Positions 1 through 64,000 of a stretch of 64,000 bases of DNA are shown piece after piece. Both the position numbers and the translations under genes were made by a program. Source of the DNA: an uncultured Ruminococcus sp. (GTDB taxonomy: Bacteria > Bacillota > Clostridia > Oscillospirales > Acutalibacteraceae); NCBI GenBank assembly GCA_902777275.1, contig CACYTI010000015.1, forward strand, positions 21,975 through 85,974, read 5' to 3'. The notes beneath the pieces are model-generated. The model worked only from the letters and a program-made list of their open reading frames with translations. It ran no database searches and was not told the DNA's origin. Each line of letters starts with the position of its first letter. Positions within the stretch are counted from its first letter, which is position 1.

Positions 1-1
1 G

Positions 2-1672
2 ATAGGTCTGTCCGCGACGATCGGCAATCCCGAAGAGGCGGGAAGCTTTTTAGCGGCGGGAAGCGGCAGAGGAACGATCATCCCGAAATTTGAGGGCGGC
101 AGAGAGGTCTGGCGGCTGTCGATGGAGCATTTCTTTAGCACTGCTCCGCAGGCTGACGAGGGAAAGCCGCTCTTTATTGATTCAGCCGCCGCAGAAGAAC
201 CCACCGATACCGCTCCAAATGCGGCAGACCCGGGAATGGGCTATATCTTTGAGCATACAAGGGGCAAAAAATGCCTTATCTTTACAAATTCACGCGAGGA
301 ATGCGAGTCGGTGTGCCAGCATTTGCGGCAATACTGCGAGGCAAACCATGAGCCCGACCGCTTTCTTATTCATCACGGCAACCTTTCCGCCTCTTACCGC
401 GAGAGCGCGGAGGAGGAAATGAAGGACAACGATTCGCTTATGAGCGTGTGCGCAACGGCTACGCTGGAGCTTGGAATCGACATCGGCAGACTGGAGCGCG
501 CCTTTCAGATAGACGCGCCGTTCACCGTTTCGGGCTTTTTGCAGCGAATGGGACGAACGGGCAGACGCGGTGCGCCGTCGGAAATGTGGTTCGTAATGCG
601 CGAGGATCACCCCGAGCCGAGGGCGCTTCTGCCCGAGCTGATACCGTGGTATCTGATCCAGGGGATCGCGCTTGTGCAATTGTACATTGAGGAACGCTTT
701 GTTGAGCCGCCGCGAACCGAAAAGCTGCCGTTCAGCCTGCTATATCATCAGACCATGAGCACGCTTGCCTCGTGCGGAGAGATGACCCCCGCCGAGCTTG
801 CCTCGCGCGTGCTTCCTCTGTCCGTGTTCCGAAATATAAATCAGGAGGATTATAAGATCCTGCTCCGTCATTTGCTCAAGACCGACCATATCAGCCGCAC
901 CGAAAACGGCGGCTTGATACTCGGCATAACCGGAGAGCGGGTGGTAAACAACTATAAATTCTACGCCGTGTTTCAGGAGAACATCGAATACTCCGTTCAC
1001 GCGGGGAGCGAGGAGTTAGGCACTATTGTAAAGCCGCCGCCTGTCGGTGAAAAAATAGCCATAGCTGGACGGGTGTGGGTCGTTGACGAGGTGGATCATC
1101 AGCGGCGCGACGTTTACTGCACACTCGTAAAGGGGAATATCCCCGCTTATTTCGGCGACGTTGCCGGAGATATCAACACGCGGATCTTAGAGAGAATGTA
1201 CGGAGTTCTTGCCGAGGACAAGTCCTATCCGTATCTTATGCGCCATGCAGTCTGCCGCTTGGCGGAAGCGAGAGATACCTTCCTTAAAGCCGATATGCTC
1301 AACAGACCACTTATTCACCTCGGCGGAAAGATGTGGGCGCTGTTCCCGTGGCTGGGAAGCTACGCGTTTTTGGCGCTGGAACGCTTCTTAAAGCTGCGCT
1401 GCGGCAGGCGGCTCGGTTTGAAAGGGCTCAGCCCCTCGCGCCCGTATTATTTGCAGTTCACCATGCAGGTCGGCGAGGCTGAGTTTTACCGCATTGTCGC
1501 CGAGGAAGCCGAGGCTGAGTTCGATCCGCTTGAGTTGGTTTACGAAAAGGAAGTCCCCGTTTTTGAAAAGTATGACGAATATGTTCCGCCTGAGCTGATA
1601 CGGAAGGGCTTTGCCTGCGGAGTGCTCGACATAAAGGGAATGAAAAGCCGCGTGCTCGGATGGAATAAATAA
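2..1672 (+). CDS. DEAD/DEAH-box helicase, Lhr-like (partial, 5' end missing)
   Basis: C-terminal part of an ATP-dependent superfamily 2 helicase. The frame is open from base 2, so the start lies outside the window. The first visible residues include the motif III signature SAT (GLSATIGNP). Motifs V and VI follow: ATATLELGIDIG near base 455 and QRMGRTGRRG near base 540. The long region after the helicase core, with a winged-helix-like part and a large C-terminal domain, fits Lhr-type helicases involved in DNA repair or RNA metabolism. The ATP-binding motifs I and II are not in the window, so catalytic competence cannot be judged. A strong terminator follows 23 bp after the stop. Family assignment is good; the exact subfamily is inference. 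Confidence 0.85.
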   Translation: MGLSATIGNPEEAGSFLAAGSGRGTIIPKFEGGREVWRLSMEHFFSTAPQADEGKPLFIDSAAAEEPTDTAPNAADPGMGYIFEHTRGKKCLIFTNSREECESVCQHLRQYCEANHEPDRFLIHHGNLSASYRESAEEEMKDNDSLMSVCATATLELGIDIGRLERAFQIDAPFTVSGFLQRMGRTGRRGAPSEMWFVMREDHPEPRALLPELIPWYLIQGIALVQLYIEERFVEPPRTEKLPFSLLYHQTMSTLASCGEMTPAELASRVLPLSVFRNINQEDYKILLRHLLKTDHISRTENGGLILGITGERVVNNYKFYAVFQENIEYSVHAGSEELGTIVKPPPVGEKIAIAGRVWVVDEVDHQRRDVYCTLVKGNIPAYFGDVAGDINTRILERMYGVLAEDKSYPYLMRHAVCRLAEARDTFLKADMLNRPLIHLGGKMWALFPWLGSYAFLALERFLKLRCGRRLGLKGLSPSRPYYLQFTMQVGEAEFYRIVAEEAEAEFDPLELVYEKEVPVFEKYDEYVPPELIRKGFACGVLDIKGMKSRVLGWNK

Positions 1673-1694
1673 TATTATTGACGAAAAAGTAAAG

Positions 1695-1735
1695 GCGTGC
1701 TGCCGGTGATATCGTCACCGCCTGCACGCTTTTTG
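1695..1735 (+). terminator. Intrinsic terminator after the helicase gene
   Basis: GCGTGC at 1695 pairs with GCACGC ending at 1729, enclosing a second stem (CGGTGA/TCACCG), followed by a T-run. It lies between convergent genes and sits correctly to end the helicase transcript. Confidence 0.8.
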
Positions 1736-1775
1736 TGGTTTTATCTATTCGTTTTTGCGCGGATGATTTGCCTGA

Positions 1776-2543
1776 TCAGAACTCTCCTCCGAGGTTATCA
1801 AGGGAATCAATAACTACAACGCAGTTTGGCTTGACATTCTGCATAACGACCTTCATCTGGTTTTCGGGAATCGCCACACAGCCGCCGGTGTAGGGCTTGC
1901 TTGGACCGAGGCAGTGAAGGAAGATCGCGGAGCCCGCGTCGGGTTTGCACTCGGCGTTGTAGCTGATGTTAAGGCAGTACTGATATTGACGGGTGTAATC
2001 AATGATGTGCTCGGAGTTTTCCTTGTCCAGGTTGGGGTAGTCCCTGATATCAACCGGTTTGTTGTACTGCATTCCCTCGCGCACGTCGCCCGACCAGTAA
2101 GTGTTTTCGTCAGCCTTGAAATAGGGAATAGCGCAGCCGGGGTCGTCGGCGATTCCGAACGCCGCGTTGAAGCCGAAGGTTCCCACAGGGGTTTTACCGT
2201 CGCCCTCTTTGGTCTTGCCCAAGCCGTTTTTACCGATGAAGCCGGGAGTGGTCATGATCATCTGCCAGTTGCCGTCCTTGTCCTTTTCGTGCATGGAGAC
2301 CCACGCGTTCGTCTTTTCGTAAGCGGCTACGACAAAAAGCTGATCGGCATCCTTTGCATCGTCAAGCTTAGTCACCCATTCGGGAGATTTACCTAGCATT
2401 GTTGTCGTCGGCACGTCTGAGGCTGAATTGTTTTTTTCAAGCGCTCCGGCGCTTATGCCTGAAAAAGCAATTGCCGATGTGAAAACGGATATAACTGCGA
2501 GAGCGCTTGCGATGATTTTGGTTTTGATTTTTGTATTTTTCAT
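1776..2543 (-). CDS. Secreted L,D-transpeptidase (YkuD domain)
   Basis: Cell-wall enzyme of the YkuD fold, expected to form 3-3 cross-links or anchor proteins in peptidoglycan outside the membrane. The 255-residue product begins with a basic stretch and a hydrophobic signal sequence ending around residue 35 (ISAGALE). The catalytic signature is present near the C-terminus: His210 in FLHCLG and Cys222 in TGGCVAIP, spaced as in YkuD enzymes. The domain covers most of the mature protein and no separate binding module is seen. ATG at 2543 is preceded by a GGAGAAAG-type RBS. A TATAAT-like box lies on the minus strand at 2596-2601 but no convincing -35 accompanies it. It is a single gene, convergent with the helicase. 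Confidence 0.88.
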   Translation of the reverse strand: MKNTKIKTKIIASALAVISVFTSAIAFSGISAGALEKNNSASDVPTTTMLGKSPEWVTKLDDAKDADQLFVVAAYEKTNAWVSMHEKDKDGNWQMIMTTPGFIGKNGLGKTKEGDGKTPVGTFGFNAAFGIADDPGCAIPYFKADENTYWSGDVREGMQYNKPVDIRDYPNLDKENSEHIIDYTRQYQYCLNISYNAECKPDAGSAIFLHCLGPSKPYTGGCVAIPENQMKVVMQNVKPNCVVVIDSLDNLGGEF

Positions 2544-2758
2544 GGTTCTTTCTCCTTGTATTTTATTGGGAACCGTTTCCCTTTTCTGTAACTACATTAT
2601 ACAGGGTAAGCTCTTACAAATTACTGACAAATTCAGGTGCGATAATAATTTATTTGATTTTTTTCACAAATTGTTGTATAGCGCTCCGAAAATGTTACAT
2701 TCCCTGCCCGGCGGCATACCCGTTTGTCAAAATATTAAGAACCATTGAATAAGAACCA

Positions 2759-2787
2759 TTGAAATAGAAAGTAAATTGCTGTATAAT
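2759..2787 (+). promoter_or_regulatory. Sigma-A promoter for corA
   Basis: TTGAAA (2759-2764), 17-bp spacer, TATAAT (2782-2787). It lies 30 bp upstream of the corA start, with a GGAGCG-type RBS in between. Confidence 0.85.
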
Positions 2788-2817
2788 ACGGACATCACCC
2801 GAAAAAAGGAGCGGCGT

Positions 2818-3735
2818 ATGTTTTACTTAATAAAAGAAAACCTGATCGAAGTACCAAAGGAGCAAATAAAAAAAGCTGACGCGCAATACGCTTCCGTGCT
2901 AACTTCCGCACAATGGGATAGGGAAAAGGACAGCTTTGATATGGGCATTGATATTGACCTTGAAACCTCTGAGATACACAGCACCAAGGCAGAGGTGAAC
3001 TACGATTCCCTGACGGGAAGCTTTTTGATACCGAGCAGACAAAATCTATCCCGCAAAAGCGAAAAATTCGCCTTTGCACTCGACGAAAAAGGTATTGTTT
3101 TTATTGACGACAGCGGAACGGCTGAGACGATCATCTCGGAAATAATCAGGACGAGAAAATGGAGAATGCCGAGCCTTGAGCGGTTTTTGTATGATTTTTT
3201 GCAGCAGATCGTCAGGAGCGACCGTGATCTGCTGGAGAGTTACGATCAGGAGCTTGATGCGATAGAAAACGATATAGTAAACGAAAAAGAGCAGGTCGGC
3301 ATCGGGCGGGTCAACGAGCTTCGCGGAGAAATCAGAGATCTGAGAGTTCACTACGAGCAGCTGCTTGACTTTTGTCAGGAGTTGGAGGAAAACGAAAACA
3401 ACTTTTTCAAGCATGACAATCTCAGATATTTCCGTTTGTTTTCAAACCGGATAGAACGTCTGCGCGACAGCACGGTGGCTATAAGCGATCATGCCGCCCA
3501 AATCCGTGACATCTACAAATCTCACCTTGATATCAAGCAAAACCGAATTATGACGGTGCTTACGGTCGTTACAACGATTTTTATGCCGCTTACTCTTATC
3601 GCGGGCTGGTATGGTATGAACTTTAAATTTATGCCGGAGCTGGACGCGGTATGGGGGTATCCGATCGTTATCATTGTAAGCGCTCTTATTGTGGCGGGCA
3701 GTCTGCTGTTTTTCAAAAAGAAAAAATGGTTATGA
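2818..3735 (+). CDS. corA: CorA-family divalent cation transporter
   Basis: Mg2+/Co2+ channel of the CorA family in the cytoplasmic membrane, normally a homopentamer. The 305-residue length is usual. The cytoplasmic N-terminal part is rich in charged helices (about residues 120-235), followed by the first membrane helix and the signature YGMNF at residues 265-269, a second membrane helix and a basic tail (KKKKW). ATG 2818 was chosen because AAAAAGGAG lies just upstream; an in-frame TTG further up would fall inside the promoter region. The gene is single, with its own strong promoter. Confidence 0.93.
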   Translation: MFYLIKENLIEVPKEQIKKADAQYASVLTSAQWDREKDSFDMGIDIDLETSEIHSTKAEVNYDSLTGSFLIPSRQNLSRKSEKFAFALDEKGIVFIDDSGTAETIISEIIRTRKWRMPSLERFLYDFLQQIVRSDRDLLESYDQELDAIENDIVNEKEQVGIGRVNELRGEIRDLRVHYEQLLDFCQELEENENNFFKHDNLRYFRLFSNRIERLRDSTVAISDHAAQIRDIYKSHLDIKQNRIMTVLTVVTTIFMPLTLIAGWYGMNFKFMPELDAVWGYPIVIIVSALIVAGSLLFFKKKKWL

Positions 3736-3843
3736 GCCGGAGCTTTATAAGTTAACGGAGTGAACTTTTTTCGATTTCAGAAGGTGACAGTTTATGAGAT
3801 GTGAAATTGTATTCTTATTTTGCGGGGAATAAAGTGCTGACGG

Positions 3844-4056
3844 ATGAAAAGCGAATTGATAAAACAGTTGAAAACAATGATCGGGAAAATTGACAGAAAT
3901 GATGTATCGGAATGTGTCACCGTTATAAAAGACAGCTTTATAACGGTTGCCGGTGAGCTTGGCTTTACTGCTGAAACCGCGCCGGGATTTACCGCGTTTG
4001 CGACAGATGAAGAAAAGCTGCTCCAATGGATGAACGAGCAGCACCGTACTATGTAG
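3844..4056 (+). pseudogene. GNAT acetyltransferase remnant (N-terminal fragment)
   Basis: Seventy codons that resemble the N-terminus of a clostridial GNAT family: the stretch around residues 28-50 (DSFITVAGELGFT, then TAFAT) matches the opening strands and helix of such enzymes. The frame ends at TAG 4054-4056, long before the acetyl-CoA-binding loop (Q/RxxGxG/A), which is absent. No good RBS precedes the ATG. A terminator follows within 15 bp, so the rest of the gene has been deleted. Treated as a dead fragment; an alternative is a short unrelated ORF. Confidence 0.5.
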
Positions 4057-4070
4057 AGAAAAAGAATATA

Positions 4071-4105
4071 CCGCCCTGTCAAGCTTTGACAGGGCGGTCT
4101 TTGCC
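4071..4105. terminator. Bidirectional intrinsic terminator
   Basis: A perfect 12-bp stem (CCGCCCTGTCAA / TTGACAGGGCGG) with a 3-nt loop. On the minus strand it is followed by a T-rich tract and sits 25 bp past the purL stop, so it most likely ends purL; it also closes the GNAT remnant on the plus strand. Confidence 0.8.
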
Positions 4106-4122
4106 GCGACAAGGCGGAGAGC

Positions 4123-7100
4123 CTATTTAAAATAATTTACGCCGCTTTCAAAGATTTTCTGATCTTTCTCAAACGGAACGTTTTTGTAGAGGTTTTCGCC
4201 CTTGCGTTCGCTGTGACCCATTTTGCCGAGCACTCTGCCGTCGGGCGAGGTGATACCCTCGATAGCGCACACCGAACCGTTTATGTTGTATGCGATGCTG
4301 CCGGAGGGCTTGCCGTCCAAATCGACATACTGCGTAGCAATCTGACCGTTTGCCGCAAGCGCCTTTACGGTTTCGAGGTCAGCCATAAAGCGTCCCTCGC
4401 CGTGAGAAACGGGGATAGCGAACACGTCGCCCGCGTTTACGCCTGCGAACCACGGGGATTTTACCGAGGTGACGCGGGTATAAGCCATGTGCGAGATGTG
4501 TCTGCCGACCGTATTGAAGGTGAGGGTCGGGTCTGTGGGCTTCAGGTCGCGGATCTCGCCGTAGGGTACAAGTCCTAACTTGATAAGCGCCTGGAAGCCG
4601 TTGCAGATTCCGAGCATAAGACCGTCGCGGTTTTTGAGCAGGTCGTTGACAGCTTCGGCAACACGGGGGTTGCGGAAGGTCGTCGCGATGAACTTGCCGG
4701 AGCCGTCGGGCTCGTCGCCGCCTGAGAAGCCTCCGGGCAGCATGATCATCTGAGAGGTTTTTATAATGCTTTCCATGCGCTCTATTGTTTCCTCGATACC
4801 CTGCTGCGTGAGGTTCTTTACGATGAGCATTTCAACCTCGGCGCCCGCCTTTTCAAACGCGCGCGCGGTGTCTACCTCGCAGTTTGTGCCCGGGAACACG
4901 GGAATGAACACCTTCGGCTTAGCTGTTTTAATTACGGGAGAGGAAACGCTTCTCTCTGTGTAAAGCGGAGCGTCAACGGCGATTTCGGGGCATTCCGCCT
5001 GCATCGGGAACACCTTTTCGAGCGGAGCCGTCCAACTGTTGATGAAAACGCGGAGAGGAACGGATTTTTCGCCCATCGTTACGCTGCCGTCGTCGGTGAC
5101 AACGCCCAAATCATAGTAAAGTATGTCGCCCCCGGGCTGTGCTCCATCGGCAAGCTCTATAATAAGGGAGCCTGAGAGGGGAGCGAAAAGCTCGCGGTTT
5201 GTAAGCTCTTTGGCAAATTTAAAGCCGAGCAGGTTGCCAAAGCAAGCCTTGCATACGCTCGCGGCGGCGCCGCCTTCTTTTACAACAGAAGCGGAAAGCA
5301 CCTTGCCCGCGTCCGCAAGGGCGTAAATAGATTTATATACATTTACAAGCTTGTCCCATTCGGGCATAAGGGTCTCCTTGTTTTCGGGAACGGGAACGTA
5401 AATGACCCTTGAACCTGCCTTTTTGAATTCGGCGGAGATAGTTTTGCTTGCCTTGCTCATCGCGACGGCAAAGCTTACAAGGGTTGGCGGCACGTCTATA
5501 TCCTCAAAGGAGCCGGACATACTGTCCTTGCCGCCGATAGAGGGCAGACCGAGTTTGAGCTGTGCCTGCATAGCGCCCAAAAGCGCGGCGGCGGGCTTGC
5601 CCCAGCGAGAGGGAACGTCTTTGAGTCTTTCAAAATACTCCTGGAAGGTCAGCCTTGCGGTGAGCGGGTCGGCTCCCAACGCAAGGAGCTTTGAGGCTGA
5701 TTCAACAACGGCGTAGGCCGAGCCGTGGAACGGGCTCCAGCGCGACACGCCCGGAATATAGCCGTAGCTCATAACGGTGGCGTCGTCGGTCTCTCCCTTT
5801 TCAAGCGGTATCTTCGCCGCCATAGCCTCCTGCGGAGTGAGCTGCGTCTTTCCGCCGAACGGCATTATGACCGTAGCTGCGCCGATCGAAGCGTCAAAGC
5901 GTTCGGACAGACCGATCTGCGAGCACACGTTCAGCCTGCCGAGATTTTTTACCAGGGCTTCCTCAAACGGCAGATCCTCGAGCTCAGCGGGGCAAGCCTC
6001 GCGGTAGCAGTCCTCCGCCTTCGGAGCCGCGATATACGCCTTTGCCGTCTGGGTAACGCCGTTTGTGTTGAGGAACGCGCGGCTGAGATCGACAATTTTG
6101 TCTCCGCGCCAGTTCATGGTGAGGCGCGGGTTTTCGGTGACGACCGCAACGGCGGTCGCTTCAAGGTTTTCTGTCGCCGCGTATTCGATGAATTTATCAA
6201 CATCGGCTTTGTCTAACACGACAGCCATTCTCTCCTGAGATTCGGAGATTGCAAGCTCCGTGCCGTCAAGTCCGTCATATTTCTTTGTGACCTTGTCGAG
6301 GTCAACGGTAAGGCCGTCGGCAAGCTCGCCTATCGCGACGCACACGCCGCCCGCGCCGAAGTCGTTGCAGCGCTTGATTAGCTTTGCGACGTTTGAGTTG
6401 CGGAACAGACGCTGTATCTTGCGCTCGGTGGGAGGATTGCCCTTCTGCACCTCGGCTCCGCAGGTTTCAATGGAGCTTTCGGTGTGAGCCTTTGACGAGC
6501 CCGTTGCGCCGCCGCAGCCGTCGCGTCCCGTCCGTCCGCCGAGCAGAACGATAACGTCGTCGGGAGCGGGGGTCTCTCTTATAACGTTTTCTTTGGGAGA
6601 AGCGCCTATGACCGCGCCGATCTCCATTCGCTTGGCTACATAGCCCTTGTCGTAAAGCTCAACGACCTGACCCGTCGCAAGTCCGATCTGGTTTCCGTAG
6701 GAGCTGTAGCCGTTCGCCGCTCCCGTGGTGATCTTGCGCGAGGGCAGCTTGCCGTGCATCGTCTTGTCAAACGGTGTCGTGGGGTCGCCCGAGCCGGTGA
6801 CGCGCATAGCCTGATAAACATAGGCGCGTCCCGAAAGCGGATCGCGGATAGCTCCGCCGAGGCAGGTAGCCGCTCCGCCGAAGGGCTCTATCTCGGTGGG
6901 GTGGTTGTGGGTCTCGTTCTTGAACTGAACAAGCCATTTTTCGGTTTTGCCGTCTATCGTCACGGGAACCTCTATCGAACAGGCATTTATTTCCTCGCTC
7001 TCGTCCAGGTCGGGTATCATGCCCTTCTTTTTGAGCGATTTCATTCCCATGAGCGCCATATCCATGAGCGAAACGATCCTGTCGGAGTTCTCGCCGTAAA

Positions 7101-7890
7101 CCTCGTCGCGTGTGGCGTAGTATTCCTTTAAAGCGTCCTCGATAACGCCGCCGAGCGCAGCTTTTTCGATCTCGATCTCGCTGAGTCTTGTCAAAAATGT
7201 GGTGTGGCGGCAGTGATCCGACCAATAGGTGTCGATAACGCGAAGCTCCGTAACGCTCGGGTCGCGGTGTTCCTCGTCGCGGAAGTAGTCGCGGCAGAAT
7301 TTGAGGTCGTCGAGAGTCATCGCAAAGCCCATCGAGCCGTAATAATCCGCCATTTCGTCATCGCTCCAGCCGATGAAGCCCTCAACCCGCTTTACGTTTT
7401 CGGGAACGGGAGTTTCCATGTCGAGAGTATCGGGCTTTTCAAGCGAAGCCAAGCGGCTCTCAACGGGGTTGATAAGATAGTTTTCGATTTTTTCCTGATC
7501 CGCGTCGGTCAGGTCGCCCTTTAAGCAGATGACGCGCGCAGTCAGCACCTTGCAGCGCTCGCCCTGAGTGAGAAGCTGAACGCACTGCTCGGCGGAGTCG
7601 CCGCGCTGGTCGTACTGCCCGGGCAGATACTCCATGGCAAACACGCGCCAGCCGTCCTCAACGGGAAGCGTCTCCTCGTAAATAACATCGGCGTTCGGCT
7701 CGGACAGAACGACGTGCTTTGCCCGCTCGTACTCCTCGGGGGTCAGCCCCTCAATGTCGTAGCGGACTATATATCTGAGGTCGGTGACGGACATCATACG
7801 CAGGTTGTGGCGGATATCCCAAAGGATATGCTTCGCCTCAACGTTGAAGCCGTCGCGTTTTTCAACAAATATTCTGATTACATCTGACAT
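4123..7890 (-). CDS. purL: Phosphoribosylformylglycinamidine synthase, large single-chain type
   Basis: Purine biosynthesis step 4: FGAR + Gln + ATP to FGAM + Glu + ADP + Pi, in the cytosol. At 1255 residues this is the fused form carrying the PurS-like, synthetase and glutaminase parts in one chain. The synthetase active-site region is seen in SDHCRHTTF (about residue 230) and the two AIRS-like halves follow. The C-terminal class I glutaminase has FPGTNCE, the nucleophile elbow GICNGFQ and the catalytic histidine in VSHGEGRF. The gene is intact. ATG 7890 is preceded by a GGAGGC RBS. It stands alone rather than in a pur operon, and a TATACT-like -10 lies on the minus strand at 7924-7929 without a clear -35. 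No purine riboswitch was recognised in the 90 bp before the REP repeat. Confidence 0.95.
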   Translation of the reverse strand: MSDVIRIFVEKRDGFNVEAKHILWDIRHNLRMMSVTDLRYIVRYDIEGLTPEEYERAKHVVLSEPNADVIYEETLPVEDGWRVFAMEYLPGQYDQRGDSAEQCVQLLTQGERCKVLTARVICLKGDLTDADQEKIENYLINPVESRLASLEKPDTLDMETPVPENVKRVEGFIGWSDDEMADYYGSMGFAMTLDDLKFCRDYFRDEEHRDPSVTELRVIDTYWSDHCRHTTFLTRLSEIEIEKAALGGVIEDALKEYYATRDEVYGENSDRIVSLMDMALMGMKSLKKKGMIPDLDESEEINACSIEVPVTIDGKTEKWLVQFKNETHNHPTEIEPFGGAATCLGGAIRDPLSGRAYVYQAMRVTGSGDPTTPFDKTMHGKLPSRKITTGAANGYSSYGNQIGLATGQVVELYDKGYVAKRMEIGAVIGASPKENVIRETPAPDDVIVLLGGRTGRDGCGGATGSSKAHTESSIETCGAEVQKGNPPTERKIQRLFRNSNVAKLIKRCNDFGAGGVCVAIGELADGLTVDLDKVTKKYDGLDGTELAISESQERMAVVLDKADVDKFIEYAATENLEATAVAVVTENPRLTMNWRGDKIVDLSRAFLNTNGVTQTAKAYIAAPKAEDCYREACPAELEDLPFEEALVKNLGRLNVCSQIGLSERFDASIGAATVIMPFGGKTQLTPQEAMAAKIPLEKGETDDATVMSYGYIPGVSRWSPFHGSAYAVVESASKLLALGADPLTARLTFQEYFERLKDVPSRWGKPAAALLGAMQAQLKLGLPSIGGKDSMSGSFEDIDVPPTLVSFAVAMSKASKTISAEFKKAGSRVIYVPVPENKETLMPEWDKLVNVYKSIYALADAGKVLSASVVKEGGAAASVCKACFGNLLGFKFAKELTNRELFAPLSGSLIIELADGAQPGGDILYYDLGVVTDDGSVTMGEKSVPLRVFINSWTAPLEKVFPMQAECPEIAVDAPLYTERSVSSPVIKTAKPKVFIPVFPGTNCEVDTARAFEKAGAEVEMLIVKNLTQQGIEETIERMESIIKTSQMIMLPGGFSGGDEPDGSGKFIATTFRNPRVAEAVNDLLKNRDGLMLGICNGFQALIKLGLVPYGEIRDLKPTDPTLTFNTVGRHISHMAYTRVTSVKSPWFAGVNAGDVFAIPVSHGEGRFMADLETVKALAANGQIATQYVDLDGKPSGSIAYNINGSVCAIEGITSPDGRVLGKMGHSERKGENLYKNVPFEKDQKIFESGVNYFK

Positions 7891-7981
7891 GATTTCAGCC
7901 TCCGTAAAAAATATTATGGATTCAGTATAGCATATTATTTATCTGTTTTATTTCATATAAAGAAATAACTGTATTTTTGCA

Positions 7982-8020
7982 TTTGCAGTGGGGCGCACCC
8001 GCGTGCGCGCCAGTGAACCG
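7982..8020. repeat. 39-bp direct repeat, left copy (REP-type palindrome)
   Basis: Identical over 39 bp to 9651-9689. The core is a GC-rich imperfect palindrome (GGCGCACCCGCGTGCGCGCC), related to the REP sequences at 28714-28739 and inside the RAYT gene. It forms the left border of the phage remnant: the frame of the head-protein fragment is open only from base 8017, right at this border. Confidence 0.9.
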
Positions 8021-8052
8021 GAATAAGCATTGACGGCAGGAAGGGCGTTGAT

Positions 8053-8673
8053 GTGAGCTTCGGGAAGCCCAAAACCTATACTGAAAGTGGAATCAGCGGT
8101 AAAAGACTACACAATACAAGTGAAAACAAGGTTGATTTGGAATATATAAAATCAAGAGAATACCATGATAAATTTAAAACTATTACAAATAATCAAGCTG
8201 TCAATGAACAAATCTACAAACAATCAAAGGCTTTTTTGACACATAGGAATGGTACTAATTACGAAAATATTTGTTTAATTGATAACAAAACGGGTAGAAT
8301 CGTTGCACTGCAAAATGATTCTCAAAATGATTTTGACGTTGGTGATTATAATAAAAAGATGAAAGATGCAATAAAAAATAATCCACCGTATTCTTTGATA
8401 TCTTTACATAATCACCCTACCAATAACCCCCCAACAGGAAGCGACATAGTTTCTAATGGATCCAACAAATATCAACTTAGTGTTGTAGTAACACACAACG
8501 GAAAGGTTTTTTCATATAAAGCAGGGAACAAGCCGTTCACAGCATATTCTTTTGGTATGAGGGTTGACAAATACCGAGGAAATAAATATAATTTAAGTGA
8601 ATATGAAGCTATTATTCAAACTTTAAAAGACTATACTGAACAGTATGGAATTGAATGGAGAGAATTTGTATGA
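8053..8673 (+). CDS. Phage head-protein tail with JAMM/MPN metalloprotease-like domain (5' truncated)
   Basis: A 206-residue product, strongly AT-rich compared with its surroundings. Residues 71-131 carry a JAMM-type zinc-peptidase signature: Glu71, the HNHP motif at 119-122, then Thr128 and Asp131. Such domains occur at the C-terminus of phage minor head (morphogenesis) proteins, and the first residues (DVSFGKPKTY) look like the junction with a head protein. The frame extends upstream past GTG 8053 only to the 39-bp repeat, so the head part has been lost. GTG 8053 has a weak AGGAAGG-like RBS. Its stop overlaps the start of the next small gene (ATGA). Function unknown: it could cleave a protein or isopeptide bond, or act as a toxin-like effector. 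Whether it is still expressed is uncertain. Confidence 0.7.
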   Translation: MSFGKPKTYTESGISGKRLHNTSENKVDLEYIKSREYHDKFKTITNNQAVNEQIYKQSKAFLTHRNGTNYENICLIDNKTGRIVALQNDSQNDFDVGDYNKKMKDAIKNNPPYSLISLHNHPTNNPPTGSDIVSNGSNKYQLSVVVTHNGKVFSYKAGNKPFTAYSFGMRVDKYRGNKYNLSEYEAIIQTLKDYTEQYGIEWREFV

Positions 8674-8804
8674 AAACCCAATCTTTTTATTATGACGGGC
8701 ACTATATTGATTCTGGTGAATCACAAGAAGAAAGAAATCTGCTTGATAAAAAAGCTCAGGAAGAATGCGAAAAACTAACGAGTTGGAACGATGTTGAAAT
8801 ATAA
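8670..8804 (+). CDS. Small acidic protein coupled to the JAMM gene
   Basis: A 44-codon frame (begins MKTQSFYYDGHYIDSG) whose ATG overlaps the previous stop as ATGA, a classic translational-coupling arrangement. The product is hydrophilic and acidic with no membrane segment and a helical C-terminal half (EERNLLDKKAQEE). It shares the low GC of the JAMM gene, so both came from the same source. The tight overlap and small acidic product would fit an inhibitor or immunity partner of the JAMM protein, but no family is recognised and this is inference only. Confidence 0.5.
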   Translation: MKTQSFYYDGHYIDSGESQEERNLLDKKAQEECEKLTSWNDVEI

Positions 8805-8824
8805 TGTTTTTATAGGAGAATCAT

Positions 8825-8929
8825 ATGTTATACAAAAAATGCCCAAAATGTAGCAAGGGAAAGAAGAATAAAAAGCTAAACCGCTCCCAAGTGATTGAGG
8901 GCGGTTTTCTCATACCCAAAACTCAATAA
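8825..8929 (+). CDS. Possible 34-residue zinc-ribbon-like peptide
   Basis: ATG 8825 follows an AGGAG RBS (8813-8817) at good spacing. The 34-codon frame has a CPKC knuckle near the start followed by a lysine-rich segment, as in Com-like or zinc-finger peptides of phages. Its 3' half overlaps a terminator-like hairpin (8880-8910), so this may be a truncated gene fused to non-coding DNA. Low confidence. Confidence 0.3.
   Translation: MLYKKCPKCSKGKKNKKLNRSQVIEGGFLIPKTQ
8880..8910 (+). terminator. Intrinsic terminator in the phage remnant
   Basis: ACCGCTC pairs with GGGCGGT across a 12-nt loop (one G-U pair), followed by TTTTCT. It ends the JAMM/small-protein unit. Confidence 0.6.
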
Positions 8930-8931
8930 TC

Positions 8932-8967
8932 AAAGCACTATGCAGTCAAATGCACGGTGCTTTTTTT
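8932..8967 (+). terminator. Second terminator-like hairpin
   Basis: AAAGCAC (8932-8938) pairs with GTGCTTT (8957-8963) followed by more T residues. It lies between the small ORFs and the scaffold gene. Confidence 0.55.
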
Positions 8968-9054
8968 ATATCCAAATCACCCCGGCGGAGGTTATCCGTC
9001 TTACTTTCAAACCGCAGGCGAAGCGGAATACAAATCACGCGGAAAGGATAAAGC

Positions 9055-9615
9055 ATGAAAAATATACACGAAATCTTAAAGAGCGTCGGGCTTGAAGTAC
9101 CCGCAGACAAAAAAGCCGATTTCGACAAAGCGGTGCTTGAAAACTACAAAACCGCCGCCGAAACCGAAAAGCTCAGAACCGCGCGCGACAACTACAAGAC
9201 CCGGCTCGACACGGCGACCGAACAGCTCAAAGCGTTTGAAGGTGTGAATGTGGACGACCTGCAGGGCAAAATCACAACGCTGAATCAACAGCTTGCCGAT
9301 CAGAAAGCCGATTTTGAAAAGCAGCTCGCCGACCGAGACTTTGATGACCTTCTCAACGGCGCTATTTCCGGCAGCAAGGCGAAGAACGTCAAGGCGGTGC
9401 GCGCTCTGCTCGACCTTGAAGCTATAAAGGCGAGCAAGAACCAGTCCGCCGACATCGAAGCCGCGCTCAAAAAGGTCAAAGAAGAAAACGATTATCTTTT
9501 CACCTCCGACGAACCTATCGACAACCCCGGTTTCACAGGGGGAACGGGCGGCAAACAGGGCGCAAATGAAGATATGATGCGCTCTATTATGGGCTTGCCG
9601 CCCGAAAAATCATAA
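9055..9615 (+). CDS. Phage scaffold/minor structural protein (GP20 family)
   Basis: A 186-residue, highly charged coiled-coil protein of the phage GP20 scaffold type, which directs capsid assembly in tailed phages. The central heptad-rich helix (residues 35-110) with many Lys/Glu/Asp, and the disordered C-terminus with a Gly-rich turn (FTGGTGGKQG) followed by a terminal helix (MMRSIMGLPP), are typical. An AAAGGATAAAG RBS precedes ATG 9055. In complete prophages this gene sits between minor head proteins and the major capsid gene. Here the upstream partner is the JAMM tail and the downstream gene survives only as its first codons. GC is close to the chromosome, unlike the JAMM gene. Confidence 0.85.
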   Translation: MKNIHEILKSVGLEVPADKKADFDKAVLENYKTAAETEKLRTARDNYKTRLDTATEQLKAFEGVNVDDLQGKITTLNQQLADQKADFEKQLADRDFDDLLNGAISGSKAKNVKAVRALLDLEAIKASKNQSADIEAALKKVKEENDYLFTSDEPIDNPGFTGGTGGKQGANEDMMRSIMGLPPEKS

Positions 9616-9639
9616 TCAAAGAAAGAAGGTCTAATATTT

Positions 9640-9834
9640 ATGGCTAACAGTTTGCAGTGGGGCGCACCCGCGTGCGCGCCAGTGAACCGAGGCTGTCTTC
9701 ATGTCCGTTTGTCGATGTCATTCCACACTCCGCGCTTCCCGGCTGTTCAACAGAAATCACAAAAAAATCAGCAAAAAAAAGCATTTTTTGACATTTCACA
9801 ATTTGGGTTGACATCGGGCAAAAAAGTGTTATAA
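9640..9834 (+). pseudogene. Start of a phage (probably capsid) gene cut off by the REP repeat
   Basis: AGAAAGAAGG precedes ATG 9640, and the first codons read MANS before the frame runs into the 39-bp repeat at 9651. Everything after that is chromosomal or REP sequence with no protein-like character, although a frame stays open to 9834. The position directly after a GP20 scaffold is where a major capsid gene is normally found, so this is read as a capsid gene truncated after its first codons. Confidence 0.5.
9651..9689. repeat. 39-bp direct repeat, right copy (REP-type palindrome)
   Basis: Perfect copy of 7982-8020, closing the phage remnant on the right. It lies inside what was the next phage gene. 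Confidence 0.9.
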
Positions 9835-9835
9835 T
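9808..9835 (+). promoter_or_regulatory. Sigma-A promoter of the polysaccharide operon
   Basis: TTGACA (9808-9813), 16-bp spacer, TATAAT (9830-9835). About 65 bp of leader follow before the first gene. Confidence 0.85.
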
Positions 9836-9906
9836 ACAATGGAATACATATGTTGCAAACACAGAAAAACATTAATTATTTTACAAACGAGAGGGTTTAG
9901 TGCTTA

Positions 9907-10677
9907 ATGGAAAAGACGTCTAAAGCAAGTAAACACAAGGTAAAAACCGGCGGAAAAAGAGAATTCAATCCGGCGCTCATGCTCAAGGCAGTGTGGAAAA
10001 AGCTGTGGCTTGTTATTCTTATCGGGGTGATCGCGGGCGCGGTTACCTTTGTCGGCGTGAAATTCTTAGTTACCCCAACATACCGCTCTTACTTTACCGC
10101 TTACATCAACAACAAAAAGGATGTGGATCTGTCATCTATCACCGGCTCTGACGTAAAGGCGTCTCAGGCTCTGGTGCGCACGTACTCCGAGATCATGACG
10201 AGCCGCTATGTCCTCAAAGAGGCAGCCGCGTCGATCAATCTTGACAGCAACTACGCCACAGTCAAAAAGCTTGTCAGCACAAGTGTCAACAACGAAACGG
10301 GTATCATCACCGTAAACGTTGACACCGACAGCCCGCAGAAGTCCTTTGATTTGGCTAAGGCTATCGAGGAAACGACGCTTATTTACACCGCCAACATAGT
10401 GGACGGAAGCTCCATGAAGATCATTGACCACCCGTTCCTGCCCACAAGCATTTACAAGCCCAATTACATCAGGCTTTCGCTGCTGGGAGCGGTCGCGGGA
10501 ATGATTTTGATCGTTCTTATCATCTGTATCAGACAGTTCTTCAACGACAAGGTGACAAACGAGGAAGAGCTTGAGGATCGCTACTCCATCCCGATCGTGG
10601 GCGTTATCCCCGACATGATAAATACAGACAAGCACAACAAGGGCGGATATTATTACTACCGCACCGAGGAACAATAA
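9907..10677 (+). CDS. Polysaccharide chain-length regulator (Wzz/CpsC-type)
   Basis: Membrane co-polymerase that sets chain length of capsular or exopolysaccharide. The 256-residue protein has a basic cytoplasmic N-terminus, a first membrane helix at about residues 35-57 (VILIGVIAGAVTFVGV), a periplasm-like loop of about 130 residues, and a second helix near residues 195-215 (LSLLGAVAGMILIVLII) followed by the conserved cytoplasmic ending with IPIVGVIPD. The tail ends in a tyrosine cluster (YYYYR), which resembles a phosphorylation tail, yet no BY-kinase gene (CpsD/Wzc-like) follows. It is the first gene of the operon, behind a strong promoter. Confidence 0.85.
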   Translation: MEKTSKASKHKVKTGGKREFNPALMLKAVWKKLWLVILIGVIAGAVTFVGVKFLVTPTYRSYFTAYINNKKDVDLSSITGSDVKASQALVRTYSEIMTSRYVLKEAAASINLDSNYATVKKLVSTSVNNETGIITVNVDTDSPQKSFDLAKAIEETTLIYTANIVDGSSMKIIDHPFLPTSIYKPNYIRLSLLGAVAGMILIVLIICIRQFFNDKVTNEEELEDRYSIPIVGVIPDMINTDKHNKGGYYYYRTEEQ

Positions 10678-10702
10678 AACCGAATGGAATTGAGGCAGCA
10701 AC

Positions 10703-11767
10703 ATGATCAAAACGCCCGTTGAGCTTAACGGCAAGGCTATACTCGTTACCGGCTCGCCCGGTTTTATCGGAGCTAATCTTGTGATAAGGCTTCTTTCGGA
10801 GCTGACGTCGGGCACCGTGGTCTCGCTCGACAATATGAACGATTATTACGACGTCAGACTAAAAGAATGGCGGCTCGCGCAGATCGAAAAGGCTGCGGAG
10901 GCATCGCCCGTTGACCACGTTTTTGTAAAAGGCTCCATAGCCGACAGGGAGCTGCTCGACGGTTTGTTTGACCGTTACGGCTTCGACGTCGTCGTTAATT
11001 TGGCGGCGCAGGCGGGAGTGCGCTACAGCATAGACCACCCCGACGTTTACATCGAGTCGAATTTGATCGGCTTTTACAATATTCTTGAGGCGTGCCGCCG
11101 CAATCCGGTGGAGCACTTGGTTTACGCCTCGTCCTCGTCGGTGTACGGCGGAAACAAAAAAATCCCGTTCAGCACAGAGGACATGGTTGACAACCCCGTT
11201 TCGCTTTACGCCGCCACAAAAAAGAGCAACGAGCTGCTTGCTCACGCTTATTCAAAGCTGTATGATATCCCGTCCACGGGGCTTAGGTTCTTCACCGTTT
11301 ACGGACCTGCGGGCAGACCCGATATGTTTTACTACAGCGCCACCGAAAAGCTTTCCGCCGGAAAAACGATTCAAATATTCAACTACGGCAACTGCAAACG
11401 CGACTTCACATATATCGACGACATAGTAGAGGGTGTTTTCCGCGTCATGCGCGGAGCGCCGAAAAAGGAAAAGGGAGAGGACGGGCTTCCCGTGCCGCCC
11501 TACGCCGTGTACAATATAGGCGGCGGACAGCCCGAAAACCTGCTTGATTTTATATCTGCGCTTCAGGAGGAGCTTGTAAGTGCGGATATTCTTCCCGCGG
11601 ACTACGACTTTGAGGGTCACAGAGAGCTTGTCGGTATGCAACCGGGCGACGTTCCCGTAACCTACGCCGACGCCCGGGGGCTTGAACGCGACTACGGCTT
11701 CACCCCGACCATCGACATAAGAACCGGTTTAAGGGCGTTCGCGCAGTGGTACAGGGAATATAATTAA
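10703..11767 (+). CDS. NAD-dependent nucleotide-sugar epimerase (UDP-glucuronate 4-epimerase-like)
   Basis: Extended SDR-family enzyme, 354 residues, expected to interconvert UDP-sugars for the polysaccharide, most like UDP-glucuronate/UDP-galacturonate 4-epimerases. The dinucleotide-binding loop TGSPGFIG is at residues 16-23, DNMNDYYD follows the second strand, ASSSSVYGG holds the catalytic Ser/Thr region, and the YxxxK pair is Tyr169/Lys173 (YAATK). The substrate segment LRFFTVYGPAGRPDM is characteristic of the CapI/GAE group. The start is ATG 10703 after a GAATTGAGGCAGC stretch. It is co-directional with the chain-length regulator, 25 bp downstream. The exact sugar cannot be set from sequence alone. 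Confidence 0.85.
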   Translation: MIKTPVELNGKAILVTGSPGFIGANLVIRLLSELTSGTVVSLDNMNDYYDVRLKEWRLAQIEKAAEASPVDHVFVKGSIADRELLDGLFDRYGFDVVVNLAAQAGVRYSIDHPDVYIESNLIGFYNILEACRRNPVEHLVYASSSSVYGGNKKIPFSTEDMVDNPVSLYAATKKSNELLAHAYSKLYDIPSTGLRFFTVYGPAGRPDMFYYSATEKLSAGKTIQIFNYGNCKRDFTYIDDIVEGVFRVMRGAPKKEKGEDGLPVPPYAVYNIGGGQPENLLDFISALQEELVSADILPADYDFEGHRELVGMQPGDVPVTYADARGLERDYGFTPTIDIRTGLRAFAQWYREYN

Positions 11768-11822
11768 TAAAAATACCGGCAGTATAAAGATTTTTCTTTC
11801 GGTATAAAAGAGGGGAAAGATA

Positions 11823-12662
11823 ATGAGCGAAAACTACTCGGTTTTAATGTCCGTATACAAAAAAGAAAACCCGAATTTCCTTCGCGTTTCGATGAACAGT
11901 ATGTGGGAACAAACGGTTCCGACAAACGATTTTGTTCTGATGTGCGACGGTCCGCTTACGCCCGGACTCGACAAGGTGATAGCCGAAATGGAAAAGGCTC
12001 ACCCCGGCACACTCCGCGTTATCCGATTTAAGGAGAACAGGGGTCTCGGCTACGCCCTTCAAACAGGCGTAAAGGAATGCAAAAACGAGCTTATCGCGAG
12101 AATGGACAGCGACGATATAAGCTGCCCCGACCGCTGCGAAAAGGAGCTTGCGGTTTTTGCCGAAAACCCCGACATTTCGATCTGCGGCAGCCTTATAGAG
12201 GAATTTTCCGAAGCCGACCCCGAAACCTTTATGCCGCTTTCTTTTATCAGCAAGCGCGTGGTTCCCGAAACTTACGAGGAAATATGCGAGTTTGCGAAAA
12301 GCCGCAACCCGTTCAACCACCCGTCGGTAATGTATAAAAAAGCCGATGTGCTTGCAGCGGGAAATTACCAGGATATCAGATATATTCAGGACTATTATTT
12401 GTGGGTACATATGCTTATAGCGGGCTTTAAGGGCAGCAACATTCAGGAGCCGCTTGTTTGGATGAGAGCCGACAGCAACCTTTACAAAAGGCGCAGCGGC
12501 AAGCTTTACAGAGAAATACAGTTCAATCTGTTTAAATATATGAAGGAGCAGGGCTTTATCACCAAAAAGCAATACATCAAGTCCTGTGCGCTCAGGGCGG
12601 GCTCATCGGTAGCGCCCAACGGAGTAAGACAGTTTGTGTTTAAAAAAGTGCTGAGGAAGTAA
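11823..12662 (+). CDS. Family 2 glycosyltransferase
   Basis: Cytoplasmic GT-A fold transferase, 279 residues, that adds one sugar to the lipid-linked repeat unit. The N-terminal SVLMSVYKKENP, the nucleotide-binding region ending in the metal-binding RMDSDDI (DxD motif), and the later acceptor-side signature (NHPSVMY) are those of GT2 enzymes of cell-surface polysaccharide clusters. The start is ATG 11823 with GAGGGGAAAG as RBS. A 55-bp gap separates it from the epimerase, without a clear terminator, so it is probably in the same operon. Donor sugar unknown. Confidence 0.88.
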   Translation: MSENYSVLMSVYKKENPNFLRVSMNSMWEQTVPTNDFVLMCDGPLTPGLDKVIAEMEKAHPGTLRVIRFKENRGLGYALQTGVKECKNELIARMDSDDISCPDRCEKELAVFAENPDISICGSLIEEFSEADPETFMPLSFISKRVVPETYEEICEFAKSRNPFNHPSVMYKKADVLAAGNYQDIRYIQDYYLWVHMLIAGFKGSNIQEPLVWMRADSNLYKRRSGKLYREIQFNLFKYMKEQGFITKKQYIKSCALRAGSSVAPNGVRQFVFKKVLRK

Positions 12663-12682
12663 ATGGATTGGGAGATATATAA

Positions 12683-13927
12683 TTGACAGAGAGAAGCATT
12701 AGAATAACGTTTTTGGATGTTTTGGAGATGACGCTGTTCGCGCTTATCTTAAATCTGAACGCGTTGAAAATTGTAACGGGAATAAACGAAAACGGCTTGG
12801 TGGTCGGCGTTTTTGCCGCGTTTGCCGCCGTTGTCGTGCTAAATAAAATACGAACCGACGGTTTGAATTTCCGCTTTGACAGCACCCTGCTTTTGGTTTT
12901 GGCTATATTTGTCATGACCGCTGTTATTTCCATGGTGTTCACTGGCGCAAACGGTATTGTCGCTCTTATAAAGTTTTTGGCAGGTATAGTCATCGCTTAT
13001 CTTGCCTCGCAGATGCGTTGGACAAACCGTATGGGCGGTCTGAAAATATCGGTGGCGACAAGCCTGCTTTATTCCGTCTTTTTGATCGTAAGATATTCGT
13101 GGATCTATGCCACATATACCTCGGGCTCGACCGGTACGTCTAACTATCTTGTCGTAACGCTTCCCGTAGGACTCGGTCTTTCGCTGGCGCTTGTTCTGCT
13201 CACAATGACAAAAACAAGCCCGCTTGAAAAGGTGCTGTATATCTCCGCGGTAGTCGTTCAGACCATCGCGCTCATGCAGTACCCTGCAAGAGGAAACCTC
13301 ATTTTCCCGCTTGTTCTCACTGCGGTCCTCCTTGTTTACAAAAACTGGAACAAGCCCAAATTTTTGTTTTTGAGCTTACTGCTTATCGCTGTGCTTTCGG
13401 TCGGTCTGTTCTGGATCACAACTGAGCTCGGAAACAGCTATCTGCAATACCGCATGACAAGAATGTTCGAGAGCCAGGATCAGGAGCAGCGCATTCCGCT
13501 TTACGGCTACTACCTCGGATATATTTTTGACCACATGAATTATTTGCTGGGACAGGGCTTTAAAAACTCCGCGGATGTTTTGGTTCAGGGCGGCTTCCAC
13601 GAAAACTATCCCCATAATTTCCTTTTGGAGATAATAGGAGAGATGGGCTTTGTCGGAATCGCGCTGCTTGCGGTCGTTGGATATAAGATAATCAAGGGCG
13701 AATATAACCAGATCAAATATTTCAGAGAACTCGATATTGACGACCGCAAAAAACAGGAAGGTTGGTTTTTTGCGGCAAACGCGGGCTTGCTCTTTTATTT
13801 GATGACATACTTCAAGTCATATTCGATTTACGACGGTTACCAGCTTTTTATATTCATAGCGTTTATGATCCACAGCGACATGGCGTTTGATGATATTTAT
13901 CTGGAGCAGGAGCAGGAGGAAGAGTAA
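12683..13927 (+). CDS. O-antigen ligase/polymerase-like membrane protein
   Basis: A 414-residue, highly hydrophobic protein with about ten membrane helices and one larger outward loop (about residues 235-320, containing the RMFESQDQEQR segment and GQGFKNS, then HNFLLEIIGEMG). This layout and the HNFLLE-type motif belong to the Wzy/WaaL group that polymerises repeat units at the outer face of the membrane. The start is taken as TTG 12683 because GGGAG lies 9 bp upstream; the next ATG lies within the first hydrophobic region. The gene stops 1 bp before the flippase ATG, so both are translationally linked. Confidence 0.8.
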   Translation: MTERSIRITFLDVLEMTLFALILNLNALKIVTGINENGLVVGVFAAFAAVVVLNKIRTDGLNFRFDSTLLLVLAIFVMTAVISMVFTGANGIVALIKFLAGIVIAYLASQMRWTNRMGGLKISVATSLLYSVFLIVRYSWIYATYTSGSTGTSNYLVVTLPVGLGLSLALVLLTMTKTSPLEKVLYISAVVVQTIALMQYPARGNLIFPLVLTAVLLVYKNWNKPKFLFLSLLLIAVLSVGLFWITTELGNSYLQYRMTRMFESQDQEQRIPLYGYYLGYIFDHMNYLLGQGFKNSADVLVQGGFHENYPHNFLLEIIGEMGFVGIALLAVVGYKIIKGEYNQIKYFRELDIDDRKKQEGWFFAANAGLLFYLMTYFKSYSIYDGYQLFIFIAFMIHSDMAFDDIYLEQEQEEE

Positions 13928-13928
13928 G

Positions 13929-15197
13929 ATGGCGATGTTGCGCAAAATCGGAAAGGTTTTCAGGAATCCGTATGTATTTTCAATTATTTCAAAATGCTGC
14001 GTGGTTCTTGCGGGCTTCCTGTTTACGGTCGTTCAGGCGCGTTACCTCGGCGCTGAGCTCAAGGGGCAGGTCACATACGTAACAAGCATTACGAGCATCA
14101 CCGCTATTGTTTTCGGGTTCGGGATACACCAGGCGTATCCGTATTATAAAAAGAAGCTTCAAAGGGACCTGCTTCCGGTTTTCTTTAAAATAGCTATGAT
14201 CCAGCTTGGCATATACGCGGCTATTTCGGTTGTTGTCGCGATCATTTTCAACAGCCCGAAGATGATCGCAATCTCCCTGATCACTCCCATCATGGTTTAC
14301 GACCGCATTGTGGCTTACATAACGATGGTTGAGGAGCCGAACCACAAAAATGCCATTGAGATGATCGTCAATTTTGCCGAGCTTCTGCTTATCGTCGTGC
14401 TTTGGATATTTTTCCCGAAGTCATTTTTGATCGGCGTATCGGTCATCGCGTTCAAGGACGTGATAATGGCGGTTATTTACACATGGCGCTGGCGCAAGGA
14501 GATCGTCTCGGACAAGACCCCGATAAAGGGCTGGCCGCTCAGACTTATTAAATTCGGATTTTTTCCGATGCTTGCGCTGCTTATGACAACGCTCAACTAC
14601 AGGGTCGACGTTATCATGTTAGACGGCAGAGTTCCCGACGCCGCGATAGGCGTTTACTCGATAGGCGTTATGCTCGCCGAGCGCGTCTGGCTCATTCCCG
14701 ACGCCATGAAAGAGGTTATGATAAGCAAGGTCGCAAAGGGAAAGGGTACCGAGGAGGTTTCGTTCGTTATCCGCGTGTGCAACACCGTTTGCCTGCTTGT
14801 TGTCCTTCTGCTTATTTTACTGGGACAGCCGTTTATCAATATCGTTTTCGGCGAGGAATACGCGGGCGCGTATATGGTCACGCTTATTCTGCTTATCGGC
14901 GTATTTTTTATGATTTACTACAAGATGATCGCGTCCTACAACATCGTAATAGGAAAGCAGGTCATCAACTTTATTTTCCTCGGAATCAGCGTTTTGGGCA
15001 ACATCGGCGCAAACGCGATAATGATCCCGCTTTTCGGGATCTACGGCGCGGGCTGGGCAAGCGTTATTTCCTACGCGATCTGTTCGTTATTGTTTATAAT
15101 TCAGTTCAAAATAACTACGGGTATGCCGCTCAGAAGAATGCTTATCGCCACACCGTCCGATTTTAAGGGCTTAAAGTCAAGACTGAAAAAAGGATAA
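13929..15197 (+). CDS. Polysaccharide flippase (Wzx/MATE-like)
   Basis: A 422-residue membrane protein with about twelve hydrophobic helices and the N-terminal pattern of polysaccharide exporters (KCCVVLAGFLFTVVQARYLGAELKG). It would flip lipid-linked repeat units across the cytoplasmic membrane. ATG 13929 is preceded by AGGAGGAAG within the end of the upstream gene and is separated from its stop by one base. The next gene starts 6 bp after this one ends, so the four genes from 11823 form one tight unit. Confidence 0.87.
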   Translation: MAMLRKIGKVFRNPYVFSIISKCCVVLAGFLFTVVQARYLGAELKGQVTYVTSITSITAIVFGFGIHQAYPYYKKKLQRDLLPVFFKIAMIQLGIYAAISVVVAIIFNSPKMIAISLITPIMVYDRIVAYITMVEEPNHKNAIEMIVNFAELLLIVVLWIFFPKSFLIGVSVIAFKDVIMAVIYTWRWRKEIVSDKTPIKGWPLRLIKFGFFPMLALLMTTLNYRVDVIMLDGRVPDAAIGVYSIGVMLAERVWLIPDAMKEVMISKVAKGKGTEEVSFVIRVCNTVCLLVVLLLILLGQPFINIVFGEEYAGAYMVTLILLIGVFFMIYYKMIASYNIVIGKQVINFIFLGISVLGNIGANAIMIPLFGIYGAGWASVISYAICSLLFIIQFKITTGMPLRRMLIATPSDFKGLKSRLKKG

Positions 15198-15203
15198 TCC
15201 AAT

Positions 15204-17549
15204 ATGAAAACCATCGGTTTAGTCACCTATTATAATTCCGACAATTTCGGTGCTATGCTCCAGGCTTACGCACTGAAAAGGGAAATTGAAAAAAACGGCT
15301 GCCGCTGCACGCTTATCTCGCACAACCGTTTCAGCGTTGTGCACAAGGAGCTTGCGGGCGGCTCGGGCAGTAAAACGGCGCGACGCGTAAAAACAGGCGT
15401 GCGCCACCCCCGTTCGCTCAAAATGATAGCGTCGGGTCAGACAAAGGATATAAAAAGAGGGAAAAAACGCGCAAAAATAAAATGCGCGTCTTTTCGTGAT
15501 GAATTTTTTCCCGATAAAACAGAAATTTTTTACTACAACACTGACCAGATAATGAAAGACCCGCCGATTTTCGACGGCTATGTGTGCGGCAGCGACCAGA
15601 TTTGGAGTCCCGAACGCTTTACGGGAGCCGAGCCGTTCTTTTTGGATTTTGTTCCCGAGGGCAGACCTCGGATAGCCTACGCGCCGAGTCTTGCGATGAC
15701 GACGATCCCCGACGGCATGAAAGAGAGCTACAAAATCCTTGTGTCAAAGTTCTCCGACGTTTCGGTGCGCGAGAAAAAAGGTTGTGACGCCATAGAGGAA
15801 GCCGTGGGTATCCGCCCCAAGTGGGTTTGCGACCCGACGTTCCTGATGTCGCAAGTCGAGTGGGAGGAATTCTCCGATGTTAAAACGGATACTCCCGAAC
15901 GCTATATTTTCTGTTATTTTCTAAGCAAGGAAAACCTGCTCCGTGCGCGGGGCGTTATAAATAAAACGGCAGCCGAGCTTAACGCGAAGGTTCTTGTTCT
16001 TCCGTTCGGCGAGCACGTTATCGACAGCCGCTGGATCGGTCCGCGTGACGCAGGTCCGCGCGAATTTACGGCGCTTATAAGAAACGCCTGCTATGTTTTG
16101 ACCGACTCCTTCCACGGCACCTCGCTCTCGATTTTGCTTGAAAAAAATTTCAATGTTTACGCCGGTATGAAAACCGCCGAGTTCGCAAACCGCTTTGACA
16201 GGATAGCGAATATCCTGAAGCTGAGCGGGCTGGAGAACCGCGCGTTCACCGATGCGTCGGATCTAAAGCCGTCGGATATTCCGTATGAGGCAGTTTACGA
16301 AAAGCTTTACCCGTTTATAAAATCGTCAAAGCGCTTTCTTAAAGAGGCGCTTGACAAGGTTGAGGAGCAGCCTCCCGTAAAGCACAAGCCGCCGCGACTC
16401 GCCTCCTACGAGTCCTGCACGGGCTGTTCGGCGTGCGCCGCCGCCTGTCCGTTCGGAGCGGTGACAATGCAGCCCGATCACGCGGGCTTCTGGAGACCCG
16501 TTATCCGCGAGGAGCTTTGTGTTCATTGCGGCAAATGCGAGAAGAAGTGTCCCGTGCGAAATCCCGCTCCCAAAAGCCCCGTTCGCCCCGACTACTACGC
16601 GATTTACGCCAGGGATCCCGAGATGCGTATGCGTGGTTCTTCGGGCAATGCCGGAGGACTTTTCTCAGAGGTTATTTTAAAGGAGAACGGAGAGGTATTC
16701 GGCGCTGCTTTGTCCGACGACTGCCGCGAGCTTTCGTTCAAAAGCGCCTCAGAGGTCGGACTTGAGAAGCTGCAAAAATCCAAATATTTTGAGGCGGGAA
16801 TGCGCGACGTTATTCTCAGGATCAGAGAACAGCTTGATTTGGGCAAAAAGGTGATGTTTACCGGCACACCCTGTCAGGCGGCGGGCGTCCGCAAAATTTT
16901 CGGCGGCAACCCCAATCTTCTGATATGCGATTTTATCTGCCACGGCGTTACACCCGCCAAATGGTTCGGGCTGTACTTAGATGAAATGGAAGCGCTCTAC
17001 GGCGCGAAGGCTGTGGACGTCGGTTTCCGCTCCAAGGCCATGGGCTGGCGGTTGTACTGCATGAAGATCGAATTCGACAACGGAAAGACCTATCTCAAGT
17101 CGCAGGCGGCAGACCCTTATATGCTTGACTTTTTTGAAAACAACCACCTGCGCACAAACTGTTACAGCTGCAGCAGAGCGCTTCACAGCGTCGCTGACAT
17201 CACCCTCGGCGACTACTGGGCGGTAAACGTCAAGCACAATATGAAGGACACCGACGAGGGCATTTCGTTTGTTTGCCTCAGAACCGAAAAGGCAAAACGC
17301 TTTTTTGAGGAGAATTTCATCGGAAACGAAGCCGTATTCGTTCAGAAGCTAAGCGACGGCGAGGTTGACGAAACGCTCGTTTCAAGAGTGAGAAAGGTTC
17401 CCAAGGGCAACGACATTATCCCCGAAAAGTTCAATATTAAGCCGCAGCTCGGTGCAAAGGGAAATATCAAGAAGCTTTATTACGAACAATATGTCCGCAA
17501 AAAAAAGCAGCGTGATACTGCACCCAAGGCGACTTCGGAGAAGAAATAA
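15204..17549 (+). CDS. Fusion: polysaccharide pyruvyltransferase + 4Fe-4S/FrhB-like domain
   Basis: A 781-residue two-part protein. Residues 1 to about 385 are a polysaccharide pyruvyltransferase-family domain (opening VTYYNSDNFGAMLQAYAL; later DPTFL and TDSFHGTSLS), which in other members transfers pyruvate ketals to sugars. After a linker come two ferredoxin-type 4Fe-4S clusters (CTGCSACAAACP at about residue 404; CVHCGKCEKKCP at about 438). An FrhB/FdhB-like domain follows, with GSSGNAGG, FTGTPCQAAG, CDFICHGV, and CYSCSRA/DITLGDYW. The two halves usually occur as separate neighbouring genes in clostridial polysaccharide loci. Fusion suggests that an iron-sulfur redox step is tied to sugar modification. 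It is the last gene of the operon, followed by a terminator hairpin. The chemistry is inference. Confidence 0.88.
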   Translation: MKTIGLVTYYNSDNFGAMLQAYALKREIEKNGCRCTLISHNRFSVVHKELAGGSGSKTARRVKTGVRHPRSLKMIASGQTKDIKRGKKRAKIKCASFRDEFFPDKTEIFYYNTDQIMKDPPIFDGYVCGSDQIWSPERFTGAEPFFLDFVPEGRPRIAYAPSLAMTTIPDGMKESYKILVSKFSDVSVREKKGCDAIEEAVGIRPKWVCDPTFLMSQVEWEEFSDVKTDTPERYIFCYFLSKENLLRARGVINKTAAELNAKVLVLPFGEHVIDSRWIGPRDAGPREFTALIRNACYVLTDSFHGTSLSILLEKNFNVYAGMKTAEFANRFDRIANILKLSGLENRAFTDASDLKPSDIPYEAVYEKLYPFIKSSKRFLKEALDKVEEQPPVKHKPPRLASYESCTGCSACAAACPFGAVTMQPDHAGFWRPVIREELCVHCGKCEKKCPVRNPAPKSPVRPDYYAIYARDPEMRMRGSSGNAGGLFSEVILKENGEVFGAALSDDCRELSFKSASEVGLEKLQKSKYFEAGMRDVILRIREQLDLGKKVMFTGTPCQAAGVRKIFGGNPNLLICDFICHGVTPAKWFGLYLDEMEALYGAKAVDVGFRSKAMGWRLYCMKIEFDNGKTYLKSQAADPYMLDFFENNHLRTNCYSCSRALHSVADITLGDYWAVNVKHNMKDTDEGISFVCLRTEKAKRFFEENFIGNEAVFVQKLSDGEVDETLVSRVRKVPKGNDIIPEKFNIKPQLGAKGNIKKLYYEQYVRKKKQRDTAPKATSEKK

Positions 17550-17603
17550 ACGGAATATTTAGAGGTTCACTAAAGAGCTTCACTAAAAATTTAACAGCAT
17601 AAT

Positions 17604-17649
17604 AAAAGCCTTCCTTTACCGTTCACAGTCGGTTCAAGGAAGGCTTTTT
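17604..17649 (+). terminator. Terminator hairpin of the CCTTCCT repeat family
   Basis: AAAGCCTTCCTT pairs with AAGGAAGGCTTT, followed by T residues. It sits 55 bp after the polysaccharide operon and before the convergent zinc-ribbon gene. The same stem recurs at 22317, 30950, 32159, 37458 and 39841. Confidence 0.85.
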
Positions 17650-17677
17650 GTTATATCCGTTTTATATTAAACATAAA

Positions 17678-19261
17678 TCACTGGATTTTTGTTGCACTGT
17701 AGTTATCTGCGGAGTATTTTGAGAACGGACTTGAGCTTTCTTTACACTTTTGAAGCGAATCATAAGAGCTCCAGCTGTCGTTTGCGTCGCCGTAGAAGAA
17801 ATCTTCCCTGCGGATATAGGAATGGGTGATTTGAATTTCTTTGAATTTACCCGTTGACGCGTTTTTGTAGTACAGATATACCACGGGATCCTTATCGGAA
17901 TTATCCTTTGATGTAACGTAGTCGATCTCTGCGACGGAAAAATCCTTTGAATTTTTTATGGATGAATCAATTGATTTGATGTTCTCGGTGATGACGGCGG
18001 TGATTTTGGTAACGTTGCTCTTTGCCTCGTCAAGCGTCAGCGGATGATTGGGAGAATATTCAAACTTAGACTTTGTTTCCTTAAAGAACACGTCTGTATC
18101 TTCGAGCTGTTCTCTGCCGCTGTTGATCTCATAATTGATTTCATCGCCCTCGGACGCTTGGCGCACGGAATCAAACGAAACATAATAGCTTGCAGTGAGA
18201 TCGCTGTACTTAGTGCTTGTCACCTTGATCCTATTTCTGTCAAGGCTTGAACTATCATCCGCACCGTCGTTGGTAAATTTATAGTCGCCCTCGGTGTATT
18301 CAAACTCGACCAACTCAGCCTTTGGATAGTCCTCGGGCGTTCCTGTGATGGTTATTAATTTTTTATCATTGATAACCTTTACAAAATCAATAATGACCTT
18401 GTCCTTGATTTCCACCTTTGAATCCGTGAGCTTATCTTCAAGCTTAAATTCAACCGTCTTGTCGTTCTTGTCAAAGTTTAAACCCGCAACGGCTTCCAAC
18501 TGATCGAGCTTTTTCAGCTTAAACTCGTCGGTCGGCCATTTTATCGTGACAACAAGTGTGTCGCTCTTTTTGGCGTTTTTAAATCTTGCCGAGCCGTAGG
18601 AATCGGAGGAACTGCCGGAGCTGTTTGTTGTGCTTTCCTCCTGATCCTTGACTTTGCAATCAACCTCAAGAGAGCTTACAATATCCGAAACGGCCGATTT
18701 CTTTGCATAGACTTCGCTCGAATTGCTGTATTGAGAAATGTCGTTGTACAGATCCTCATATGAATAGCTGCCGTCGCTGATTTTTTTCTCGCTCTCGGCG
18801 AGCTTTTTAACACTTTCGTCGCCGAGCCTGTCAATGAAAAGATTATCGTCGGAAATATAAACCCTGCCGCTGATGTCTCCGTCATATACTTTTTTGCTGT
18901 TGTCCAGGCTGACGGAAATATACTTTGAAGCATCAACTTTATTTGTTGAAGGAATGATAACCGTAAACAGCAAAATCAGTCCCACCGTAAGCACAACGGC
19001 GCCTATGCCGCTGAACAGGATTATCTTTTTGACCTTGGGGGATAAAGGCTTGCGGGGAGGCTTGGGAGCATACTCGGTCTGATCCTGCGGAGGCATATAC
19101 TGAGCCTGATCCTGCGGAGGCGTATACTGATCCTGCGCAGGCGGAACCGGAGGCTGCTGCACGGGCGGCTGTTCGGGTTGAGCGGCGTTTACGGGAGTAC
19201 CGCACTTCTCGCAGAATTTAACTCCATCCTCAATTTTGTTACCGCAATTTTCACAAAACAT
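17678..19261 (-). CDS. Zinc-ribbon membrane-anchored protein of unknown function
   Basis: A 527-residue protein. Residues 1-22 are a double-CxxC zinc ribbon (CENCGN...CEKCGT), followed by a proline/glutamine-rich linker with near-tandem YxPPQDQ repeats (about residues 30-70), a basic segment, one membrane helix (about 80-105, IILFSGIGAVVLTVGLILLF), and a large extracytoplasmic region rich in Ser, Asp and Lys with beta-rich segments. The topology (cytoplasmic zinc ribbon, single helix, outer domain) recalls TcaA-like sensor proteins of Gram-positives. The outer part does not match a family I recognise. It is a single gene with a strong promoter and a long leader. Function unknown. Confidence 0.75.
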   Translation of the reverse strand: MFCENCGNKIEDGVKFCEKCGTPVNAAQPEQPPVQQPPVPPAQDQYTPPQDQAQYMPPQDQTEYAPKPPRKPLSPKVKKIILFSGIGAVVLTVGLILLFTVIIPSTNKVDASKYISVSLDNSKKVYDGDISGRVYISDDNLFIDRLGDESVKKLAESEKKISDGSYSYEDLYNDISQYSNSSEVYAKKSAVSDIVSSLEVDCKVKDQEESTTNSSGSSSDSYGSARFKNAKKSDTLVVTIKWPTDEFKLKKLDQLEAVAGLNFDKNDKTVEFKLEDKLTDSKVEIKDKVIIDFVKVINDKKLITITGTPEDYPKAELVEFEYTEGDYKFTNDGADDSSSLDRNRIKVTSTKYSDLTASYYVSFDSVRQASEGDEINYEINSGREQLEDTDVFFKETKSKFEYSPNHPLTLDEAKSNVTKITAVITENIKSIDSSIKNSKDFSVAEIDYVTSKDNSDKDPVVYLYYKNASTGKFKEIQITHSYIRREDFFYGDANDSWSSYDSLQKCKESSSPFSKYSADNYSATKIQ

Positions 19262-19318
19262 TATTCATCTCTCCTTACTTTGTGAACAGTGATCCTCATT
19301 ATCCCGCCGTTGATGAAA

Positions 19319-19341
19319 TTTTGTTAGAGGTTCCCTTAAGC
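19319..19341. repeat. MITE-type inverted-end fragment
   Basis: Contains TTGTTAGAGGTTCCC, one end of the element family seen complete at 32205-32295. It lies in the leader of the zinc-ribbon gene, next to a GCAGCAT/ATGCTGC palindrome (19370-19384) of another dispersed family. Confidence 0.6.
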
Positions 19342-19397
19342 TAAACTTTTCAAAAGGCGGGACGAGGTGCAGCATTATGCTGCTTGACTGTACTTTT

Positions 19398-19426
19398 ATT
19401 GTATATGATTCATTTTATAATGTCAA
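19398..19426 (-). promoter_or_regulatory. Sigma-A promoter of the zinc-ribbon gene
   Basis: On the minus strand: TTGACA (19421-19426), 17-bp spacer, TACAAT (19398-19403). The transcript would carry a leader of about 125 nt with two repeat-derived palindromes. Confidence 0.8.
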
Positions 19427-19491
19427 TAAAAAAAAGCATTTTTATTCATACTGCGTCAAACTATTACCGTATCAGACTATTCTTCGGCAAA

Positions 19492-20241
19492 TTATGTCGC
19501 TAACGATATAAGCACGCTGTATTCACCGTCGCCTACGCCCGCGTACTCCACACACACAGCGTAGAGCTCCGCGTCGGCGTTCAGGAACATTTGTGATCGT
19601 CTTACCGCCTCGTCGCTTATGGTCAAATCGAGCTGATAATAATAGTCGTCGGGAAATTTTTCCTCCTTGAACTTGGCGAGGTAATCCTCCTCCAAGGCGC
19701 TTTGAAGCTCCGCGTAGGTTTCATCGACGTCGCGCTGCAAATAAGCGAGCAGCCCTTCATTGTCAAGCTGCTTTCCCGTTGACTTATTGTAGTTGTAAAC
19801 GCGGTAAGACAGCCTGTGACCCGAGCTTTCCTCGGTGATGACCAATGACACTATGTCGTCGTTTACATAGGCACTGTAGTCTATTCCGCTGTATTCGGGG
19901 CTTTTCTTCGCCGAAGTCGCCTCAAACGCTGCGGAAAACGCTTCGTTGTACTCGTTGGCGATCTCATTGTTGATTTTTTCTGCGTCCGGGGTGTCGAAGG
20001 TCAGCGCCGGTATTCTGTAAACGACGCTAACGGTATTTTTGTTCTTGTCGGTATATGAAAAAGATTCCTCGCGCCCGACCCTTACGCAACTGCTCACCTC
20101 GGAGGACTCGATAGAGAACGTCGTAACGGGAACGGTCGTGATCTCCTGCGGCGAATCTGAGGAACCGCTGTCACCGCCGTTACAGGCGGAAAGCAGCAGA
20201 CACATCAGCGCCGCGATTAATATGTATTTATAAATTTTCAT
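19492..20241 (-). CDS. Lipoprotein of unknown function
   Basis: Starting at ATG 20241 (an AGGAG RBS sits at about 20252-20257) gives a 249-residue lipoprotein: basic start, hydrophobic signal, and lipobox LLLSAC (Cys at about residue 19), then a Ser/Asp/Thr-rich linker. The globular remainder (SVVYRIPALTFDTPDAEKINNEI...) resembles the extracellular DUF4163/DUF3298-like pattern, in which a peptide intended for the outer surface opposes a ligand-binding beta sheet. This domain reading is tentative. The start lies 14 bp inside the end of the upstream PHP gene, so the two are co-transcribed. Confidence 0.7.
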   Translation of the reverse strand: MKIYKYILIAALMCLLLSACNGGDSGSSDSPQEITTVPVTTFSIESSEVSSCVRVGREESFSYTDKNKNTVSVVYRIPALTFDTPDAEKINNEIANEYNEAFSAAFEATSAKKSPEYSGIDYSAYVNDDIVSLVITEESSGHRLSYRVYNYNKSTGKQLDNEGLLAYLQRDVDETYAELQSALEEDYLAKFKEEKFPDDYYYQLDLTISDEAVRRSQMFLNADAELYAVCVEYAGVGDGEYSVLISLAT

Positions 20242-21016
20242 TTCTAAGCTTGATCTCCTCAAACGGCGTTTCTTTAACGCCGCAGGTTTTCATTAAGTCT
20301 TGGCATTTTTTTAGCAGGTCGTCTCTCAGCAGCATTTCGGGATTGTGCGCGTCGTACCCGATCACCGCTTTATTGCCGACCTTAGCCGCTATGTTCCAAA
20401 AAGCAGGGTTCGGATAACTCCTGCCGTTCAAATATCCGAGCATATTAAACTCAAGCGGAATGTCTTTTTTTAGGGCATCCTTGCACAGCTCGGTCATTTT
20501 GCGCTCGTAATACGCCATGCCGCCCTGATACCACACAATATCGGGGTGAGCTAAATAGGTGAAAACGCCCTTGTCAAGCCCTTCCTTGACCTGTTTTACA
20601 TAAATATTCAGATAGCTTTCGGTTTTTCCCGAAGAGCCCGCGTAATAGCTGTTTTCGTCGAACTCGTTCCCGATGAAATGCTGTCCCATAATCAGGTAGT
20701 CGAGCCGCAGCGGACGGATAAACTCCATAAACGCGTCAAAGGTCTTGGGATAATACTCGGTTTCAAAGCCGAGCAAAATTTTTATGTCGTCCTTATACTC
20801 TCTTTGAAGCGCGCGTATGCTCGCGGCGTATTCTGCGGCAAGCTCCGGAACCATGCGAAAAAAACTGTAGTAGTCGGTGCCGGGGAAAAACTGCGGGCAA
20901 TGGTCGGCAAAGCCTAAAACCTTCATCCCGGCTTTTATGGCGCTTTCAACATATTCTCTGTCCTCGCCCGTGGCGTGATTGCAGCGCGTTGTGTGTGTGT
21001 GTAAGTTAAATTTCAT
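20228..21016 (-). CDS. PHP-domain histidinol-phosphatase-like phosphoesterase
   Basis: A metal-dependent phosphatase of the PHP superfamily. With ATG 21016 (GGGAGAGGG RBS upstream) the protein has 262 residues. The N-terminal metal-binding motif is NLHTHTTRCNHA, the next is GFADHCP, and further ligands appear in GFETEYYP, MGQHFIGN, LAHPDIV and IGYDAHNP. This is the HisK/HisJ-type layout, which hydrolyses histidinol-phosphate in histidine synthesis. No other his gene lies nearby, so the true substrate could be a different phosphoester. It is expressed from its own promoter (21042-21070) and followed by the overlapping lipoprotein gene. Confidence 0.85.
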   Translation of the reverse strand: MKFNLHTHTTRCNHATGEDREYVESAIKAGMKVLGFADHCPQFFPGTDYYSFFRMVPELAAEYAASIRALQREYKDDIKILLGFETEYYPKTFDAFMEFIRPLRLDYLIMGQHFIGNEFDENSYYAGSSGKTESYLNIYVKQVKEGLDKGVFTYLAHPDIVWYQGGMAYYERKMTELCKDALKKDIPLEFNMLGYLNGRSYPNPAFWNIAAKVGNKAVIGYDAHNPEMLLRDDLLKKCQDLMKTCGVKETPFEEIKLRNENL

Positions 21017-21041
21017 TCCAATCAATCCCTCTCCCGATATA

Positions 21042-21070
21042 ATTATACACCTAAACCGAAAGAATGGCAA
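21042..21070 (-). promoter_or_regulatory. Sigma-A promoter for the PHP-lipoprotein operon
   Basis: Minus strand: TTGCCA (21065-21070), 17-bp spacer, TATAAT (21042-21047). Confidence 0.8.
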
Positions 21071-21075
21071 ATATA

Positions 21076-21104
21076 TTGCAAATGTTTTTGAAAAATAGTA
21101 TAAT
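21076..21104 (+). promoter_or_regulatory. Sigma-A promoter for the redox protein-tcdA operon
   Basis: TTGCAA (21076-21081), 17-bp spacer, TATAAT (21099-21104). Its -35 lies only 5 bp from that of the divergent PHP promoter. Confidence 0.8.
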
Positions 21105-21136
21105 TGAGATGAATTTGCAATTTGGAGTGTGGGATC

Positions 21137-21508
21137 ATGAATAAACGAGATTTAGCTGTGCAGTACAAGCACAGCGGGTTCAACTGCGCTCAGGCGGTCA
21201 TCGGCGCATATGCCGAAGAGCTTGAGCTTGATTCGGAAACAGCCGCGGCTTTGGGTGCGGGCTTCGGCGCGGGCATGGGCACGCTTGGAGCCACCTGCGG
21301 CGCACTTTGCGGAGCGCAGATCGTGCTCGGGCTGAAATACAAGGGACGATCCCTCGCGGGCAGACAGCACAAGCTTTACAGCGGCTTTCTCGACCTTTGC
21401 GGCGCGACGATTTGCGCGGAATTGAAGGGCGTTACAACGGGAAGACCGCTCTGTTCCTGCGATAACTGCGTGGCGAACGCCGTTGAGCTGTTGGAGGAGC
21501 TGCTTTGA
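21137..21508 (+). CDS. C_GCAxxG_C_C family redox protein
   Basis: A 123-residue cysteine-rich protein of the C_GCAxxG_C_C family: FNCAQAV near residue 16, GATCGALCGAQ in the middle, and two more cysteines toward the C-terminus (LCSCDNC). Members are thought to act in anaerobic redox chemistry, and their biochemistry is little known. ATG 21137 was chosen over an upstream in-frame TTG because GGAG lies 9 bp before it. The stop overlaps the TTG start of tcdA, so both are translated as a pair. Confidence 0.87.
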   Translation: MNKRDLAVQYKHSGFNCAQAVIGAYAEELELDSETAAALGAGFGAGMGTLGATCGALCGAQIVLGLKYKGRSLAGRQHKLYSGFLDLCGATICAELKGVTTGRPLCSCDNCVANAVELLEELL

Positions 21509-22233
21509 GCGGGCAATTTTCGCGCACCGAAATGCTTCTCGGCGCGGAAGCTCTTGAAAAGCTGAAAAACTCGCGCGTGGCGGTTTTCGGCGTCGGCGGC
21601 GTCGGCGGATATGTCGTCGAGGCGCTCGCCCGCTCCGGAATTGGCGCAATTGATATAATCGACAATGATACAGTCGCTCCGAGCAACCTCAACCGCCAGA
21701 TAATCGCAACACACAGAACGCTCGGCAAATATAAAACCGACGCTGCGGCTGAGCGGATAGCGGATATCAATCCCGAATGCACAGTCTGCGCCCACCGTCT
21801 GTTCTATCTTCCCGAAACCGCCGCTTTATTTGATTTTACAAATTACGATTACGTTGTTGACGCAATTGACACCGTGACGGGCAAGTTAGCGCTTATTGAG
21901 CAGGCAAATGCAGCGGGCACGCCGATAATCTGCTCGATGGGAGCGGGCAACAAGCTTGACCCAGCCGCCTTTGAGGTCGCGGATATTTACCAAACCTCGG
22001 TCTGTCCGCTTGCGCGCGTTATGCGCACCGAATGCAGAAAGCGCGGAATAAAAAAGCTGAAGGTGGTGTATTCAAAGGAGCCGCCGATCCGCCCCAAAGA
22101 GAAATGCGGCGATGAAGGCGCACGGAGAGGAACGCCCGGCTCGGCACCCTTCGTTCCTCCCGTGGCGGGAATGATCATAGCAGGCGAGGTCGTTAAGGAT
22201 ATAATTCGGTTGAACCGCGAGCGTGACGCTTGA
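21505..22233 (+). CDS. tcdA: tRNA threonylcarbamoyladenosine dehydratase
   Basis: ThiF/E1-like enzyme that dehydrates t6A37 to cyclic t6A in tRNA using ATP. The 242 residues include the opening FSRTEMLLG, the nucleotide loop VFGVGGVGGYV, DNDTVAPSNLNRQ, and VDAIDTVTGK, all typical of TcdA (CsdL). The TTG start at 21505 overlaps the stop of the redox gene (TTGA); it is preferred to ATG 21529, because that would cut the conserved N-terminus. The last codons and stop lie within the first copy of a 27-bp tandem repeat, so the extreme C-terminus (RDA) is repeat-derived. Confidence 0.9.
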   Translation: MSGQFSRTEMLLGAEALEKLKNSRVAVFGVGGVGGYVVEALARSGIGAIDIIDNDTVAPSNLNRQIIATHRTLGKYKTDAAAERIADINPECTVCAHRLFYLPETAALFDFTNYDYVVDAIDTVTGKLALIEQANAAGTPIICSMGAGNKLDPAAFEVADIYQTSVCPLARVMRTECRKRGIKKLKVVYSKEPPIRPKEKCGDEGARRGTPGSAPFVPPVAGMIIAGEVVKDIIRLNRERDA

Positions 22234-22300
22234 CCCAGTCCGCGCAAGCGTGACGCTTGACCCAGTCCGCGCAAGCGTGACGCTTGACCCGGTCCGCGCT
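22221..22300. repeat. 27-bp tandem repeat, three copies
   Basis: Copies start at 22221, 22248 and 22275; copies 1 and 2 are identical and copy 3 differs at its end. Each holds the near-perfect palindrome CAAGCGTGACGCTTG. The tcdA stop codon (22231-22233) falls in copy 1. Related sequence occurs at 31895-31960 and, reversed, at 39905-39960. Confidence 0.9.
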
Positions 22301-22316
22301 TCTTAACGTCATAAAA

Positions 22317-22372
22317 AGACCTTCCTTCAATTCCCGCGTTAAAACGCGCCGTTGAAGGAAGGCTTGTTTTTT
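22317..22372. terminator. Terminator hairpin of the CCTTCCT repeat family
   Basis: ACCTTCCTTCAA pairs with TTGAAGGAAGG, with an inner CGCG stem, then a T-run. It ends tcdA and, on the other strand, could end lysC. Confidence 0.85.
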
Positions 22373-22419
22373 ATTTAAACGTATTAATAATAGGCGCCAT
22401 GGGTGCAGCGTCACGCTGC

Positions 22420-23625
22420 TTAGTCGAAGAATTTGCTGTGGATGGCTTTTACGGCTTTGTCAGCTTCGTTGATGTCGATGAGGACAGAAACCTTGATCTC
22501 GCTGGTGGAAATCATCTGAATATTTATCTGGGCGTCGTAGAGCGCCTCGAACATCTTTGTCGCAACGCCTGCGTGACTCTCCATGCCTGCGCCGACGATA
22601 GAGATTTTGGCAACATTTTCGTCGTAAAGAACTTCCTTCGCACCGTGGCTTACCATGTAATCCTCAAGAGCGGCAACAGCCTCCTTGCCTCTTGACTTTG
22701 CGACTGTAAAGCTGATATCTTTTTTGCCGTCGTGACCGATCGATTGGAGAATGATGTCAACGTTGATATCCTTTTTGGAAAGCTTTGAGAACATTTTGAA
22801 CGCGATTCCGGGGATGTTGGGTACGCCGATTACGGAAATTCTGGCTACTTCGGTATCTTTGGCAACTCCGCTGATTAACATTTTTTCCATTTTAGTTTTC
22901 TCCTTTACAATTGTACCGGGCGCTTTGGAAAGACTGGAAAGCACCTCAAGCTCGATGTTATATTTTTTCGCCATTTCAACCGAACGGTTGTTGAGAACCT
23001 GCGCTCCCATAGTGGCAAGCTCAAGCATTTCGTCGTAGGAAATCTCGGAAAGCTTGCGTGCGTTTTCAACCTTTCTGGGGTCTGCGGTGTAAACGCCCTC
23101 AACGTCGGTGTAAATCTGGCACAGGTCTGCGTGCAGCGCCGCCGCGATCGCTACCGCGCTGGTGTCGGAGCCGCCTCTGCCCAAGGTCGTGATGTCGCCG
23201 CGGCGGTTGATTCCCTGAAAGCCCGCAACTACAACAATGTTCCTTCTGTCGAGCGCGTCACGGATCCTGTCGGTGTGTATGCGCTTGATCCTTGCAGCGG
23301 TGTGGATAGACGAGGTTTCAAAGCCCGCCTGCCAGCCGAGCAGCGAGGTTGCGTGATAGCCCAACTTTTCAATTGCCATTGCGAGCAGCGAGATGGAAAT
23401 TTGCTCGCCCGCCGCCAAAAGCATATCTTTTTCTCTTTTTGATGATTTGGGATTGATTTCATCCGCCTTCGCGATGAGTTCGTCGGTGAAATCACCCTGC
23501 GCCGAAACCACTACGACAACATCGTTGCCCTTGGCAAACGTGTCGGTAACGATTTTGGCGACGTTCATAATGCGTTCGGCATCGCGCACCGACGTGCCGC
23601 CGAATTTCTGTACAATTAAGCTCAT
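22420..23625 (-). CDS. lysC: Aspartate kinase
   Basis: First step of the aspartate family: Asp + ATP to aspartyl-phosphate. The 401-residue monofunctional form has the KFGGTSV motif at residues 7-13, QGINRRGDITTLGRGGSDTSA in the catalytic core, and a C-terminal pair of ACT domains (from about residue 265: ISGVAKDTEVARISVIG, then KISIVGAGMES), which normally bind the feedback inhibitors Lys or Thr. It lies downstream of hom on the same strand, separated by a terminator-like hairpin. The RBS AGGAGTAG precedes ATG 23625. Confidence 0.95.
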   Translation of the reverse strand: MSLIVQKFGGTSVRDAERIMNVAKIVTDTFAKGNDVVVVVSAQGDFTDELIAKADEINPKSSKREKDMLLAAGEQISISLLAMAIEKLGYHATSLLGWQAGFETSSIHTAARIKRIHTDRIRDALDRRNIVVVAGFQGINRRGDITTLGRGGSDTSAVAIAAALHADLCQIYTDVEGVYTADPRKVENARKLSEISYDEMLELATMGAQVLNNRSVEMAKKYNIELEVLSSLSKAPGTIVKEKTKMEKMLISGVAKDTEVARISVIGVPNIPGIAFKMFSKLSKKDINVDIILQSIGHDGKKDISFTVAKSRGKEAVAALEDYMVSHGAKEVLYDENVAKISIVGAGMESHAGVATKMFEALYDAQINIQMISTSEIKVSVLIDINEADKAVKAIHSKFFD

Positions 23626-23698
23626 TTAGTTCTACTCCTTTTTATATGTCGGAATGCGTTTACTCCTAACAAACGGAATTGATTTACTCCCTGAAAAT

Positions 23699-23732
23699 CT
23701 CCGCCGTATCGCCAAAAGCTGACGCGGCGGAG
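23699..23732 (-). terminator. Hairpin between hom and lysC
   Basis: CTCCGCCG pairs with CGGCGGAG (8 bp). On the minus strand it is followed by a short T-run. It may reduce read-through from hom into lysC. Confidence 0.6.
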
Positions 23733-23776
23733 GTTTGAAAAAAATGCAGAAAAGAGAATTGTAAACCGTAAATGGT

Positions 23777-25000
23777 TTAAATATCTCCTATGCGGATCGA
23801 CGAAAGGATCTTAATGCCGTCGTTTTCAAGCGCTTCGCAGATTTCCTGAAACTCGCCGTAGCGGAGCTCGGGGGTCAAAACGGCAAGCTCGCCGTCGCTC
23901 CAAGCGGTGCTGATCTCGCCGAACGCCGTCTGGACCTTTGCCTCGGCGTCTTCGCCGCTTACTCTGAGATACATAGCCGAAACGCTGTCCTTGTAGCTGA
24001 TGATGTTGCTTCCGTCGCCGTCAGCCCAGAACAGGAATCTCCTCGCCTTGAGGTGCTTGCAGCAGTCTACAACGTCGGCTACGACCGCGCTGGCGGTGGG
24101 CAGCTTGCCTGCGCCCTTGCCGTAGAACACAACGTCGCCCGTGCAGTCGCCGCGCACCATAATGCCGTTGAACTCGTAATCTATATTTGAAAGCTGACTT
24201 TTGAGAGGAACAAGCATGGGAGCCGTGAGAATATCTATCTTGCCGCTTTCAAGCTTCTTGACCTTGCCGATAAGCTTTATCACATAGCCGAAGCTCTTTG
24301 CGAGAGTGACGTCGCTGAGCGTTATGCCCGAAATGCCCTCGGTATGTACGCTTTCGGGATAAACGTGCTTGCCGTAAGCCAGAGAAGCGAGAATACAGAT
24401 TTTGCGGCAGGCGTCGTGTCCTTCGATGTCAGCCGCAGGATTGCGCTCGGCAAAGCCCAGATCCTGAGCTAATTTTAGCGCGTCGGCAAACTGCATTCCG
24501 TCTGCGATCATTTTTGTGAGGATAAAGTTTGTGGTGCCGTTGAGAATGCCCGCGACCTCGCCCACGTTGTTTGCCACCAAGCACTGGTTCATCGGACGAA
24601 TGATGGGTATTCCGCCGCCTACGCTCGCCTCGAACATAAAGTTTACGTTTTCTTCCTTTGCAAGAGCAAGCAGCTCGGCACCGTGAGCGGCAACCAACTC
24701 TTTGTTGGAGGTCACCACGCTTTTGCCCGCCTTGAGGCAGCGCTTTACGTAATCGTAAGCGGGATTCAGTCCGCCCATGACCTCAACCACAACGCGAATC
24801 TCGATATCATTCAAAATTTCTTCAAAATTCTTTGTAAATCTTTCAGCTATGGGGCTGTCGGGAAATTCTCTTAAATCGAGTATTTTTTTGATGTAGATTT
24901 CCTCTCCCAAGCTTGAAAAGAGCTTCTGTTTGTGTGTCAGAAGTATTTCCGCGACACCGGAGCCAACCACTCCGTGTCCCATGATTGCTACTGAAACCAT
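23777..25000 (-). CDS. hom: Homoserine dehydrogenase
   Basis: NAD(P)H-dependent reduction of aspartate semialdehyde to homoserine, feeding threonine and methionine. The 407 residues begin with the Rossmann loop MGHGVVGSGVAE, followed by EVMGG, the substrate segment GILNGTTNFILTKM, and the catalytic-region motif PAADIEGHDACRK. A C-terminal ACT domain starts at about residue 330 (MYLRVSGEDAEAKVQ). GGTAAGGT precedes ATG 25000 as a modest RBS. It shares the locus and strand with lysC. Its 200-bp leader contains a long inverted repeat. Confidence 0.95.
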   Translation of the reverse strand: MVSVAIMGHGVVGSGVAEILLTHKQKLFSSLGEEIYIKKILDLREFPDSPIAERFTKNFEEILNDIEIRVVVEVMGGLNPAYDYVKRCLKAGKSVVTSNKELVAAHGAELLALAKEENVNFMFEASVGGGIPIIRPMNQCLVANNVGEVAGILNGTTNFILTKMIADGMQFADALKLAQDLGFAERNPAADIEGHDACRKICILASLAYGKHVYPESVHTEGISGITLSDVTLAKSFGYVIKLIGKVKKLESGKIDILTAPMLVPLKSQLSNIDYEFNGIMVRGDCTGDVVFYGKGAGKLPTASAVVADVVDCCKHLKARRFLFWADGDGSNIISYKDSVSAMYLRVSGEDAEAKVQTAFGEISTAWSDGELAVLTPELRYGEFQEICEALENDGIKILSSIRIGDI

Positions 25001-25064
25001 TTTGACCTTACCTTTCTATATTACTCCCTTGCGGAATAAGCTGTGATTCTCTTCCCCGAATATA

Positions 25065-25165
25065 TCCCGCGCCTTGCCGCAGGCAACAATTCATTCCTGC
25101 CGCCGTTGTCTGAAAGCGCTTCAAACGCGGGACATAACGGAAAACGTTGATGCAGGAATGAATTG
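25065..25165 (-). promoter_or_regulatory. Structured leader upstream of hom (14-bp perfect inverted repeat)
   Basis: CAATTCATTCCTGC (25087-25100) is the exact complement of 25152-25165, with a 51-nt loop. A second match, TCCCGCG (25065-25071) with CGCGGGA (25126-25132), pairs the loop to sequence downstream, giving a possible pseudoknot. No T-box, SAM or lysine riboswitch core was recognised. It could also contain the terminator region of the preceding PBP gene. Confidence 0.45.
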
Positions 25166-25214
25166 ACATCTGTTGTAAATTTTTTTGAGCTGTGCAGACA
25201 ATTGCGCTTTACGG

Positions 25215-27644
25215 CTATTCTGCGGAGGAAACGCCTCCGCCTCCTGCGCCGCCTCCGCCGCCGTCCGCAGCAGATTCTCCGGCTCCTCCGCCGTCGTCAG
25301 CAGGCGGATTTCCGCCTCCGGGATCGACATCAGCGCCGCTGCCCTGCCCGTAGGGGTCTGCGTCGGCTCCTGACGGAAGCTCGGCGTAAGGATCGGATGA
25401 ATCAACGAGGTCACCGGAGCTGCTGTAAGCCGAGTAATCGTCGTAGTCCGAATAATAATCGTAGTAGGATGTGTTCGGCTCGTAATAGGGCTCGCCGTAT
25501 GCCGGCATATTGTCCTCTACGTAATAGCCTACGTATTTGCCCGTGGTGTACTCGGTTGAAGTTATCAGACCGGAATTCGGATTATAGCTTGCCTTTATAA
25601 CATTTGGTGAAAGGCGGTATTCCTTGTTTTCCTTGCCCTTGAGATATTCTGTCATTACATTTTTAAAGAATTTTGCCGAGCGGGTCGTGTCGTTTATTGT
25701 TTCGGGAATATCGTAACCCGTCCATGTCGCCATTACCGCGTAGGGCGACATTCCGCAGAACCAGCAGTCCTTGTCTTCGTTGGTCGTACCGGTTTTGCCA
25801 ACGATGTCCCAGCCGGAGATCTGCGCGTACATGGCGCGTGTGTGCTGGCTGTTTACAACGTTGTAGTGGAGCAGACGGTTCATTATAGTTGCTGTCTCGG
25901 CTGAATACGCCTGACGCGGAACCGTGTCGCGGTTGTCGATTATTACGTTGCCCTCGCTGTCTGTAACGTAGTAGTAGGTGTAGGGGTCATAGTAAAGTCC
26001 GCCGTTGCCCATGTAGGTGAACGCCGCCGCCATTTCGCGGACGCTAACGCCGCCGACCATACCGCCGATCGAAAGCGAACCGATTTCGTAGGAATCCTCT
26101 TCATCAAGCTTTTTAAAGCCCATTTTTGTTGTAGCCTGCTCATAGGCCACAGAGGGACCGCCGATCATTTTCATGACCTGTACCGCCGTGGCGTTTGAGG
26201 AATACTCAATTGCCTCGGGCAGCAGCATATTGCCGAAATATGAGCCGTATGCGTTTCGCGGACCTGAGATCTTGCTTCCGTCGGAGCCGAGCTCGTAGTC
26301 CTCCACGGGCTCGTCGAGCACGACTGAGGAGAAGTAAAGCTGACGCTTTTCAATGGCTATGGGATAGACAAGCACGGGCTTTATCGCCGAACCGGGCTGC
26401 AAAGCCGAGTGTGTGGCTCTGTCCCAGTCGAGAGGACCCGTTTTTCTCTGCGAGCTTCCCACGGTGGCTATTACCCTGCCGTCAAAATCCATCAGAACCG
26501 AGCCGATCTGTATCTCGGGATCCTCGGATTTATCCATATTGAGAGCCGCGCTTTCAATATAGTCCTGCATTTTTTCGTCCATAGCGCTGTAGACATTAAG
26601 ACCCTCGGTGTAGATCTTCTCGCTCGCCGCGCCATCGCTTATGTTATAAAGCTTGGCTAAGTCGGCGCGCAGGTCGTAGATCATCTGGTTGTAGTACCAG
26701 TTCTGGACCTTGTCGTCATCATCTTCCTCGTCGTCGTCGGAATGATTGGATCCATGATTTGTAAAGGTCATGGATTTGGATTCCTCGATCGCCTTTTCAA
26801 ACTCCTCTTCGGTGATTTTGCCCTGATCGCGCATCTCATAGAGGATGTTTTCGCGGCGGACAAGGTTGTGTTCGGGATAAAGCAGAGGGTTCCAGTAAGA
26901 CGGGTTCTGAGTAATGCCCGCGATCGCCGCGCACTGCGCAAGCGAGCAATCCTTTATACTTTTTCCGAAATAAAGCTGAGCCGCCGCCTCAACGCCCTGG
27001 CAGTTGTTGCCGTAGTTGACAACGTTGAGATACGCTTCAAGGATCTGCTCCTTGGTGTATTCCTGCTCAAGCTTTATCGCCTTGCATATTTCCCGCAGCT
27101 TACGGGTGATCGACAGCTCGTTGTCGTCGGTCAGGTTTTTGATCAGCTGCTGGGTAATCGTGGAGCCGCCGTAGGAGTTTGAGCCTGTGACGAGCGAGCC
27201 CACAGCCGAAAGCGTTCTGGTCCAGTCAACGCCCTTGTGCTCAAAGAAGCGCTTGTCCTCAATGGTGACCTGCGCGTCCTTCATATACTGAGGGATCTCG
27301 GTGAAGTTTACCCATGTGCGGTCTTCCACGTTGTACAGCTTTTGCCGTTCGGTAAACTCGCCCGTGTTGCTGTCCATTACAAAGATGCGGCTGGTCTGGT
27401 TAAGCGATTTCGCCTTGAGGTCGATACCGGTCGGCTCGGCGGCGAGCTGTCCGATGTATATTCCCAGCGAAACCAGCGTTATGATGCCCGCGATAAAGCA
27501 CACCGCGAACGCGGTCAGCATAAACTTGCCCAGTCCCTTTAAGAATTTTTTTGCTCTGCTGTTCGTGTTTTTCTCGGCAGCAGCAGGTGTGTCGGGGGTT
27601 TTATCAGTGTAGTTACTGATATCTGTTTCACGTTTGTTGCGCAT
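25215..27644 (-). CDS. Class A penicillin-binding protein (transglycosylase/transpeptidase)
   Basis: Bifunctional peptidoglycan synthase. A basic cytoplasmic N-terminus and one membrane helix (about residues 38-65) precede the GT51 transglycosylase domain with the active-site EDKRFFEHKG (near residue 128) and QQLIKNLT. The transpeptidase domain carries GSAIKP (active-site SxxK, near 418), SSNA, and KTGTT (near 615). The 809 residues end in an unusual tail of about 75 residues, first Asp/Tyr/Ser-rich and then almost pure Gly/Ala/Asp. It is intact and single, with TAAAAAGGAG as RBS. The tail may be a wall-spanning spacer; its role is unknown. Confidence 0.93.
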   Translation of the reverse strand: MRNKRETDISNYTDKTPDTPAAAEKNTNSRAKKFLKGLGKFMLTAFAVCFIAGIITLVSLGIYIGQLAAEPTGIDLKAKSLNQTSRIFVMDSNTGEFTERQKLYNVEDRTWVNFTEIPQYMKDAQVTIEDKRFFEHKGVDWTRTLSAVGSLVTGSNSYGGSTITQQLIKNLTDDNELSITRKLREICKAIKLEQEYTKEQILEAYLNVVNYGNNCQGVEAAAQLYFGKSIKDCSLAQCAAIAGITQNPSYWNPLLYPEHNLVRRENILYEMRDQGKITEEEFEKAIEESKSMTFTNHGSNHSDDDEEDDDDKVQNWYYNQMIYDLRADLAKLYNISDGAASEKIYTEGLNVYSAMDEKMQDYIESAALNMDKSEDPEIQIGSVLMDFDGRVIATVGSSQRKTGPLDWDRATHSALQPGSAIKPVLVYPIAIEKRQLYFSSVVLDEPVEDYELGSDGSKISGPRNAYGSYFGNMLLPEAIEYSSNATAVQVMKMIGGPSVAYEQATTKMGFKKLDEEDSYEIGSLSIGGMVGGVSVREMAAAFTYMGNGGLYYDPYTYYYVTDSEGNVIIDNRDTVPRQAYSAETATIMNRLLHYNVVNSQHTRAMYAQISGWDIVGKTGTTNEDKDCWFCGMSPYAVMATWTGYDIPETINDTTRSAKFFKNVMTEYLKGKENKEYRLSPNVIKASYNPNSGLITSTEYTTGKYVGYYVEDNMPAYGEPYYEPNTSYYDYYSDYDDYSAYSSSGDLVDSSDPYAELPSGADADPYGQGSGADVDPGGGNPPADDGGGAGESAADGGGGGAGGGGVSSAE

Positions 27645-28055
27645 AATAACTCCTTTTTAGAGGTTCCCTGTTAAGGGCACCCTGATAATAAGGTGAAATG
27701 ATCAGGCGGCGCCGAAAGCAGCGCGGCGCACCCTTGCCTGCTTTTTTTCAGGCTGTTTTCCGCAGCCGCCGCCGTGATATTACCGTGACGGCTGCTGCAG
27801 ACGCCGACGGAAAAATCCGCGGCGCATTCCGCACACCCGAACCGTGCGGAATTGCCAAAATAAAGCACATAAATAATTAATAAACATATTTAATAGTTAT
27901 TATAGCACTTTACGATAAAAAAATAAATATGTATTTTTAATTTTTTTATAGAAAATATATGTCGGCAAGTGGTTAATTTTATGAAAATGAATGAATAATC
28001 ACGAAAAACGCGCCGATAATAAAAATAAAAACGATATGAAACGGGAGTATGGAAG
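27645..28055. other. Gene-free stretch with repeat remnants
   Basis: Between divergent genes. It holds a MITE-end fragment (TTTAGAGGTTCCC at 27657-27670), a GC-rich part with small palindromes (GCCTG/CAGGC near 27735; GCCGT/ACGGC near 27775) and an AT-rich part from 27860 that may carry promoters. No clear -35/-10 pair or RNA gene was seen. Confidence 0.5.
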
Positions 28056-28385
28056 ATGAAAAAACTGGTGTTGATCACGGGAATGATCCTGATAAGCTGC
28101 GTGCTGACGGGCAGCCTTTCCGTGCCTCAGTCCGACACGGCTGCGGAAATATCTGCAAGCTCTGCCGCGCAGGAGACCGAAACGCGGATGATCAGGGAGG
28201 GCTATGTCGTGCGCGACTATCACGGAAAAATAGCGGTGTTCAAAAACGGAAAGATGTCGCCCGTGAGGGTGACGTCAACAAGAACCGACTCGCTGCCAAA
28301 GTCCGACGCGAAAAAACTGCTTGAGGGAGTGGACGCACCCGACAAACAATCCCTTAACCGCATTTTGGAAGACTATTGCAGTTAG
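28056..28385 (+). CDS. Small exported protein, BofC-like C-terminal pattern
   Basis: A 109-residue protein with an N-terminal signal or membrane segment (LVLITGMILISCVLTGSL) and a short conserved globular part from residue 48: GYVVRDYHGKIAVFKNGK, then SLPKSDAKKLLEGV and LNRILEDYCS. This arrangement is widespread in Clostridia as a small protein of unknown function whose fold resembles the C-terminal domain of BofC, an intercompartmental regulator in sporulation. The resemblance is from memory of the pattern, not from alignment. GGGAGTATGGAAG precedes ATG 28056. A single gene followed by repeats. Confidence 0.65.
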   Translation: MKKLVLITGMILISCVLTGSLSVPQSDTAAEISASSAAQETETRMIREGYVVRDYHGKIAVFKNGKMSPVRVTSTRTDSLPKSDAKKLLEGVDAPDKQSLNRILEDYCS

Positions 28386-28621
28386 CCCGTTGCCACGGGA
28401 GGGCAGTTCGCGCTTCAAACGTTTGACAAAAACTTTACCGTTATTCACGCGTTATGACGCGGCGTTTATGGAAGGGTATCTTTTAACGACGCTGTCCAAA
28501 GCCGCCGAAAGCGCCCGCCGGCGCACGCGTTAAATGTTTCGTTGTTCGGAAACGTTTTGACAGGGGCAAGGCTTTTCCCTGCGAATTTGCTTTGAAACGG
28601 AAATAATACGTTTCAATACGA

Positions 28622-28709
28622 TTGTAGGGGAGCCCCTTGCGGGCTCCCTCGCACCGACATTATTTTTCCGTCCGATTGTCGATAGAAAACAAAATGTATG
28701 ATTCAGCGC
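28622..28709. repeat. About 88-bp dispersed repeat, copy 1
   Basis: Begins with a GTAGGGGAGCCC...GGGCTCCC hairpin and continues with GTCCGATTGTCGATAGAAAA to GATTCAGCGC. Copy 2 is at 28777-28864 with scattered differences. Confidence 0.8.
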
Positions 28710-28713
28710 TCCC

Positions 28714-28739
28714 GGGCGCACACGCGGGTGCGCCCCTAC
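28714..28739. repeat. REP palindrome, identical to one inside the RAYT gene
   Basis: Twenty-six bases with GGGCGCAC...GTGCGCCC arms. Identical to 43790-43815 and, in inverse orientation, one mismatch from 43635-43660. Confidence 0.85.
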
Positions 28740-28776
28740 GAATTGGTTTGATTCAGTTCCAAACGTTTAAAAATGG

Positions 28777-28864
28777 TTGTAGGGGAGCCCCTTGCGGGCT
28801 CCCTCACACCGGCGTTGTTTTCACGTCCGATTGTCGATAGAAAACAAAACGTTTGATTCAGCGC
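28777..28864. repeat. About 88-bp dispersed repeat, copy 2
   Basis: Direct repeat of 28622-28709. It is followed by a further dispersed segment (28865-28905) that has a diverged copy at 32069-32113. The rest of 28386-28940 shows no gene. Confidence 0.8.
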
Positions 28865-28940
28865 CCAAGGTTAACATCATATAGTTCCGACAGGCGCACA
28901 AGGACAAGGTTAACCGCTCAATTGTCCATTGTCCATTGCT

Positions 28941-30419
28941 TTAAACAAACTCTGCCGCTATGCGCTGGATCTCCGTTACGTCCTTGACGTTCACGTCGCC
29001 GTCGAGGTTGACGTCCGCGACTGCGAGTTGAGCGTCGTCAAGCTCGATGAATTCCGCCAAATACCGCTGTAGAATTGTCGCGTCCGAAATATTCACCGTG
29101 CCGTCGCTGTTCAAATCGCCTGTGAGCGGAGCGGGTTCCTCCCGTTTTAGGCAATCTCCAACGTATTGCAGAGTACCTGTTTCGCTCGGACTGTCGGCAA
29201 GCACCGCGTAAACCTTGTCTTCGATAACGCGCAGTCCGAAAAATCTCTTGTCAAAGGTGTTTTCCGCGAAAAGCGACATCTCGTCTGTTTCGGTGTCGAA
29301 GACATAAACGGCTGCCGGTGTGTTCATATAAAGGAAACCGTCCTTATGCTGGAGCGACATATACATATTTTTCCACACGCTGCCGTGACCCGTAAACCAG
29401 TACACGTCGCCGAAGTCAGCGACCTCGGAGAAGCTGTCTGTTCCTGCGTTGTAAGTGAGCAGCTTTTTCGCGGTGTCGCTTTTGTTCGGGTGATTGTTGT
29501 CAACGACGTAGACCTTGCCGCCGTCGTAGCAAAACTCCGTATTTATTTTGCGGAAGTCCATATCGTCAAAGCGGGTGTTCCGCGACGGAAAATCGCTTTC
29601 GTAACCGTAGTGCGGTTTTGACAAGCTCTCTATTTTGCTGTCGCTCAGCAGGAAGAAGGTGTGGTCGGCAAAGCCCGGACTGTCGGGGGTAACGTCGTCC
29701 CAGGTAACGTCAACGTGATAGTATTCGCCGTCTATCTCAACCTTGTTCCATTGGTGGGACATTGCTTCCGACTCGACGATCTCGCTGTTTATGCCGGCCT
29801 GCGCAAGAAGATATGAGTACGCCTCGGAGTAGCCGTAGCACTTGCCCTTTCCGTTGACCATAAGGTCGTAGGTTTCTCCCGTCAGAAGATAGCTGCTGTT
29901 CAGCACAAGCTCGTCGTGAAGGATCAGAGCCTTGTCAAAATCGGACATATCGTCGTCGATTTTGTTCAGGTACCACTGAGATTTTTCGCGGAATTCCGAG
30001 CGCATTGTCAAAACTTGGTCGTCGGTGTATTCTTCTTCGCCTATGTAGTATCCGTCGTCGTCATAAAGCAGCTTTCCCCAGTGCGGCTTTATAACAAAAA
30101 CATAATTATCCCTGCTGCTGTAGCTGAACCGTCCGCTCACGTAAAACAGCTCAGGATGAGTGCGGATAACGGCGGTGAACAGCGTTTTTGCGTCCGACGT
30201 CCCGATGCCGTAGTCGTAGATATTGATATCCGTTTCAAGGTCGTACACTCCCTTTGCGACGGCGTCGACCGCGCCTCAGTGAGCGTCGCAAAAATCCTTG
30301 AATTCCGAAATGTGACCGAAGGTCATGTCGTCGCCGAGCTGTATAGCAGAGGCGGGAACAGCCGCTAAAGTCGTCAGCGTTACCGCAGCGGAAAGCAGAG
30401 CAGTCAGTAATTTTTTCAT
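28941..30419 (-). pseudogene. Secreted transglutaminase-like protein with dockerin, interrupted by in-frame TGA
   Basis: From ATG 30419 the frame encodes a signal peptide (MKKLLTALLSAAVTLTTLAA, cleaved near PASA), then runs into TGA at 30276-30278 (codon 48). Past it the same frame continues without another stop for 444 codons. The continuation has a transglutaminase-like core (KGKCYGYSEAYSYLL; HQWNKVEIDGEYYHVDVTWDD, giving a Cys-His-Asp triad) and ends in a type I dockerin with two calcium-loop repeats (DLNSDGTVNISD; DVNLDGDVNVKD). The dockerin points to attachment to a cohesin scaffold, as in ruminococcal cellulosomes. A GTG at 30246-30248 could restart translation but would lack the signal peptide. 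Either a nonsense mutation or a sequencing error (TGG to TGA). Confidence 0.8.
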
Positions 30420-30538
30420 GTAATTCACTCCCGAATTGATACTGTTATAACCATTATATCACGCGGACGGCGTCACTTCAATTGACTAATCAGCCGTATT
30501 TGCTTTTCGCATTTTGTGACATTCCACAAAAGCGGCTG

Positions 30539-30567
30539 CATATCGCATTGAGAGAGCGCATATAAAT
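30539..30567 (+). promoter_or_regulatory. Possible sigma-E promoter of spoIIID
   Basis: GCATATC (30539-30545) and CATATAAAT (30559-30567), spaced about 14 bp, resemble the mother-cell sigma-E consensus. This agrees with the known sigma-E control of spoIIID in Bacillus. Based on motif reading only. Confidence 0.5.
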
Positions 30568-30597
30568 GGAAAAACGATCCGAACGGGAGGATTTTTC

Positions 30598-30882
30598 TTG
30601 AGAGATACGGTTGACGAGCGCGCTCTTGCGCTGGGCGTTTACATAGCGGATCAGGGGGCGACTGTCCGCGCGGCGGCAGAAAAATTCGGCGTGAGCAAAA
30701 GCACGGTGCACAAGGATGTAACGGGACGGCTGAAAACGCTGAATCCGCCGCTTTATGCGCAGGTGCGTGTTATTTTAGACATAAACAAAAGCGAGCGGCA
30801 CATACGCGGCGGCATGGCTACAAAGGAAAAATACAGGTCGCTGCAACGACCCGAAAGAGAGCCTGTTGATAATATCATATAA
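30598..30882 (+). CDS. spoIIID: Sporulation transcriptional regulator SpoIIID
   Basis: Mother-cell DNA-binding protein that switches gene expression after engulfment. The 94 residues contain the helix-turn-helix VRAAAEKFGVSKSTVHKDV (residues 21-39) and the conserved basic second DNA-binding region KSERHIRGGMATKEKY. TTG 30598 is the start, with a strong GGGAGG RBS 7 bp before it. The final residues after KYRSLQRPEREP coincide with a dispersed repeat (CAACGACCCGAAAGAGAGCC, also at 31045), so the C-terminus may have been extended by repeat DNA. It shows that the organism is, or descends from, a spore former. Confidence 0.95.
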   Translation: MRDTVDERALALGVYIADQGATVRAAAEKFGVSKSTVHKDVTGRLKTLNPPLYAQVRVILDINKSERHIRGGMATKEKYRSLQRPEREPVDNII

Positions 30883-30887
30883 AATAT

Positions 30888-31005
30888 ACCTTCCTCCAAT
30901 TCCCGCGGTCGGCTGAGCCGACAGTCAGTCCGCGCTCCTTAACGTAATAAAAAACCTTCCTCCAATTCCCACGCTAAAACGCGCCGTTGAAGGAAGGTTT
31001 TAATT
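30888..31005 (+). terminator. CCTTCCT-family terminator hairpin with a disrupted neighbour copy
   Basis: A full hairpin lies at 30950-31003 (AACCTTCCTCCAA / TTGAAGGAAGGTT, inner CGC stem, then TTTAATT). A half copy at 30888-30902 is interrupted by a GCGGTCGGCTGAGCCGACAG palindrome, suggesting one repeat inserted into another. Ends spoIIID. Confidence 0.75.
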
Positions 31006-31176
31006 ATATAAAGTGTTTAATAGGCGCCCTGCCACGTCGTGGCAACGACCCGAAAGGGAGCCGCTTGTCAGCGACTCCCCTTCGGATTTAGAAGTTTTGA
31101 AATTAACGTGAAAAACGTGGATAGCGTAATTAATAAGCTTGATGTGTTTTTCTTTTAAGCTTCTTATCTATGCTTC

Positions 31177-31392
31177 TTAGCCAACATGGGCGTCGGCGGT
31201 GTCGCCGAAGAAGTTGAATCTGAAAAGCTTGCTTTCATCATTCTTGTTGTCACAGAAGATGCTCGCCTCGGCGATCTTGCCGCCTTCGATAAGCTTGGTC
31301 AAGCCGATGAGCTGGCAAAGCTTTGATTTAAGGTTGAGTTTGTCGCCTTCTGTTGTTACAAGGTATACGTTGCCCTCGCAGGTATCAAGCAC
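31177..31392 (-). CDS. Small conserved protein of unknown function
   Basis: About 71 residues, no signal or membrane segment. The sequence (CEGNVYLVTTEGDKLNLKSKLCQLIGLTKLIEGG...IFCDNKNDESKLFRFNFFG) has an alternating pattern of short beta strands and one helix and looks like a real folded small protein seen in Clostridia, but I cannot assign a function. The start is uncertain: GTG 31392 has no good RBS, and the frame stays open upstream to 31455 (codons reading ETEFLAVLDTC) without another standard start. An ATG lies one base out of frame at 31411, so a frameshift is possible. A minus-strand promoter is at 31604-31631. Confidence 0.55.
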   Translation of the reverse strand: MLDTCEGNVYLVTTEGDKLNLKSKLCQLIGLTKLIEGGKIAEASIFCDNKNDESKLFRFNFFGDTADAHVG

Positions 31393-31603
31393 GGCGAGGA
31401 ACTCTGTTTCATGTATTCGGCTCGTTTGTTTTTTTATTATCTCCGTGTTATATTATCTTCAAGCCGAGCGATAAATATTCAGTGCGCCATTTACCATTTG
31501 GCAAATCATGATTTATTATCGACCGTTTGTTATTCGGTTGTAACTGCAGTTGCTTTAGTGAATAAAGCCGATCGTCAGGCGGACTGTTTACCTGACAATC
31601 ACC

Positions 31604-31631
31604 ATTATACTCAGTTTTTCGGAAAAGTCAA
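31604..31631 (-). promoter_or_regulatory. Sigma-A promoter upstream of the small conserved gene
   Basis: Minus strand: TTGACT (31626-31631), 16-bp spacer, TATAAT (31604-31609). It leaves a leader of about 205 nt before GTG 31392, unusually long for such a small gene. Confidence 0.75.
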
Positions 31632-32158
31632 CAATTTTCCCGATTCAGATTTGTGCAAGGCGCTGTTTGAGTATCAAATATTGCCAATTAACATTCTTGC
31701 GATTTGTGCATAATGCGCATATAAATCAAACCGAAGCTTTTGCACTCAAAATCGTCCGTCCCATTTTTTGGGCAAACGATATAAATAAACAGCCTTTTCC
31801 GAAAAATCAAAGTATTCTTTTAACGAAGTTAAAAACAGGGCCTTTCATAAAAACGCCCAATCCCGACACAAATCGCGGTCCGCCGGACCGCAAGCGTGAC
31901 GCCCGACCCGATCCGCGGCAGCTTGAAGCTGCACCCGGTCCGCGTTTCTTGCCGCTGTTTTATTTATGGGTTTTGTTCACGCGTTGGATGTTTCACTTTT
32001 AGGAGACGTTTTGACAGGGGCAAGCCCTGTCACTACAACCAATAACATCATATAGTTCATACAATAACCCAAGGTCAACAGCATATAATTTCAACGGGCA
32101 CACAAGACAGCCTTTATATCCGCGTTTGGTAATGCCGTTTAATTCCACACTCCACACT
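31632..32158. other. Gene-free stretch composed of dispersed repeats
   Basis: No credible gene. It holds the CAAGCGTGACGC/GCAGCTTGAAGCTGC repeat (31895-31950), a GTTTTGACAGGGGCAAG segment (32009-32030) shared with 28555, and a CCCAAGGT...ATCATATAGTT segment shared with 28865. Short frames here show no protein-like character. Confidence 0.6.
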
Positions 32159-32196
32159 AAAAAACCTTCCTCCAAACCACAGGTTTGAAAGAAGGT
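32159..32196. terminator. Degenerate CCTTCCT-family hairpin
   Basis: AAACCTTCCTCCAAACC pairs imperfectly with GGTTTGAAAGAAGGT. A diverged member of the terminator family, directly abutting the MITE-like element. Confidence 0.55.
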
Positions 32197-32204
32197 CAAT
32201 TATG

Positions 32205-32295
32205 GGGAACCTCTAACAATTCTCTGCCGCGCATAAGCACGGAATCTTCACGGCATAATCTTCCGCACTATGACATTGAATTATTAGAGATTCCC
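32205..32295. mobile_element. MITE-like element, 91 bp
   Basis: Terminal inverted repeats of 18 bp with three mismatches: GGGAACCTCTAACAATTC at the left; the right end read in reverse is GGGAATCTCTAATAATTC. The interior shares GCATAAGCA and GGAAT with the shorter copy at 37308-37361. TAT flanks both sides closely, a possible target duplication. No transposase of a matching type is in the window. Confidence 0.75.
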
Positions 32296-32337
32296 TATAC
32301 ATAACTGTTTATACAGTAATCCTTTAGCCGTTATTTT

Positions 32338-33624
32338 TTATTCTTGCTCTTCTATTTTCTTTTTCAGCTCTTCTCTGCCAACCGCAAGCATTAGCTTGAT
32401 GCGGTTCTCCTGATTGACCTTGGGAGCGCCGGGGTCGTAGTCGATCGTGACGATGTTCGCGTTGGGCTTGACCTCTTTGATTTTGCGGATAGCTCCCTTG
32501 CCGTTTATGTGGTTCGGCAGGCAGCCGAACGGCTGGGTACACACAATGTTCTCGTAGCCCGTTTCGGCAAGCTCAAGCATTTCGGCAGTGAGCAGCCAGC
32601 CCTCGCCCATCTTGCTGCCGTAGCCGATAACGCCCTTTACAAGCTCTTTTGTGTGGGCATATTTATGCGGCGGAACAAAATTGAACCTCTCCGCCGACTC
32701 TATCATCAGCGTTTCCAGACTTGTGATGTAATCGAGGAGCCGTTTGCAGAACTCATATTTGATTCGGTTGCCGCCGAACATCTTGTAGTCCTCAATGCGG
32801 TTATCGACCTTGAACGAAGCGAAGCCCATAAGGCCGGGCAGACAGACCTCGCAATCCTGCTCGGCTAAAAAATCCTCAAGACCGTTGTTCGCCATTCGGG
32901 AATATTTTACGTAGATCTCACCGACAATACCCACCTTTACCTTGGGCACGCGGTTCAGCGCGATTTTTGAGAAATCCTTTGTCAGCTTGTGAAGGTTCTC
33001 GTCAACCTCCTCAAGCGTATAGCCCTTGCCGTCGATAAGCAAATTCGAGATCCTGTCGCTCCAGCTTTCGACAAGAGCCATTGTTTCGCCCTTGTTTACC
33101 TCGTAGGGCTTTGTCTGGTTTGACAGAAGCATAAGCTGGTCGCCGTAAACCAAGCCGCCAACAAAACGCCTGATAAGCGGCAGGGTGAGAGAAAAGCCGC
33201 TGTTTTTTTCCATGCCGAAGCTGAGAGAAATTACGGGTACAAATGCGAAGCCCGCTTTTTTGAGCGCCTTGCGCAGCAGGTGGATATAGTTTGAGGCGCG
33301 GCAGCCGCCGCCCGTCTGAGTCATCATCAGCGCGGTTTTGTGAACGTCGTATTTGCCGCTTTGAAGCGCGTTGATGAACTGCCCGATAACGAGCAGCGCG
33401 GGGTAGCAGGTGTCGTTGTGAACATATTTCAGTCCCGTTTGGGCTATTTCGGGACCCGTGGTTTCAAGCAGCTCACAGTTGTAGCCGAAGCTGCGGAACA
33501 CAGAGGCGAGAATGCGGAAGTGAATGGGCGCCATGTTGGGCATTAGGATTTTGTAGCCCTCGCGCTTCATCTGCTTTGTAAACATCAGGCGCCCTGTTTT
33601 TTTGTCATACTTTAATTCAGCCAT
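32338..33624 (-). CDS. 2-hydroxyacyl-CoA dehydratase-like protein, C-terminal module of activase pair
   Basis: A 428-residue cytosolic protein related to the BcrB/HgdA-type dehydratase subunits that bind a 4Fe-4S cluster. Conserved features include HNDTCYPALLVIGQF (near residue 75), MTQTGGGCRASNYI (near 105) and CTQPFGCLPNH near the C-terminus, whose cysteines are likely cluster ligands. It begins 20 bp after the activase gene. In many Clostridia one protein of about 1400 residues covers both genes, and the summed length here (967 + 428) matches that. The real substrate of this family is not established. Confidence 0.82.
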   Translation of the reverse strand: MAELKYDKKTGRLMFTKQMKREGYKILMPNMAPIHFRILASVFRSFGYNCELLETTGPEIAQTGLKYVHNDTCYPALLVIGQFINALQSGKYDVHKTALMMTQTGGGCRASNYIHLLRKALKKAGFAFVPVISLSFGMEKNSGFSLTLPLIRRFVGGLVYGDQLMLLSNQTKPYEVNKGETMALVESWSDRISNLLIDGKGYTLEEVDENLHKLTKDFSKIALNRVPKVKVGIVGEIYVKYSRMANNGLEDFLAEQDCEVCLPGLMGFASFKVDNRIEDYKMFGGNRIKYEFCKRLLDYITSLETLMIESAERFNFVPPHKYAHTKELVKGVIGYGSKMGEGWLLTAEMLELAETGYENIVCTQPFGCLPNHINGKGAIRKIKEVKPNANIVTIDYDPGAPKVNQENRIKLMLAVGREELKKKIEEQE

Positions 33625-33644
33625 AATTCAATCCTTTTCCGCCG

Positions 33645-36548
33645 TCAATCGGTGTCGATCGCGGCAAGCAGGCTCCTTATTCTGATTTTCACCGCGCCGA
33701 GGTTGGTGATCTCGTCAATTTTTATCTGAGTGTAAATTTTGCTTTCGTTTTCAAGGATCTCGCGCACCTCGTCGGTCGTTATCGCGTCAACTCCGCAGCC
33801 GAAGGAAACAAGCTGCACAAGCTCCATATCCTTGCGCGTCGTCACGTACTTGGCGGCGGCGTATAGCCGTGAATGATAAGTCCACTGGTTCAGCACGTGG
33901 GTGGTAAAGGCGTTAACACGCGGAGATATAACGTCCTCGCTGACGATAGCAACGTCAAAGCCCGCGATAAGCTTGTCTATGCCGTGGTTTATTTCGGGGT
34001 CGATGTGATACGGTCTGCCGGCTAACACAAATATTTTTTTGCCCTCTTTTTCGGCGCGGGCAATTATCTCGTCGCCCTTTTTGCGCACCTTTGTCATGTA
34101 GGCGTCATACTCCTCGTAGGCGCGCTTGGCGGCGATCCTGACTTCGTTCAGCGAAAGGTCGGGAAAGTAGAAGGAAAGCCGCTCATAAGCTTTTTTGGGG
34201 AAATCCTTCGGACGGTGAATGCCGAAATATTCCTTGATAAAGTTGACCTTGCGCACATCCTTCATGTTGTTTTTTATAACCTCGGGATAATACGCCACAA
34301 CGGGACAGTTATAGTGATTGTCGCCGAGCCGCTCGTCAAAATTATATGAAAGACACGGATAGAAGATATTCTCGATTCCGTTGTCGATAAGAGTCTGAAC
34401 ATGGCCGTGCATAAGCTTGGCGGGGAAGCAGACGGTGTCGCTCGGAATCGTCTGCTGACCGCGCTGATAAAGCTTGCGGTCGGAGGCGGGGGAGTGGTGC
34501 ACCTCAAATTTAAGCTCGGTGAAAAAGCGGTACCAGAACGGGTAAAGCTCATACATATTAAGACCCATCGGTATCCCTAACTTGCCGCGGATACCCTCAA
34601 CGGGCTTGTAGGCGTTGATAAGTCCGAGCTTGTAGGCGTACATATTCAAATCGGACGACGGAGCCTTTTTGGTTACGGGGCGTTCGCAGCGGTTGCCCGC
34701 TATGAAGCGTCTGCCGCTGCCGAAGGAATTCACCGTGAGACGGCAGTTGTTGCTGCACAGTCCGCAGTTTGTCACCTTGATCTCGTGCACAAAATTCCTA
34801 AGATCCTCGGCGTTCGCGAGTTTGCTTTTGCCCTTTCCGCCCGATTTGCGTCTGGCGTACAGAGCCGCGCCGTAAGCGCCCATAAGACCCGCTATGTTCG
34901 GGCGCACGACGTTTGTGCCCATTTCCATTTCAAAGGCGCGGAGCACCGCGTCGTTTAGGAAGGTTCCTCCCTGAACGACTATCCTCTTGCCCAGCTCGTC
35001 GGGGCCCGAGGCGCGGATAACCTTGTAGAGCGCGTTTTTGACGACGCTTAGCGACAGTCCCGCCGAGATATCCTCTATCGTCGCGCCGTCCTTCTGCGCC
35101 TGCTTGACGCTTGAATTCATAAACACCGTGCAGCGCGAGCCGAGGTCAACGGGCCGCTCCGCGAAAAGACCGAGAGCGGAAAACTCCTCGATCTCATATC
35201 CGAGGGCGTTTGCGAAGGTCTGCAAAAAGCTTCCGCAGCCCGACGAGCACGCCTCGTTGAGAAAAATATTGTCGATTGCGCCGTTGTGGATCTTAAAGCA
35301 CTTTATGTCCTGTCCGCCTATATCAATGATAAACTCGACGTCAGGCATAAAATACTTTGCGGCGGTAAAGTGTGCGATCGTTTCAACAACGCCGTAATCC
35401 GCATCAAAGGCGTTTTTTATTATGTCCTCGCCGTATCCCGTGACCGCGCTTGAAACAACGTTCAAGTCGGGATTGACGGCGTAGATCTCCTCCAAAAACT
35501 CCTTTATTATCTCTACGGGATTGCCCTTGGAGGGAAGATATTTTGAATGGAGAAGCTCGCCCCTGTCGTTGAGCACTACGCCCTTGACGGTGGTGGAGCC
35601 CGCGTCCATTCCTATATATGCGCTGCCGGTGTAGCCCTTGAGCTCCATTTGGCTGACGTTTGCTTTATCGTGGCGGGCTTTGAACGCCTCATACTCCGCG
35701 CGGCTCTCAAACAGAGGACGGTTAAACGCGAAGTTGCCCGAGCCGCGGTAATTTTTAACCTTTTCTATAACATCGTCGTAGTTTATCCTTTGCTCGGCAC
35801 ACAAAGCAGCTCCCGCCGCTACGTAATACAGCGAGTTTTCGGGGCAGATGCCCTTTGTGTTCAGTGTGCGGTCAAAGCAGCGGCGAAGCTCGCTCATAAA
35901 CGTGAGAGGCCCGCCAAGGTATACGATCTGACCCTCGATCTCCCTTCCCTGAGCCAAGCCCGCGACGGTCTGGCTTACTACGGCTTTGAAAATACTTTCT
36001 GCGATGTCGCTTTTGCGCGCGCCCTGATTCAGAAGCGGCTGAATATCGGTTTTCGCGAAAACGCCGCAGCGCGAGGCGATGGTATAGGTTTTTTCATACT
36101 GAGCCGCAAGCCCGTCCATCTCTTCAAGGGGGACGTTGAGAAGCGTAGCCATCTGGTCGATAAACGCGCCCGTACCTCCGGCGCAGGTGCCGTTCATGCG
36201 CACCTCAAGCCCGTTGGTCAGAAAGAGTATTTTTGCGTCCTCTCCGCCCAGCTCGATAACAACGTCGGTGCCGGGAATAAAGGTGTTTGCCGCAACTCTG
36301 GTGGCGTAAACCTCCTGAACAAAATCTATGCCGCAGTCCTGCGCCACGCCCATTCCGGCAGAGCCCGAAAGCGCGACCGGGGCGCTTTCAATGCCGGGGA
36401 TCTTGCCGCGCACGCGGTTGAGTATCTCGGCGATTTTGTCGGTTATCTGAGAAAGATGCCGCTCATATGTACTGTAAATCAGTTTGTTTTCTTCGTCAAG
36501 CACAACGCACTTAATTGTCGTTGAGCCGATGTCAAGTCCTACCTTCAA
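33645..36548 (-). CDS. Acyl-CoA dehydratase activase (duplicated BadF/BcrA ATPase plus DUF2229)
   Basis: A 967-residue protein with two ASKHA-type ATPase domains. The first opens with GLDIGSTTIKCVVLD and has ELGGEDAKILFLTNG and the cluster-ligating NGTCAGGTGAFIDQM; the second opens with GMDAGSTTVKGVVL and has DIGGQDIKCF and NEACSSGCGSFLQTF. The C-terminal third is a DUF2229-like dehydratase-related region with CGLCSNNCRL and VCFPAKLMHGH. Family members use ATP hydrolysis to push an electron onto a dehydratase iron-sulfur centre. Which substrate is used is unknown. A strong promoter lies upstream; the GTTTTGAAGG stretch before ATG 36548 is a modest RBS. Confidence 0.88.
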   Translation of the reverse strand: MKVGLDIGSTTIKCVVLDEENKLIYSTYERHLSQITDKIAEILNRVRGKIPGIESAPVALSGSAGMGVAQDCGIDFVQEVYATRVAANTFIPGTDVVIELGGEDAKILFLTNGLEVRMNGTCAGGTGAFIDQMATLLNVPLEEMDGLAAQYEKTYTIASRCGVFAKTDIQPLLNQGARKSDIAESIFKAVVSQTVAGLAQGREIEGQIVYLGGPLTFMSELRRCFDRTLNTKGICPENSLYYVAAGAALCAEQRINYDDVIEKVKNYRGSGNFAFNRPLFESRAEYEAFKARHDKANVSQMELKGYTGSAYIGMDAGSTTVKGVVLNDRGELLHSKYLPSKGNPVEIIKEFLEEIYAVNPDLNVVSSAVTGYGEDIIKNAFDADYGVVETIAHFTAAKYFMPDVEFIIDIGGQDIKCFKIHNGAIDNIFLNEACSSGCGSFLQTFANALGYEIEEFSALGLFAERPVDLGSRCTVFMNSSVKQAQKDGATIEDISAGLSLSVVKNALYKVIRASGPDELGKRIVVQGGTFLNDAVLRAFEMEMGTNVVRPNIAGLMGAYGAALYARRKSGGKGKSKLANAEDLRNFVHEIKVTNCGLCSNNCRLTVNSFGSGRRFIAGNRCERPVTKKAPSSDLNMYAYKLGLINAYKPVEGIRGKLGIPMGLNMYELYPFWYRFFTELKFEVHHSPASDRKLYQRGQQTIPSDTVCFPAKLMHGHVQTLIDNGIENIFYPCLSYNFDERLGDNHYNCPVVAYYPEVIKNNMKDVRKVNFIKEYFGIHRPKDFPKKAYERLSFYFPDLSLNEVRIAAKRAYEEYDAYMTKVRKKGDEIIARAEKEGKKIFVLAGRPYHIDPEINHGIDKLIAGFDVAIVSEDVISPRVNAFTTHVLNQWTYHSRLYAAAKYVTTRKDMELVQLVSFGCGVDAITTDEVREILENESKIYTQIKIDEITNLGAVKIRIRSLLAAIDTD

Positions 36549-36675
36549 AACACAGCCTCCGTTACAAAGCGTCTACTTTCGCCGTAATAAGCGGTTTGGG
36601 GCAGAGCGGCGGCTTTATACTATTAATAAGCGTATAAGCGCGCGGAAACACTTCCCCAAAATGCACATACAATTC

Positions 36676-36704
36676 ATTATAGTATTTTTATTATGGTTTG
36701 TCAA
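36676..36704 (-). promoter_or_regulatory. Sigma-A promoter of the activase operon
   Basis: Minus strand: TTGACA (36699-36704), 17-bp spacer, TATAAT (36676-36681). A near-consensus promoter with a 120-nt leader. Confidence 0.88.
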
Positions 36705-36733
36705 TCTTTTTTATTTTTATGAAATTTGACAAA

Positions 36734-36764
36734 CGTGCAGACAGTGACAAGCCATGTCTGCACG
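36734..36764 (-). terminator. Hairpin downstream of the lipoprotein gene
   Basis: A perfect 10-bp stem (CGTGCAGACA / TGTCTGCACG) with an 11-nt loop. On the minus strand it is followed by TTTGTC, so it probably ends the upstream lipoprotein transcript just before the activase promoter. Confidence 0.6.
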
Positions 36765-36865
36765 CACAAGATAAATAAGTTTTGGAACCGCTGATATAGC
36801 CGCAGAACACAGCCTCCAAAGCCCGCAGCATTACAACTCCGGTGCGAAGCGCCCCGGTTGCTAAA

Positions 36866-37285
36866 CTAACCTTTTTTAAACTCTAACTTTGTAGTGCCGC
36901 CCGAAAGCGTCAGATTTCCCGATTTTTCAAGCTTCACGTCTACGGGCTGGGACTCGGATTCGGAAGCCTCCAGAATCTTTTCGTTTATCACGGTTTTGTC
37001 GCTGTTCTGTATCTGTTTCTGACTGTCCACGTATAAAACCATGCTGTCGCTGCCCGTTATTTTGCCGTGACCCTCCATTACGGTGGTTGTATCGTCGCCC
37101 GTCATCGTATAGGTGAAATCGGTGCCGTCAATTTCAATAACGACCTCGCTGAAGCCCATTTTAGCCGGGATTTTCACGCAGCTCCACTTGCCGTCAAACG
37201 AACTCTTTGAGCCGCAGGCGCACAATATTGCTGCGCAGATAACCAAAATCAGCGCGGACGCGAGAGCGGTTTTTGCTTTTTTCAT
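36866..37285 (-). CDS. Small lipoprotein of unknown function
   Basis: A 139-residue lipoprotein: MKKAKTALA start, hydrophobic segment, and lipobox ILCAC with the modified Cys at residue 24. The mature part opens FDGKWSCVKI, runs through alternating beta strands and ends LTLSGGTTKLEFKKG, a small beta-barrel-like layout recalling lipocalin-like or DUF-type stress lipoproteins. The lipoprotein at 60114 shares the same style (LCACG signal, single strand-rich domain). Its leader holds a MITE copy between promoter and RBS (GAAGGATC). Confidence 0.7.
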   Translation of the reverse strand: MKKAKTALASALILVICAAILCACGSKSSFDGKWSCVKIPAKMGFSEVVIEIDGTDFTYTMTGDDTTTVMEGHGKITGSDSMVLYVDSQKQIQNSDKTVINEKILEASESESQPVDVKLEKSGNLTLSGGTTKLEFKKG

Positions 37286-37307
37286 TTTGTGATCCTTCTT
37301 TCATTAT

Positions 37308-37361
37308 GGAATCTCTGATGATCCAATGTCGTGCATAAGCAAGGAATTGTTAGAGATTCCC
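37308..37361. mobile_element. MITE-like element, 54-bp deletion form
   Basis: Inverted ends GGAATCTCT... and ...AATTGTTAGAGATTCC; interior GTGCATAAGCAAGG as in 32205-32295 but shorter. It sits in the 5' leader of the lipoprotein gene, between its promoter and start. Confidence 0.7.
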
Positions 37362-37379
37362 TTTAAATTTGTCCGTTAT

Positions 37380-37408
37380 ATTATAGCTTACATAAAGCAA
37401 CAAGTCAA
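37380..37408 (-). promoter_or_regulatory. Sigma-A promoter of the lipoprotein gene
   Basis: Minus strand: TTGACT (37403-37408), 17-bp spacer, TATAAT (37380-37385). Confidence 0.8.
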
Positions 37409-37457
37409 CCTTCTGCCCGTTGCCGCGGAAGGGCGATCCGCGCTTTGTAACGGCATA

Positions 37458-37512
37458 AAAAACCTTCCTTCTCCGCACGCGTCGGACAGCGCCGTTGAAG
37501 GAAGTCTTATTA
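37458..37512. terminator. CCTTCCT-family hairpin
   Basis: AACCTTCCTTC pairs with GAAGGAAGT... across an inner GCGC region. Around it (37410-37600) are short GCGGCAACGACCG repeats. No gene is seen from 37409 to 37715. Confidence 0.65.
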
Positions 37513-37715
37513 TGGTGTTATCAATAGGCGCTATGCCCCGTCGCGGCAACGACCGCCCTGCCTTATCGCGGCAACGACCGTTGGAAAAATTGCGCTTTTT
37601 TGTTATTCATGCGTTTTGTGTTACAGGAAAATTACAAATCTGACGCATTAATATTACGAAATCGTATTATTATGAAAAAACGCAAAAAAACGCAATAATT
37701 CGCAAAAAATAGATG

Positions 37716-37744
37716 TTGACAAACCGCGAACGCTGTGATATAAT
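37716..37744 (+). promoter_or_regulatory. Sigma-A promoter of the 5S rRNA gene
   Basis: TTGACA (37716-37721), 17-bp spacer, TATAAT (37739-37744): full consensus hexamers, about 30 bp before the 5S start. Confidence 0.92.
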
Positions 37745-37773
37745 CTCATTCGTTCTCAAAAAACAGATAAACA

Positions 37774-37889
37774 GTTGGTGTTGATGACGCAGGGGGTCCA
37801 CCCGTTCCCATACCGAACACGGAAGTTAAGCCCTGTAGTGCCGACGATAGTAGTCCGGCGACGGGCTGTGAAAATAGGAAAATGCCAAC
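37774..37889 (+). rRNA. rrf: 5S ribosomal RNA
   Basis: About 116 nt. The ends pair (GTTGGTG at 37774 with the GCCAAC region ending at 37889). The central hallmark, CCCATACCGAACACGGAAG followed by TTAAGCCC, is present. No 16S or 23S gene lies nearby. The gene has its own consensus promoter and terminator and is therefore transcribed alone. End positions are accurate to a few bases. Confidence 0.95.
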
Positions 37890-37892
37890 ACA

Positions 37893-37928
37893 TAAGGCGT
37901 CCATCCAGCAGGGTGGGCGTTTTTTTAT
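37893..37928 (+). terminator. Terminator of the 5S rRNA gene
   Basis: An 11-bp stem with G-U pairs (GGCGTCCATCC with GGGTGGGCGTT) around an AGCA loop, followed by a run of T. Confidence 0.8.
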
Positions 37929-37953
37929 CTTAAAAAGCCGGGGAGCTGATACC

Positions 37954-39021
37954 ATGAGTTGTTTTAGTGATCTTTTTGAACCCGAAACGGGAGTTTGGCG
38001 CGTTCTGAGCAAATGCGAGAAGCCCATAGCTCTTTACGGCATGGGCGACGGCGCCGACAAGGTGCTCTCGGCGTTTGAACGCTTCGGGATAAAGCCCGCT
38101 GCTGTAATGGCGAGCGACGATTTTGTGCGCGGGCAAAGCTTTCACGGCTTTAGAGTAAAAAGGTTAGGCGAGCTTGAAGCCGAGCTTGGAGAGTTTACGG
38201 TCGCGCTGTGCTTTGCGAGTCAGCTTCCCGGGGTCATAGCGTCGATAAAAAATGTCGCGTCGCGCCACAGGCTGCTCGTCCCAACGGTTCCCGTTTTCGG
38301 AGATACGCTGTTTGACGGAGATTTTATCCGCGATAACCTTCAACAAATCGAAGCCGCCTTCGGTTTGTTCGGGGACGATTTGTCGCGGCGGGTCTATACA
38401 TCTGTTCTGAATTTTTACCACACGGGCGACATTTCGCTCCTTGACGGTATCACCACCCCGAAGAGCGAGGCGTTTGAAAGCATTCTGAAGATTGGTGACA
38501 ACGAGTTTTATGTGGATTTAGGTGCGTACAACGGGGACACGATCGACGAGTTCCTGCGCTTCGGCGGCGGAGCCTACCGAAAAATCCTCGCGCTTGAGCC
38601 GAACGCCAAAAATTACTCAAAGCTCTGCGCCCGCTGCGGTAATATGGAGCGGACGAGGCTGCTGCAGCTCGGCGCGTGGAGCTGCGACACGACGCTGCTT
38701 TTTAACAATAAGGCGGGAAGGAACAGCGCGATAGCCGAAAAGGGCACGGAAACCCGCGTGGCGGCAATGGACAGCCTGCTTGACGGTGAAAAGCCCGACT
38801 ACATCAAAGCAGACGTTGAGGGCGCGGAATACGAAACTCTTACAGGCTTGAAAAATACTCTTGCGCACTGCAAGCCAAAGCTGAATTTCTCCGCATATCA
38901 CCGCTTTGAGGATTTGTTCAGACTTCCGCTTTTGATAAAAGAGCTGAACCCCAGCTATAAAATATATCTGCGCCGCCACCCGTACATCCCTGCATGGGAT
39001 ACAAATTTGTACTGCGTTTGA
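37954..39021 (+). CDS. FkbM-family methyltransferase
   Basis: SAM-dependent methyltransferase, 355 residues, usually acting on sugars or polyketide-like substrates. The C-terminal half has the SAM-binding start FYVDLGAYNGDTIDEF (near residue 182), LALEPNAKNY and the FkbM signature IKADVEGAEYETL. The N-terminal half (YGMGDGADKVLSAF...) looks like a small Rossmann-type domain often fused in such enzymes. ATG 37954 follows a GGGGAGC RBS; an in-frame ATG further upstream would lie inside the 5S gene. Transcription could come from weak read-through past the 5S terminator, as no separate promoter was seen. Substrate unknown. Confidence 0.85.
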   Translation: MSCFSDLFEPETGVWRVLSKCEKPIALYGMGDGADKVLSAFERFGIKPAAVMASDDFVRGQSFHGFRVKRLGELEAELGEFTVALCFASQLPGVIASIKNVASRHRLLVPTVPVFGDTLFDGDFIRDNLQQIEAAFGLFGDDLSRRVYTSVLNFYHTGDISLLDGITTPKSEAFESILKIGDNEFYVDLGAYNGDTIDEFLRFGGGAYRKILALEPNAKNYSKLCARCGNMERTRLLQLGAWSCDTTLLFNNKAGRNSAIAEKGTETRVAAMDSLLDGEKPDYIKADVEGAEYETLTGLKNTLAHCKPKLNFSAYHRFEDLFRLPLLIKELNPSYKIYLRRHPYIPAWDTNLYCV

Positions 39022-39033
39022 TTATAGCTTATA

Positions 39034-39738
39034 TTACGCGCCGGTTATATTCATCATTTTTTCGGCTATCGAATCAGCTATGATTTTCATTCCGTCTTTA
39101 TTTGGGTGAGAGCCGTCAATTGTCGGAATGTTGATTGCGTTTTCGTGCAAATCAATTATACCGCATTGACGTCTTGCGGCTGTGTCGCGTATAATTCTGT
39201 TAAAGACTTCAATGCTGTTTCCGCGCCATATTTTCGGAAAAACAAAGTCCGGGTTATTCGGTATATAAGCCGAAAACAAAGTGCAGCAATATATCTTCGC
39301 CTTCGGATACGTATTTTTCAGCTTTTCAAGCATATAGTCATAGGCGTCGTTGAACACATACGGGTTCCGTTCATTCGCACAGCCGTCTTGCTTTGCCGCG
39401 CATACGCCGTACCCCCAGTCGTTATACCCTAACATCACGATGATCAGATCGGGCTTTTTCCGCTTTTTTCTCAAATTATTTATTCTTTCATCGCTGATCC
39501 CGGACGGAAAAAGCTGATTATGATGCGGAAGCTTCGTTACACGGCTCCCGGACCATGAATCATTTACAAGTAATTTCGCTCCGAGATGATCGATCAATTG
39601 TCCCCACCAGGTGTCGGAAAACTCTCTTACGCCGGAACGCACGCAATTCGTTCCTTCATAAAAAACATTGTAGTTTTCCGGATTCCAACCCGAAAGCGTG
39701 CTTATCGAGTCTCCGAAGATTGATACATATTTTTTCAA
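39034..39738 (-). CDS. SGNH/GDSL-family hydrolase
   Basis: A 234-residue esterase-like enzyme without signal peptide. Block I is SIFGDSIST with the catalytic Ser near residue 11, block III the LGYNDWGYG oxyanion Asn near residue 104, and block V the DGSHPNKDGM Asp/His pair near residue 212. Such enzymes remove acetyl or acyl groups from sugars or lipids. The gene is convergent with the FkbM gene, 12 bp from its end. GAAAGGAAAAAAG precedes ATG 39738. The surrounding gene content does not reveal the substrate. Confidence 0.88.
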   Translation of the reverse strand: MKKYVSIFGDSISTLSGWNPENYNVFYEGTNCVRSGVREFSDTWWGQLIDHLGAKLLVNDSWSGSRVTKLPHHNQLFPSGISDERINNLRKKRKKPDLIIVMLGYNDWGYGVCAAKQDGCANERNPYVFNDAYDYMLEKLKNTYPKAKIYCCTLFSAYIPNNPDFVFPKIWRGNSIEVFNRIIRDTAARRQCGIIDLHENAINIPTIDGSHPNKDGMKIIADSIAEKMMNITGA

Positions 39739-39840
39739 TTCTTTTTTCCTTTCGTTATGAGGTTGTTCATATTATATCAAATTTCAAAACGTCCGTTGCC
39801 GCGACAGGGCAGTGCGCCTGTTAATAATATCATATAAAAT

Positions 39841-39893
39841 AAGCCTTCCTCCAACGGCGCGTTTTAACGCGTGTGCTAAAGGAAGGCTTTTTT
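39841..39893. terminator. CCTTCCT-family hairpin with attached GCAGC palindrome
   Basis: AAGCCTTCCTCCAAC...GGCGCG/CGCG...AAAGGAAGGCTT followed by TTTT. It is preceded by AATAATATCATATAAAATAA, which also precedes the copy at 30888, and followed at 39903-39965 by GGTGCAGCATCAAGCTGC and GTCGGCTCAGCCGAC palindromes, so these parts travel as a composite unit. Confidence 0.75.
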
Positions 39894-39967
39894 ATGACGT
39901 TAAGAAGCGCGGACCGGGTGCAGCATCAAGCTGCTGCGGATTGCCCGTCGGCTCAGCCGACCCGACC

Positions 39968-40477
39968 CTATTTGGAGAGCACCTCTAAAATCTCGCTGAT
40001 ATACATTTTGTGGAAGTCGTCGCCGTTGTAGTTTTTCAGCACAGGTTCGCCGCCGAGAATGCTTTCCTCGTTAAGGAAGCTTGAGTACATTTTTTTGCAA
40101 ATGAGCACGAGCCTTGCCTCTTCAAAATAGGGCACGCCTTCCTCGGTAAATTGCGGGGTAAGTCCTGTTTCCTGAATTTTGTTGACGTTTCTTCCGCTTT
40201 TGGCTCCGCAGAAGCTCAGAGCCTCGCGGTAGGTTTCGTCAAAGAAACAAATCGAGAAGCATTCCTCTCTCTCAATAAATTCAAAAGTAAAGCGCTGAGG
40301 GCGAATGAACGTGAACGCGGCGGGTTTGTTCCACATTATTCCCACACCGCCCCAGCTTATTGTCATGGTGTTGAAATAATCATAATTTCCTGCGGACACA
40401 AGACCCCAGTCGCTGCCTATCAGCTTAAAGGGATTATCAAAAATTTCCTGCGGATTAATTGTGCGAAAATCTGCCAT
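39968..40477 (-). CDS. Flavin reductase-like FMN-binding protein
   Basis: A 169-residue protein of the flavin reductase/flavoredoxin domain family (split-barrel FMN binding), cytosolic. The opening (PQEIFDNPFKLIGSDWGLVSAGN, then NTMTISWGGVGIMWNKP) and IRPQRFTFEFIE plus the middle region CFFDETYREALSFCGAKSGRNVNK match the compact anaerobe type. It may transfer electrons between NAD(P)H or ferredoxin and flavin-dependent partners. The gene diverges from argG and has its own promoter. AAAGGTTTTGATGGT before the ATG is a modest RBS. Confidence 0.85.
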   Translation of the reverse strand: MADFRTINPQEIFDNPFKLIGSDWGLVSAGNYDYFNTMTISWGGVGIMWNKPAAFTFIRPQRFTFEFIEREECFSICFFDETYREALSFCGAKSGRNVNKIQETGLTPQFTEEGVPYFEEARLVLICKKMYSSFLNEESILGGEPVLKNYNGDDFHKMYISEILEVLSK

Positions 40478-40526
40478 ACCATCAAAACCTTTCTGAGAAT
40501 AAATATATTTTTTATTCTTTTCTACT

Positions 40527-40554
40527 ATTATATCACTTTTTGTATAATATTCAA
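40527..40554 (-). promoter_or_regulatory. Sigma-A promoter of the flavin reductase gene
   Basis: Minus strand: TTGAAT (40549-40554), 16-bp spacer, TATAAT (40527-40532). Confidence 0.75.
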
Positions 40555-40568
40555 TAGTTTATTAAAAA

Positions 40569-40611
40569 TATTCATAATAATGAATATTAGCCCGATTTTT
40601 GTGAATATTCA
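40569..40611. promoter_or_regulatory. Upstream ARG-box-like half sites
   Basis: TATTCATAATAATGAATA (40569-40586) and TGAATATTCA (40602-40611) resemble ArgR/AhrC half sites. They lie about 125-165 bp before the main ARG box, between divergent genes, consistent with looping by an ArgR hexamer. Motif reading only. Confidence 0.5.
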
Positions 40612-40735
40612 TAATAAAACCCCAATTTGGTTTCGCGGGTCTTTCGTTTTGCACCAGCCTGTATTCATAGGATTTTTCAGCTATTTAAACAAAAACGAAT
40701 AACGTTTCCCGCGTTTTTGTGCAAAGCTTAAAAAT

Positions 40736-40749
40736 TGAATATTTATTCA
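40736..40749 (+). promoter_or_regulatory. ARG box (ArgR operator) for argG
   Basis: TGAATATTTATTCA is an almost perfect match to the ArgR consensus, with an A/T-rich centre. It ends 8 bp before the argG -35 element, where bound ArgR would hinder RNA polymerase. Confidence 0.75.
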
Positions 40750-40757
40750 AAAAACTC

Positions 40758-40785
40758 TTGATTTTTCGCAAAGTTGTTGTATAAT
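40758..40785 (+). promoter_or_regulatory. Sigma-A promoter of the arginine operon
   Basis: TTGATT (40758-40763), 16-bp spacer, TATAAT (40780-40785), 38 bp before argG. Confidence 0.82.
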
Positions 40786-40822
40786 TGTATTCGTAGTTAA
40801 AAATCTTTTGGAGGAAAAAATC

Positions 40823-42046
40823 ATGGCTGACAGCAAAATCAAAAAAGTTGTTCTCGCCTATTCGGGCGGACTTGACACATCTATCATTATTCCCTGGCTC
40901 AAGGAAAATTATGACGACTGCGAGGTTATCGCGGTTTCAGGCAACGTAGGCCAGGGCACCGAGCTTGACGGTCTTGAAGAAAAAGCGATCGCCACCGGAG
41001 CTTCCAAGCTCTATATCGAGGATCTCAACAAGGAATTTGTTGAAGAATACGTTTTCCCCACAATCAAGGCAGGCGCGGTTTACGAGGGCAAGTATCTGCT
41101 CGGCACTTCGTTCGCGCGTCCCGTAATAGCAAAAAGAATCGTAGAAATCGCCAAGGCGGAGGGCGCCGACGCGATCTGCCACGGCTGCACCGGCAAGGGC
41201 AACGACCAGGTTCGTTTTGAGCTGGCTATCAAGGCATACGCTCCCGACATGAAGATCATTGCTCCGTGGAGAACATGGGAGTTCAAATCGCGTGAGGAAG
41301 AGATCGCCTATGCCGAGGCAAAGAACATTCCGCTTAAAATAAACAGAGAAACAAACTATTCCAAGGACAAAAACCTCTGGCACCTCAGCCATGAGGGTCT
41401 TGACCTTGAAGACCCCGCAAATGAGCCGCTTTACAACAAGGAAGGCTTTCTTGAAATGGGCGTGTCACCCGAACAGGCGCCCGATAAACCCGAATACGTC
41501 ACGATCGGCTTTGAAAAGGGTATCCCCGTTAAAATCAACGGCGAATTCACCGAGAGCGTGGCGGTCATCGAAAAGCTCAACGAGATCGGCGGAAGAAACG
41601 GAATCGGTATCACCGACATCGTCGAGAACCGTCTTGTGGGCATGAAGGCTCGCGGCGTTTACGAAACCCCCGGCGGCACCATCCTCTATGCGGCTCACAA
41701 CAAGCTTGAGGAGATCTGCCTTGACAAGGACACCCTTCACTACAAGAAGAACCTTGCCAACACCTTTGCCGATCTGGTATACGACGGCAAGTGGTACACT
41801 CCGCTCAGAGAGGCAATGTCCGCATTCGTGGACAGCACTCAGGAGTATGTGACGGGCGAAGTCAAGTTCAAGCTCTACAAGGGCAACATCATCGACGCCG
41901 GCGTTACAAGTCCTTACTCACTCTACGACGAGGAGATCGCCACCTTTGACGAGGACGAGGTCTACAACCAGAACGACAGCGCAGGCTTCATCAACCTGTT
42001 CGGTCTGCCGATCAAGGTTCGCGCCAAAAAGGGTCTTATCAAATAA
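40823..42046 (+). CDS. argG: Argininosuccinate synthase
   Basis: Joins citrulline and aspartate with ATP to argininosuccinate, in the cytosol. The 407 residues have the P-loop-like pyrophosphatase motif [12 protein letters not shown] at residues 9-20, then [13 protein letters not shown] and the substrate region [21 protein letters not shown] 40823 has GGAGG 8 bp upstream; an in-frame TTG at 40808 overlaps that RBS. It is the first gene of the arginine cluster, behind an ARG box, and followed 71 bp later by argH. Intact. Confidence 0.97.
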
Positions 42047-42117
42047 TCAAATCAGAAATTCAACTGTCGGGCAGGGTGAAATACCCCTGCCCATGTAGTG
42101 TTTATACGAGGTAATTT

Positions 42118-43494
42118 ATGCAGCTTTGGAAAGGACGCTTCAAAAAGGAGCTTTCAAAAACCACCAACGATTTCAACAGCTCAATTTCCTTCGACAGCCG
42201 GATGTACCGCGAGGACATTGAGGGGAGCATAGCCCACGCGACAATGTTGGGAAAATGCGGGATTATCGGCGAGGACAGCAGCGCCGAGATAATAAAAGGT
42301 CTGCGCGGTATTTTAGCCGACATTGATTCGGGCAAGCTCACGATAGACCCCGAGGCTGAGGACATCCACACCTTTATCGAGGGAGAGCTTACAAAGCGTA
42401 TCGGCGACAACGGCAAGCGCCTGCACACCTCGCGCAGCCGCAACGACCAGGTCGCGCTCGATATAAAGCTGTATCTCAAAAAAGAGGTCAAGGCGGTCAA
42501 GGCGCAGGTCGTTGAGCTTATCAAAGTGATCGCTGACAAGGCGGAGCGATACAGCGAGACCGTAATGCCCGGCTATACCCACCTGCAGCGCGCACAGCCC
42601 ATTGTTTTCGGGCATCATCTTTTAGCCTACGCCGAAATGCTGCTCAGAGATGTTTCAAGACTCGACGACTGCTTTAAGCGCATGGACGAAATGCCGCTCG
42701 GCTCCTGCGCCCTTGCGGGAACGACCTATCCGATAGACAGAACCGTCACCGCAGGGCTGCTCGGCTTTGAAAGAATAACAAACAACTCGCTCGACGGCGT
42801 TTCCGACCGCGACTTCTGCATTGAATTTGCCTCGGTGCTGTCGATCATAATGGTTCACCTCAGCCGCTTCTGCGAGGAGATAATAATGTGGTGCAGCTGG
42901 GAGTTCAAGTTCATCGAGCTTGACGACGCCTTCTCCACAGGCTCCTCGATCATGCCGCAGAAAAAGAACCCCGACATAGCCGAGTTAGTGCGCGGCAAGA
43001 GCGGCAGGGTTTTCGGCGACACAATGACCCTGCTGACCGTGATGAAGGGAATCGCCCTCGCCTATAATAAGGATATGCAGGAGGACAAGGAAGCGATATT
43101 CGACGCGGTTGACACGGTTAAAATGTGCCTGACCGCCTTCACCCCGATGCTCGACACAATGCGCGTGCTTCCCCAAAATATGAGAAAAGCGGCGGCGGGC
43201 GGTTTCATCAACGCCACCGACTGCGCCGACTGGCTCACAAAGAACGGTGTGCCGTTCCGCGACGCTTACAAGGCGACGGGCGAGCTTGTTGCAAGGTGTA
43301 TCGAATTGGGGACCGATTTGGAGAGCCTTCCCCTTGAAGAGTACAAGGCGGTATGCGACGTGTTCACCGACGACGTATACAACGCCATTTCCCTTGAAAA
43401 ATGCGTTTCGCAAAGAACCGCGTTCGGCGGCCCCGCGCCCGGTTTGGTAAAGGCGCAGGCGCAGCGCGTTAAGGATATCGCGGAAAAGTTGTAA
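42118..43494 (+). CDS. argH: Argininosuccinate lyase
   Basis: Splits argininosuccinate into arginine and fumarate. The 458 residues belong to the fumarase/aspartase superfamily: HTSRSRNDQVALD, GYTHLQRAQPI with the catalytic region, and the signature SSIMPQKKNPDIAEL. The tetramer-forming helical core is complete. The RBS is ACGAGGT before ATG 42118. A RAYT gene begins only 5 bp past its stop, separating it from argC. Confidence 0.97.
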   Translation: MQLWKGRFKKELSKTTNDFNSSISFDSRMYREDIEGSIAHATMLGKCGIIGEDSSAEIIKGLRGILADIDSGKLTIDPEAEDIHTFIEGELTKRIGDNGKRLHTSRSRNDQVALDIKLYLKKEVKAVKAQVVELIKVIADKAERYSETVMPGYTHLQRAQPIVFGHHLLAYAEMLLRDVSRLDDCFKRMDEMPLGSCALAGTTYPIDRTVTAGLLGFERITNNSLDGVSDRDFCIEFASVLSIIMVHLSRFCEEIIMWCSWEFKFIELDDAFSTGSSIMPQKKNPDIAELVRGKSGRVFGDTMTLLTVMKGIALAYNKDMQEDKEAIFDAVDTVKMCLTAFTPMLDTMRVLPQNMRKAAAGGFINATDCADWLTKNGVPFRDAYKATGELVARCIELGTDLESLPLEEYKAVCDVFTDDVYNAISLEKCVSQRTAFGGPAPGLVKAQAQRVKDIAEKL

Positions 43495-43499
43495 ATAAT

Positions 43500-44030
43500 A
43501 TGGAAAACAGCGAATCATCTCAAAAACGCCGAAAACAAATTCGGTTGCAAAATTACGATTACAGTCAGAACGGCGCATACTACGTGACGATTTGCACACA
43601 CAACAGAAAAAATCTCTTCGGCAGAGTGTCATTCGTAGGGGCGCACCCGTGTGTGCGCCCGAGTGTCGCAGGAGTGATGGTAAAGGAAAAGCTGTTGTCG
43701 CTTGAGCAAAAGTTTAATGATATTGAAATAGATTATTCATGCGTTATGCCAAATCACTTGCATTTTATTTTATTCAAACATAGTGCTCAGGGCGCACACG
43801 CGGGTGCGCCCCTACAAGAAATGGTCAAGTGGTATAAAACTCAGACGACAAACGAGTATATAAAAATGGTTAAACAATCTGTTTTACCGCCTTTTGATAA
43901 GCACATTTGGCAGCGCGGTTATTACGAACACGTTATCAGATGCGAAAGGGATTTGTACGAAATAAGAAAATATATTGAAGAAAATCCTGCTAAATGGTTT
44001 TTCGACAAGTATTATAACGCAAAGGATTGA
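43500..44030 (+). CDS. REP-associated tyrosine transposase (RAYT) carrying REP palindromes in frame
   Basis: A Y1/HUH-type DNA nuclease of the IS200/RAYT group, 176 residues. The opening RLQNYDYSQNGAYYVTICTHNRKNLFG and the HUH motif MPNHLHFILF are diagnostic; the C-terminus has WQRGYYEHVIRCERDLYEIRKYIEENP. RAYTs are thought to spread REP palindromes. Here two GTAGGGGCGCACCC-type REPs are embedded in the coding sequence at 43635-43660 (encoding GAHPCVRP) and 43790-43815 (encoding GAHAGAP), in opposite orientation, without breaking the frame. The gene sits between argH and argC, 5 bp from each. Its codons are more AT-rich than those of the arg genes, suggesting transfer. Whether the protein stays active with these insertions is unknown. 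Confidence 0.92.
   Translation: MENSESSQKRRKQIRLQNYDYSQNGAYYVTICTHNRKNLFGRVSFVGAHPCVRPSVAGVMVKEKLLSLEQKFNDIEIDYSCVMPNHLHFILFKHSAQGAHAGAPLQEMVKWYKTQTTNEYIKMVKQSVLPPFDKHIWQRGYYEHVIRCERDLYEIRKYIEENPAKWFFDKYYNAKD
43635..43660. repeat. REP palindrome inside the RAYT gene (copy A)
   Basis: GTAGGGGCGCACCC...GTGTGCGCCC. The reverse complement differs from the 26-bp copy B at one base. Confidence 0.85.
43790..43815. repeat. REP palindrome inside the RAYT gene (copy B)
   Basis: GGGCGCACACG...GTGCGCCCCTAC, identical to the intergenic copy at 28714-28739 and inverted relative to copy A. Confidence 0.85.
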
Positions 44031-44035
44031 TTTAA

Positions 44036-45070
44036 TTGATAAAAGCAGGAATCGTAGGCGCAACGGGCTACGCGGGCGCGGAGCTTGTCCGCTTGCTGAC
44101 GGCTCACCCCGAGGCGGAAATCGCTGCTGTCAGCTCGGTTTCGTTCGAGGGACAAAAGCTCAGCGACATTTACCCCGCCTACGTCTTTTTAAACGATATG
44201 ATATGCGAAAATCAGGACGCTGTGGTTGAAAAGAGCGACGTTATTTTCGCGGCGCTCCCTCACGGACTTTCGCAGGAGCTTGCGGCTCAATGCCTGAGCG
44301 CGGGCAAGGCTTTCATTGACTTGGGAGCGGACTTCCGCCTTGAAAGCGAGGAAGAATACACCGAGTGGTACGGCGGAACGTTCCTTGACAAGGAGCTTCA
44401 CGCTCAAAGCGTGTACGGTCTGCCCGAGTTTTTCAGAGATAAAATCAAGGGCAAGCGCCTAATAGCGAACCCAGGCTGCTACACCACCTGTTCGCCTTTA
44501 GCTATCGCGCCCGCGATCTCAAAAGGGCTGATAAGCACAAAGGGCATAATCTGCGACTGCAAAAGCGGCGTGACGGGCGCGGGCAGAAAGCCGACTCAGG
44601 GCAGCCATTTCCCAGAGCTGAACGAGGGTTTCCATGCCTACAAGGTAGCATCTCACCGTCACACCCCCGAAATCGAACAGACTCTCTCGAAGCTGAGCGG
44701 CGAGGACGTGACGATAACCTTCGTTCCTCATCTTCTCCCCGTTAACAGAGGTATTTTAGCCACGGTTTACGCCGACATAAAAGACGGCGTGAGCTTTGAG
44801 GATATCCGCAGGGCATACGAGGATTATTACAAGGACGAGTTTTTCATCCGACTGCTGCCCGACGGAAAGTGTGCAGACATCCACAACGTGAGATATTCAA
44901 ACTTCTGCGATATTTCACTTCACCACGACAAAAGAGCGGGCAAGCTTGTAGCCTGCGCCGCAATAGACAACATGGTAAAGGGCGCTGCGGGTCAGGCTGT
45001 CCAGAACATGAACATAATCTTCGGTCTTGACGAAAAGACGGGCTTGGTTATTATGCCTCCCGCGTTTTGA
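44036..45070 (+). CDS. argC: N-acetyl-gamma-glutamyl-phosphate reductase
   Basis: NADPH-dependent reduction of N-acetylglutamyl-phosphate to the semialdehyde. The 344 residues begin with the Rossmann loop GIVGATGYAGAELVRLL and contain the catalytic Cys in NPGCYTTCSPL (near residue 145) and the HRHTPEIEQ substrate region. The start is TTG 44036, with AAAGGA in the last codons of the RAYT gene serving as RBS, so the insertion of RAYT has supplied or preserved the ribosome site. Followed by argJ after 28 bp. Confidence 0.96.
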   Translation: MIKAGIVGATGYAGAELVRLLTAHPEAEIAAVSSVSFEGQKLSDIYPAYVFLNDMICENQDAVVEKSDVIFAALPHGLSQELAAQCLSAGKAFIDLGADFRLESEEEYTEWYGGTFLDKELHAQSVYGLPEFFRDKIKGKRLIANPGCYTTCSPLAIAPAISKGLISTKGIICDCKSGVTGAGRKPTQGSHFPELNEGFHAYKVASHRHTPEIEQTLSKLSGEDVTITFVPHLLPVNRGILATVYADIKDGVSFEDIRRAYEDYYKDEFFIRLLPDGKCADIHNVRYSNFCDISLHHDKRAGKLVACAAIDNMVKGAAGQAVQNMNIIFGLDEKTGLVIMPPAF

Positions 45071-45098
45071 TTTATAAAATACTTAACAGGTTATTACT

Positions 45099-46376
45099 AT
45101 GAGCTATAAATTTATCAACGGCGGTGTGACCGCGCCGCAGGGCTTTACCGCCAACGGAGTATGCGCCGGCGTAAAGTCGGCTACCTCAGCGGCTATAACA
45201 AAGGCTGAAAAGGCGAACGAATCTCCCGTTATCCCAAACGGCAAGCGCGATTTGGCGATTATCGCCTGCGACAGGGTTTGCAATGCCGCCGCCATATTCA
45301 CAAAAAATCTTGTAAAATCCGATACGATCTACGTCACTCAAAAGCACCTGCAAAACGGCATGGCGCAGGCGGTGATAGTCAACTCGGGCAACGCCAACGC
45401 CTGCAACCCCGACGGCTGCGAAAAAGCCGAGGCTATGGGCGCTTTGGCAGCTGAGGCTCTGGGCATAGACGAAAACGACGTTATCGTAGCCTCAACGGGC
45501 GTTATCGGTCAGCCGCTTCCTCTCGCTCCCATCAAAAGCGGAGTTGAGTCACTCAAAAGCATTCTCTCAAAGGACGGCGGCACCAACGCGGCTGAGGCTA
45601 TAATGACGACCGACACCGTCAAAAAGGAATGGGCGGTGCAGACCGTTATAGGCGGCAAAACCGTCACGATAGGCGGCATTGCGAAGGGCAGCGGCATGAT
45701 CCACATCAACATGGGCACCACGCTTTCGTTTGTCACCACCGACGCGGCGATATCCTCCGAAATGCTGCACTCGGCGCTTGTTGAAGCCGCCGACGTCAGC
45801 TACAACATGGTCAGCGTGGACGGCGACACCTCCACCAACGACACGCTCGCGATTTTAGCCTCGGGCTATGCGGGCAATGAGGAGATCACTGAAAAGAACG
45901 CCGATTATTACACCTTCCTTGAAGCGCTCACGGCGGCGTTCAAGGCGGTTGCCAAAAAGCTTGCCTCCGACGGCGAGGGCGCCACAAAGCTTCTCGTCTG
46001 CAAGGTGAGCGGAGCTGCGGACGATAAGGCGGCAAAAACCATAGCCAAAAGCGTTATCTGTTCAAGCCTTGTAAAAGCCGCGATGTTCGGCGCGGACGCC
46101 AACTGCGGAAGGATCCTCTGCGCCGTGGGTTACAGCGGAGCGAGGGTCGACGACGTTAAGAAAATCGACGTTTCATATAAATCAGCCGCCGGAGAAATAT
46201 TGGTTTGTCAAAACGGCTGCGGTTTAGCCTTTGACGAGGAAAAAGCCGAAAAGATTTTGCTCGAAAGCGAAATAGAAATTCTGATTAGTCTCGGCGACGG
46301 CACAGCCGAAGCGGAAGCCTACGGCTGCGACCTCACCTACGATTATGTTAAAATAAACGGGGATTACAGAACGTAG
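45099..46376 (+). CDS. argJ: Glutamate N-acetyltransferase / amino-acid N-acetyltransferase (ArgJ)
   Basis: Recycles the acetyl group from N-acetylornithine to glutamate and may also use acetyl-CoA. The 425-residue precursor is expected to cut itself at the Thr in HINMGTTLSF (the family usually has M-A-T), giving alpha and beta chains. ANGVCAGVK, VNSGNANACNPDG and TGVIGQPLP are family motifs. Presence of ArgJ means the cyclic acetyl pathway runs here. AACAGGTTATTACT before ATG 45099 is a weak RBS. Confidence 0.96.
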   Translation: MSYKFINGGVTAPQGFTANGVCAGVKSATSAAITKAEKANESPVIPNGKRDLAIIACDRVCNAAAIFTKNLVKSDTIYVTQKHLQNGMAQAVIVNSGNANACNPDGCEKAEAMGALAAEALGIDENDVIVASTGVIGQPLPLAPIKSGVESLKSILSKDGGTNAAEAIMTTDTVKKEWAVQTVIGGKTVTIGGIAKGSGMIHINMGTTLSFVTTDAAISSEMLHSALVEAADVSYNMVSVDGDTSTNDTLAILASGYAGNEEITEKNADYYTFLEALTAAFKAVAKKLASDGEGATKLLVCKVSGAADDKAAKTIAKSVICSSLVKAAMFGADANCGRILCAVGYSGARVDDVKKIDVSYKSAAGEILVCQNGCGLAFDEEKAEKILLESEIEILISLGDGTAEAEAYGCDLTYDYVKINGDYRT

Positions 46377-46432
46377 TCCAATTGACAATTGACAGTGGAC
46401 ACCGGACAATTATCCGTTATGAAAGGAACAAA

Positions 46433-47287
46433 ATGGACATACAAAAACGCGCCAAGGTCTTGATCCAGGCAATGCCCTACATCAAAAAATGGTCGGGCGA
46501 GACCATGGTTGTAAAATACGGCGGCAACGCCATGATAAATGAAAAACTGAAATCCGCCGTTATGAGCGACCTTGTGCTCATGCAGCTTATCGGTATCAAC
46601 GTCGTTTTGGTTCACGGCGGCGGACCCGAAATAAACGCCATGCTCAAGGCAGTGGGCAAGGAGAGCAAATTTGAAAACGGAATGCGCGTCACCGACCGCG
46701 AAACGATAGATATTGTGCAGATGGTGCTTGCGGGCAAGGTCAACAAAAGCCTTGTGCAGCTGCTTGACAGCCACGGCGGAAAGTCGCTCGGTCTGTGCGG
46801 ACTCGACGGCAAAATGCTCATGGCGGATAAGTTGGTTTCGGGCGCGGCTGATTTGGGCTTTGTGGGCGAGATACGCGAGGTCAACCCCGAGCCGCTTCAA
46901 AACGCGATGCAGGCGGGCTACCTGCCGATCGTCGCCACGGTCGCGGGCGGCTACGACGGCAACGTATACAACATCAACGCCGACCTCGCCGCCGCTCAGA
47001 TAGCCGCGAAGTTAGGCGCTAAGAAGCTGATTTTGATGACCGATATCCGCGGTCTGCTCCGCGACGTGAACGATGACGAAAGCCTTATTCCGCTTGTAAA
47101 CGTCAGCGAGGTTCCCATGCTGAAGCGCGACGGCATCATCACGGGCGGCATGATCCCCAAAATCGACTGCTGTGTAGAGGCGGTGCGCAACGGCGTAAGC
47201 CGCGCCCATATCATCGACGGCAGACTTGAACATTCAATTCTCCTTGAGCTGTTCAGCGACGAGGGAATAGGCACGATGTTCTATTGA
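46433..47287 (+). CDS. argB: Acetylglutamate kinase
   Basis: Phosphorylates N-acetylglutamate with ATP; the usual feedback point for arginine in cyclic pathways. With ATG 46433 (GAAAGGAAC upstream) the protein has 284 residues: VVKYGGNAM near residue 24, VLVHGGGPEINAML, and KLILMTDIRGLL. The N-terminal helix MDIQKRAKVLIQAMPYIKKW is typical of arginine-sensitive kinases, hence inhibition by arginine is likely. The 56-bp gap upstream holds an imperfect AATTGACAATTGACAGT direct repeat. Confidence 0.96.
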   Translation: MDIQKRAKVLIQAMPYIKKWSGETMVVKYGGNAMINEKLKSAVMSDLVLMQLIGINVVLVHGGGPEINAMLKAVGKESKFENGMRVTDRETIDIVQMVLAGKVNKSLVQLLDSHGGKSLGLCGLDGKMLMADKLVSGAADLGFVGEIREVNPEPLQNAMQAGYLPIVATVAGGYDGNVYNINADLAAAQIAAKLGAKKLILMTDIRGLLRDVNDDESLIPLVNVSEVPMLKRDGIITGGMIPKIDCCVEAVRNGVSRAHIIDGRLEHSILLELFSDEGIGTMFY

Positions 47288-47319
47288 GCCGAAACAAAAC
47301 AGAAAACCGAGGTAACCGC

Positions 47320-47730
47320 ATGATAACGATCCGACCGATGACAATTGAAGATTACGACGAGGTTTTTGCCATGTGGCAGATCACCTCAAAGCGCGCCCTG
47401 TCCTCCGCCGACGAAAGGGAGCAGATCGCGCGGTACCTTGAACGGAACAAAGGGCTTTCGCAGGTCGCGGTATCCGACGGAAAAATAATCGGCACCGTTT
47501 TGGCTGGTCATGACGGCAGACGCGGCTTCATTCATCATATGGCGGTGCTCCCCGAATATCGCCGCCGCCACATAGGTCATGCCCTTGCGGAAAAGGCAAT
47601 AGAAAACATTCGCGCGGAGGGTATAGAAAAAACCCACATTTTCTGCTACCGCGACAACGAGGCGGGGCAAAAATTCTGGAGTGATTTGGGATTTGTGAGA
47701 CGCGACGATATATTCGATTTCAGTCTTTGA
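47320..47730 (+). CDS. GNAT N-acetyltransferase within the arg operon
   Basis: A 136-residue Gcn5-related acetyltransferase: RPMTIEDYDEVFAMW at the start, the acetyl-CoA loop in YRRRHIGHALAEKAI (near residue 88), and EAGQKFWSDLGFVRRDD at the end. ATG 47320 has an AGGT-containing RBS; an earlier in-frame TTG overlaps the argB end. It lies between argB and argD, so it may be a substitute or supplementary N-acetylglutamate synthase priming the ArgJ cycle, or it may acetylate something unrelated. This is inference from position; the family is broad. Confidence 0.8.
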   Translation: MITIRPMTIEDYDEVFAMWQITSKRALSSADEREQIARYLERNKGLSQVAVSDGKIIGTVLAGHDGRRGFIHHMAVLPEYRRRHIGHALAEKAIENIRAEGIEKTHIFCYRDNEAGQKFWSDLGFVRRDDIFDFSL

Positions 47731-47751
47731 ATATAACAAGAGGGGTAAATT

Positions 47752-48921
47752 ATGAACACCAAAGAAAAAGATTTAAAATATATAATGCACACCTACGGCA
47801 GGTATGACGTCGCGCTCAAAAGCGGCAAGGGCGTTTACGCCTATGACGAGGACGGCAAGCGTTACATCGACGTCAGCTCGGGCATCGGCGTCAACTCCTT
47901 GGGATACTGTGACGAGGGCTGGGTGCAGGCTGTTACCGCTCAGGCTAACACCATTCAGCATATGTCAAACTATTTTTACAGCTCTCAGGCTGCCGATTTA
48001 GCCGAAAAGCTCTGCGCTTTGACAGGCATGGCGAAGGTCTGCTTCGGAAACAGCGGAGCCGAGGCAAACGAGTGCGCCATAAAGGTCGCGCGAAAATACA
48101 GCTTTGACAAATACGGCGACGAGCGCAACGAGATAATAACGCTCAAAAACTCCTTCCACGGCAGAACCGTTACGACTCTCGCGGCGACGGGTCAGGAGGT
48201 TTTCCACAACTATTTCTTCCCTTTTACCGGGGGCTTTAAGTATGCCGAGCCGAACGATCTCGACGACTTCAAGAACCACGTTGACGAAAAAACCTGCGCC
48301 GTAATGCTTGAGGTCGTTCAGGGCGAGGGCGGCGTAAACATACTCGACGCAGATTATGTTAAAAGCATAGCCAAAATATGCGCCGACAACGATATCCTGC
48401 TTATCATCGACGAGGTTCAGACAGGCGCGGGCAGAACAGGCAAGCTGTTTGCCTGTCAGCACTACGACATCAAGCCCGACCTGATGACCGCTGCAAAGGG
48501 TCTCGGCGGCGGACTTCCGATAGGCGTTTGTCTGTGCGGCGACAAGCTTAAAGATGTTATGTCACCTTCGACCCACGGCACAACCTTCGGCGCGAATCCC
48601 GTCGTCTGCGCGGGTGCGAATTACGTGCTCGACAAAATCTCGGACGAAAAATTTCTTGAAGCTGTTGAGGAAAAGGGAGCGTATCTTGAAGAAAAGCTCC
48701 TGAAGCTCGGCGGTGTGAAGAACGTCCGCAGACTCGGCTTGATGGTCGGGATCGAGATCGACGGCGACGCTCACGCCATAGCCGTAAAATGTGTGCAAAA
48801 CGGACTTTTGATTATAACCGCGAAGGATCTGCTCAGAATGCTGCCTCCCCTTACGATCACGGAGGAAGAGCTGGACGAAGCGGTAGCGATACTTGAAAAA
48901 ACATTAAAGGAGAATGAATAA
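47752..48921 (+). CDS. argD: Acetylornithine aminotransferase
   Basis: PLP-dependent conversion of N-acetylglutamate semialdehyde to N-acetylornithine with glutamate as donor. The 389 residues are the standard class III fold: GVYAYDEDGKRYIDVSSGIGVNSLGY, FGNSGAEANE, SFHGRT, IDEVQTGAGRTG and the PLP-binding Lys in TAAKGLGGGLPIG (near residue 250). The stop codon TAA shares its last A with the argF ATG. AGAGGGG before ATG 47752 is the RBS. Confidence 0.96.
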   Translation: MNTKEKDLKYIMHTYGRYDVALKSGKGVYAYDEDGKRYIDVSSGIGVNSLGYCDEGWVQAVTAQANTIQHMSNYFYSSQAADLAEKLCALTGMAKVCFGNSGAEANECAIKVARKYSFDKYGDERNEIITLKNSFHGRTVTTLAATGQEVFHNYFFPFTGGFKYAEPNDLDDFKNHVDEKTCAVMLEVVQGEGGVNILDADYVKSIAKICADNDILLIIDEVQTGAGRTGKLFACQHYDIKPDLMTAAKGLGGGLPIGVCLCGDKLKDVMSPSTHGTTFGANPVVCAGANYVLDKISDEKFLEAVEEKGAYLEEKLLKLGGVKNVRRLGLMVGIEIDGDAHAIAVKCVQNGLLIITAKDLLRMLPPLTITEEELDEAVAILEKTLKENE

Positions 48922-49853
48922 TGAAGCATTTATTAAAGCTTGAAGACTGGTCAGCCGAGGAGATAACACGCGCGCTGAATCTTGCCGACCAGCTTAAATA
49001 CGAGCAGAAGCACGGTATCGAGCACAAGCTGCTCAGCGGAAAGACGCTCGGAATGATTTTTGAAAAATCGAGCACCCGTACCCGCGTTTCGTTTGAGGTC
49101 GGTATGACCCAGCTCGGCGGATATCCGCTTTTCCTCAGCTCTAACGACCTGCAAATCGGCAGGGGAGAGCCTGTCCAGGACACCGCGCGCGTGCTTTCGC
49201 GCTTTGTAGACGCTATTATGATCCGCACCTTTGCCCAGAGCGAGGTCGAGGCTCTCGCCGAATACGGCTCTATCCCGATAATCAACGGTCTTACCGACTA
49301 CTGCCACCCCTGCCAGGTGCTTGCCGACCTTATGACAATCCGCGAGTTCAAGGGCAAGCTCGAAGGATTAAAAATGTGCTTTATCGGCGACGGCAACAAT
49401 ATGCTCAATTCGCTTGCGGTCGGCGCTCTGCGCATGGGAATGACCTTCACAGCAGCCTGCCCCGAGGGTTACTATCCGCCCGAGCACATTATGGAATTCG
49501 GCAAGCAGTTCGGCGACAGGTTCCAGATCGTGAACGACCCCGAGGAAGCGGCAATGAACGCCGACGTGATTTACACCGACGTTTGGGCTTCTATGGGTCA
49601 GGAAGAGGAAAAGAAAGCGCGCGAGGCTGTGTTCGCCGGCGTTTATCAGGTGAACGACGCGCTTATGGCTGTCACAAACGAGGACTGCATGGTGCTCCAC
49701 TGCCTGCCTGCCCACCGCGGAGAGGAAATCACCGCCGAGGTCTTTGAGGCTCACGCCGACGAGATCTTCGAGGAAGCCGAAAACCGCCTGCACGCTCAAA
49801 AGGCTGTTTTGGTTGAGTGCCTGCTCGACAGAAAAGACGAGGACGAGATCTAA
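48921..49853 (+). CDS. argF: Ornithine carbamoyltransferase
   Basis: Ornithine + carbamoyl phosphate to citrulline. The 310 residues contain the carbamoyl-phosphate loop SSTRTRVSFEV, the HPCQVLAD motif, and the ornithine-binding HCLPAHRGEEI. The gene overlaps argD by one base (TAATG). It closes the operon, followed by a strong inverted repeat. GGAGAATGA in the argD end is the RBS. Anabolic rather than catabolic use is indicated by the neighbours. Confidence 0.96.
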   Translation: MKHLLKLEDWSAEEITRALNLADQLKYEQKHGIEHKLLSGKTLGMIFEKSSTRTRVSFEVGMTQLGGYPLFLSSNDLQIGRGEPVQDTARVLSRFVDAIMIRTFAQSEVEALAEYGSIPIINGLTDYCHPCQVLADLMTIREFKGKLEGLKMCFIGDGNNMLNSLAVGALRMGMTFTAACPEGYYPPEHIMEFGKQFGDRFQIVNDPEEAAMNADVIYTDVWASMGQEEEKKAREAVFAGVYQVNDALMAVTNEDCMVLHCLPAHRGEEITAEVFEAHADEIFEEAENRLHAQKAVLVECLLDRKDEDEI

Positions 49854-49868
49854 AATCACAGACAAATA

Positions 49869-49929
49869 AAAAGACGTCATTTCGACTGACGAACGGAAGT
49901 TCCGCTCACGCCGAAATGACGTCATTTAA
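49869..49929. terminator. Terminator after the arginine operon (GACGTCATTTCG repeat)
   Basis: GACGTCATTTCG (49873-49884) pairs with CGAAATGACGTC (49912-49923), with a GGAA/TTCC inner stem, and A/T tracts on both sides. It serves argF and possibly the convergent adhE. GTCATTTCGACTGA-type repeats are common bacterial dispersed elements. Confidence 0.75.
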
Positions 49930-49983
49930 TATTGCCCGATTAGTTGCGCACAGTGTGCGCACGCTTTTATGCTTTACTCGTAA

Positions 49984-52605
49984 TTAAACAATGTTTTGGT
50001 TGTTGCCGTAGTAGGCGTTGAGATACATCTGCTTGATTTCGCTCATCAGCGGATATCTCGGGTTCGCGCCGGTACACTGGTCGTCAAACGCCTGCTCGGT
50101 CATCTCGTCAAGGGAGGCGAGGAAGGTTTCTTCGTCAATGCCGTACTCGGCAATGGAGCCCTTGATGCCGATTTTAGCCTTTAGCTCGTTGATTCCGTCG
50201 ATCAGGTTTTCAACGCTTTCGGCGTCGTCCTTGCCGCCGAAGCCGAGGAACTGAGCGATCTCGGCGTAGCGGGCCATTGTGTGCGGATGGTCATACTGCG
50301 GGAAGGTGCCCATCTTTGTGGGAACCTCGGCGGAGTTGAAGCGGATGACCTGCTCTATCATAAGGGCGTTTGCAATGCCGTGGGCGATGTGGTGGAACGC
50401 GCCCAACTTGTGAGCCATTGAGTGGCACACGCCGAGGAAGGCATTCGCGAAGGCCATTCCCGCCATAGTCGCGGCGTGAGCTACCTTTTCGCGCGCAACC
50501 GGCTCGTTCATGCCGTTTTCGTAGCAGGCGGGCAGATACTCAAAAATAACCTTGAGCGATTTCAGCGCCAGTCCGTCGGTGAAGTCGGTCGCCATTACCG
50601 ATGCATAAGCTTCGAGCGAGTGTGAAACCGCGTCGATGCCCGAGGCTGCGGTTAGTCCCTTGGGGCCGCTCATCATAAAGTCGGCGTCAACAACAGCCAT
50701 GTTAGGCATAAGCTCGTAGTCCGCAAGCGGATATTTGATTCCGGTCTCCTGGTCGGTGATGACCGCGAAGGGGGTGACCTCGGAGCCGGTGCCCGACGAT
50801 GTGGGGATCGCGATGAAATACGCCTTTTCGCCCATTTTCGGGAAGGTGTATACGCGCTTGCGGATGTCGATGAAGCGCATAGCCATGTCTTGGAAATCCA
50901 CCTCGGGATGCTCGTAAAGCACCCACATTATCTTCGCGGCGTCCATAGCGGAGCCGCCGCCCAGCGCGATGATAACGTCGGGCTCGAATTTACGCATAGC
51001 CTCCGCGCCGTTCTGAGCGGAAAGCAGCGAGGGATCGGGCTCAACGTCGGAGAACACCGTGTAGGCGATGTTCATTTCGTCAAGCTTATCGGTTATCGGC
51101 TTTGAATAGCCGTTTTTATACAGGAATGAGTCGGTGACAAGGAAGGCGCGCTTTTTGCCCATTACGTCCTTAAGCTCCTGAAGCGCTATGGGCATACAGC
51201 CCTTCTTTATGTAAACCTTCTCGGGCGCTCTGAACCAAAGCATATTTTCTCTCCTCTCGGCTACGGTTTTGATGTTGAGCAGGTGCTTTACTCCGACGTT
51301 TTCGCTAACCGAGTTGCCGCCCCATGAGCCGCAGCCCAGCGTGAGCGAGGGAGTGAGATTGAAGTTGTACAGATCTCCGATGCCGCCCTGCGAGGAGGGA
51401 GTGTTTACAAGAATACGGCAGGTTTTCATCTTTGAAGCGAAAAGGTCGATTTTGTCCTTCTGATTTACTGCGTCAAGATAAATGGAGGAGGTGTGGCCGT
51501 ATCCGCCGTCGGCGATAAGCTGCTCAGCCTTTGCGATCGCTTCGTCAAAGCTCTCAAATTTGTACATGGCGAGAACCGGGCTGAGCTTTTCATGCGCGAA
51601 CTCCTCGCTGATGTCAACGGACTCGACCTCGCCGATTAGTATCTTTGTGCTCTCGGGAACCTCAACTCCCGCGAGAGCCGCTATCCTTACGGGCTTCTGA
51701 CCGACGATCTTCGCGTTAAGCGCGCCGTTGATGATGATGGTCTTTCTCACCTTTTCGGTTTCCTCATCGTTGAGGAAGTAGCAGCCGCGCGTTTTAAACT
51801 CGTTCTTTACCGCGTCGTAAATTTTGTCGCTGACGATCACGCTCTGCTCGGAAGCGCAGATCATGCCGTTGTCAAAGGTCTTGGAGTGGATTATCGAGTT
51901 GACCGCGAGCAGGATATCCGCGCTCTCGTCGATTATGGCGGGTGTGTTGCCGGCGCCGACGCCCAAAGCGGGCTTGCCGCTCGAATATGCCGCCTTTACC
52001 ATTCCGGGACCGCCCGTGGCTAAAATGCAGTCAGCCTCCTGCATGAGCATATTAGTCAGTTCAAGCGACGGAACGTCGATCCAGCTTATGATTCCCTCGG
52101 GAGCGCCTGCAGCTACGGCAGCTTCCAAAACGATTTTCGCTGCGGCGATAGTGCTCATTTTTGCGCGGGGGTGAGGGCTGATGACAATGCCGTTTCTGGT
52201 TTTAAGGCAAAGCAGCGCCTTGAAAATTGCCGTTGAGGTGGGGTTGGTCGTGGGGATGACCGCAGCGATAACGCCGATGGGCTCCGCGATTTTCTTTGTG
52301 CCGAATACGGGATTTTCCTCGATAACGCCGCAGGTCTTAACGTCCCTGTACGCGTTGTAAATATACTCGGAGGCAAAATGGTTTTTGATAACCTTGTCCT
52401 CGGCGACGCCCATGCCTGTTTCCTCAACCGCCATTTTGGCAAGCTGAATTCTTGCGCGGGTCGCTGCGGTTGCAGCAGCGAGAAAAATTTTGTCTACCTG
52501 CTCCTGAGTGAACAACGAAAACTTTTTCTGTGCATCTCTTACTCTGTCCAGAGCCGCTTCAAAGCTTTCCACGCTGTCCACAACGGGATATTCTTTATTG
52601 CTCAT
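49984..52605 (-). CDS. adhE: Bifunctional acetaldehyde-CoA/alcohol dehydrogenase
   Basis: Converts acetyl-CoA to ethanol through acetaldehyde, regenerating NAD+ in fermentation; forms spirosomes in other bacteria. The 873 residues comprise an N-terminal aldehyde dehydrogenase half (catalytic Cys in NGMICASEQS, near residue 250) and a C-terminal iron-dependent alcohol dehydrogenase half (GGGSAMDAAKIMW, and the metal-binding HSMAHKLGAFHHIAHG). The linker near residues 440-460 is intact. ATG 52605 has AAAGAGGTAG upstream. It is preceded on the same strand by an LRR lipoprotein gene at 83 bp, with no terminator seen in between, so some read-through is possible. Confidence 0.96.
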   Translation of the reverse strand: MSNKEYPVVDSVESFEAALDRVRDAQKKFSLFTQEQVDKIFLAAATAATRARIQLAKMAVEETGMGVAEDKVIKNHFASEYIYNAYRDVKTCGVIEENPVFGTKKIAEPIGVIAAVIPTTNPTSTAIFKALLCLKTRNGIVISPHPRAKMSTIAAAKIVLEAAVAAGAPEGIISWIDVPSLELTNMLMQEADCILATGGPGMVKAAYSSGKPALGVGAGNTPAIIDESADILLAVNSIIHSKTFDNGMICASEQSVIVSDKIYDAVKNEFKTRGCYFLNDEETEKVRKTIIINGALNAKIVGQKPVRIAALAGVEVPESTKILIGEVESVDISEEFAHEKLSPVLAMYKFESFDEAIAKAEQLIADGGYGHTSSIYLDAVNQKDKIDLFASKMKTCRILVNTPSSQGGIGDLYNFNLTPSLTLGCGSWGGNSVSENVGVKHLLNIKTVAERRENMLWFRAPEKVYIKKGCMPIALQELKDVMGKKRAFLVTDSFLYKNGYSKPITDKLDEMNIAYTVFSDVEPDPSLLSAQNGAEAMRKFEPDVIIALGGGSAMDAAKIMWVLYEHPEVDFQDMAMRFIDIRKRVYTFPKMGEKAYFIAIPTSSGTGSEVTPFAVITDQETGIKYPLADYELMPNMAVVDADFMMSGPKGLTAASGIDAVSHSLEAYASVMATDFTDGLALKSLKVIFEYLPACYENGMNEPVAREKVAHAATMAGMAFANAFLGVCHSMAHKLGAFHHIAHGIANALMIEQVIRFNSAEVPTKMGTFPQYDHPHTMARYAEIAQFLGFGGKDDAESVENLIDGINELKAKIGIKGSIAEYGIDEETFLASLDEMTEQAFDDQCTGANPRYPLMSEIKQMYLNAYYGNNQNIV

Positions 52606-52687
52606 AAAATCTACCTCTTTTTATGATTATTTCTGATTAAACGTTCCGCGCATTTTACAGATGCCGCGTGCTAATCAGTGCTCTTTG

Positions 52688-53434
52688 TTATTTGCGCGGC
52701 ATTTCATTAACCTTGAAGCCGTTGCTCTTTGCGTATGATACTGCGTAAGAGCCGGTATACGCCTTGATAGTCAGCCCTTCGGCGCACTCGGCAAAGGTGT
52801 CGTCCGCGATTGTTGTTATTGTAACGGGGATAGTTACCTCGGAAAGCTTGCTGCACTGGGCGAACAGTCTTTGGCTCAGCGTAGAGTAGGTTGAGCTTTC
52901 GGGGATCTCGATCGACTTTATGCCGGTTGCCGAGAAAGCGTTCCAGTCAACGGTTTTCAGCGTTGTGGGAAGCGAGATCTTTGTAAGGTTCTTGCAGTTC
53001 CAGAACGCGTTCGCGCCTATGATCGATACTCCCTCGGGAATTGTGACCTCCTTGAGGTTCTGGCAGCCCGCAAAGGAGTATTTTTGTATTTCGTTGACGC
53101 TCTTGGGGATCGTTACCGATTCAATTGCCGAGTTCTGGAAAAGGTTGGATTCGATGACGGTAACCTTAGCGCCGCTGACGGTTTCGGGGATCTCAACCTT
53201 TGTGGCTTTTCCTTTATATTCGGTTACCTTGACCTCTTTTTCGTTCAGCCTGTAATAACCGAAATCGCCTTCCTCAAAGTCGGGCTTTGTGGGCTCAACC
53301 TTATATCCGGGACCGCTTGAGGTGGATGTGGTGCCCTTGTTTGAGTTTTTTGACTTTTCGCCGCAGCCCGAGGCGGCAACCGCTACGCCCGCGCAAAGAG
53401 CGAGCGCAAGAATAGCGCTTACGATTTTTTTCAT
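52688..53434 (-). CDS. Leucine-rich-repeat (BspA-type) lipoprotein
   Basis: A 248-residue surface protein starting at ATG 53434 (AAAGGAATT RBS upstream). The signal peptide ends in VAASGC (lipobox Cys about residue 23), followed by a Ser/Thr/Lys linker. From residue 78 come BspA-like LRR_5 repeats of about 23 residues (SVTIPKSVNEIQKYSFAGC, EVTIPEGVSIIGANAFWNC, KISLPTTLKTVDWNAF, EVTIPVTITTIADDTF), ending with the typical FKAYTGSYAVSYAKSNGFK-like cap. Such proteins bind host or wall ligands. Its own promoter lies at 53632-53660. Confidence 0.88.
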   Translation of the reverse strand: MKKIVSAILALALCAGVAVAASGCGEKSKNSNKGTTSTSSGPGYKVEPTKPDFEEGDFGYYRLNEKEVKVTEYKGKATKVEIPETVSGAKVTVIESNLFQNSAIESVTIPKSVNEIQKYSFAGCQNLKEVTIPEGVSIIGANAFWNCKNLTKISLPTTLKTVDWNAFSATGIKSIEIPESSTYSTLSQRLFAQCSKLSEVTIPVTITTIADDTFAECAEGLTIKAYTGSYAVSYAKSNGFKVNEMPRK

Positions 53435-53631
53435 TTTCAAAATTCCTTTCAACTTTCGGACGACAGCGACAGCCCTGCGTGAGCGTAGCGTTTTACCGGC
53501 CTCGCGTTTGCTTTATAAAGGCTTGTCCTGTCATTCGTTATAATCTTTATGGTAAATAAGAGTAAACATAACGCGGCGCGGAACGTGATGCTACGGCGCG
53601 TTGTCGGTAAAACAATGCCCTAATTAAATCT

Positions 53632-53660
53632 ATTATACTATAAAAAACCGTAGGTTGCAA
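53632..53660 (-). promoter_or_regulatory. Sigma-A promoter of the LRR lipoprotein gene
   Basis: Minus strand: TTGCAA (53655-53660), 17-bp spacer, TATAAT (53632-53637). The leader is about 190 nt. Confidence 0.8.
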
Positions 53661-53873
53661 TTGCTTTTTTTAATGTAATCAAAAAAAATGGAGAAAAAAT
53701 CTTTGCGGCAGTGTTGCAGAGTGATAAAGTCAGCCTTCGCGGACGTTGCAGGGGAAAATTACAACAATTTACGAGGTTGTAACCAAAAACGTTAAATTAA
53801 TTTCGTATAGGAAATAATTGTTGAACAATTTGACTGAATTTCACATAGATCAAAAAAAAGACGCGGTTAGGGG

Positions 53874-53902
53874 TTGATTTTTCCGGAAGAAGATGCTATA
53901 AT
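53874..53902 (+). promoter_or_regulatory. Sigma-A promoter of the NlpC/P60 gene
   Basis: TTGATT (53874-53879), 17-bp spacer, TATAAT (53897-53902), 85 bp before the start. The region 53661-53873 between the two promoters shows no gene. Confidence 0.8.
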
Positions 53903-53987
53903 TGTTACAAATTTGTTAACAAGTGTTTTTTACATTGTAATTATTCGGTTACAAAATACGTACTTGTTCGAATTGGAGGTAATAGAA

Positions 53988-55880
53988 ATGAACAGGGTAA
54001 AGAAGCTCATCGCTATTGCGCTCAGCGCGGCAACCGTTTCAGGTATCGCGGTAACAAGCACCGGAATCACGGCCGGAGCATCCGGTACCGGAGCAGGACT
54101 CGCGGAGTACGCGCTCAACGCGTATTATGAGGGATGGAGCTACGTTTGGGGAGGCTGCTCCCCGGGAGCCGTTGACTGTTCGGGACTTATCTGGTCCTAT
54201 TGCGGCGGCGACAGAACAAGCATGCTTTCCGATGCTCAGGCAAACGGCATGGACTGGGGTTATGTGGACAGCGGTATTCCGAGAGTTCACGGTCTCGGTC
54301 TTTCCAGACCCGGTCACGTAGGCGTTTACATTGAGGATGGCATGGAGGTAGACGCCCGCGGAAGCGACTACGGCGTTTGCTACCAGCAAATCGGCGAAAA
54401 CGGCTGGAACAACTGGGACTGCTGGTTTAAGCTGACTGCTGTTACTTATCCCGAAGAAGGCTGGGAAAACTTTAACGGTAATTATTACTACTACGAGGAC
54501 GGCGAATATGTGGTTGACACCTCAAGAACTATCGACGGTACAACCTATTACTTCGATTCGCAGGGTCACTCAAGCACAACGCCTTCCGACACATCTGCAA
54601 CCGCTTCGTCATCAGAAAGCTCTTCCGACTCCGACAAAGATTCAGGTTCTTCAAAGAGCCAGACCACAATGTGGAGAAGAGGTTCCCGTGACGATGAGGT
54701 GGTTAAGATCCAGACCCGTCTTGCCGAGCTCGGCTATTACGACGGAGAGATCGACGGTCATTTCGGAGAAGAAACCGAAAAAGCCTTCATGGCGTTCCAG
54801 GAGAACGCAGGTCTTACACCTGACGGCATAGCGGGCGCCGACAGAGAGGTTCTCTATTCGGACAACGCTCCTGCCGCAAAGAAGACCGACAGCGACGGCA
54901 AGAAGGAAGAAACCACCGAGCCTGAGGAAACCGAGCCCGAGGAGACTGAGCCCGAGGAAACCGTTCCGGAGGTTACAGAACCCGAGGAGACCGAGCCCGA
55001 AGAAACCGTTCCGGCGAAAACCGAGCCCGAGGAAACTCAGCCGGCTGAGGAGGAACCCACCGAGGCTCCTACCGAGGCTCCCGTAATTGTCGCTCAGTAC
55101 GGCGACTTCAACGACACTGTTGCCAAGATCCAGAAGAAGCTCACAGAGCTTGGCTACTACTCGCATGATACAGCCGGTATCTACGGTGACTTCACCGAAG
55201 AGGCTGTAATGAACTTCCAGCTTGCAAACGGTCTTGACGCTACAGGCATTGTAGACGCTAAGACATTCGAGATCCTTTTCAGCGACGACGCGATCGAAAG
55301 CGTAACTCCCGCCGGAGACGAGGAGACCGGAGAACCGACCGGAGCTTCCGAGGAAACCGGGGAACCGACCGGAACTTCCGAGGAAACCGAGGAACCGACC
55401 GGAGCTTCCGAGGAGACCGGTGACGCTGAAGAGACCGGAGCAGACAAGGAAATCGGAGCTGTCGGAGCAGCAGAGGAAGAACCCGTCGAGGAGCCTGAGG
55501 ACATTCAGTATGTAGCTCCCGCCGAGGAACACGCTGCAGCGGTAGAGGTGACTCAGCCCACAAGCCCGGTAACCTCGATCGTCAGCAATAACAACAGCAA
55601 AGCTGCCGACAACAAAAACGCCAACAGCAAATATGCCGACACCGCTTCCAAAACAGCGGCTAAGGCAAATCAGGTAACTGCCAAGGCTCTGGAGAAATCC
55701 GCTGCCAACAACGCCGACGCGCAGACCGCCGACGTAAAGGGCGTTGCCAACCTGTGGCTCTGGCTGCTTGTCGCGGCTGCCATTCTCGGCATTGCGGCTG
55801 TAGTTATTCTGGTTGTCAGCAAAAAGCAGGCAAAAGCGAAAGAGTCTTCTACAAGATCCAAGCTTAACTCACGCTGGTAA
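53988..55880 (+). CDS. Modular cell-wall hydrolase: NlpC/P60 + two peptidoglycan-binding domains + C-terminal anchor
   Basis: A 630-residue exported protein. A signal peptide (about residues 1-32) is followed by an NlpC/P60-like cysteine peptidase with Cys64 (AVDCSGLI) and His110 (RPGHVGVYIEDG). Next is a short cell-wall-binding-type repeat (NGNYYYYEDGEYV, TTYYFDSQGH). Two peptidoglycan-binding domains (about residues 226-290 and 370-430; KIQTRLAELGYYDGEIDG and KIQKKLTELGYYSHDTAG) are separated by an EPEET repeat tract; a second low-complexity tract of GEPTGASEET units follows. A hydrophobic helix and basic tail close the protein (WLWLLVAAAILGIAAVVILVV). ATG 53988 has GGAGGT; upstream codons lie in the promoter. 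Probable role: septal or wall peptide cleavage. Confidence 0.87.
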   Translation: MNRVKKLIAIALSAATVSGIAVTSTGITAGASGTGAGLAEYALNAYYEGWSYVWGGCSPGAVDCSGLIWSYCGGDRTSMLSDAQANGMDWGYVDSGIPRVHGLGLSRPGHVGVYIEDGMEVDARGSDYGVCYQQIGENGWNNWDCWFKLTAVTYPEEGWENFNGNYYYYEDGEYVVDTSRTIDGTTYYFDSQGHSSTTPSDTSATASSSESSSDSDKDSGSSKSQTTMWRRGSRDDEVVKIQTRLAELGYYDGEIDGHFGEETEKAFMAFQENAGLTPDGIAGADREVLYSDNAPAAKKTDSDGKKEETTEPEETEPEETEPEETVPEVTEPEETEPEETVPAKTEPEETQPAEEEPTEAPTEAPVIVAQYGDFNDTVAKIQKKLTELGYYSHDTAGIYGDFTEEAVMNFQLANGLDATGIVDAKTFEILFSDDAIESVTPAGDEETGEPTGASEETGEPTGTSEETEEPTGASEETGDAEETGADKEIGAVGAAEEEPVEEPEDIQYVAPAEEHAAAVEVTQPTSPVTSIVSNNNSKAADNKNANSKYADTASKTAAKANQVTAKALEKSAANNADAQTADVKGVANLWLWLLVAAAILGIAAVVILVVSKKQAKAKESSTRSKLNSRW

Positions 55881-55892
55881 TTAATAAAAATT

Positions 55893-55930
55893 TCGGCTCA
55901 AAGCTCGTAAGAGTTTTGAGCCGATTTTTT
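55893..55930 (+). terminator. Terminator of the NlpC/P60 gene
   Basis: TCGGCTCAAA pairs with TTTGAGCCGA, followed by TTTTTT. Confidence 0.88.
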
Positions 55931-55999
55931 GATTTCAAACCTGCAAGCGCTCATCGGCGAGAGCTTTATCATATTGGCTTCATAAAAGATTTTGCCGTT

Positions 56000-56428
56000 T
56001 TATTCTTTTAGCTGCTTGACGGAGAGCTTCTGTTTGACTGTCAGACCGATCACGATGATCAAAATCACGCCGCCCGCGATCATCACGTAAATGCCGATGC
56101 CGAAGCCCGAGGTGACGTCTGAGGGATTCTTGGGGTCGTATCTGACCTCAACGGTTCCGCCAACCTTGTAGGTGGAGGAGTAGGAGTCAAGCTGTCTGGT
56201 GTATTCCTTGCCGTCCACCGTATATTTGGCTGTCGCAATGTATTGATGGTCGTCTGAAATGTTCGGGTCGGGAACGTAGTTGGGGGCTTCCTCAATGGAA
56301 ACGATCGTCGCGGTCGTGGTTGCGTAGCCCGCCGAGCGGATGAACGTTGAATAAAAGCCGAAGCAGAGCGCTGTTACGGCGATGATCGCCGCCGCGATTT
56401 TAAATCCGGGTCCTTTAAATGAAATCAT
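56000..56428 (-). CDS. DUF3592-type membrane protein
   Basis: A 142-residue protein with two membrane helices (about residues 8-28 and 105-130) enclosing an extracytoplasmic domain of about 75 residues. The loop has the DUF3592 pattern: ATTTATIVSIEEAP..., YIATAKYTVDGKEYT, VGGTVEVRYDPKNPSDVT. Function is unknown in the family. ATG 56428 is preceded by AAAGGAGAG, while upstream in-frame codons have no ribosome site. A single gene, convergent with the NlpC/P60 gene. Confidence 0.82.
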   Translation of the reverse strand: MISFKGPGFKIAAAIIAVTALCFGFYSTFIRSAGYATTTATIVSIEEAPNYVPDPNISDDHQYIATAKYTVDGKEYTRQLDSYSSTYKVGGTVEVRYDPKNPSDVTSGFGIGIYVMIAGGVILIIVIGLTVKQKLSVKQLKE

Positions 56429-56607
56429 AAAATTCTCTCCTTTTTGATTTGTTTCTCTCTCTTTAAAACAGAAGTGCTTGGTGCCCTTATATCTTTTCCG
56501 TTTCTTTGTCTTTATTATAGCATGGAAGGTGTGACAAAATATAGACAAATCCGGCGCTGTTTGATATAATATTTATAAATTTATAATATTTTTTCAGGTG
56601 AAAGCGT

Positions 56608-56853
56608 ATGAAAAAGCATAAGATATTTAATTTCGGAAAAAAGTCAGACGGCGGAATGTTTGAAACGAACGGATTCGATTCCGAAACGCAGACGGCGGTG
56701 ATCCGCAGCTCGATCTGCACGGGGGAAAAGGTCGCGGGCTTCAAGGATATAAAGAGCGGGCGTTTTACCGAGGTCATGCTTATCCGCTCGAAGAAGGACG
56801 AGCAGGAGTTCAAAAAGAAATACAAGGTCGATGAACTCAAGGTGGAGTATTGA
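56608..56853 (+). CDS. Small conserved clostridial protein of unknown function
   Basis: An 81-residue soluble basic protein beginning MKKHKIFNFGKKSDGGMFETNGFDSETQTAVI. The middle, SSICTGEKVAGFKDIKSGRFTEVMLI, and the charged helix at the end suggest a small alpha/beta fold. I remember this pattern from many Clostridia, always without known function. TCAGGTGAAAG before the ATG is a modest RBS. The glycerate kinase gene starts 10 bp after its stop, so they are probably co-transcribed; no functional link is evident. Confidence 0.65.
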   Translation: MKKHKIFNFGKKSDGGMFETNGFDSETQTAVIRSSICTGEKVAGFKDIKSGRFTEVMLIRSKKDEQEFKKKYKVDELKVEY

Positions 56854-56862
56854 GGAGCGGTT

Positions 56863-57999
56863 ATGAAGATTTTGTTTGCTTCCGATTCATTCAAGGGCAG
56901 CCTGACGAGCGCACAGACGGTTGAGCTTCTCTCAAAAGCCGCGCGCGAGGTTTTCCCCGGCTGCGAATGCGGCGGCGTTCCCGTCGCCGACGGGGGAGAG
57001 GGAACTGTTGACGCTGTCATTGCCGCTCAGGGCGGAAAAAAGCTGAGTGTGACCGTCCGCGACCCGCTGATGAACCCGATAAGCGCGGAGTACGGCGTGT
57101 TCAGCGGCGACAGAGCGATTATTGAAATGTCCGCTGCATCGGGACTGCCGCTTGTCCCCGAAGGTCTGCGCGACCCCATGAACACATCGACCTACGGAAC
57201 GGGCGAGCTGATTTTAAACGCGCTTGACCGCGGCTGCAGTGATATTTCGGTTGCGATCGGCGGCTCCGCGACAAACGACGGCGGCATGGGCTGTATGCGC
57301 GCGCTCGGCGTCCGCTTTTTGGATTCCGGCGGAAAAGAGCTTGAAGGCTTAGGCAGGGACTTGATAAGGATCAATGATATTGATTTGAGCGGAGTGGATA
57401 AAAGAATTGCCGATTGCCGTATGACCGTGATGTGCGATGTAAAAAATCCTCTCTGCGGCGATAGGGGAGCGACGCTCAATTTCTCAATGCAGAAGGGCGC
57501 GACCGATAAGATACGCGATTTTCTCGAAAGCGGAATGGAAAATTACCGCGATGTTATAAAACGTGAGCTTGGATTTGACTGTGACAAAATAGAGGGCGCG
57601 GGAGCCGCAGGCGGCTTGGGCGCGGCGCTGAGCGTTTTCTGCGGCGGAGAAATGAAGTCGGGCATTGAAACCGTGCTCGATTTGATAGGCTTTGACGAGC
57701 GGCTGAGCGGCGTCGATCTGGTAGTGACGGGCGAGGGCAGAGCCGATTATCAAAGCAGTATGGGCAAGGTCATGCGCGGCGTCGGTCTCCGCGCGAAGTC
57801 GAAGGGTATCCCCGCTGTCGGTCTTTGCGGCTCTCTCGGAAAAGGCTCGGAGGAACTTTATAAATACGGCGTCGAGTCGCTTATAACCTCGGTGAGCTTT
57901 CCGATGACGCTCGATGAAGCCGTGAAAAACGCCGAACAGCTCTATTACGACGCTGCGGTAAGAATGTTCCGCGCGATACGTATAGGCATAAGCCTGTGA
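56863..57999 (+). CDS. Glycerate kinase
   Basis: Phosphorylates D-glycerate with ATP (product 2- or 3-phosphoglycerate depending on subtype). The 378 residues match the GarK/GlxK family: ASDSFKGSLTSAQ at the start, PVADGGEGTVDA, GGSATNDGGMGCMRALG, and GAAGGLGAALS and VTGEGRADYQSSMGK in the second half. GGAGCGG precedes ATG 56863. The next gene's frame begins just before its stop, but that gene's likely start is 36 bp downstream. Confidence 0.93.
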   Translation: MKILFASDSFKGSLTSAQTVELLSKAAREVFPGCECGGVPVADGGEGTVDAVIAAQGGKKLSVTVRDPLMNPISAEYGVFSGDRAIIEMSAASGLPLVPEGLRDPMNTSTYGTGELILNALDRGCSDISVAIGGSATNDGGMGCMRALGVRFLDSGGKELEGLGRDLIRINDIDLSGVDKRIADCRMTVMCDVKNPLCGDRGATLNFSMQKGATDKIRDFLESGMENYRDVIKRELGFDCDKIEGAGAAGGLGAALSVFCGGEMKSGIETVLDLIGFDERLSGVDLVVTGEGRADYQSSMGKVMRGVGLRAKSKGIPAVGLCGSLGKGSEELYKYGVESLITSVSFPMTLDEAVKNAEQLYYDAAVRMFRAIRIGISL

Positions 58000-58034
58000 A
58001 GCTGAATATTTTATATAGAAAGGAAACGGCTATT

Positions 58035-58694
58035 ATGAAGAACAAAAGAATTTTTGCCGCGCTTATAATAAATATCATCGTGGTTGCAGCAACGGCGGCG
58101 ATTACGTCTTCGTATTATTTCGGGAGCAAAAACCCGCTTGTTGAGACGGGAATTGATTCCTACAAATTCTTTACCACGGACTCAAATATTCTTGCGGCGA
58201 TATCCTCGCTTGTGCTTATTCCGTTTGAAATTCAGATTTTGCGCGGAAAAATAGAGAAGCTTCCGCACGCGGCTATCGTCCTGAAATATGTGGGAATGGC
58301 GTCGGTTATGCTTACCTTCATCACAGTGCTCGTTCTGCTGCTGCCGCAGTACGGAGCGGAGTTCCTTCTTCTCGAAAGGGCGTTTTATATGCATTTGGCA
58401 GGACCCTTGGCAGCGCTCGTCACGTTCCTCTTCCTCGAAACCGATTCCGAGGTCAGTATCCCCGAAACATTTTTAGCGCTTATACCCCCGGCTCTGTACG
58501 GAGCGGTTTACCTGACCGAGGTGGTTTTCATCGGCGAGGAAAACGGCGGATGGATGGATTTTTACACCTTCAACAGAGGCGGTTATTGGTATGTGACGGT
58601 TGTCGTTATCCTCGGCGTAGTGTATGCTGTCGCGGTGATAACAAGGCTGGTGCATAACAGGGCTGTAAAGAAAATAGCAATCAAAACGGATTGA
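58035..58694 (+). CDS. Six-helix integral membrane protein (Pr6Pr-like)
   Basis: A 219-residue protein with six or seven membrane helices. The segment KFFTTDSNILAAISSLVLIPFEI between the first helices resembles the Pr6Pr family, named for six predicted membrane helices; no function is known for it. Near the end, GGWMDFYTFNRGGYWYVTVVVI fits the same family. ATG 58035 has AGAAAGGAAAC upstream. It may be transcribed with the glycerate kinase gene. Confidence 0.75.
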   Translation: MKNKRIFAALIINIIVVAATAAITSSYYFGSKNPLVETGIDSYKFFTTDSNILAAISSLVLIPFEIQILRGKIEKLPHAAIVLKYVGMASVMLTFITVLVLLLPQYGAEFLLLERAFYMHLAGPLAALVTFLFLETDSEVSIPETFLALIPPALYGAVYLTEVVFIGEENGGWMDFYTFNRGGYWYVTVVVILGVVYAVAVITRLVHNRAVKKIAIKTD

Positions 58695-58766
58695 CGGATT
58701 TATCTTTTTCAGCATTTATGATTTTAATCATTAGTATTAATCTAAAAGCTTTTGTCAAAAAATTTC

Positions 58767-58826
58767 AGAGCATATTGCTTTCTCCGTATATTCTAACGGT
58801 TGGGCGGCAATATGCTCTGTTTTATA
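58767..58826. terminator. Bidirectional terminator
   Basis: AGAGCATATTGC (58767-58778) pairs with GCAATATGCTCT (58807-58818); T-rich on the plus side, and on the minus strand a run of six T follows. It lies between convergent genes. Confidence 0.85.
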
Positions 58827-58850
58827 TTTTTTGATTTATTCAGCGAAAGA

Positions 58851-59714
58851 CTATGCGGCGTTATTTTTCAGAACTGCGTCTAAATTGATTCTAAAATCAC
58901 GGGAAGTGAGCGGAATTGTTCTTATAGCGTCCTTTGTTTCGACACAGAGAGATCTTCTGCTGTCAATATAGATTTTATTGACGTCAGTAAGCATATAGCT
59001 GTCTTCTTGAATTTCCTGCTGTTCTTTGACAAGAACGTCGGCGGGTATGTTGTTGAAATCTCTTTGCATAATGGCAAGCGCAACAGCAGAAAGCCCGAAA
59101 ATTGAAAGAATCAAAAGTGCTGCACCATGACTTGCAGAGGTATATCCGCGTTTTTTTAATTCACGGTTGATAAATTCCCCTCTTGTGATGAACCAGAAGT
59201 AAGAATAAAACGGAACAAAAGCAAGAAGCGGCAGTTCCCCGTAATAATTTGTATAGTTATTTCCCAACGCCTTGGTGTTTTTTACTTGAAGCCACAACCA
59301 GTAGTAATAGAATCCGGGAATCAGCAAAGAAAGAACAACATATTTTGCTATATTCCTCTGTTCAATGTGCCGTGTGGAGGAATCGTGCGTGAAAACGATT
59401 TTGTCAGAGTATAAGTCAAATCCCCGGTTGCTGTAACAGTTGCAGATTTTTATGCGGATAACAGCGGATATTACTGTACCCACTAAACTCAGAAGGAACA
59501 ACAAAGCAAAAATTATCATCGTTGGGATTAAATCTAAGTTTCCGGATCCGGCAAATCCTATTAAAAATACAACTGAACAAATGCAGAAAAGAAGTGTAAG
59601 CATACTGCTGAGAACCACAAAAATACTGGAGACACCTCCTGCAAACCGATAGGAAATTAATTTGTCTCCGTTTTCAGCTTGCGCATTGTTTTGATTTCCT
59701 GTGAAGTTTTTCAT
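58851..59714 (-). CDS. DUF4234-containing membrane protein
   Basis: A 287-residue protein with a polar N-terminus, two hydrophobic helices (about residues 30-55 and 65-90), a beta-rich insertion (FDLYSDKIVFTHDSSTRHIEQRNI), the DUF4234 core (SLLIPGFYYYWLWLQVKNTKAL, then FVPFYSYFWF), another helix, and a cytoplasmic PH-like C-terminal end (YIDSRRSLCVETKDAIRTIPLTSRDF). Role unknown. It diverges from a small XRE regulator gene, and a palindrome in between may be that regulator's operator. AAAAGGATGGGTC precedes ATG 59714. Confidence 0.8.
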   Translation of the reverse strand: MKNFTGNQNNAQAENGDKLISYRFAGGVSSIFVVLSSMLTLLFCICSVVFLIGFAGSGNLDLIPTMIIFALLFLLSLVGTVISAVIRIKICNCYSNRGFDLYSDKIVFTHDSSTRHIEQRNIAKYVVLSLLIPGFYYYWLWLQVKNTKALGNNYTNYYGELPLLAFVPFYSYFWFITRGEFINRELKKRGYTSASHGAALLILSIFGLSAVALAIMQRDFNNIPADVLVKEQQEIQEDSYMLTDVNKIYIDSRRSLCVETKDAIRTIPLTSRDFRINLDAVLKNNAA

Positions 59715-59742
59715 AATGACCCATCCTTTTCTTGATAATTAT

Positions 59743-59758
59743 ATAACCGTATGGTTAT
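59743..59758. promoter_or_regulatory. Palindromic operator candidate between DUF4234 and XRE genes
   Basis: ATAACCGTATGGTTAT has two perfect 6-bp arms. On the minus strand it directly precedes a TATAAT-like -10 for the DUF4234 gene, a good position for repression by the adjacent XRE protein. Confidence 0.5.
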
Positions 59759-59820
59759 TACACATAAATTTTATCACAAAGAATGTTATTTTGTCAATAG
59801 GTAATAATGAATTCAGGGTG

Positions 59821-60033
59821 ATGAATTTGGCGTATTACAGACGGATAAAGGACTTGCGTGAGGATCACGACATGACACAGCAGCAGGTGGCTGATTATCT
59901 TGGAATGAAACAGCCGCAGTATTTCAGATATGAAAAGGGCACGCGCGATATTCCATCGGACGTGCTGATTGCGCTGTCGCGCCTTTACCGCGTTTCAACG
60001 GATTATATTTTGGGATTAAAGGATGAATATTGA
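59821..60033 (+). CDS. XRE-family transcriptional regulator
   Basis: A 70-residue DNA-binding protein consisting almost only of an HTH_3 domain: YRRIKDLREDHDMTQQQVADYLGMKQPQYFRYEKGTRDIPSDVL, ending with STDYILGLKDEY. ATG 59821 with AGGGTG upstream was taken rather than an in-frame start inside the divergent gene. Such single-domain regulators often control themselves and a neighbour; the DUF4234 gene is the natural candidate. Confidence 0.88.
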   Translation: MNLAYYRRIKDLREDHDMTQQQVADYLGMKQPQYFRYEKGTRDIPSDVLIALSRLYRVSTDYILGLKDEY

Positions 60034-60051
60034 ACAGGCTAAAATAAAAAC

Positions 60052-60090
60052 CTGCGAAGAAATGAAGTGCAATACTTCGTTTCTTCGCAG
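60052..60090. terminator. Terminator between convergent XRE and lipoprotein genes
   Basis: CTGCGAAGAA (60052-60061) pairs with TTCTTCGCAG (60081-60090), with inner GAAGT/ACTTC. On the minus strand a T-rich tract follows, so it ends at least the lipoprotein gene. Confidence 0.8.
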
Positions 60091-60113
60091 TACTATGAAT
60101 CTGACGAACGGTT

Positions 60114-60542
60114 TTATTCCATGTCTTTTATATATGTCGTTCCGCCGAAGGAGAAGGTTCCTCCGTCCACGTACCACGTGTTGGCGTTCGCGTTCCTGAG
60201 CGAATCTACCCAGATATAGGTTCTTTCGGGGAACGCGCCGTCGTCATAGGTGAGCTTGAGCAGACCGCTTTTTTCGTTAAGCTCCGCCTTTCCGTCGTGG
60301 CTTTCCCCGCCGGTGTTGTGGGTGAACGACAAATCGTCGTTGAATTTTATTGTTTCGTCAAGGTCGTTTTGATTTACCCATGAGCAGGCGAGTACGCCTT
60401 TAAGGTGAGATTCGTCCAAATTAAAAGCGGAGGCGTTCCCGTTAGCGGAAGCCGCGCTGCTGCCCGAGTCCTTATCGCCGCAGGCGCACAAAACGCCCGC
60501 GCATATCACAGCAGCGAGAACTGCCGCGGCAAATCTTTTCAT
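60114..60542 (-). CDS. Small lipoprotein of unknown function
   Basis: From ATG 60542 (AAAGGATGATCC just upstream) the 142-residue product has a signal peptide with lipobox VLCAC, a Ser/Ala/Asn-rich linker and a small beta-rich domain: LKGVLACSWVNQND, FNDDLSFTHNTGG, LKLTYDD, TWYVDGGTFSFGGTTYI. The layout matches that of the lipoprotein at 36866-37285. It starts 41 bp after the cobalamin adenosyltransferase gene; a shared transcript is likely, a shared function is not evident. Confidence 0.7.
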   Translation of the reverse strand: MKRFAAAVLAAVICAGVLCACGDKDSGSSAASANGNASAFNLDESHLKGVLACSWVNQNDLDETIKFNDDLSFTHNTGGESHDGKAELNEKSGLLKLTYDDGAFPERTYIWVDSLRNANANTWYVDGGTFSFGGTTYIKDME

Positions 60543-60582
60543 ATGGATCATCCTTTTCTGTAATAATATATGTGTGATACTT

Positions 60583-61098
60583 TTAAAACTCAATGCCGAT
60601 CCTTCCGCTCACGCCCCTGTCGTAAGGGTGCTTGATTTTCTTCATCTCGGTGACATAATCGGCTTCGTCGATAAACCGTTCCGGCGGATTGTGACCCGTC
60701 ATAACGATTTCAATGCTGTTCGGCGCGTTGGCTATGAAAGCGAACACATCCGCCTCGGATAGCATACCCTCGTTTATGACGTCAAAAATCTCGTCCAATA
60801 CGATCATGTCGTAGCGCTCCGACAGCGCAGTTGCGGCGCTGCGATCGAATATACCGCGGAACAGCACCGTTGCCTGCTGCTTTTCGGCATCGGTCATTTC
60901 ATTTGTGAATTTCAGCTTTTGAGGACAAGATGTAAGCGTGACGTTCTCGATCCCGCTCAAAATGTTCCGTTCGCCCGAAAATTCGGTTTTCAAAAACTGA
61001 ACGAACAAAATCTTCATTTTGCTGCCCGCCGCGCGCACGGCAAGCCCCACGGCTGCGGTTGTCTTGCCTTTGCCGTCGCCGTAATAAACGTGTATCAT
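60583..61098 (-). CDS. cobO: Cob(I)yrinic acid a,c-diamide adenosyltransferase
   Basis: Attaches the adenosyl group of ATP to reduced corrinoids in cobalamin synthesis or salvage (CobO/BtuR/CobA type). The 171 residues open MIHVYYGDGKGKTTAAVGLAVR, with the P-loop GDGKGKTT at residues 8-15. VLDEIFDVINEGML (Walker B-like) and VMTGHNPPERFIDEADYVTEM follow, all diagnostic. ATG 61098 has GGAGGG 8 bp upstream; codons further up lie in repeat sequence. No other cobalamin genes are in the window. Confidence 0.93.
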   Translation of the reverse strand: MIHVYYGDGKGKTTAAVGLAVRAAGSKMKILFVQFLKTEFSGERNILSGIENVTLTSCPQKLKFTNEMTDAEKQQATVLFRGIFDRSAATALSERYDMIVLDEIFDVINEGMLSEADVFAFIANAPNSIEIVMTGHNPPERFIDEADYVTEMKKIKHPYDRGVSGRIGIEF

Positions 61099-61128
61099 TC
61101 TATAACCCTCCCCGTTTGTGAATAGAGT

Positions 61129-61311
61129 GGAGCTTGGAGAGTGGAGAGTGGAGTTGACTGTGAAATTAACGCTGTTTTTTACTGACGCGCTGAGTATAAA
61201 GGTGAACAGCATATTTATTAACAGGCGCATACGGCAGCCGCCATATCCGCACCGTTACAAATCCGGCGCGAAGCGCCCATTAACTGCACACTCCACTCTC
61301 CAAACTGCATA
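61129..61311. repeat. Dispersed AGAGTGGAGAGTGGAG-type sequence
   Basis: GGAGAGTGGAGAGTGGAG at 61137-61154 is complemented by CACTCCACTCTCCAA at 61289-61303, forming loose inverted ends around about 150 bp with no gene. A similar CCACACTCCACAC piece occurs at 32144. The stretch 61099-61424 has no recognisable gene. Confidence 0.5.
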
Positions 61312-61424
61312 GATATTATAACCCAAAACTTGAAATTACGCAATATCAGCAACTTACACAAAAAGAAATGGGAATGTTCGTAAAAAATCTACACAAGAAT
61401 TTTCGGCAAAATATCCGGCAAGGC

Positions 61425-61453
61425 TTGCATTTTTGGCGCGCCGATAGTATAAT
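61425..61453 (+). promoter_or_regulatory. rpsJp: Sigma-A promoter of the S10 ribosomal operon
   Basis: TTGCAT (61425-61430), 17-bp spacer, TATAAT (61448-61453). About 300 nt of leader precede rpsJ. Confidence 0.82.
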
Positions 61454-61497
61454 ATCAGTTGCGCGACTGCACATAGATATGCGATGAAGCGGGAGGT

Positions 61498-61664
61498 TGC
61501 GGCTGAACAGCCGGTTTTTCCGTGGAGTATGTCCGATTTTAAACCGGGCGATTAACAATGAAACATTGAGTATAACAGCGGCTAACTTTGGGTTGCTTAG
61601 CCACAGGTATGCTCTGCGCTTTCGAAATTGACCCCGTTAACTTAATAAGTTTAACGGCTTTTTT
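61498..61664 (+). promoter_or_regulatory. Attenuator-like leader of the S10 operon
   Basis: Two terminator-like hairpins: CGGCTG/CAGCCG then GTTTTT (61500-61518), and CCGTTAACTT/AAGTTTAACGG then CTTTTTT (61634-61664). CCGGTTT (61511) can instead pair with AAACCGG (61541), a possible switch. A further GGCTAA/TTAGCC stem lies at 61580-61602. In other bacteria L4 regulates this operon through its leader; whether that applies here is not known. Confidence 0.55.
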
Positions 61665-61756
61665 AATGCAGGGTGAGGAAACACCCGACCGCGTGGAAAG
61701 AATAATTTCAAAGCAAACACGCCCGCCTACACAAATATTCAAGGAGGCGACGAAAA

Positions 61757-62068
61757 ATGGCAGTCAAGGAAAAAATCAGGATAAGATTAAAGGGTTATGA
61801 TCATCAGTTGGTCGATCAGTCCGCAGAGAGGATCGTGGCAACCGCCAAGCGCACAGGCGCAAGGGTATCGGGTCCCGTTCCGCTCCCCACAGAGAAGCAG
61901 GTCGTTACCATTCTGCGCGCTGTTCACAAGTACAAGGACAGCCGCGAGCAGTTTGAGATCAGAACTCACAAGCGTCTTATCGACATTTTAAGACCGTCAA
62001 ACAAGACAGTCGAGGCTCTTATGAGCTTAGAGCTCCCTGCCGGCGTTGATATTGAGATCAAGCTGTAA
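61757..62068 (+). CDS. rpsJ: 30S ribosomal protein S10
   Basis: Small-subunit protein of the 30S head, also known as the antitermination factor NusE. The 103 residues match the family throughout: [39 protein letters not shown] and the C-terminal [19 protein letters not shown] 8 bp before ATG 61757 is a strong RBS. First gene of the S10 cluster. Confidence 0.98.
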
Positions 62069-62162
62069 TTGTCATTGAACGCTTTTTCAAAATGTACCAA
62101 CCTACAAGCAGACAGGGTCATGTTGGCACAGCCAACCAATAACCTACAAGGAGGATAAATTC

Positions 62163-62795
62163 ATGCAAAAGGCAATCATCGGCAAAAAAATCGGTATGAC
62201 ACAGATTTTCGATGAAAAGGGAAGAATGGTTCCCGTAACTGTCGTAGAAGCAGGTCCCTGCGTGGTAACCGCAAAAAAGACAGTTGAAAACGACGGCTAC
62301 GCATCCGTACAGCTCGGATTCGGCGACTTAAAGCCCCACAAGGTGACAAAACCCATGAAGGGCTTTTTCGACAAGGCAGGCGTAGCGCCCAAGAAAACCC
62401 TCAAGGAGTTCCGCTTTGCAGACACTGACGCTTACAATGTGGGCGATTTGGTAAAGGCGGACGTATTTACCCCCGGCGACAAGATCGACGTAACCGGCAA
62501 GAGCAAGGGTAAAGGCACCGCGGGCGTAATCAAGAGATGGAACTTCCATCGTCTTAAGGAAAGCCACGGCACAGGTCCCTGCGTTCGTCACGGCGGTTCA
62601 ATCGGCGCCTGCTCGTCTCCCTCCCGCGTTTGGAAGGGCAAGAAAATGGCAGGTCACCTCGGCGCGGAGCAGGTAACAGTTCAGAACCTCACGGTTGTAA
62701 AGGTTGACGTTGAAAACAACCTCATCGCCGTAAAGGGCGCTGTTCCCGGTCCCAACAAAGGAATCGTAGTTCTTAAAGATTCCGTAAAGGCTTAA
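62163..62795 (+). CDS. rplC: 50S ribosomal protein L3
   Basis: Binds 23S rRNA near the peptidyl transferase centre and starts assembly of the large subunit. The 210 residues show [16 protein letters not shown], the 3' loop [16 protein letters not shown] and [30 protein letters not shown] before ATG 62163. The 94-bp gap after rpsJ may contain a processing or control site, but none was identified. Confidence 0.98.
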
Positions 62796-62811
62796 GGAAG
62801 GGGGATTATAA

Positions 62812-63435
62812 ATGCCTAATATTTCAGTTGTAGATATGGAAGGCAAGCAGGTCGGCACCGTTGACCTCAGCGATTCCATCTTCGGTATCCAGCCCAACGA
62901 GGCTGTTATGCACCAGGTAGTTCTCAGCTATCTTGCGGCGCAGCGTCAGGGCACACAGTCCGCTCTTACCAGATCTGAGGTTTCCGGCGGCGGCAGAAAG
63001 CCGTGGCGTCAGAAGGGCACAGGTCGCGCAAGACAGGGCTCAACACGCGCTCCGCAGTGGACACACGGCGGTATCGTGTTCGCTCCCAAGCCCAGAGATT
63101 ACAGATTCACCGTTAATAAGAAGGAGAGAAGACTTGCTCTCAAGTCGGCGCTTTCCGTTAAGGCTGCGGAGAACGAGATCATCGTCGTTGATTCCATCAA
63201 AACAGATGAGTACAAAACAAAGAAAATGGTTGCCATGCTCAACGCGATCGGCGCTGAGAAAAAGACCCTCATCGTTCTTCCCGAGGTTGACAGCATGGTC
63301 ATTATGTCCGCGAAAAACATTCCCGGCGTTAAAACAGCTCAGGTCAACACCATCAATGTTTACGACATTCTGAACGCTGACAAGCTGGTTATCGCCAAGG
63401 ACGCGGTAAGCAAGATCGAGGAGGTATACGCATGA
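62812..63435 (+). CDS. rplD: 50S ribosomal protein L4
   Basis: Large-subunit protein lining the exit tunnel. The 207 residues have [21 protein letters not shown] and the tunnel-loop segment [19 protein letters not shown]. In Gammaproteobacteria L4 also represses its own operon; the structured leader upstream leaves that possibility open here. GGAAGGGGG precedes ATG 62812. It overlaps rplW by 4 bp (ATGA). Confidence 0.98.
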
Positions 63436-63725
63436 TAGCTCACGATATTGTAATTCGCCCGATCATCACCGAAAAAAGTATGCTCGGCGCGGTCAACAAG
63501 GTATACACCTTTGAGGTTGTGAAAACAGCCAACAAAATCGAAATAGCAAAAGCTTGCGAGGAGATCTTCAAGGTCAAGGTAGCAAAGGTCAACACCGTTT
63601 CGGTTCGCGGCAGATTCCGCCGTCAGGGCAGAAACAACGGCGGCTACACCAAGAGCTGGAAGAAAGCTATCGTTACCCTCACAGAGGACAGCAAGCCTAT
63701 CGAATTTTTTGAAGGCATGATGTAA
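63432..63725 (+). CDS. rplW: 50S ribosomal protein L23
   Basis: Sits at the tunnel exit and is a docking site for trigger factor and SRP. The 97 residues have [11 protein letters not shown] at the start and [20 protein letters not shown], the rRNA-binding loop. ATG overlaps the rplD stop (ATGA), with GAGGTATACGC as RBS inside rplD. A 9-bp hairpin with a TCAA loop (63726-63747) follows directly, without a T-run. Confidence 0.97.
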
Positions 63726-63826
63726 GATTTTCCGTCAACGGAAAATCCCGGAGCAAACCGTTCCGGCAAATGTAGTTATGGGAGACGCCACTCCCGCAAA
63801 ACCATCATGAGGAGAGTGAAACCAAA

Positions 63827-64000
63827 ATGGCAATTAAAGTATATAAGCCGACTATCAATTCCAGAAGAAATATGTCGGTAATTGACTATTCGGGTCTTTC
63901 AAAGGTTGCCCCCGAAAAGAGCTTGCTTGCTCCCCTGAACAAGAAAGCCGGCCGTAACAGCTACGGCAGAATCACGGTTCGTCACAGAGGCGGCGGCAAC
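63827..64000 (+). CDS. rplB: 50S ribosomal protein L2 (partial, runs off the window)
   Basis: The first 58 codons only: [20 protein letters not shown] at the start and [17 protein letters not shown] at the window end, both characteristic of L2, a core protein that supports peptide-bond formation. ATGAGGAGAGTG before ATG 63827 gives a strong RBS. Continues beyond base 64000. Confidence 0.97.

Follow-up and report, generated by a model that had tools for sequence, protein, structure and literature searches.

A REP-associated tyrosine transposase between argH and argC

The stretch of DNA that was analysed, 64,000 nt in length and called the window here, contains an open reading frame of 176 amino acids between argH and argC that holds two short palindromic REP sequences. 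The relevant features, with positions counted from the first nucleotide of the window, are:

42118-43494, plus strand: argH, the upstream neighbour (named from its sequence)
43500-44030, plus strand: RAYT/TnpAREP gene, 176 aa, between argH and argC (Pfam Y1_Tnp, NCBIfam, AlphaFold, Foldseek)
43635-43660, plus strand: REP at site 1, in frame, coding for V46-P54 (in a predicted beta-hairpin, its turn and its second strand, residues 49-54)
43755-43763, plus strand: HUH motif His86-Leu87-His88, between both REPs (neither His varies in an alignment of 70 sequences that includes the window protein)
43790-43815, minus strand: REP at site 2, in frame, coding for about G98-L105 (the loop from the HUH strand, 86-93, to the helix starting at 105)
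43971-43973, plus strand: presumed catalytic Tyr158 in YIEENP (invariant in the same 70 sequences; assigned by comparison with PMC6006769)
44036-45070, plus strand: argC, the downstream neighbour (named from its sequence)
28714-28739, minus strand: intergenic REP, identical in sequence to the site-2 REP
28624-28648, plus strand: REP whose sequence equals that of the site-1 REP in this genome's second RAYT (G000:C20, locus L002)
28779-28803, plus strand: second copy of the L002-type REP

The frame at 43500-44030 begins with ATG, has no internal stop and, as its coordinates confirm, fits between its neighbours with 5 nt to spare on each side. Its product scores 31.7 bits against Pfam Y1_Tnp (cut-off 23) and 63.3 bits against NCBIfam NF047646, REP_Tyr_transpos, which is under the cut-off of 80; REP_Tyr_transpos is the closest NCBIfam model because the next family, transpos_IS200, reaches only 22.3 bits (cut-off 55). 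The AlphaFold model (mean pLDDT 91.3, input alignment of 70 sequences) was matched by Foldseek to IS200/IS605 TnpA proteins and to the TnpAREP-REP complex 4er8, which was also the single, weak match (E 0.87) in a sequence search of solved structures. The protein therefore has the Y1 HUH fold of a RAYT (REP-associated tyrosine transposase), with the HUH motif and a C-terminal Tyr, and its genome contains many dispersed REPs in which a GTAG tag leads directly into a stem-loop; the frame is a RAYT. The high copy number of IS200/IS605 elements was not found, as its own genome holds only the window RAYT itself and one 38% relative. By its signature the protein appears closest to the subclass-2.4 or group-4 type, with which it shares the HUH/Y1 fold, the N before HUH, WQ, the YI--NP signature and in-frame REPs; compared with the NH[IFV]H, WQ and YIxNNP of subclass 2.4 (PMC6006769, Table 1), its WQ fits and its NHLH and YIEENP are each off at one position. 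The available text of Quentin 2018 (PMC6006769) equates subclass 2.4 of TnpAREP with RAYT group 4 of Bertels 2017.

The original prediction placed two 26-nt REPs of opposite orientation and without a stop within this frame, at 43635-43660 and 43790-43815, where both are present, and sequence comparison agrees that the second is identical to the intergenic copy at 28714-28739. Each folds as GTAG followed by a perfect 8-bp stem and a 6-nt loop. With a related palindrome pattern, 5 sites of the window match, each on both strands, which makes 10 matches where 0.02 are expected. Across the 2.59-Mb genome, the pattern GTAGGGGCGCAC-N6-GTGCGCCC has at least 47 exact copies among the matches listed, and 58 + 55 matches at up to three mismatches, some sites counting on both strands; the reversed-pattern control has none in the same genome. 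The match to intergenic copies, on whose genome-wide enrichment the prediction depended, is thus enriched. A second REP type, that of locus L002, yields 8 + 10 matches in the genome at up to three mismatches. Two of its copies and one REP of the window-RAYT type make up a composite repeat at 28608-28864, which overlaps a 102-nt unit that occurs twice (88% identical).

The two REPs had also been said to add about eight codons each. This figure fits a REP length of 26 nt, but the site-1 REP overlays a pre-existing beta-hairpin. The spacing from C32 to G58 is 25 residues in the window RAYT, most commonly 21 (24/58) in genes without a detected site-1 REP and 27 (median) in the 101 genes with one, so the net gain at site 1 is about 4-6 residues. 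The idea that this genome commonly has REPs well within long frames was rejected, since only 3 of 30 sampled REPs could be in a long ORF, 30-60 codons from one end.

The polarity of the internal pair is REPIN-like, with GTAG outward at both ends, and one recognisable REP is therefore present on each DNA strand. REPINs, as Bertels and Rainey reportedly described them in 2011, consist of two REPs of inverted polarity with GTAG outward. The window pair resembles them in being inverted with GTAG outward and differs in its "spacer", which is 129 nt of coding sequence with the HUH motif. The dimers of this genome among the matches listed are inverted REPs with spacers of 64-66 nt; these are unlike the 129-nt RAYT segment by eye, and a derivation of the dispersed REPINs from that segment was discarded.

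A RAYT lies between argH and argC in the window and in six other genomes (L074, L075, L076, L077, L079 and L033/L078, the last two loci having given the same protein), and six of these seven RAYTs contain both internal REPs. In the seventh, L079, no internal REP was detected and four REPs occupy the gap of about 190 nt between RAYT and argC. The internal stems read GCGCAC in the window, L075 and L076, and GCGGAC in L074 and L033; L077 has one stem of each kind. The L074 genome (G043) has GCGGAC at both arms in 20 of the 25 matches listed, the internal pair included; in the window and L076 genomes GCGCAC is mixed with GCGAAC among the matches listed; the seven matches in the L077 genome are six GCGCAC and one GCGGAC, again with the internal pair included; and the L075, L078 and L079 genomes have at least 3, 23 and 24 matches, respectively. 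Across six orthologs (15 pairs), third codon positions agree in 223/250 comparisons (89%) within the REPs and in 1086/2250 (48%) elsewhere, so that constraint or homogenisation acts at the DNA level.

Internal hairpins in the wider RAYT family

Profile matches comprised 215 ORFs, 163 of them full length (beginning no later than model position 12 and reaching at least position 140), and removal of one duplicate left 162 genes: 161 RAYT-like genes and one of control type (L228, also among the 30 controls below). Two remnants without the HUH segment (L128, L130) and one gene with a masked run are included. Because the profile was built from relatives of the window RAYT and the loci are its best matches, distant RAYT groups are under-sampled. 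Tagged hairpins were defined by a GTRG tag, a stem of at least 7 with at most one mismatch and a loop of 3-12. Such hairpins lie inside the coding sequence of 144/162 genes (115/131 clusters at 70% identity and 37/44 at 50%), compared with a mean of 15 genes (maximum 19) in 20 synonymous shuffles and 8 in codon-order shuffles. None was found in 30 low-scoring Y1 control genes from the same genome set, hand-picked at 22-36 bits (28 of 192-344 aa and two of 141 aa).

The 266 hairpin matches fall at two preferred sites, which are the two loops that flank the HUH strand: 102 at site 1, 152 at site 2 and 12 elsewhere, with seven double-footed hairpins (all at site 2) counted on both strands. The double-footed form is described in the available text of Quentin 2018 (PMC6006769). 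Orientation is plus in 102/102 at site 1; at site 2 it is minus in 135/152 and plus in 17. By gene, 96 have site 1 plus with site 2 minus, 39 have site 2 minus alone, 5 have site 1 alone and 22 have neither; the site-2 REPs are read in three phases (107, 23 and 5). It was considered whether stop codons alone set the orientation, and this was rejected, as no fewer frames are open in the reverse complements of site-1 REPs: all three are open in 90/101, versus at most two on the plus strand. Among 18 genes from records not titled Bacillota or Clostridia (one titled only "bacterium"), 16 have internal hairpins, and 6 of the 7 double-footed hairpins belong to these 18; the two Desulfuromonadales genes with the site-1/site-2 layout (L037, L044) belong to a single MAG and may be mis-binned. 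Two loci carry multiplied units. At site 2 of L039, three copies of GTAGCGGCGAACTGAGTTCGCC, 51 nt apart, form a tandem REP array translated as protein within the RAYT frame; at site 1, L138 has two REP-like units and its close relative L139 one, without loss of the frame.

The two REPs of a gene match each other. The 96 genes with both sites filled have 47 distinct stem starts, and of the nine bases after GTAG, 8.41 agree on average between site 1 and site 2 of one gene, versus 4.97 after shuffling between genes (maximum 5.5 in 2000 shuffles); in clusters at 50% protein identity the values are 8.29 and 5.03. Where the two stems of a gene differ (41 positions in 28 genes), 39/41 differences leave both hairpins paired, a figure somewhat inflated since the detection rule, with its limit of one mismatch per stem, favours paired stems. 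A tree built without the REP columns gave 48 sister pairs, 25 of them with both sites filled in both genes. Among these 25, changes of at least two bases affect both REPs in 5, site 2 only in 2, site 1 only in 0 and neither in 18 (Fisher 4e-4). Shared ancestry could explain part of the within-gene matching, given the 18/25 sister pairs unchanged (at the level of two or more bases) at either site.

Hairpins inside and outside the gene are complementary. A tagged hairpin within 250 nt flanks 16/91 genes with both internal REPs versus 49/63 with fewer (Fisher 5e-14; 8 genes with short flanks omitted), or 14/69 versus 45/56 at 70% clusters, with shuffled flanks at 3.3%. For 37 genes with site 2 only, the flanking hairpins are upstream plus in 21, upstream minus in 12, downstream minus in 7 and downstream plus in 11, so that their polarity is only partly REPIN-like. 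No internal REP was detected in 18/162 genes, three of which also have no tagged hairpin within 500 nt: L036, the remnant L130, in which the HUH segment is missing, and the control-type L228.

Over their aligned bases L035 and L036 are about 94% identical; at site 2, L035 has a clean in-frame REPIN of 72 bp that L036 lacks, and CT|AC is one among equivalent placements of its junction. L036 has no hairpin by the detection rule; imperfect REP-like stretches at its start and just past its stop are seen in the alignment. CT is a cleavage dinucleotide reported for TnpAREP of other groups in the available text of PMC8266576. The expectation that REP inserts would vary in presence among related RAYTs with the frame kept was borne out by these alignments, with none detected inside L079 or L036 and one or more present in L035; they are not a fixed part of the RAYT fold, as they would be had the original prediction been wrong on this point. 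In a further pair, L133 has both internal REPs, and its sister L135, in which no internal hairpin was detected, has several REPs of that type immediately upstream. Joint movement of the site-1/site-2 pair was not seen, and the one candidate considered, L241, is a REP cluster. Movement of the HUH segment between the REPs as a unit was rejected, since the single candidate pursued, in G072, proved to be a cluster of REPs with a translation like that of the RAYT.

Copies of the internal REPs elsewhere in the genomes were sampled in 50-100 kb pieces from 16 genomes (35 genes). Internal REPs have 0.83 copies per 100 kb in their own genome versus 0.22 under permuted genomes (maximum 0.68 of 1000), an excess that is small and above all 1000 permutations. 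In the sampled pieces, an outside copy was absent for 22/35 genes, and the total of tagged hairpins was higher than that of the reversed-sequence control for only 5/16 genomes. Whole-genome counts of one REP type (n = 11) range from 91 (G012) down to 2 (G216, G329), with 0 in G340, whose stem differs from the pattern; a second type ranges over five genomes from 27 (G456) to 2 (G458). The sole matches in G216 (exact pattern) and, by coordinates, in G458 (up to two mismatches) are the internal pair. With almost no other copies in these two genomes, a matched internal pair needs no thriving REP population.

Interpretation of the internal REP pair

We propose, with a probability of roughly 0.6, that the window RAYT carries an inverted pair of its cognate REPs, kept in cis and built into its coding sequence in a REPIN-like arrangement. 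Judged from sequence, the two internal REPs probably match the palindrome that this RAYT recognises. Many relatives likewise hold different palindromes, which suggests that such genes keep their own target built in. Random insertion accounts less well than a cis-acting unit for a matched inverted pair that most of the collected members hold inside the frame, and for the hairpins that adjoin the gene in most of the remainder. In mechanistic terms, the internal REPs would be substrates of the RAYT protein, which would recognise them as hairpins in single-stranded DNA; REPs would enter or leave the frame through cleavage at CT; and the pair would be retained since the REP-RAYT unit would profit from cognate REPs in cis, perhaps as a seed copy carried along with the gene, as a site by which the protein limits its own gene, or as both. 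A stronger form, in which the RAYT frame doubles as its own REPIN and selection keeps a matched inverted cognate pair, renewed jointly as the REP type changes, even where other copies are nearly absent, is put forward tentatively, at somewhat less than even odds. Gene and substrate would then be inseparable, and the protein could act on or regulate its own gene.

The original prediction, that REPs of this lineage are tolerated as coding inserts, stands as regards the RAYT, the REPs and their tolerance within coding sequence, but is too weak for the same two sites, fixed orientation and matched sequences found here. Pure tolerance would have REPs land in or near the gene of their mover and survive only as in-frame insertions in surface loops, the palindromes themselves having no role. 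It draws on the suggestion of Quentin 2018 (PMC6006769) that such insertions have a small effect on protein activity, on the gain or loss of a whole REPIN between L035 and L036, and on REPs known within other genes, as the available text of PMC3733652 has it. We nevertheless consider it unlikely, as site 1 is always plus even though the reverse complement has more open frames (all three in 90/101), and as matched pairs with paired stem changes, conserved third positions within REPs and the inside/outside complementarity of hairpins all speak against palindromes without a role. Less probable again is a view in which the fold requires the peptides encoded at these sites and REP likeness is secondary: site 1 does form a confidently predicted beta-hairpin (pLDDT block means 96-98), yet the peptides vary widely at the same site, site-2 REPs use three phases (107, 23, 5) and members without a detected internal REP exist (18/162); the conserved third positions largely refute it, and it is very hard to credit.

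A role in RNA was also raised, with the REP pair forming a long mRNA hairpin that controls the RAYT or the arg operon transcript. The RNA fold predicted in silico does use a long helix between site 1 and site 2 (z -6.2), and in the window 5 nt separate the RAYT from argH on one side and from argC on the other, the same genes flanking it in six relatives. However, 39/41 stem differences preserve the local hairpins and break cross-pairing at those positions, and the mRNA strand, owing to the opposite polarity, shows only one of the two in REP form. One recognisable REP per strand, as in REPINs, speaks for recognition of DNA over RNA, and the single-stranded DNA that TnpAREP reportedly binds is REP rather than iREP (PMC8266576, available text). 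An RNA hairpin acting on the arg mRNA is therefore not favoured, and we regard it as improbable, though less so than a requirement of the fold.

The preferred reading, a cognate REP pair kept in cis, has several published relatives. In-frame REPs that do not break the frame are published for subclass 2.4 genes, generally between HuH and Y (Quentin 2018, PMC6006769). The present pattern goes further than what the available text of that paper describes, adding a REP site before HuH, fixed opposite polarity, within-gene matching, hairpin-preserving changes, third-position constraint and inside/outside complementarity, part of which may appear in its Figure S10. The REPtrons of E. coli, Stenotrophomonas and Marinomonas, as set out in the available parts of PMC8266576 and PMC3733652, share a RAYT with cognate GTAG-tagged REPs in cis; there the REPs flank the RAYT, whereas here they lie inside the frame, with intergenic gaps of 5 nt. 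Palindromic repeats kept in frame are also shared with the palindromic elements of Rickettsia and with other intragenic REPs, but these occur in varied unrelated genes according to the available text of PMC3733652, in contrast to the gene of a presumed REP-processing enzyme with two recurrent sites. A literature search by title and start of abstract found no paper on matched REP pairs inside RAYT genes. A built-in matched pair offers a direct, testable link between enzyme and substrate, and if the proposal is true, the cognate REP can be predicted from the RAYT gene alone. REPs cannot copy themselves without a RAYT, and their persistence is modelled in PMC8049555.

The window also contains repeats of another kind. 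An exact 39-bp direct repeat with a palindromic core occurs at 7982-8020 and 9651-9689. The two copies are 1669 bp apart and enclose ORFs 8053-8673 and 9055-9615. Going by its sequence, the latter may encode a phage scaffold-type protein, and the region is possibly a phage remnant.
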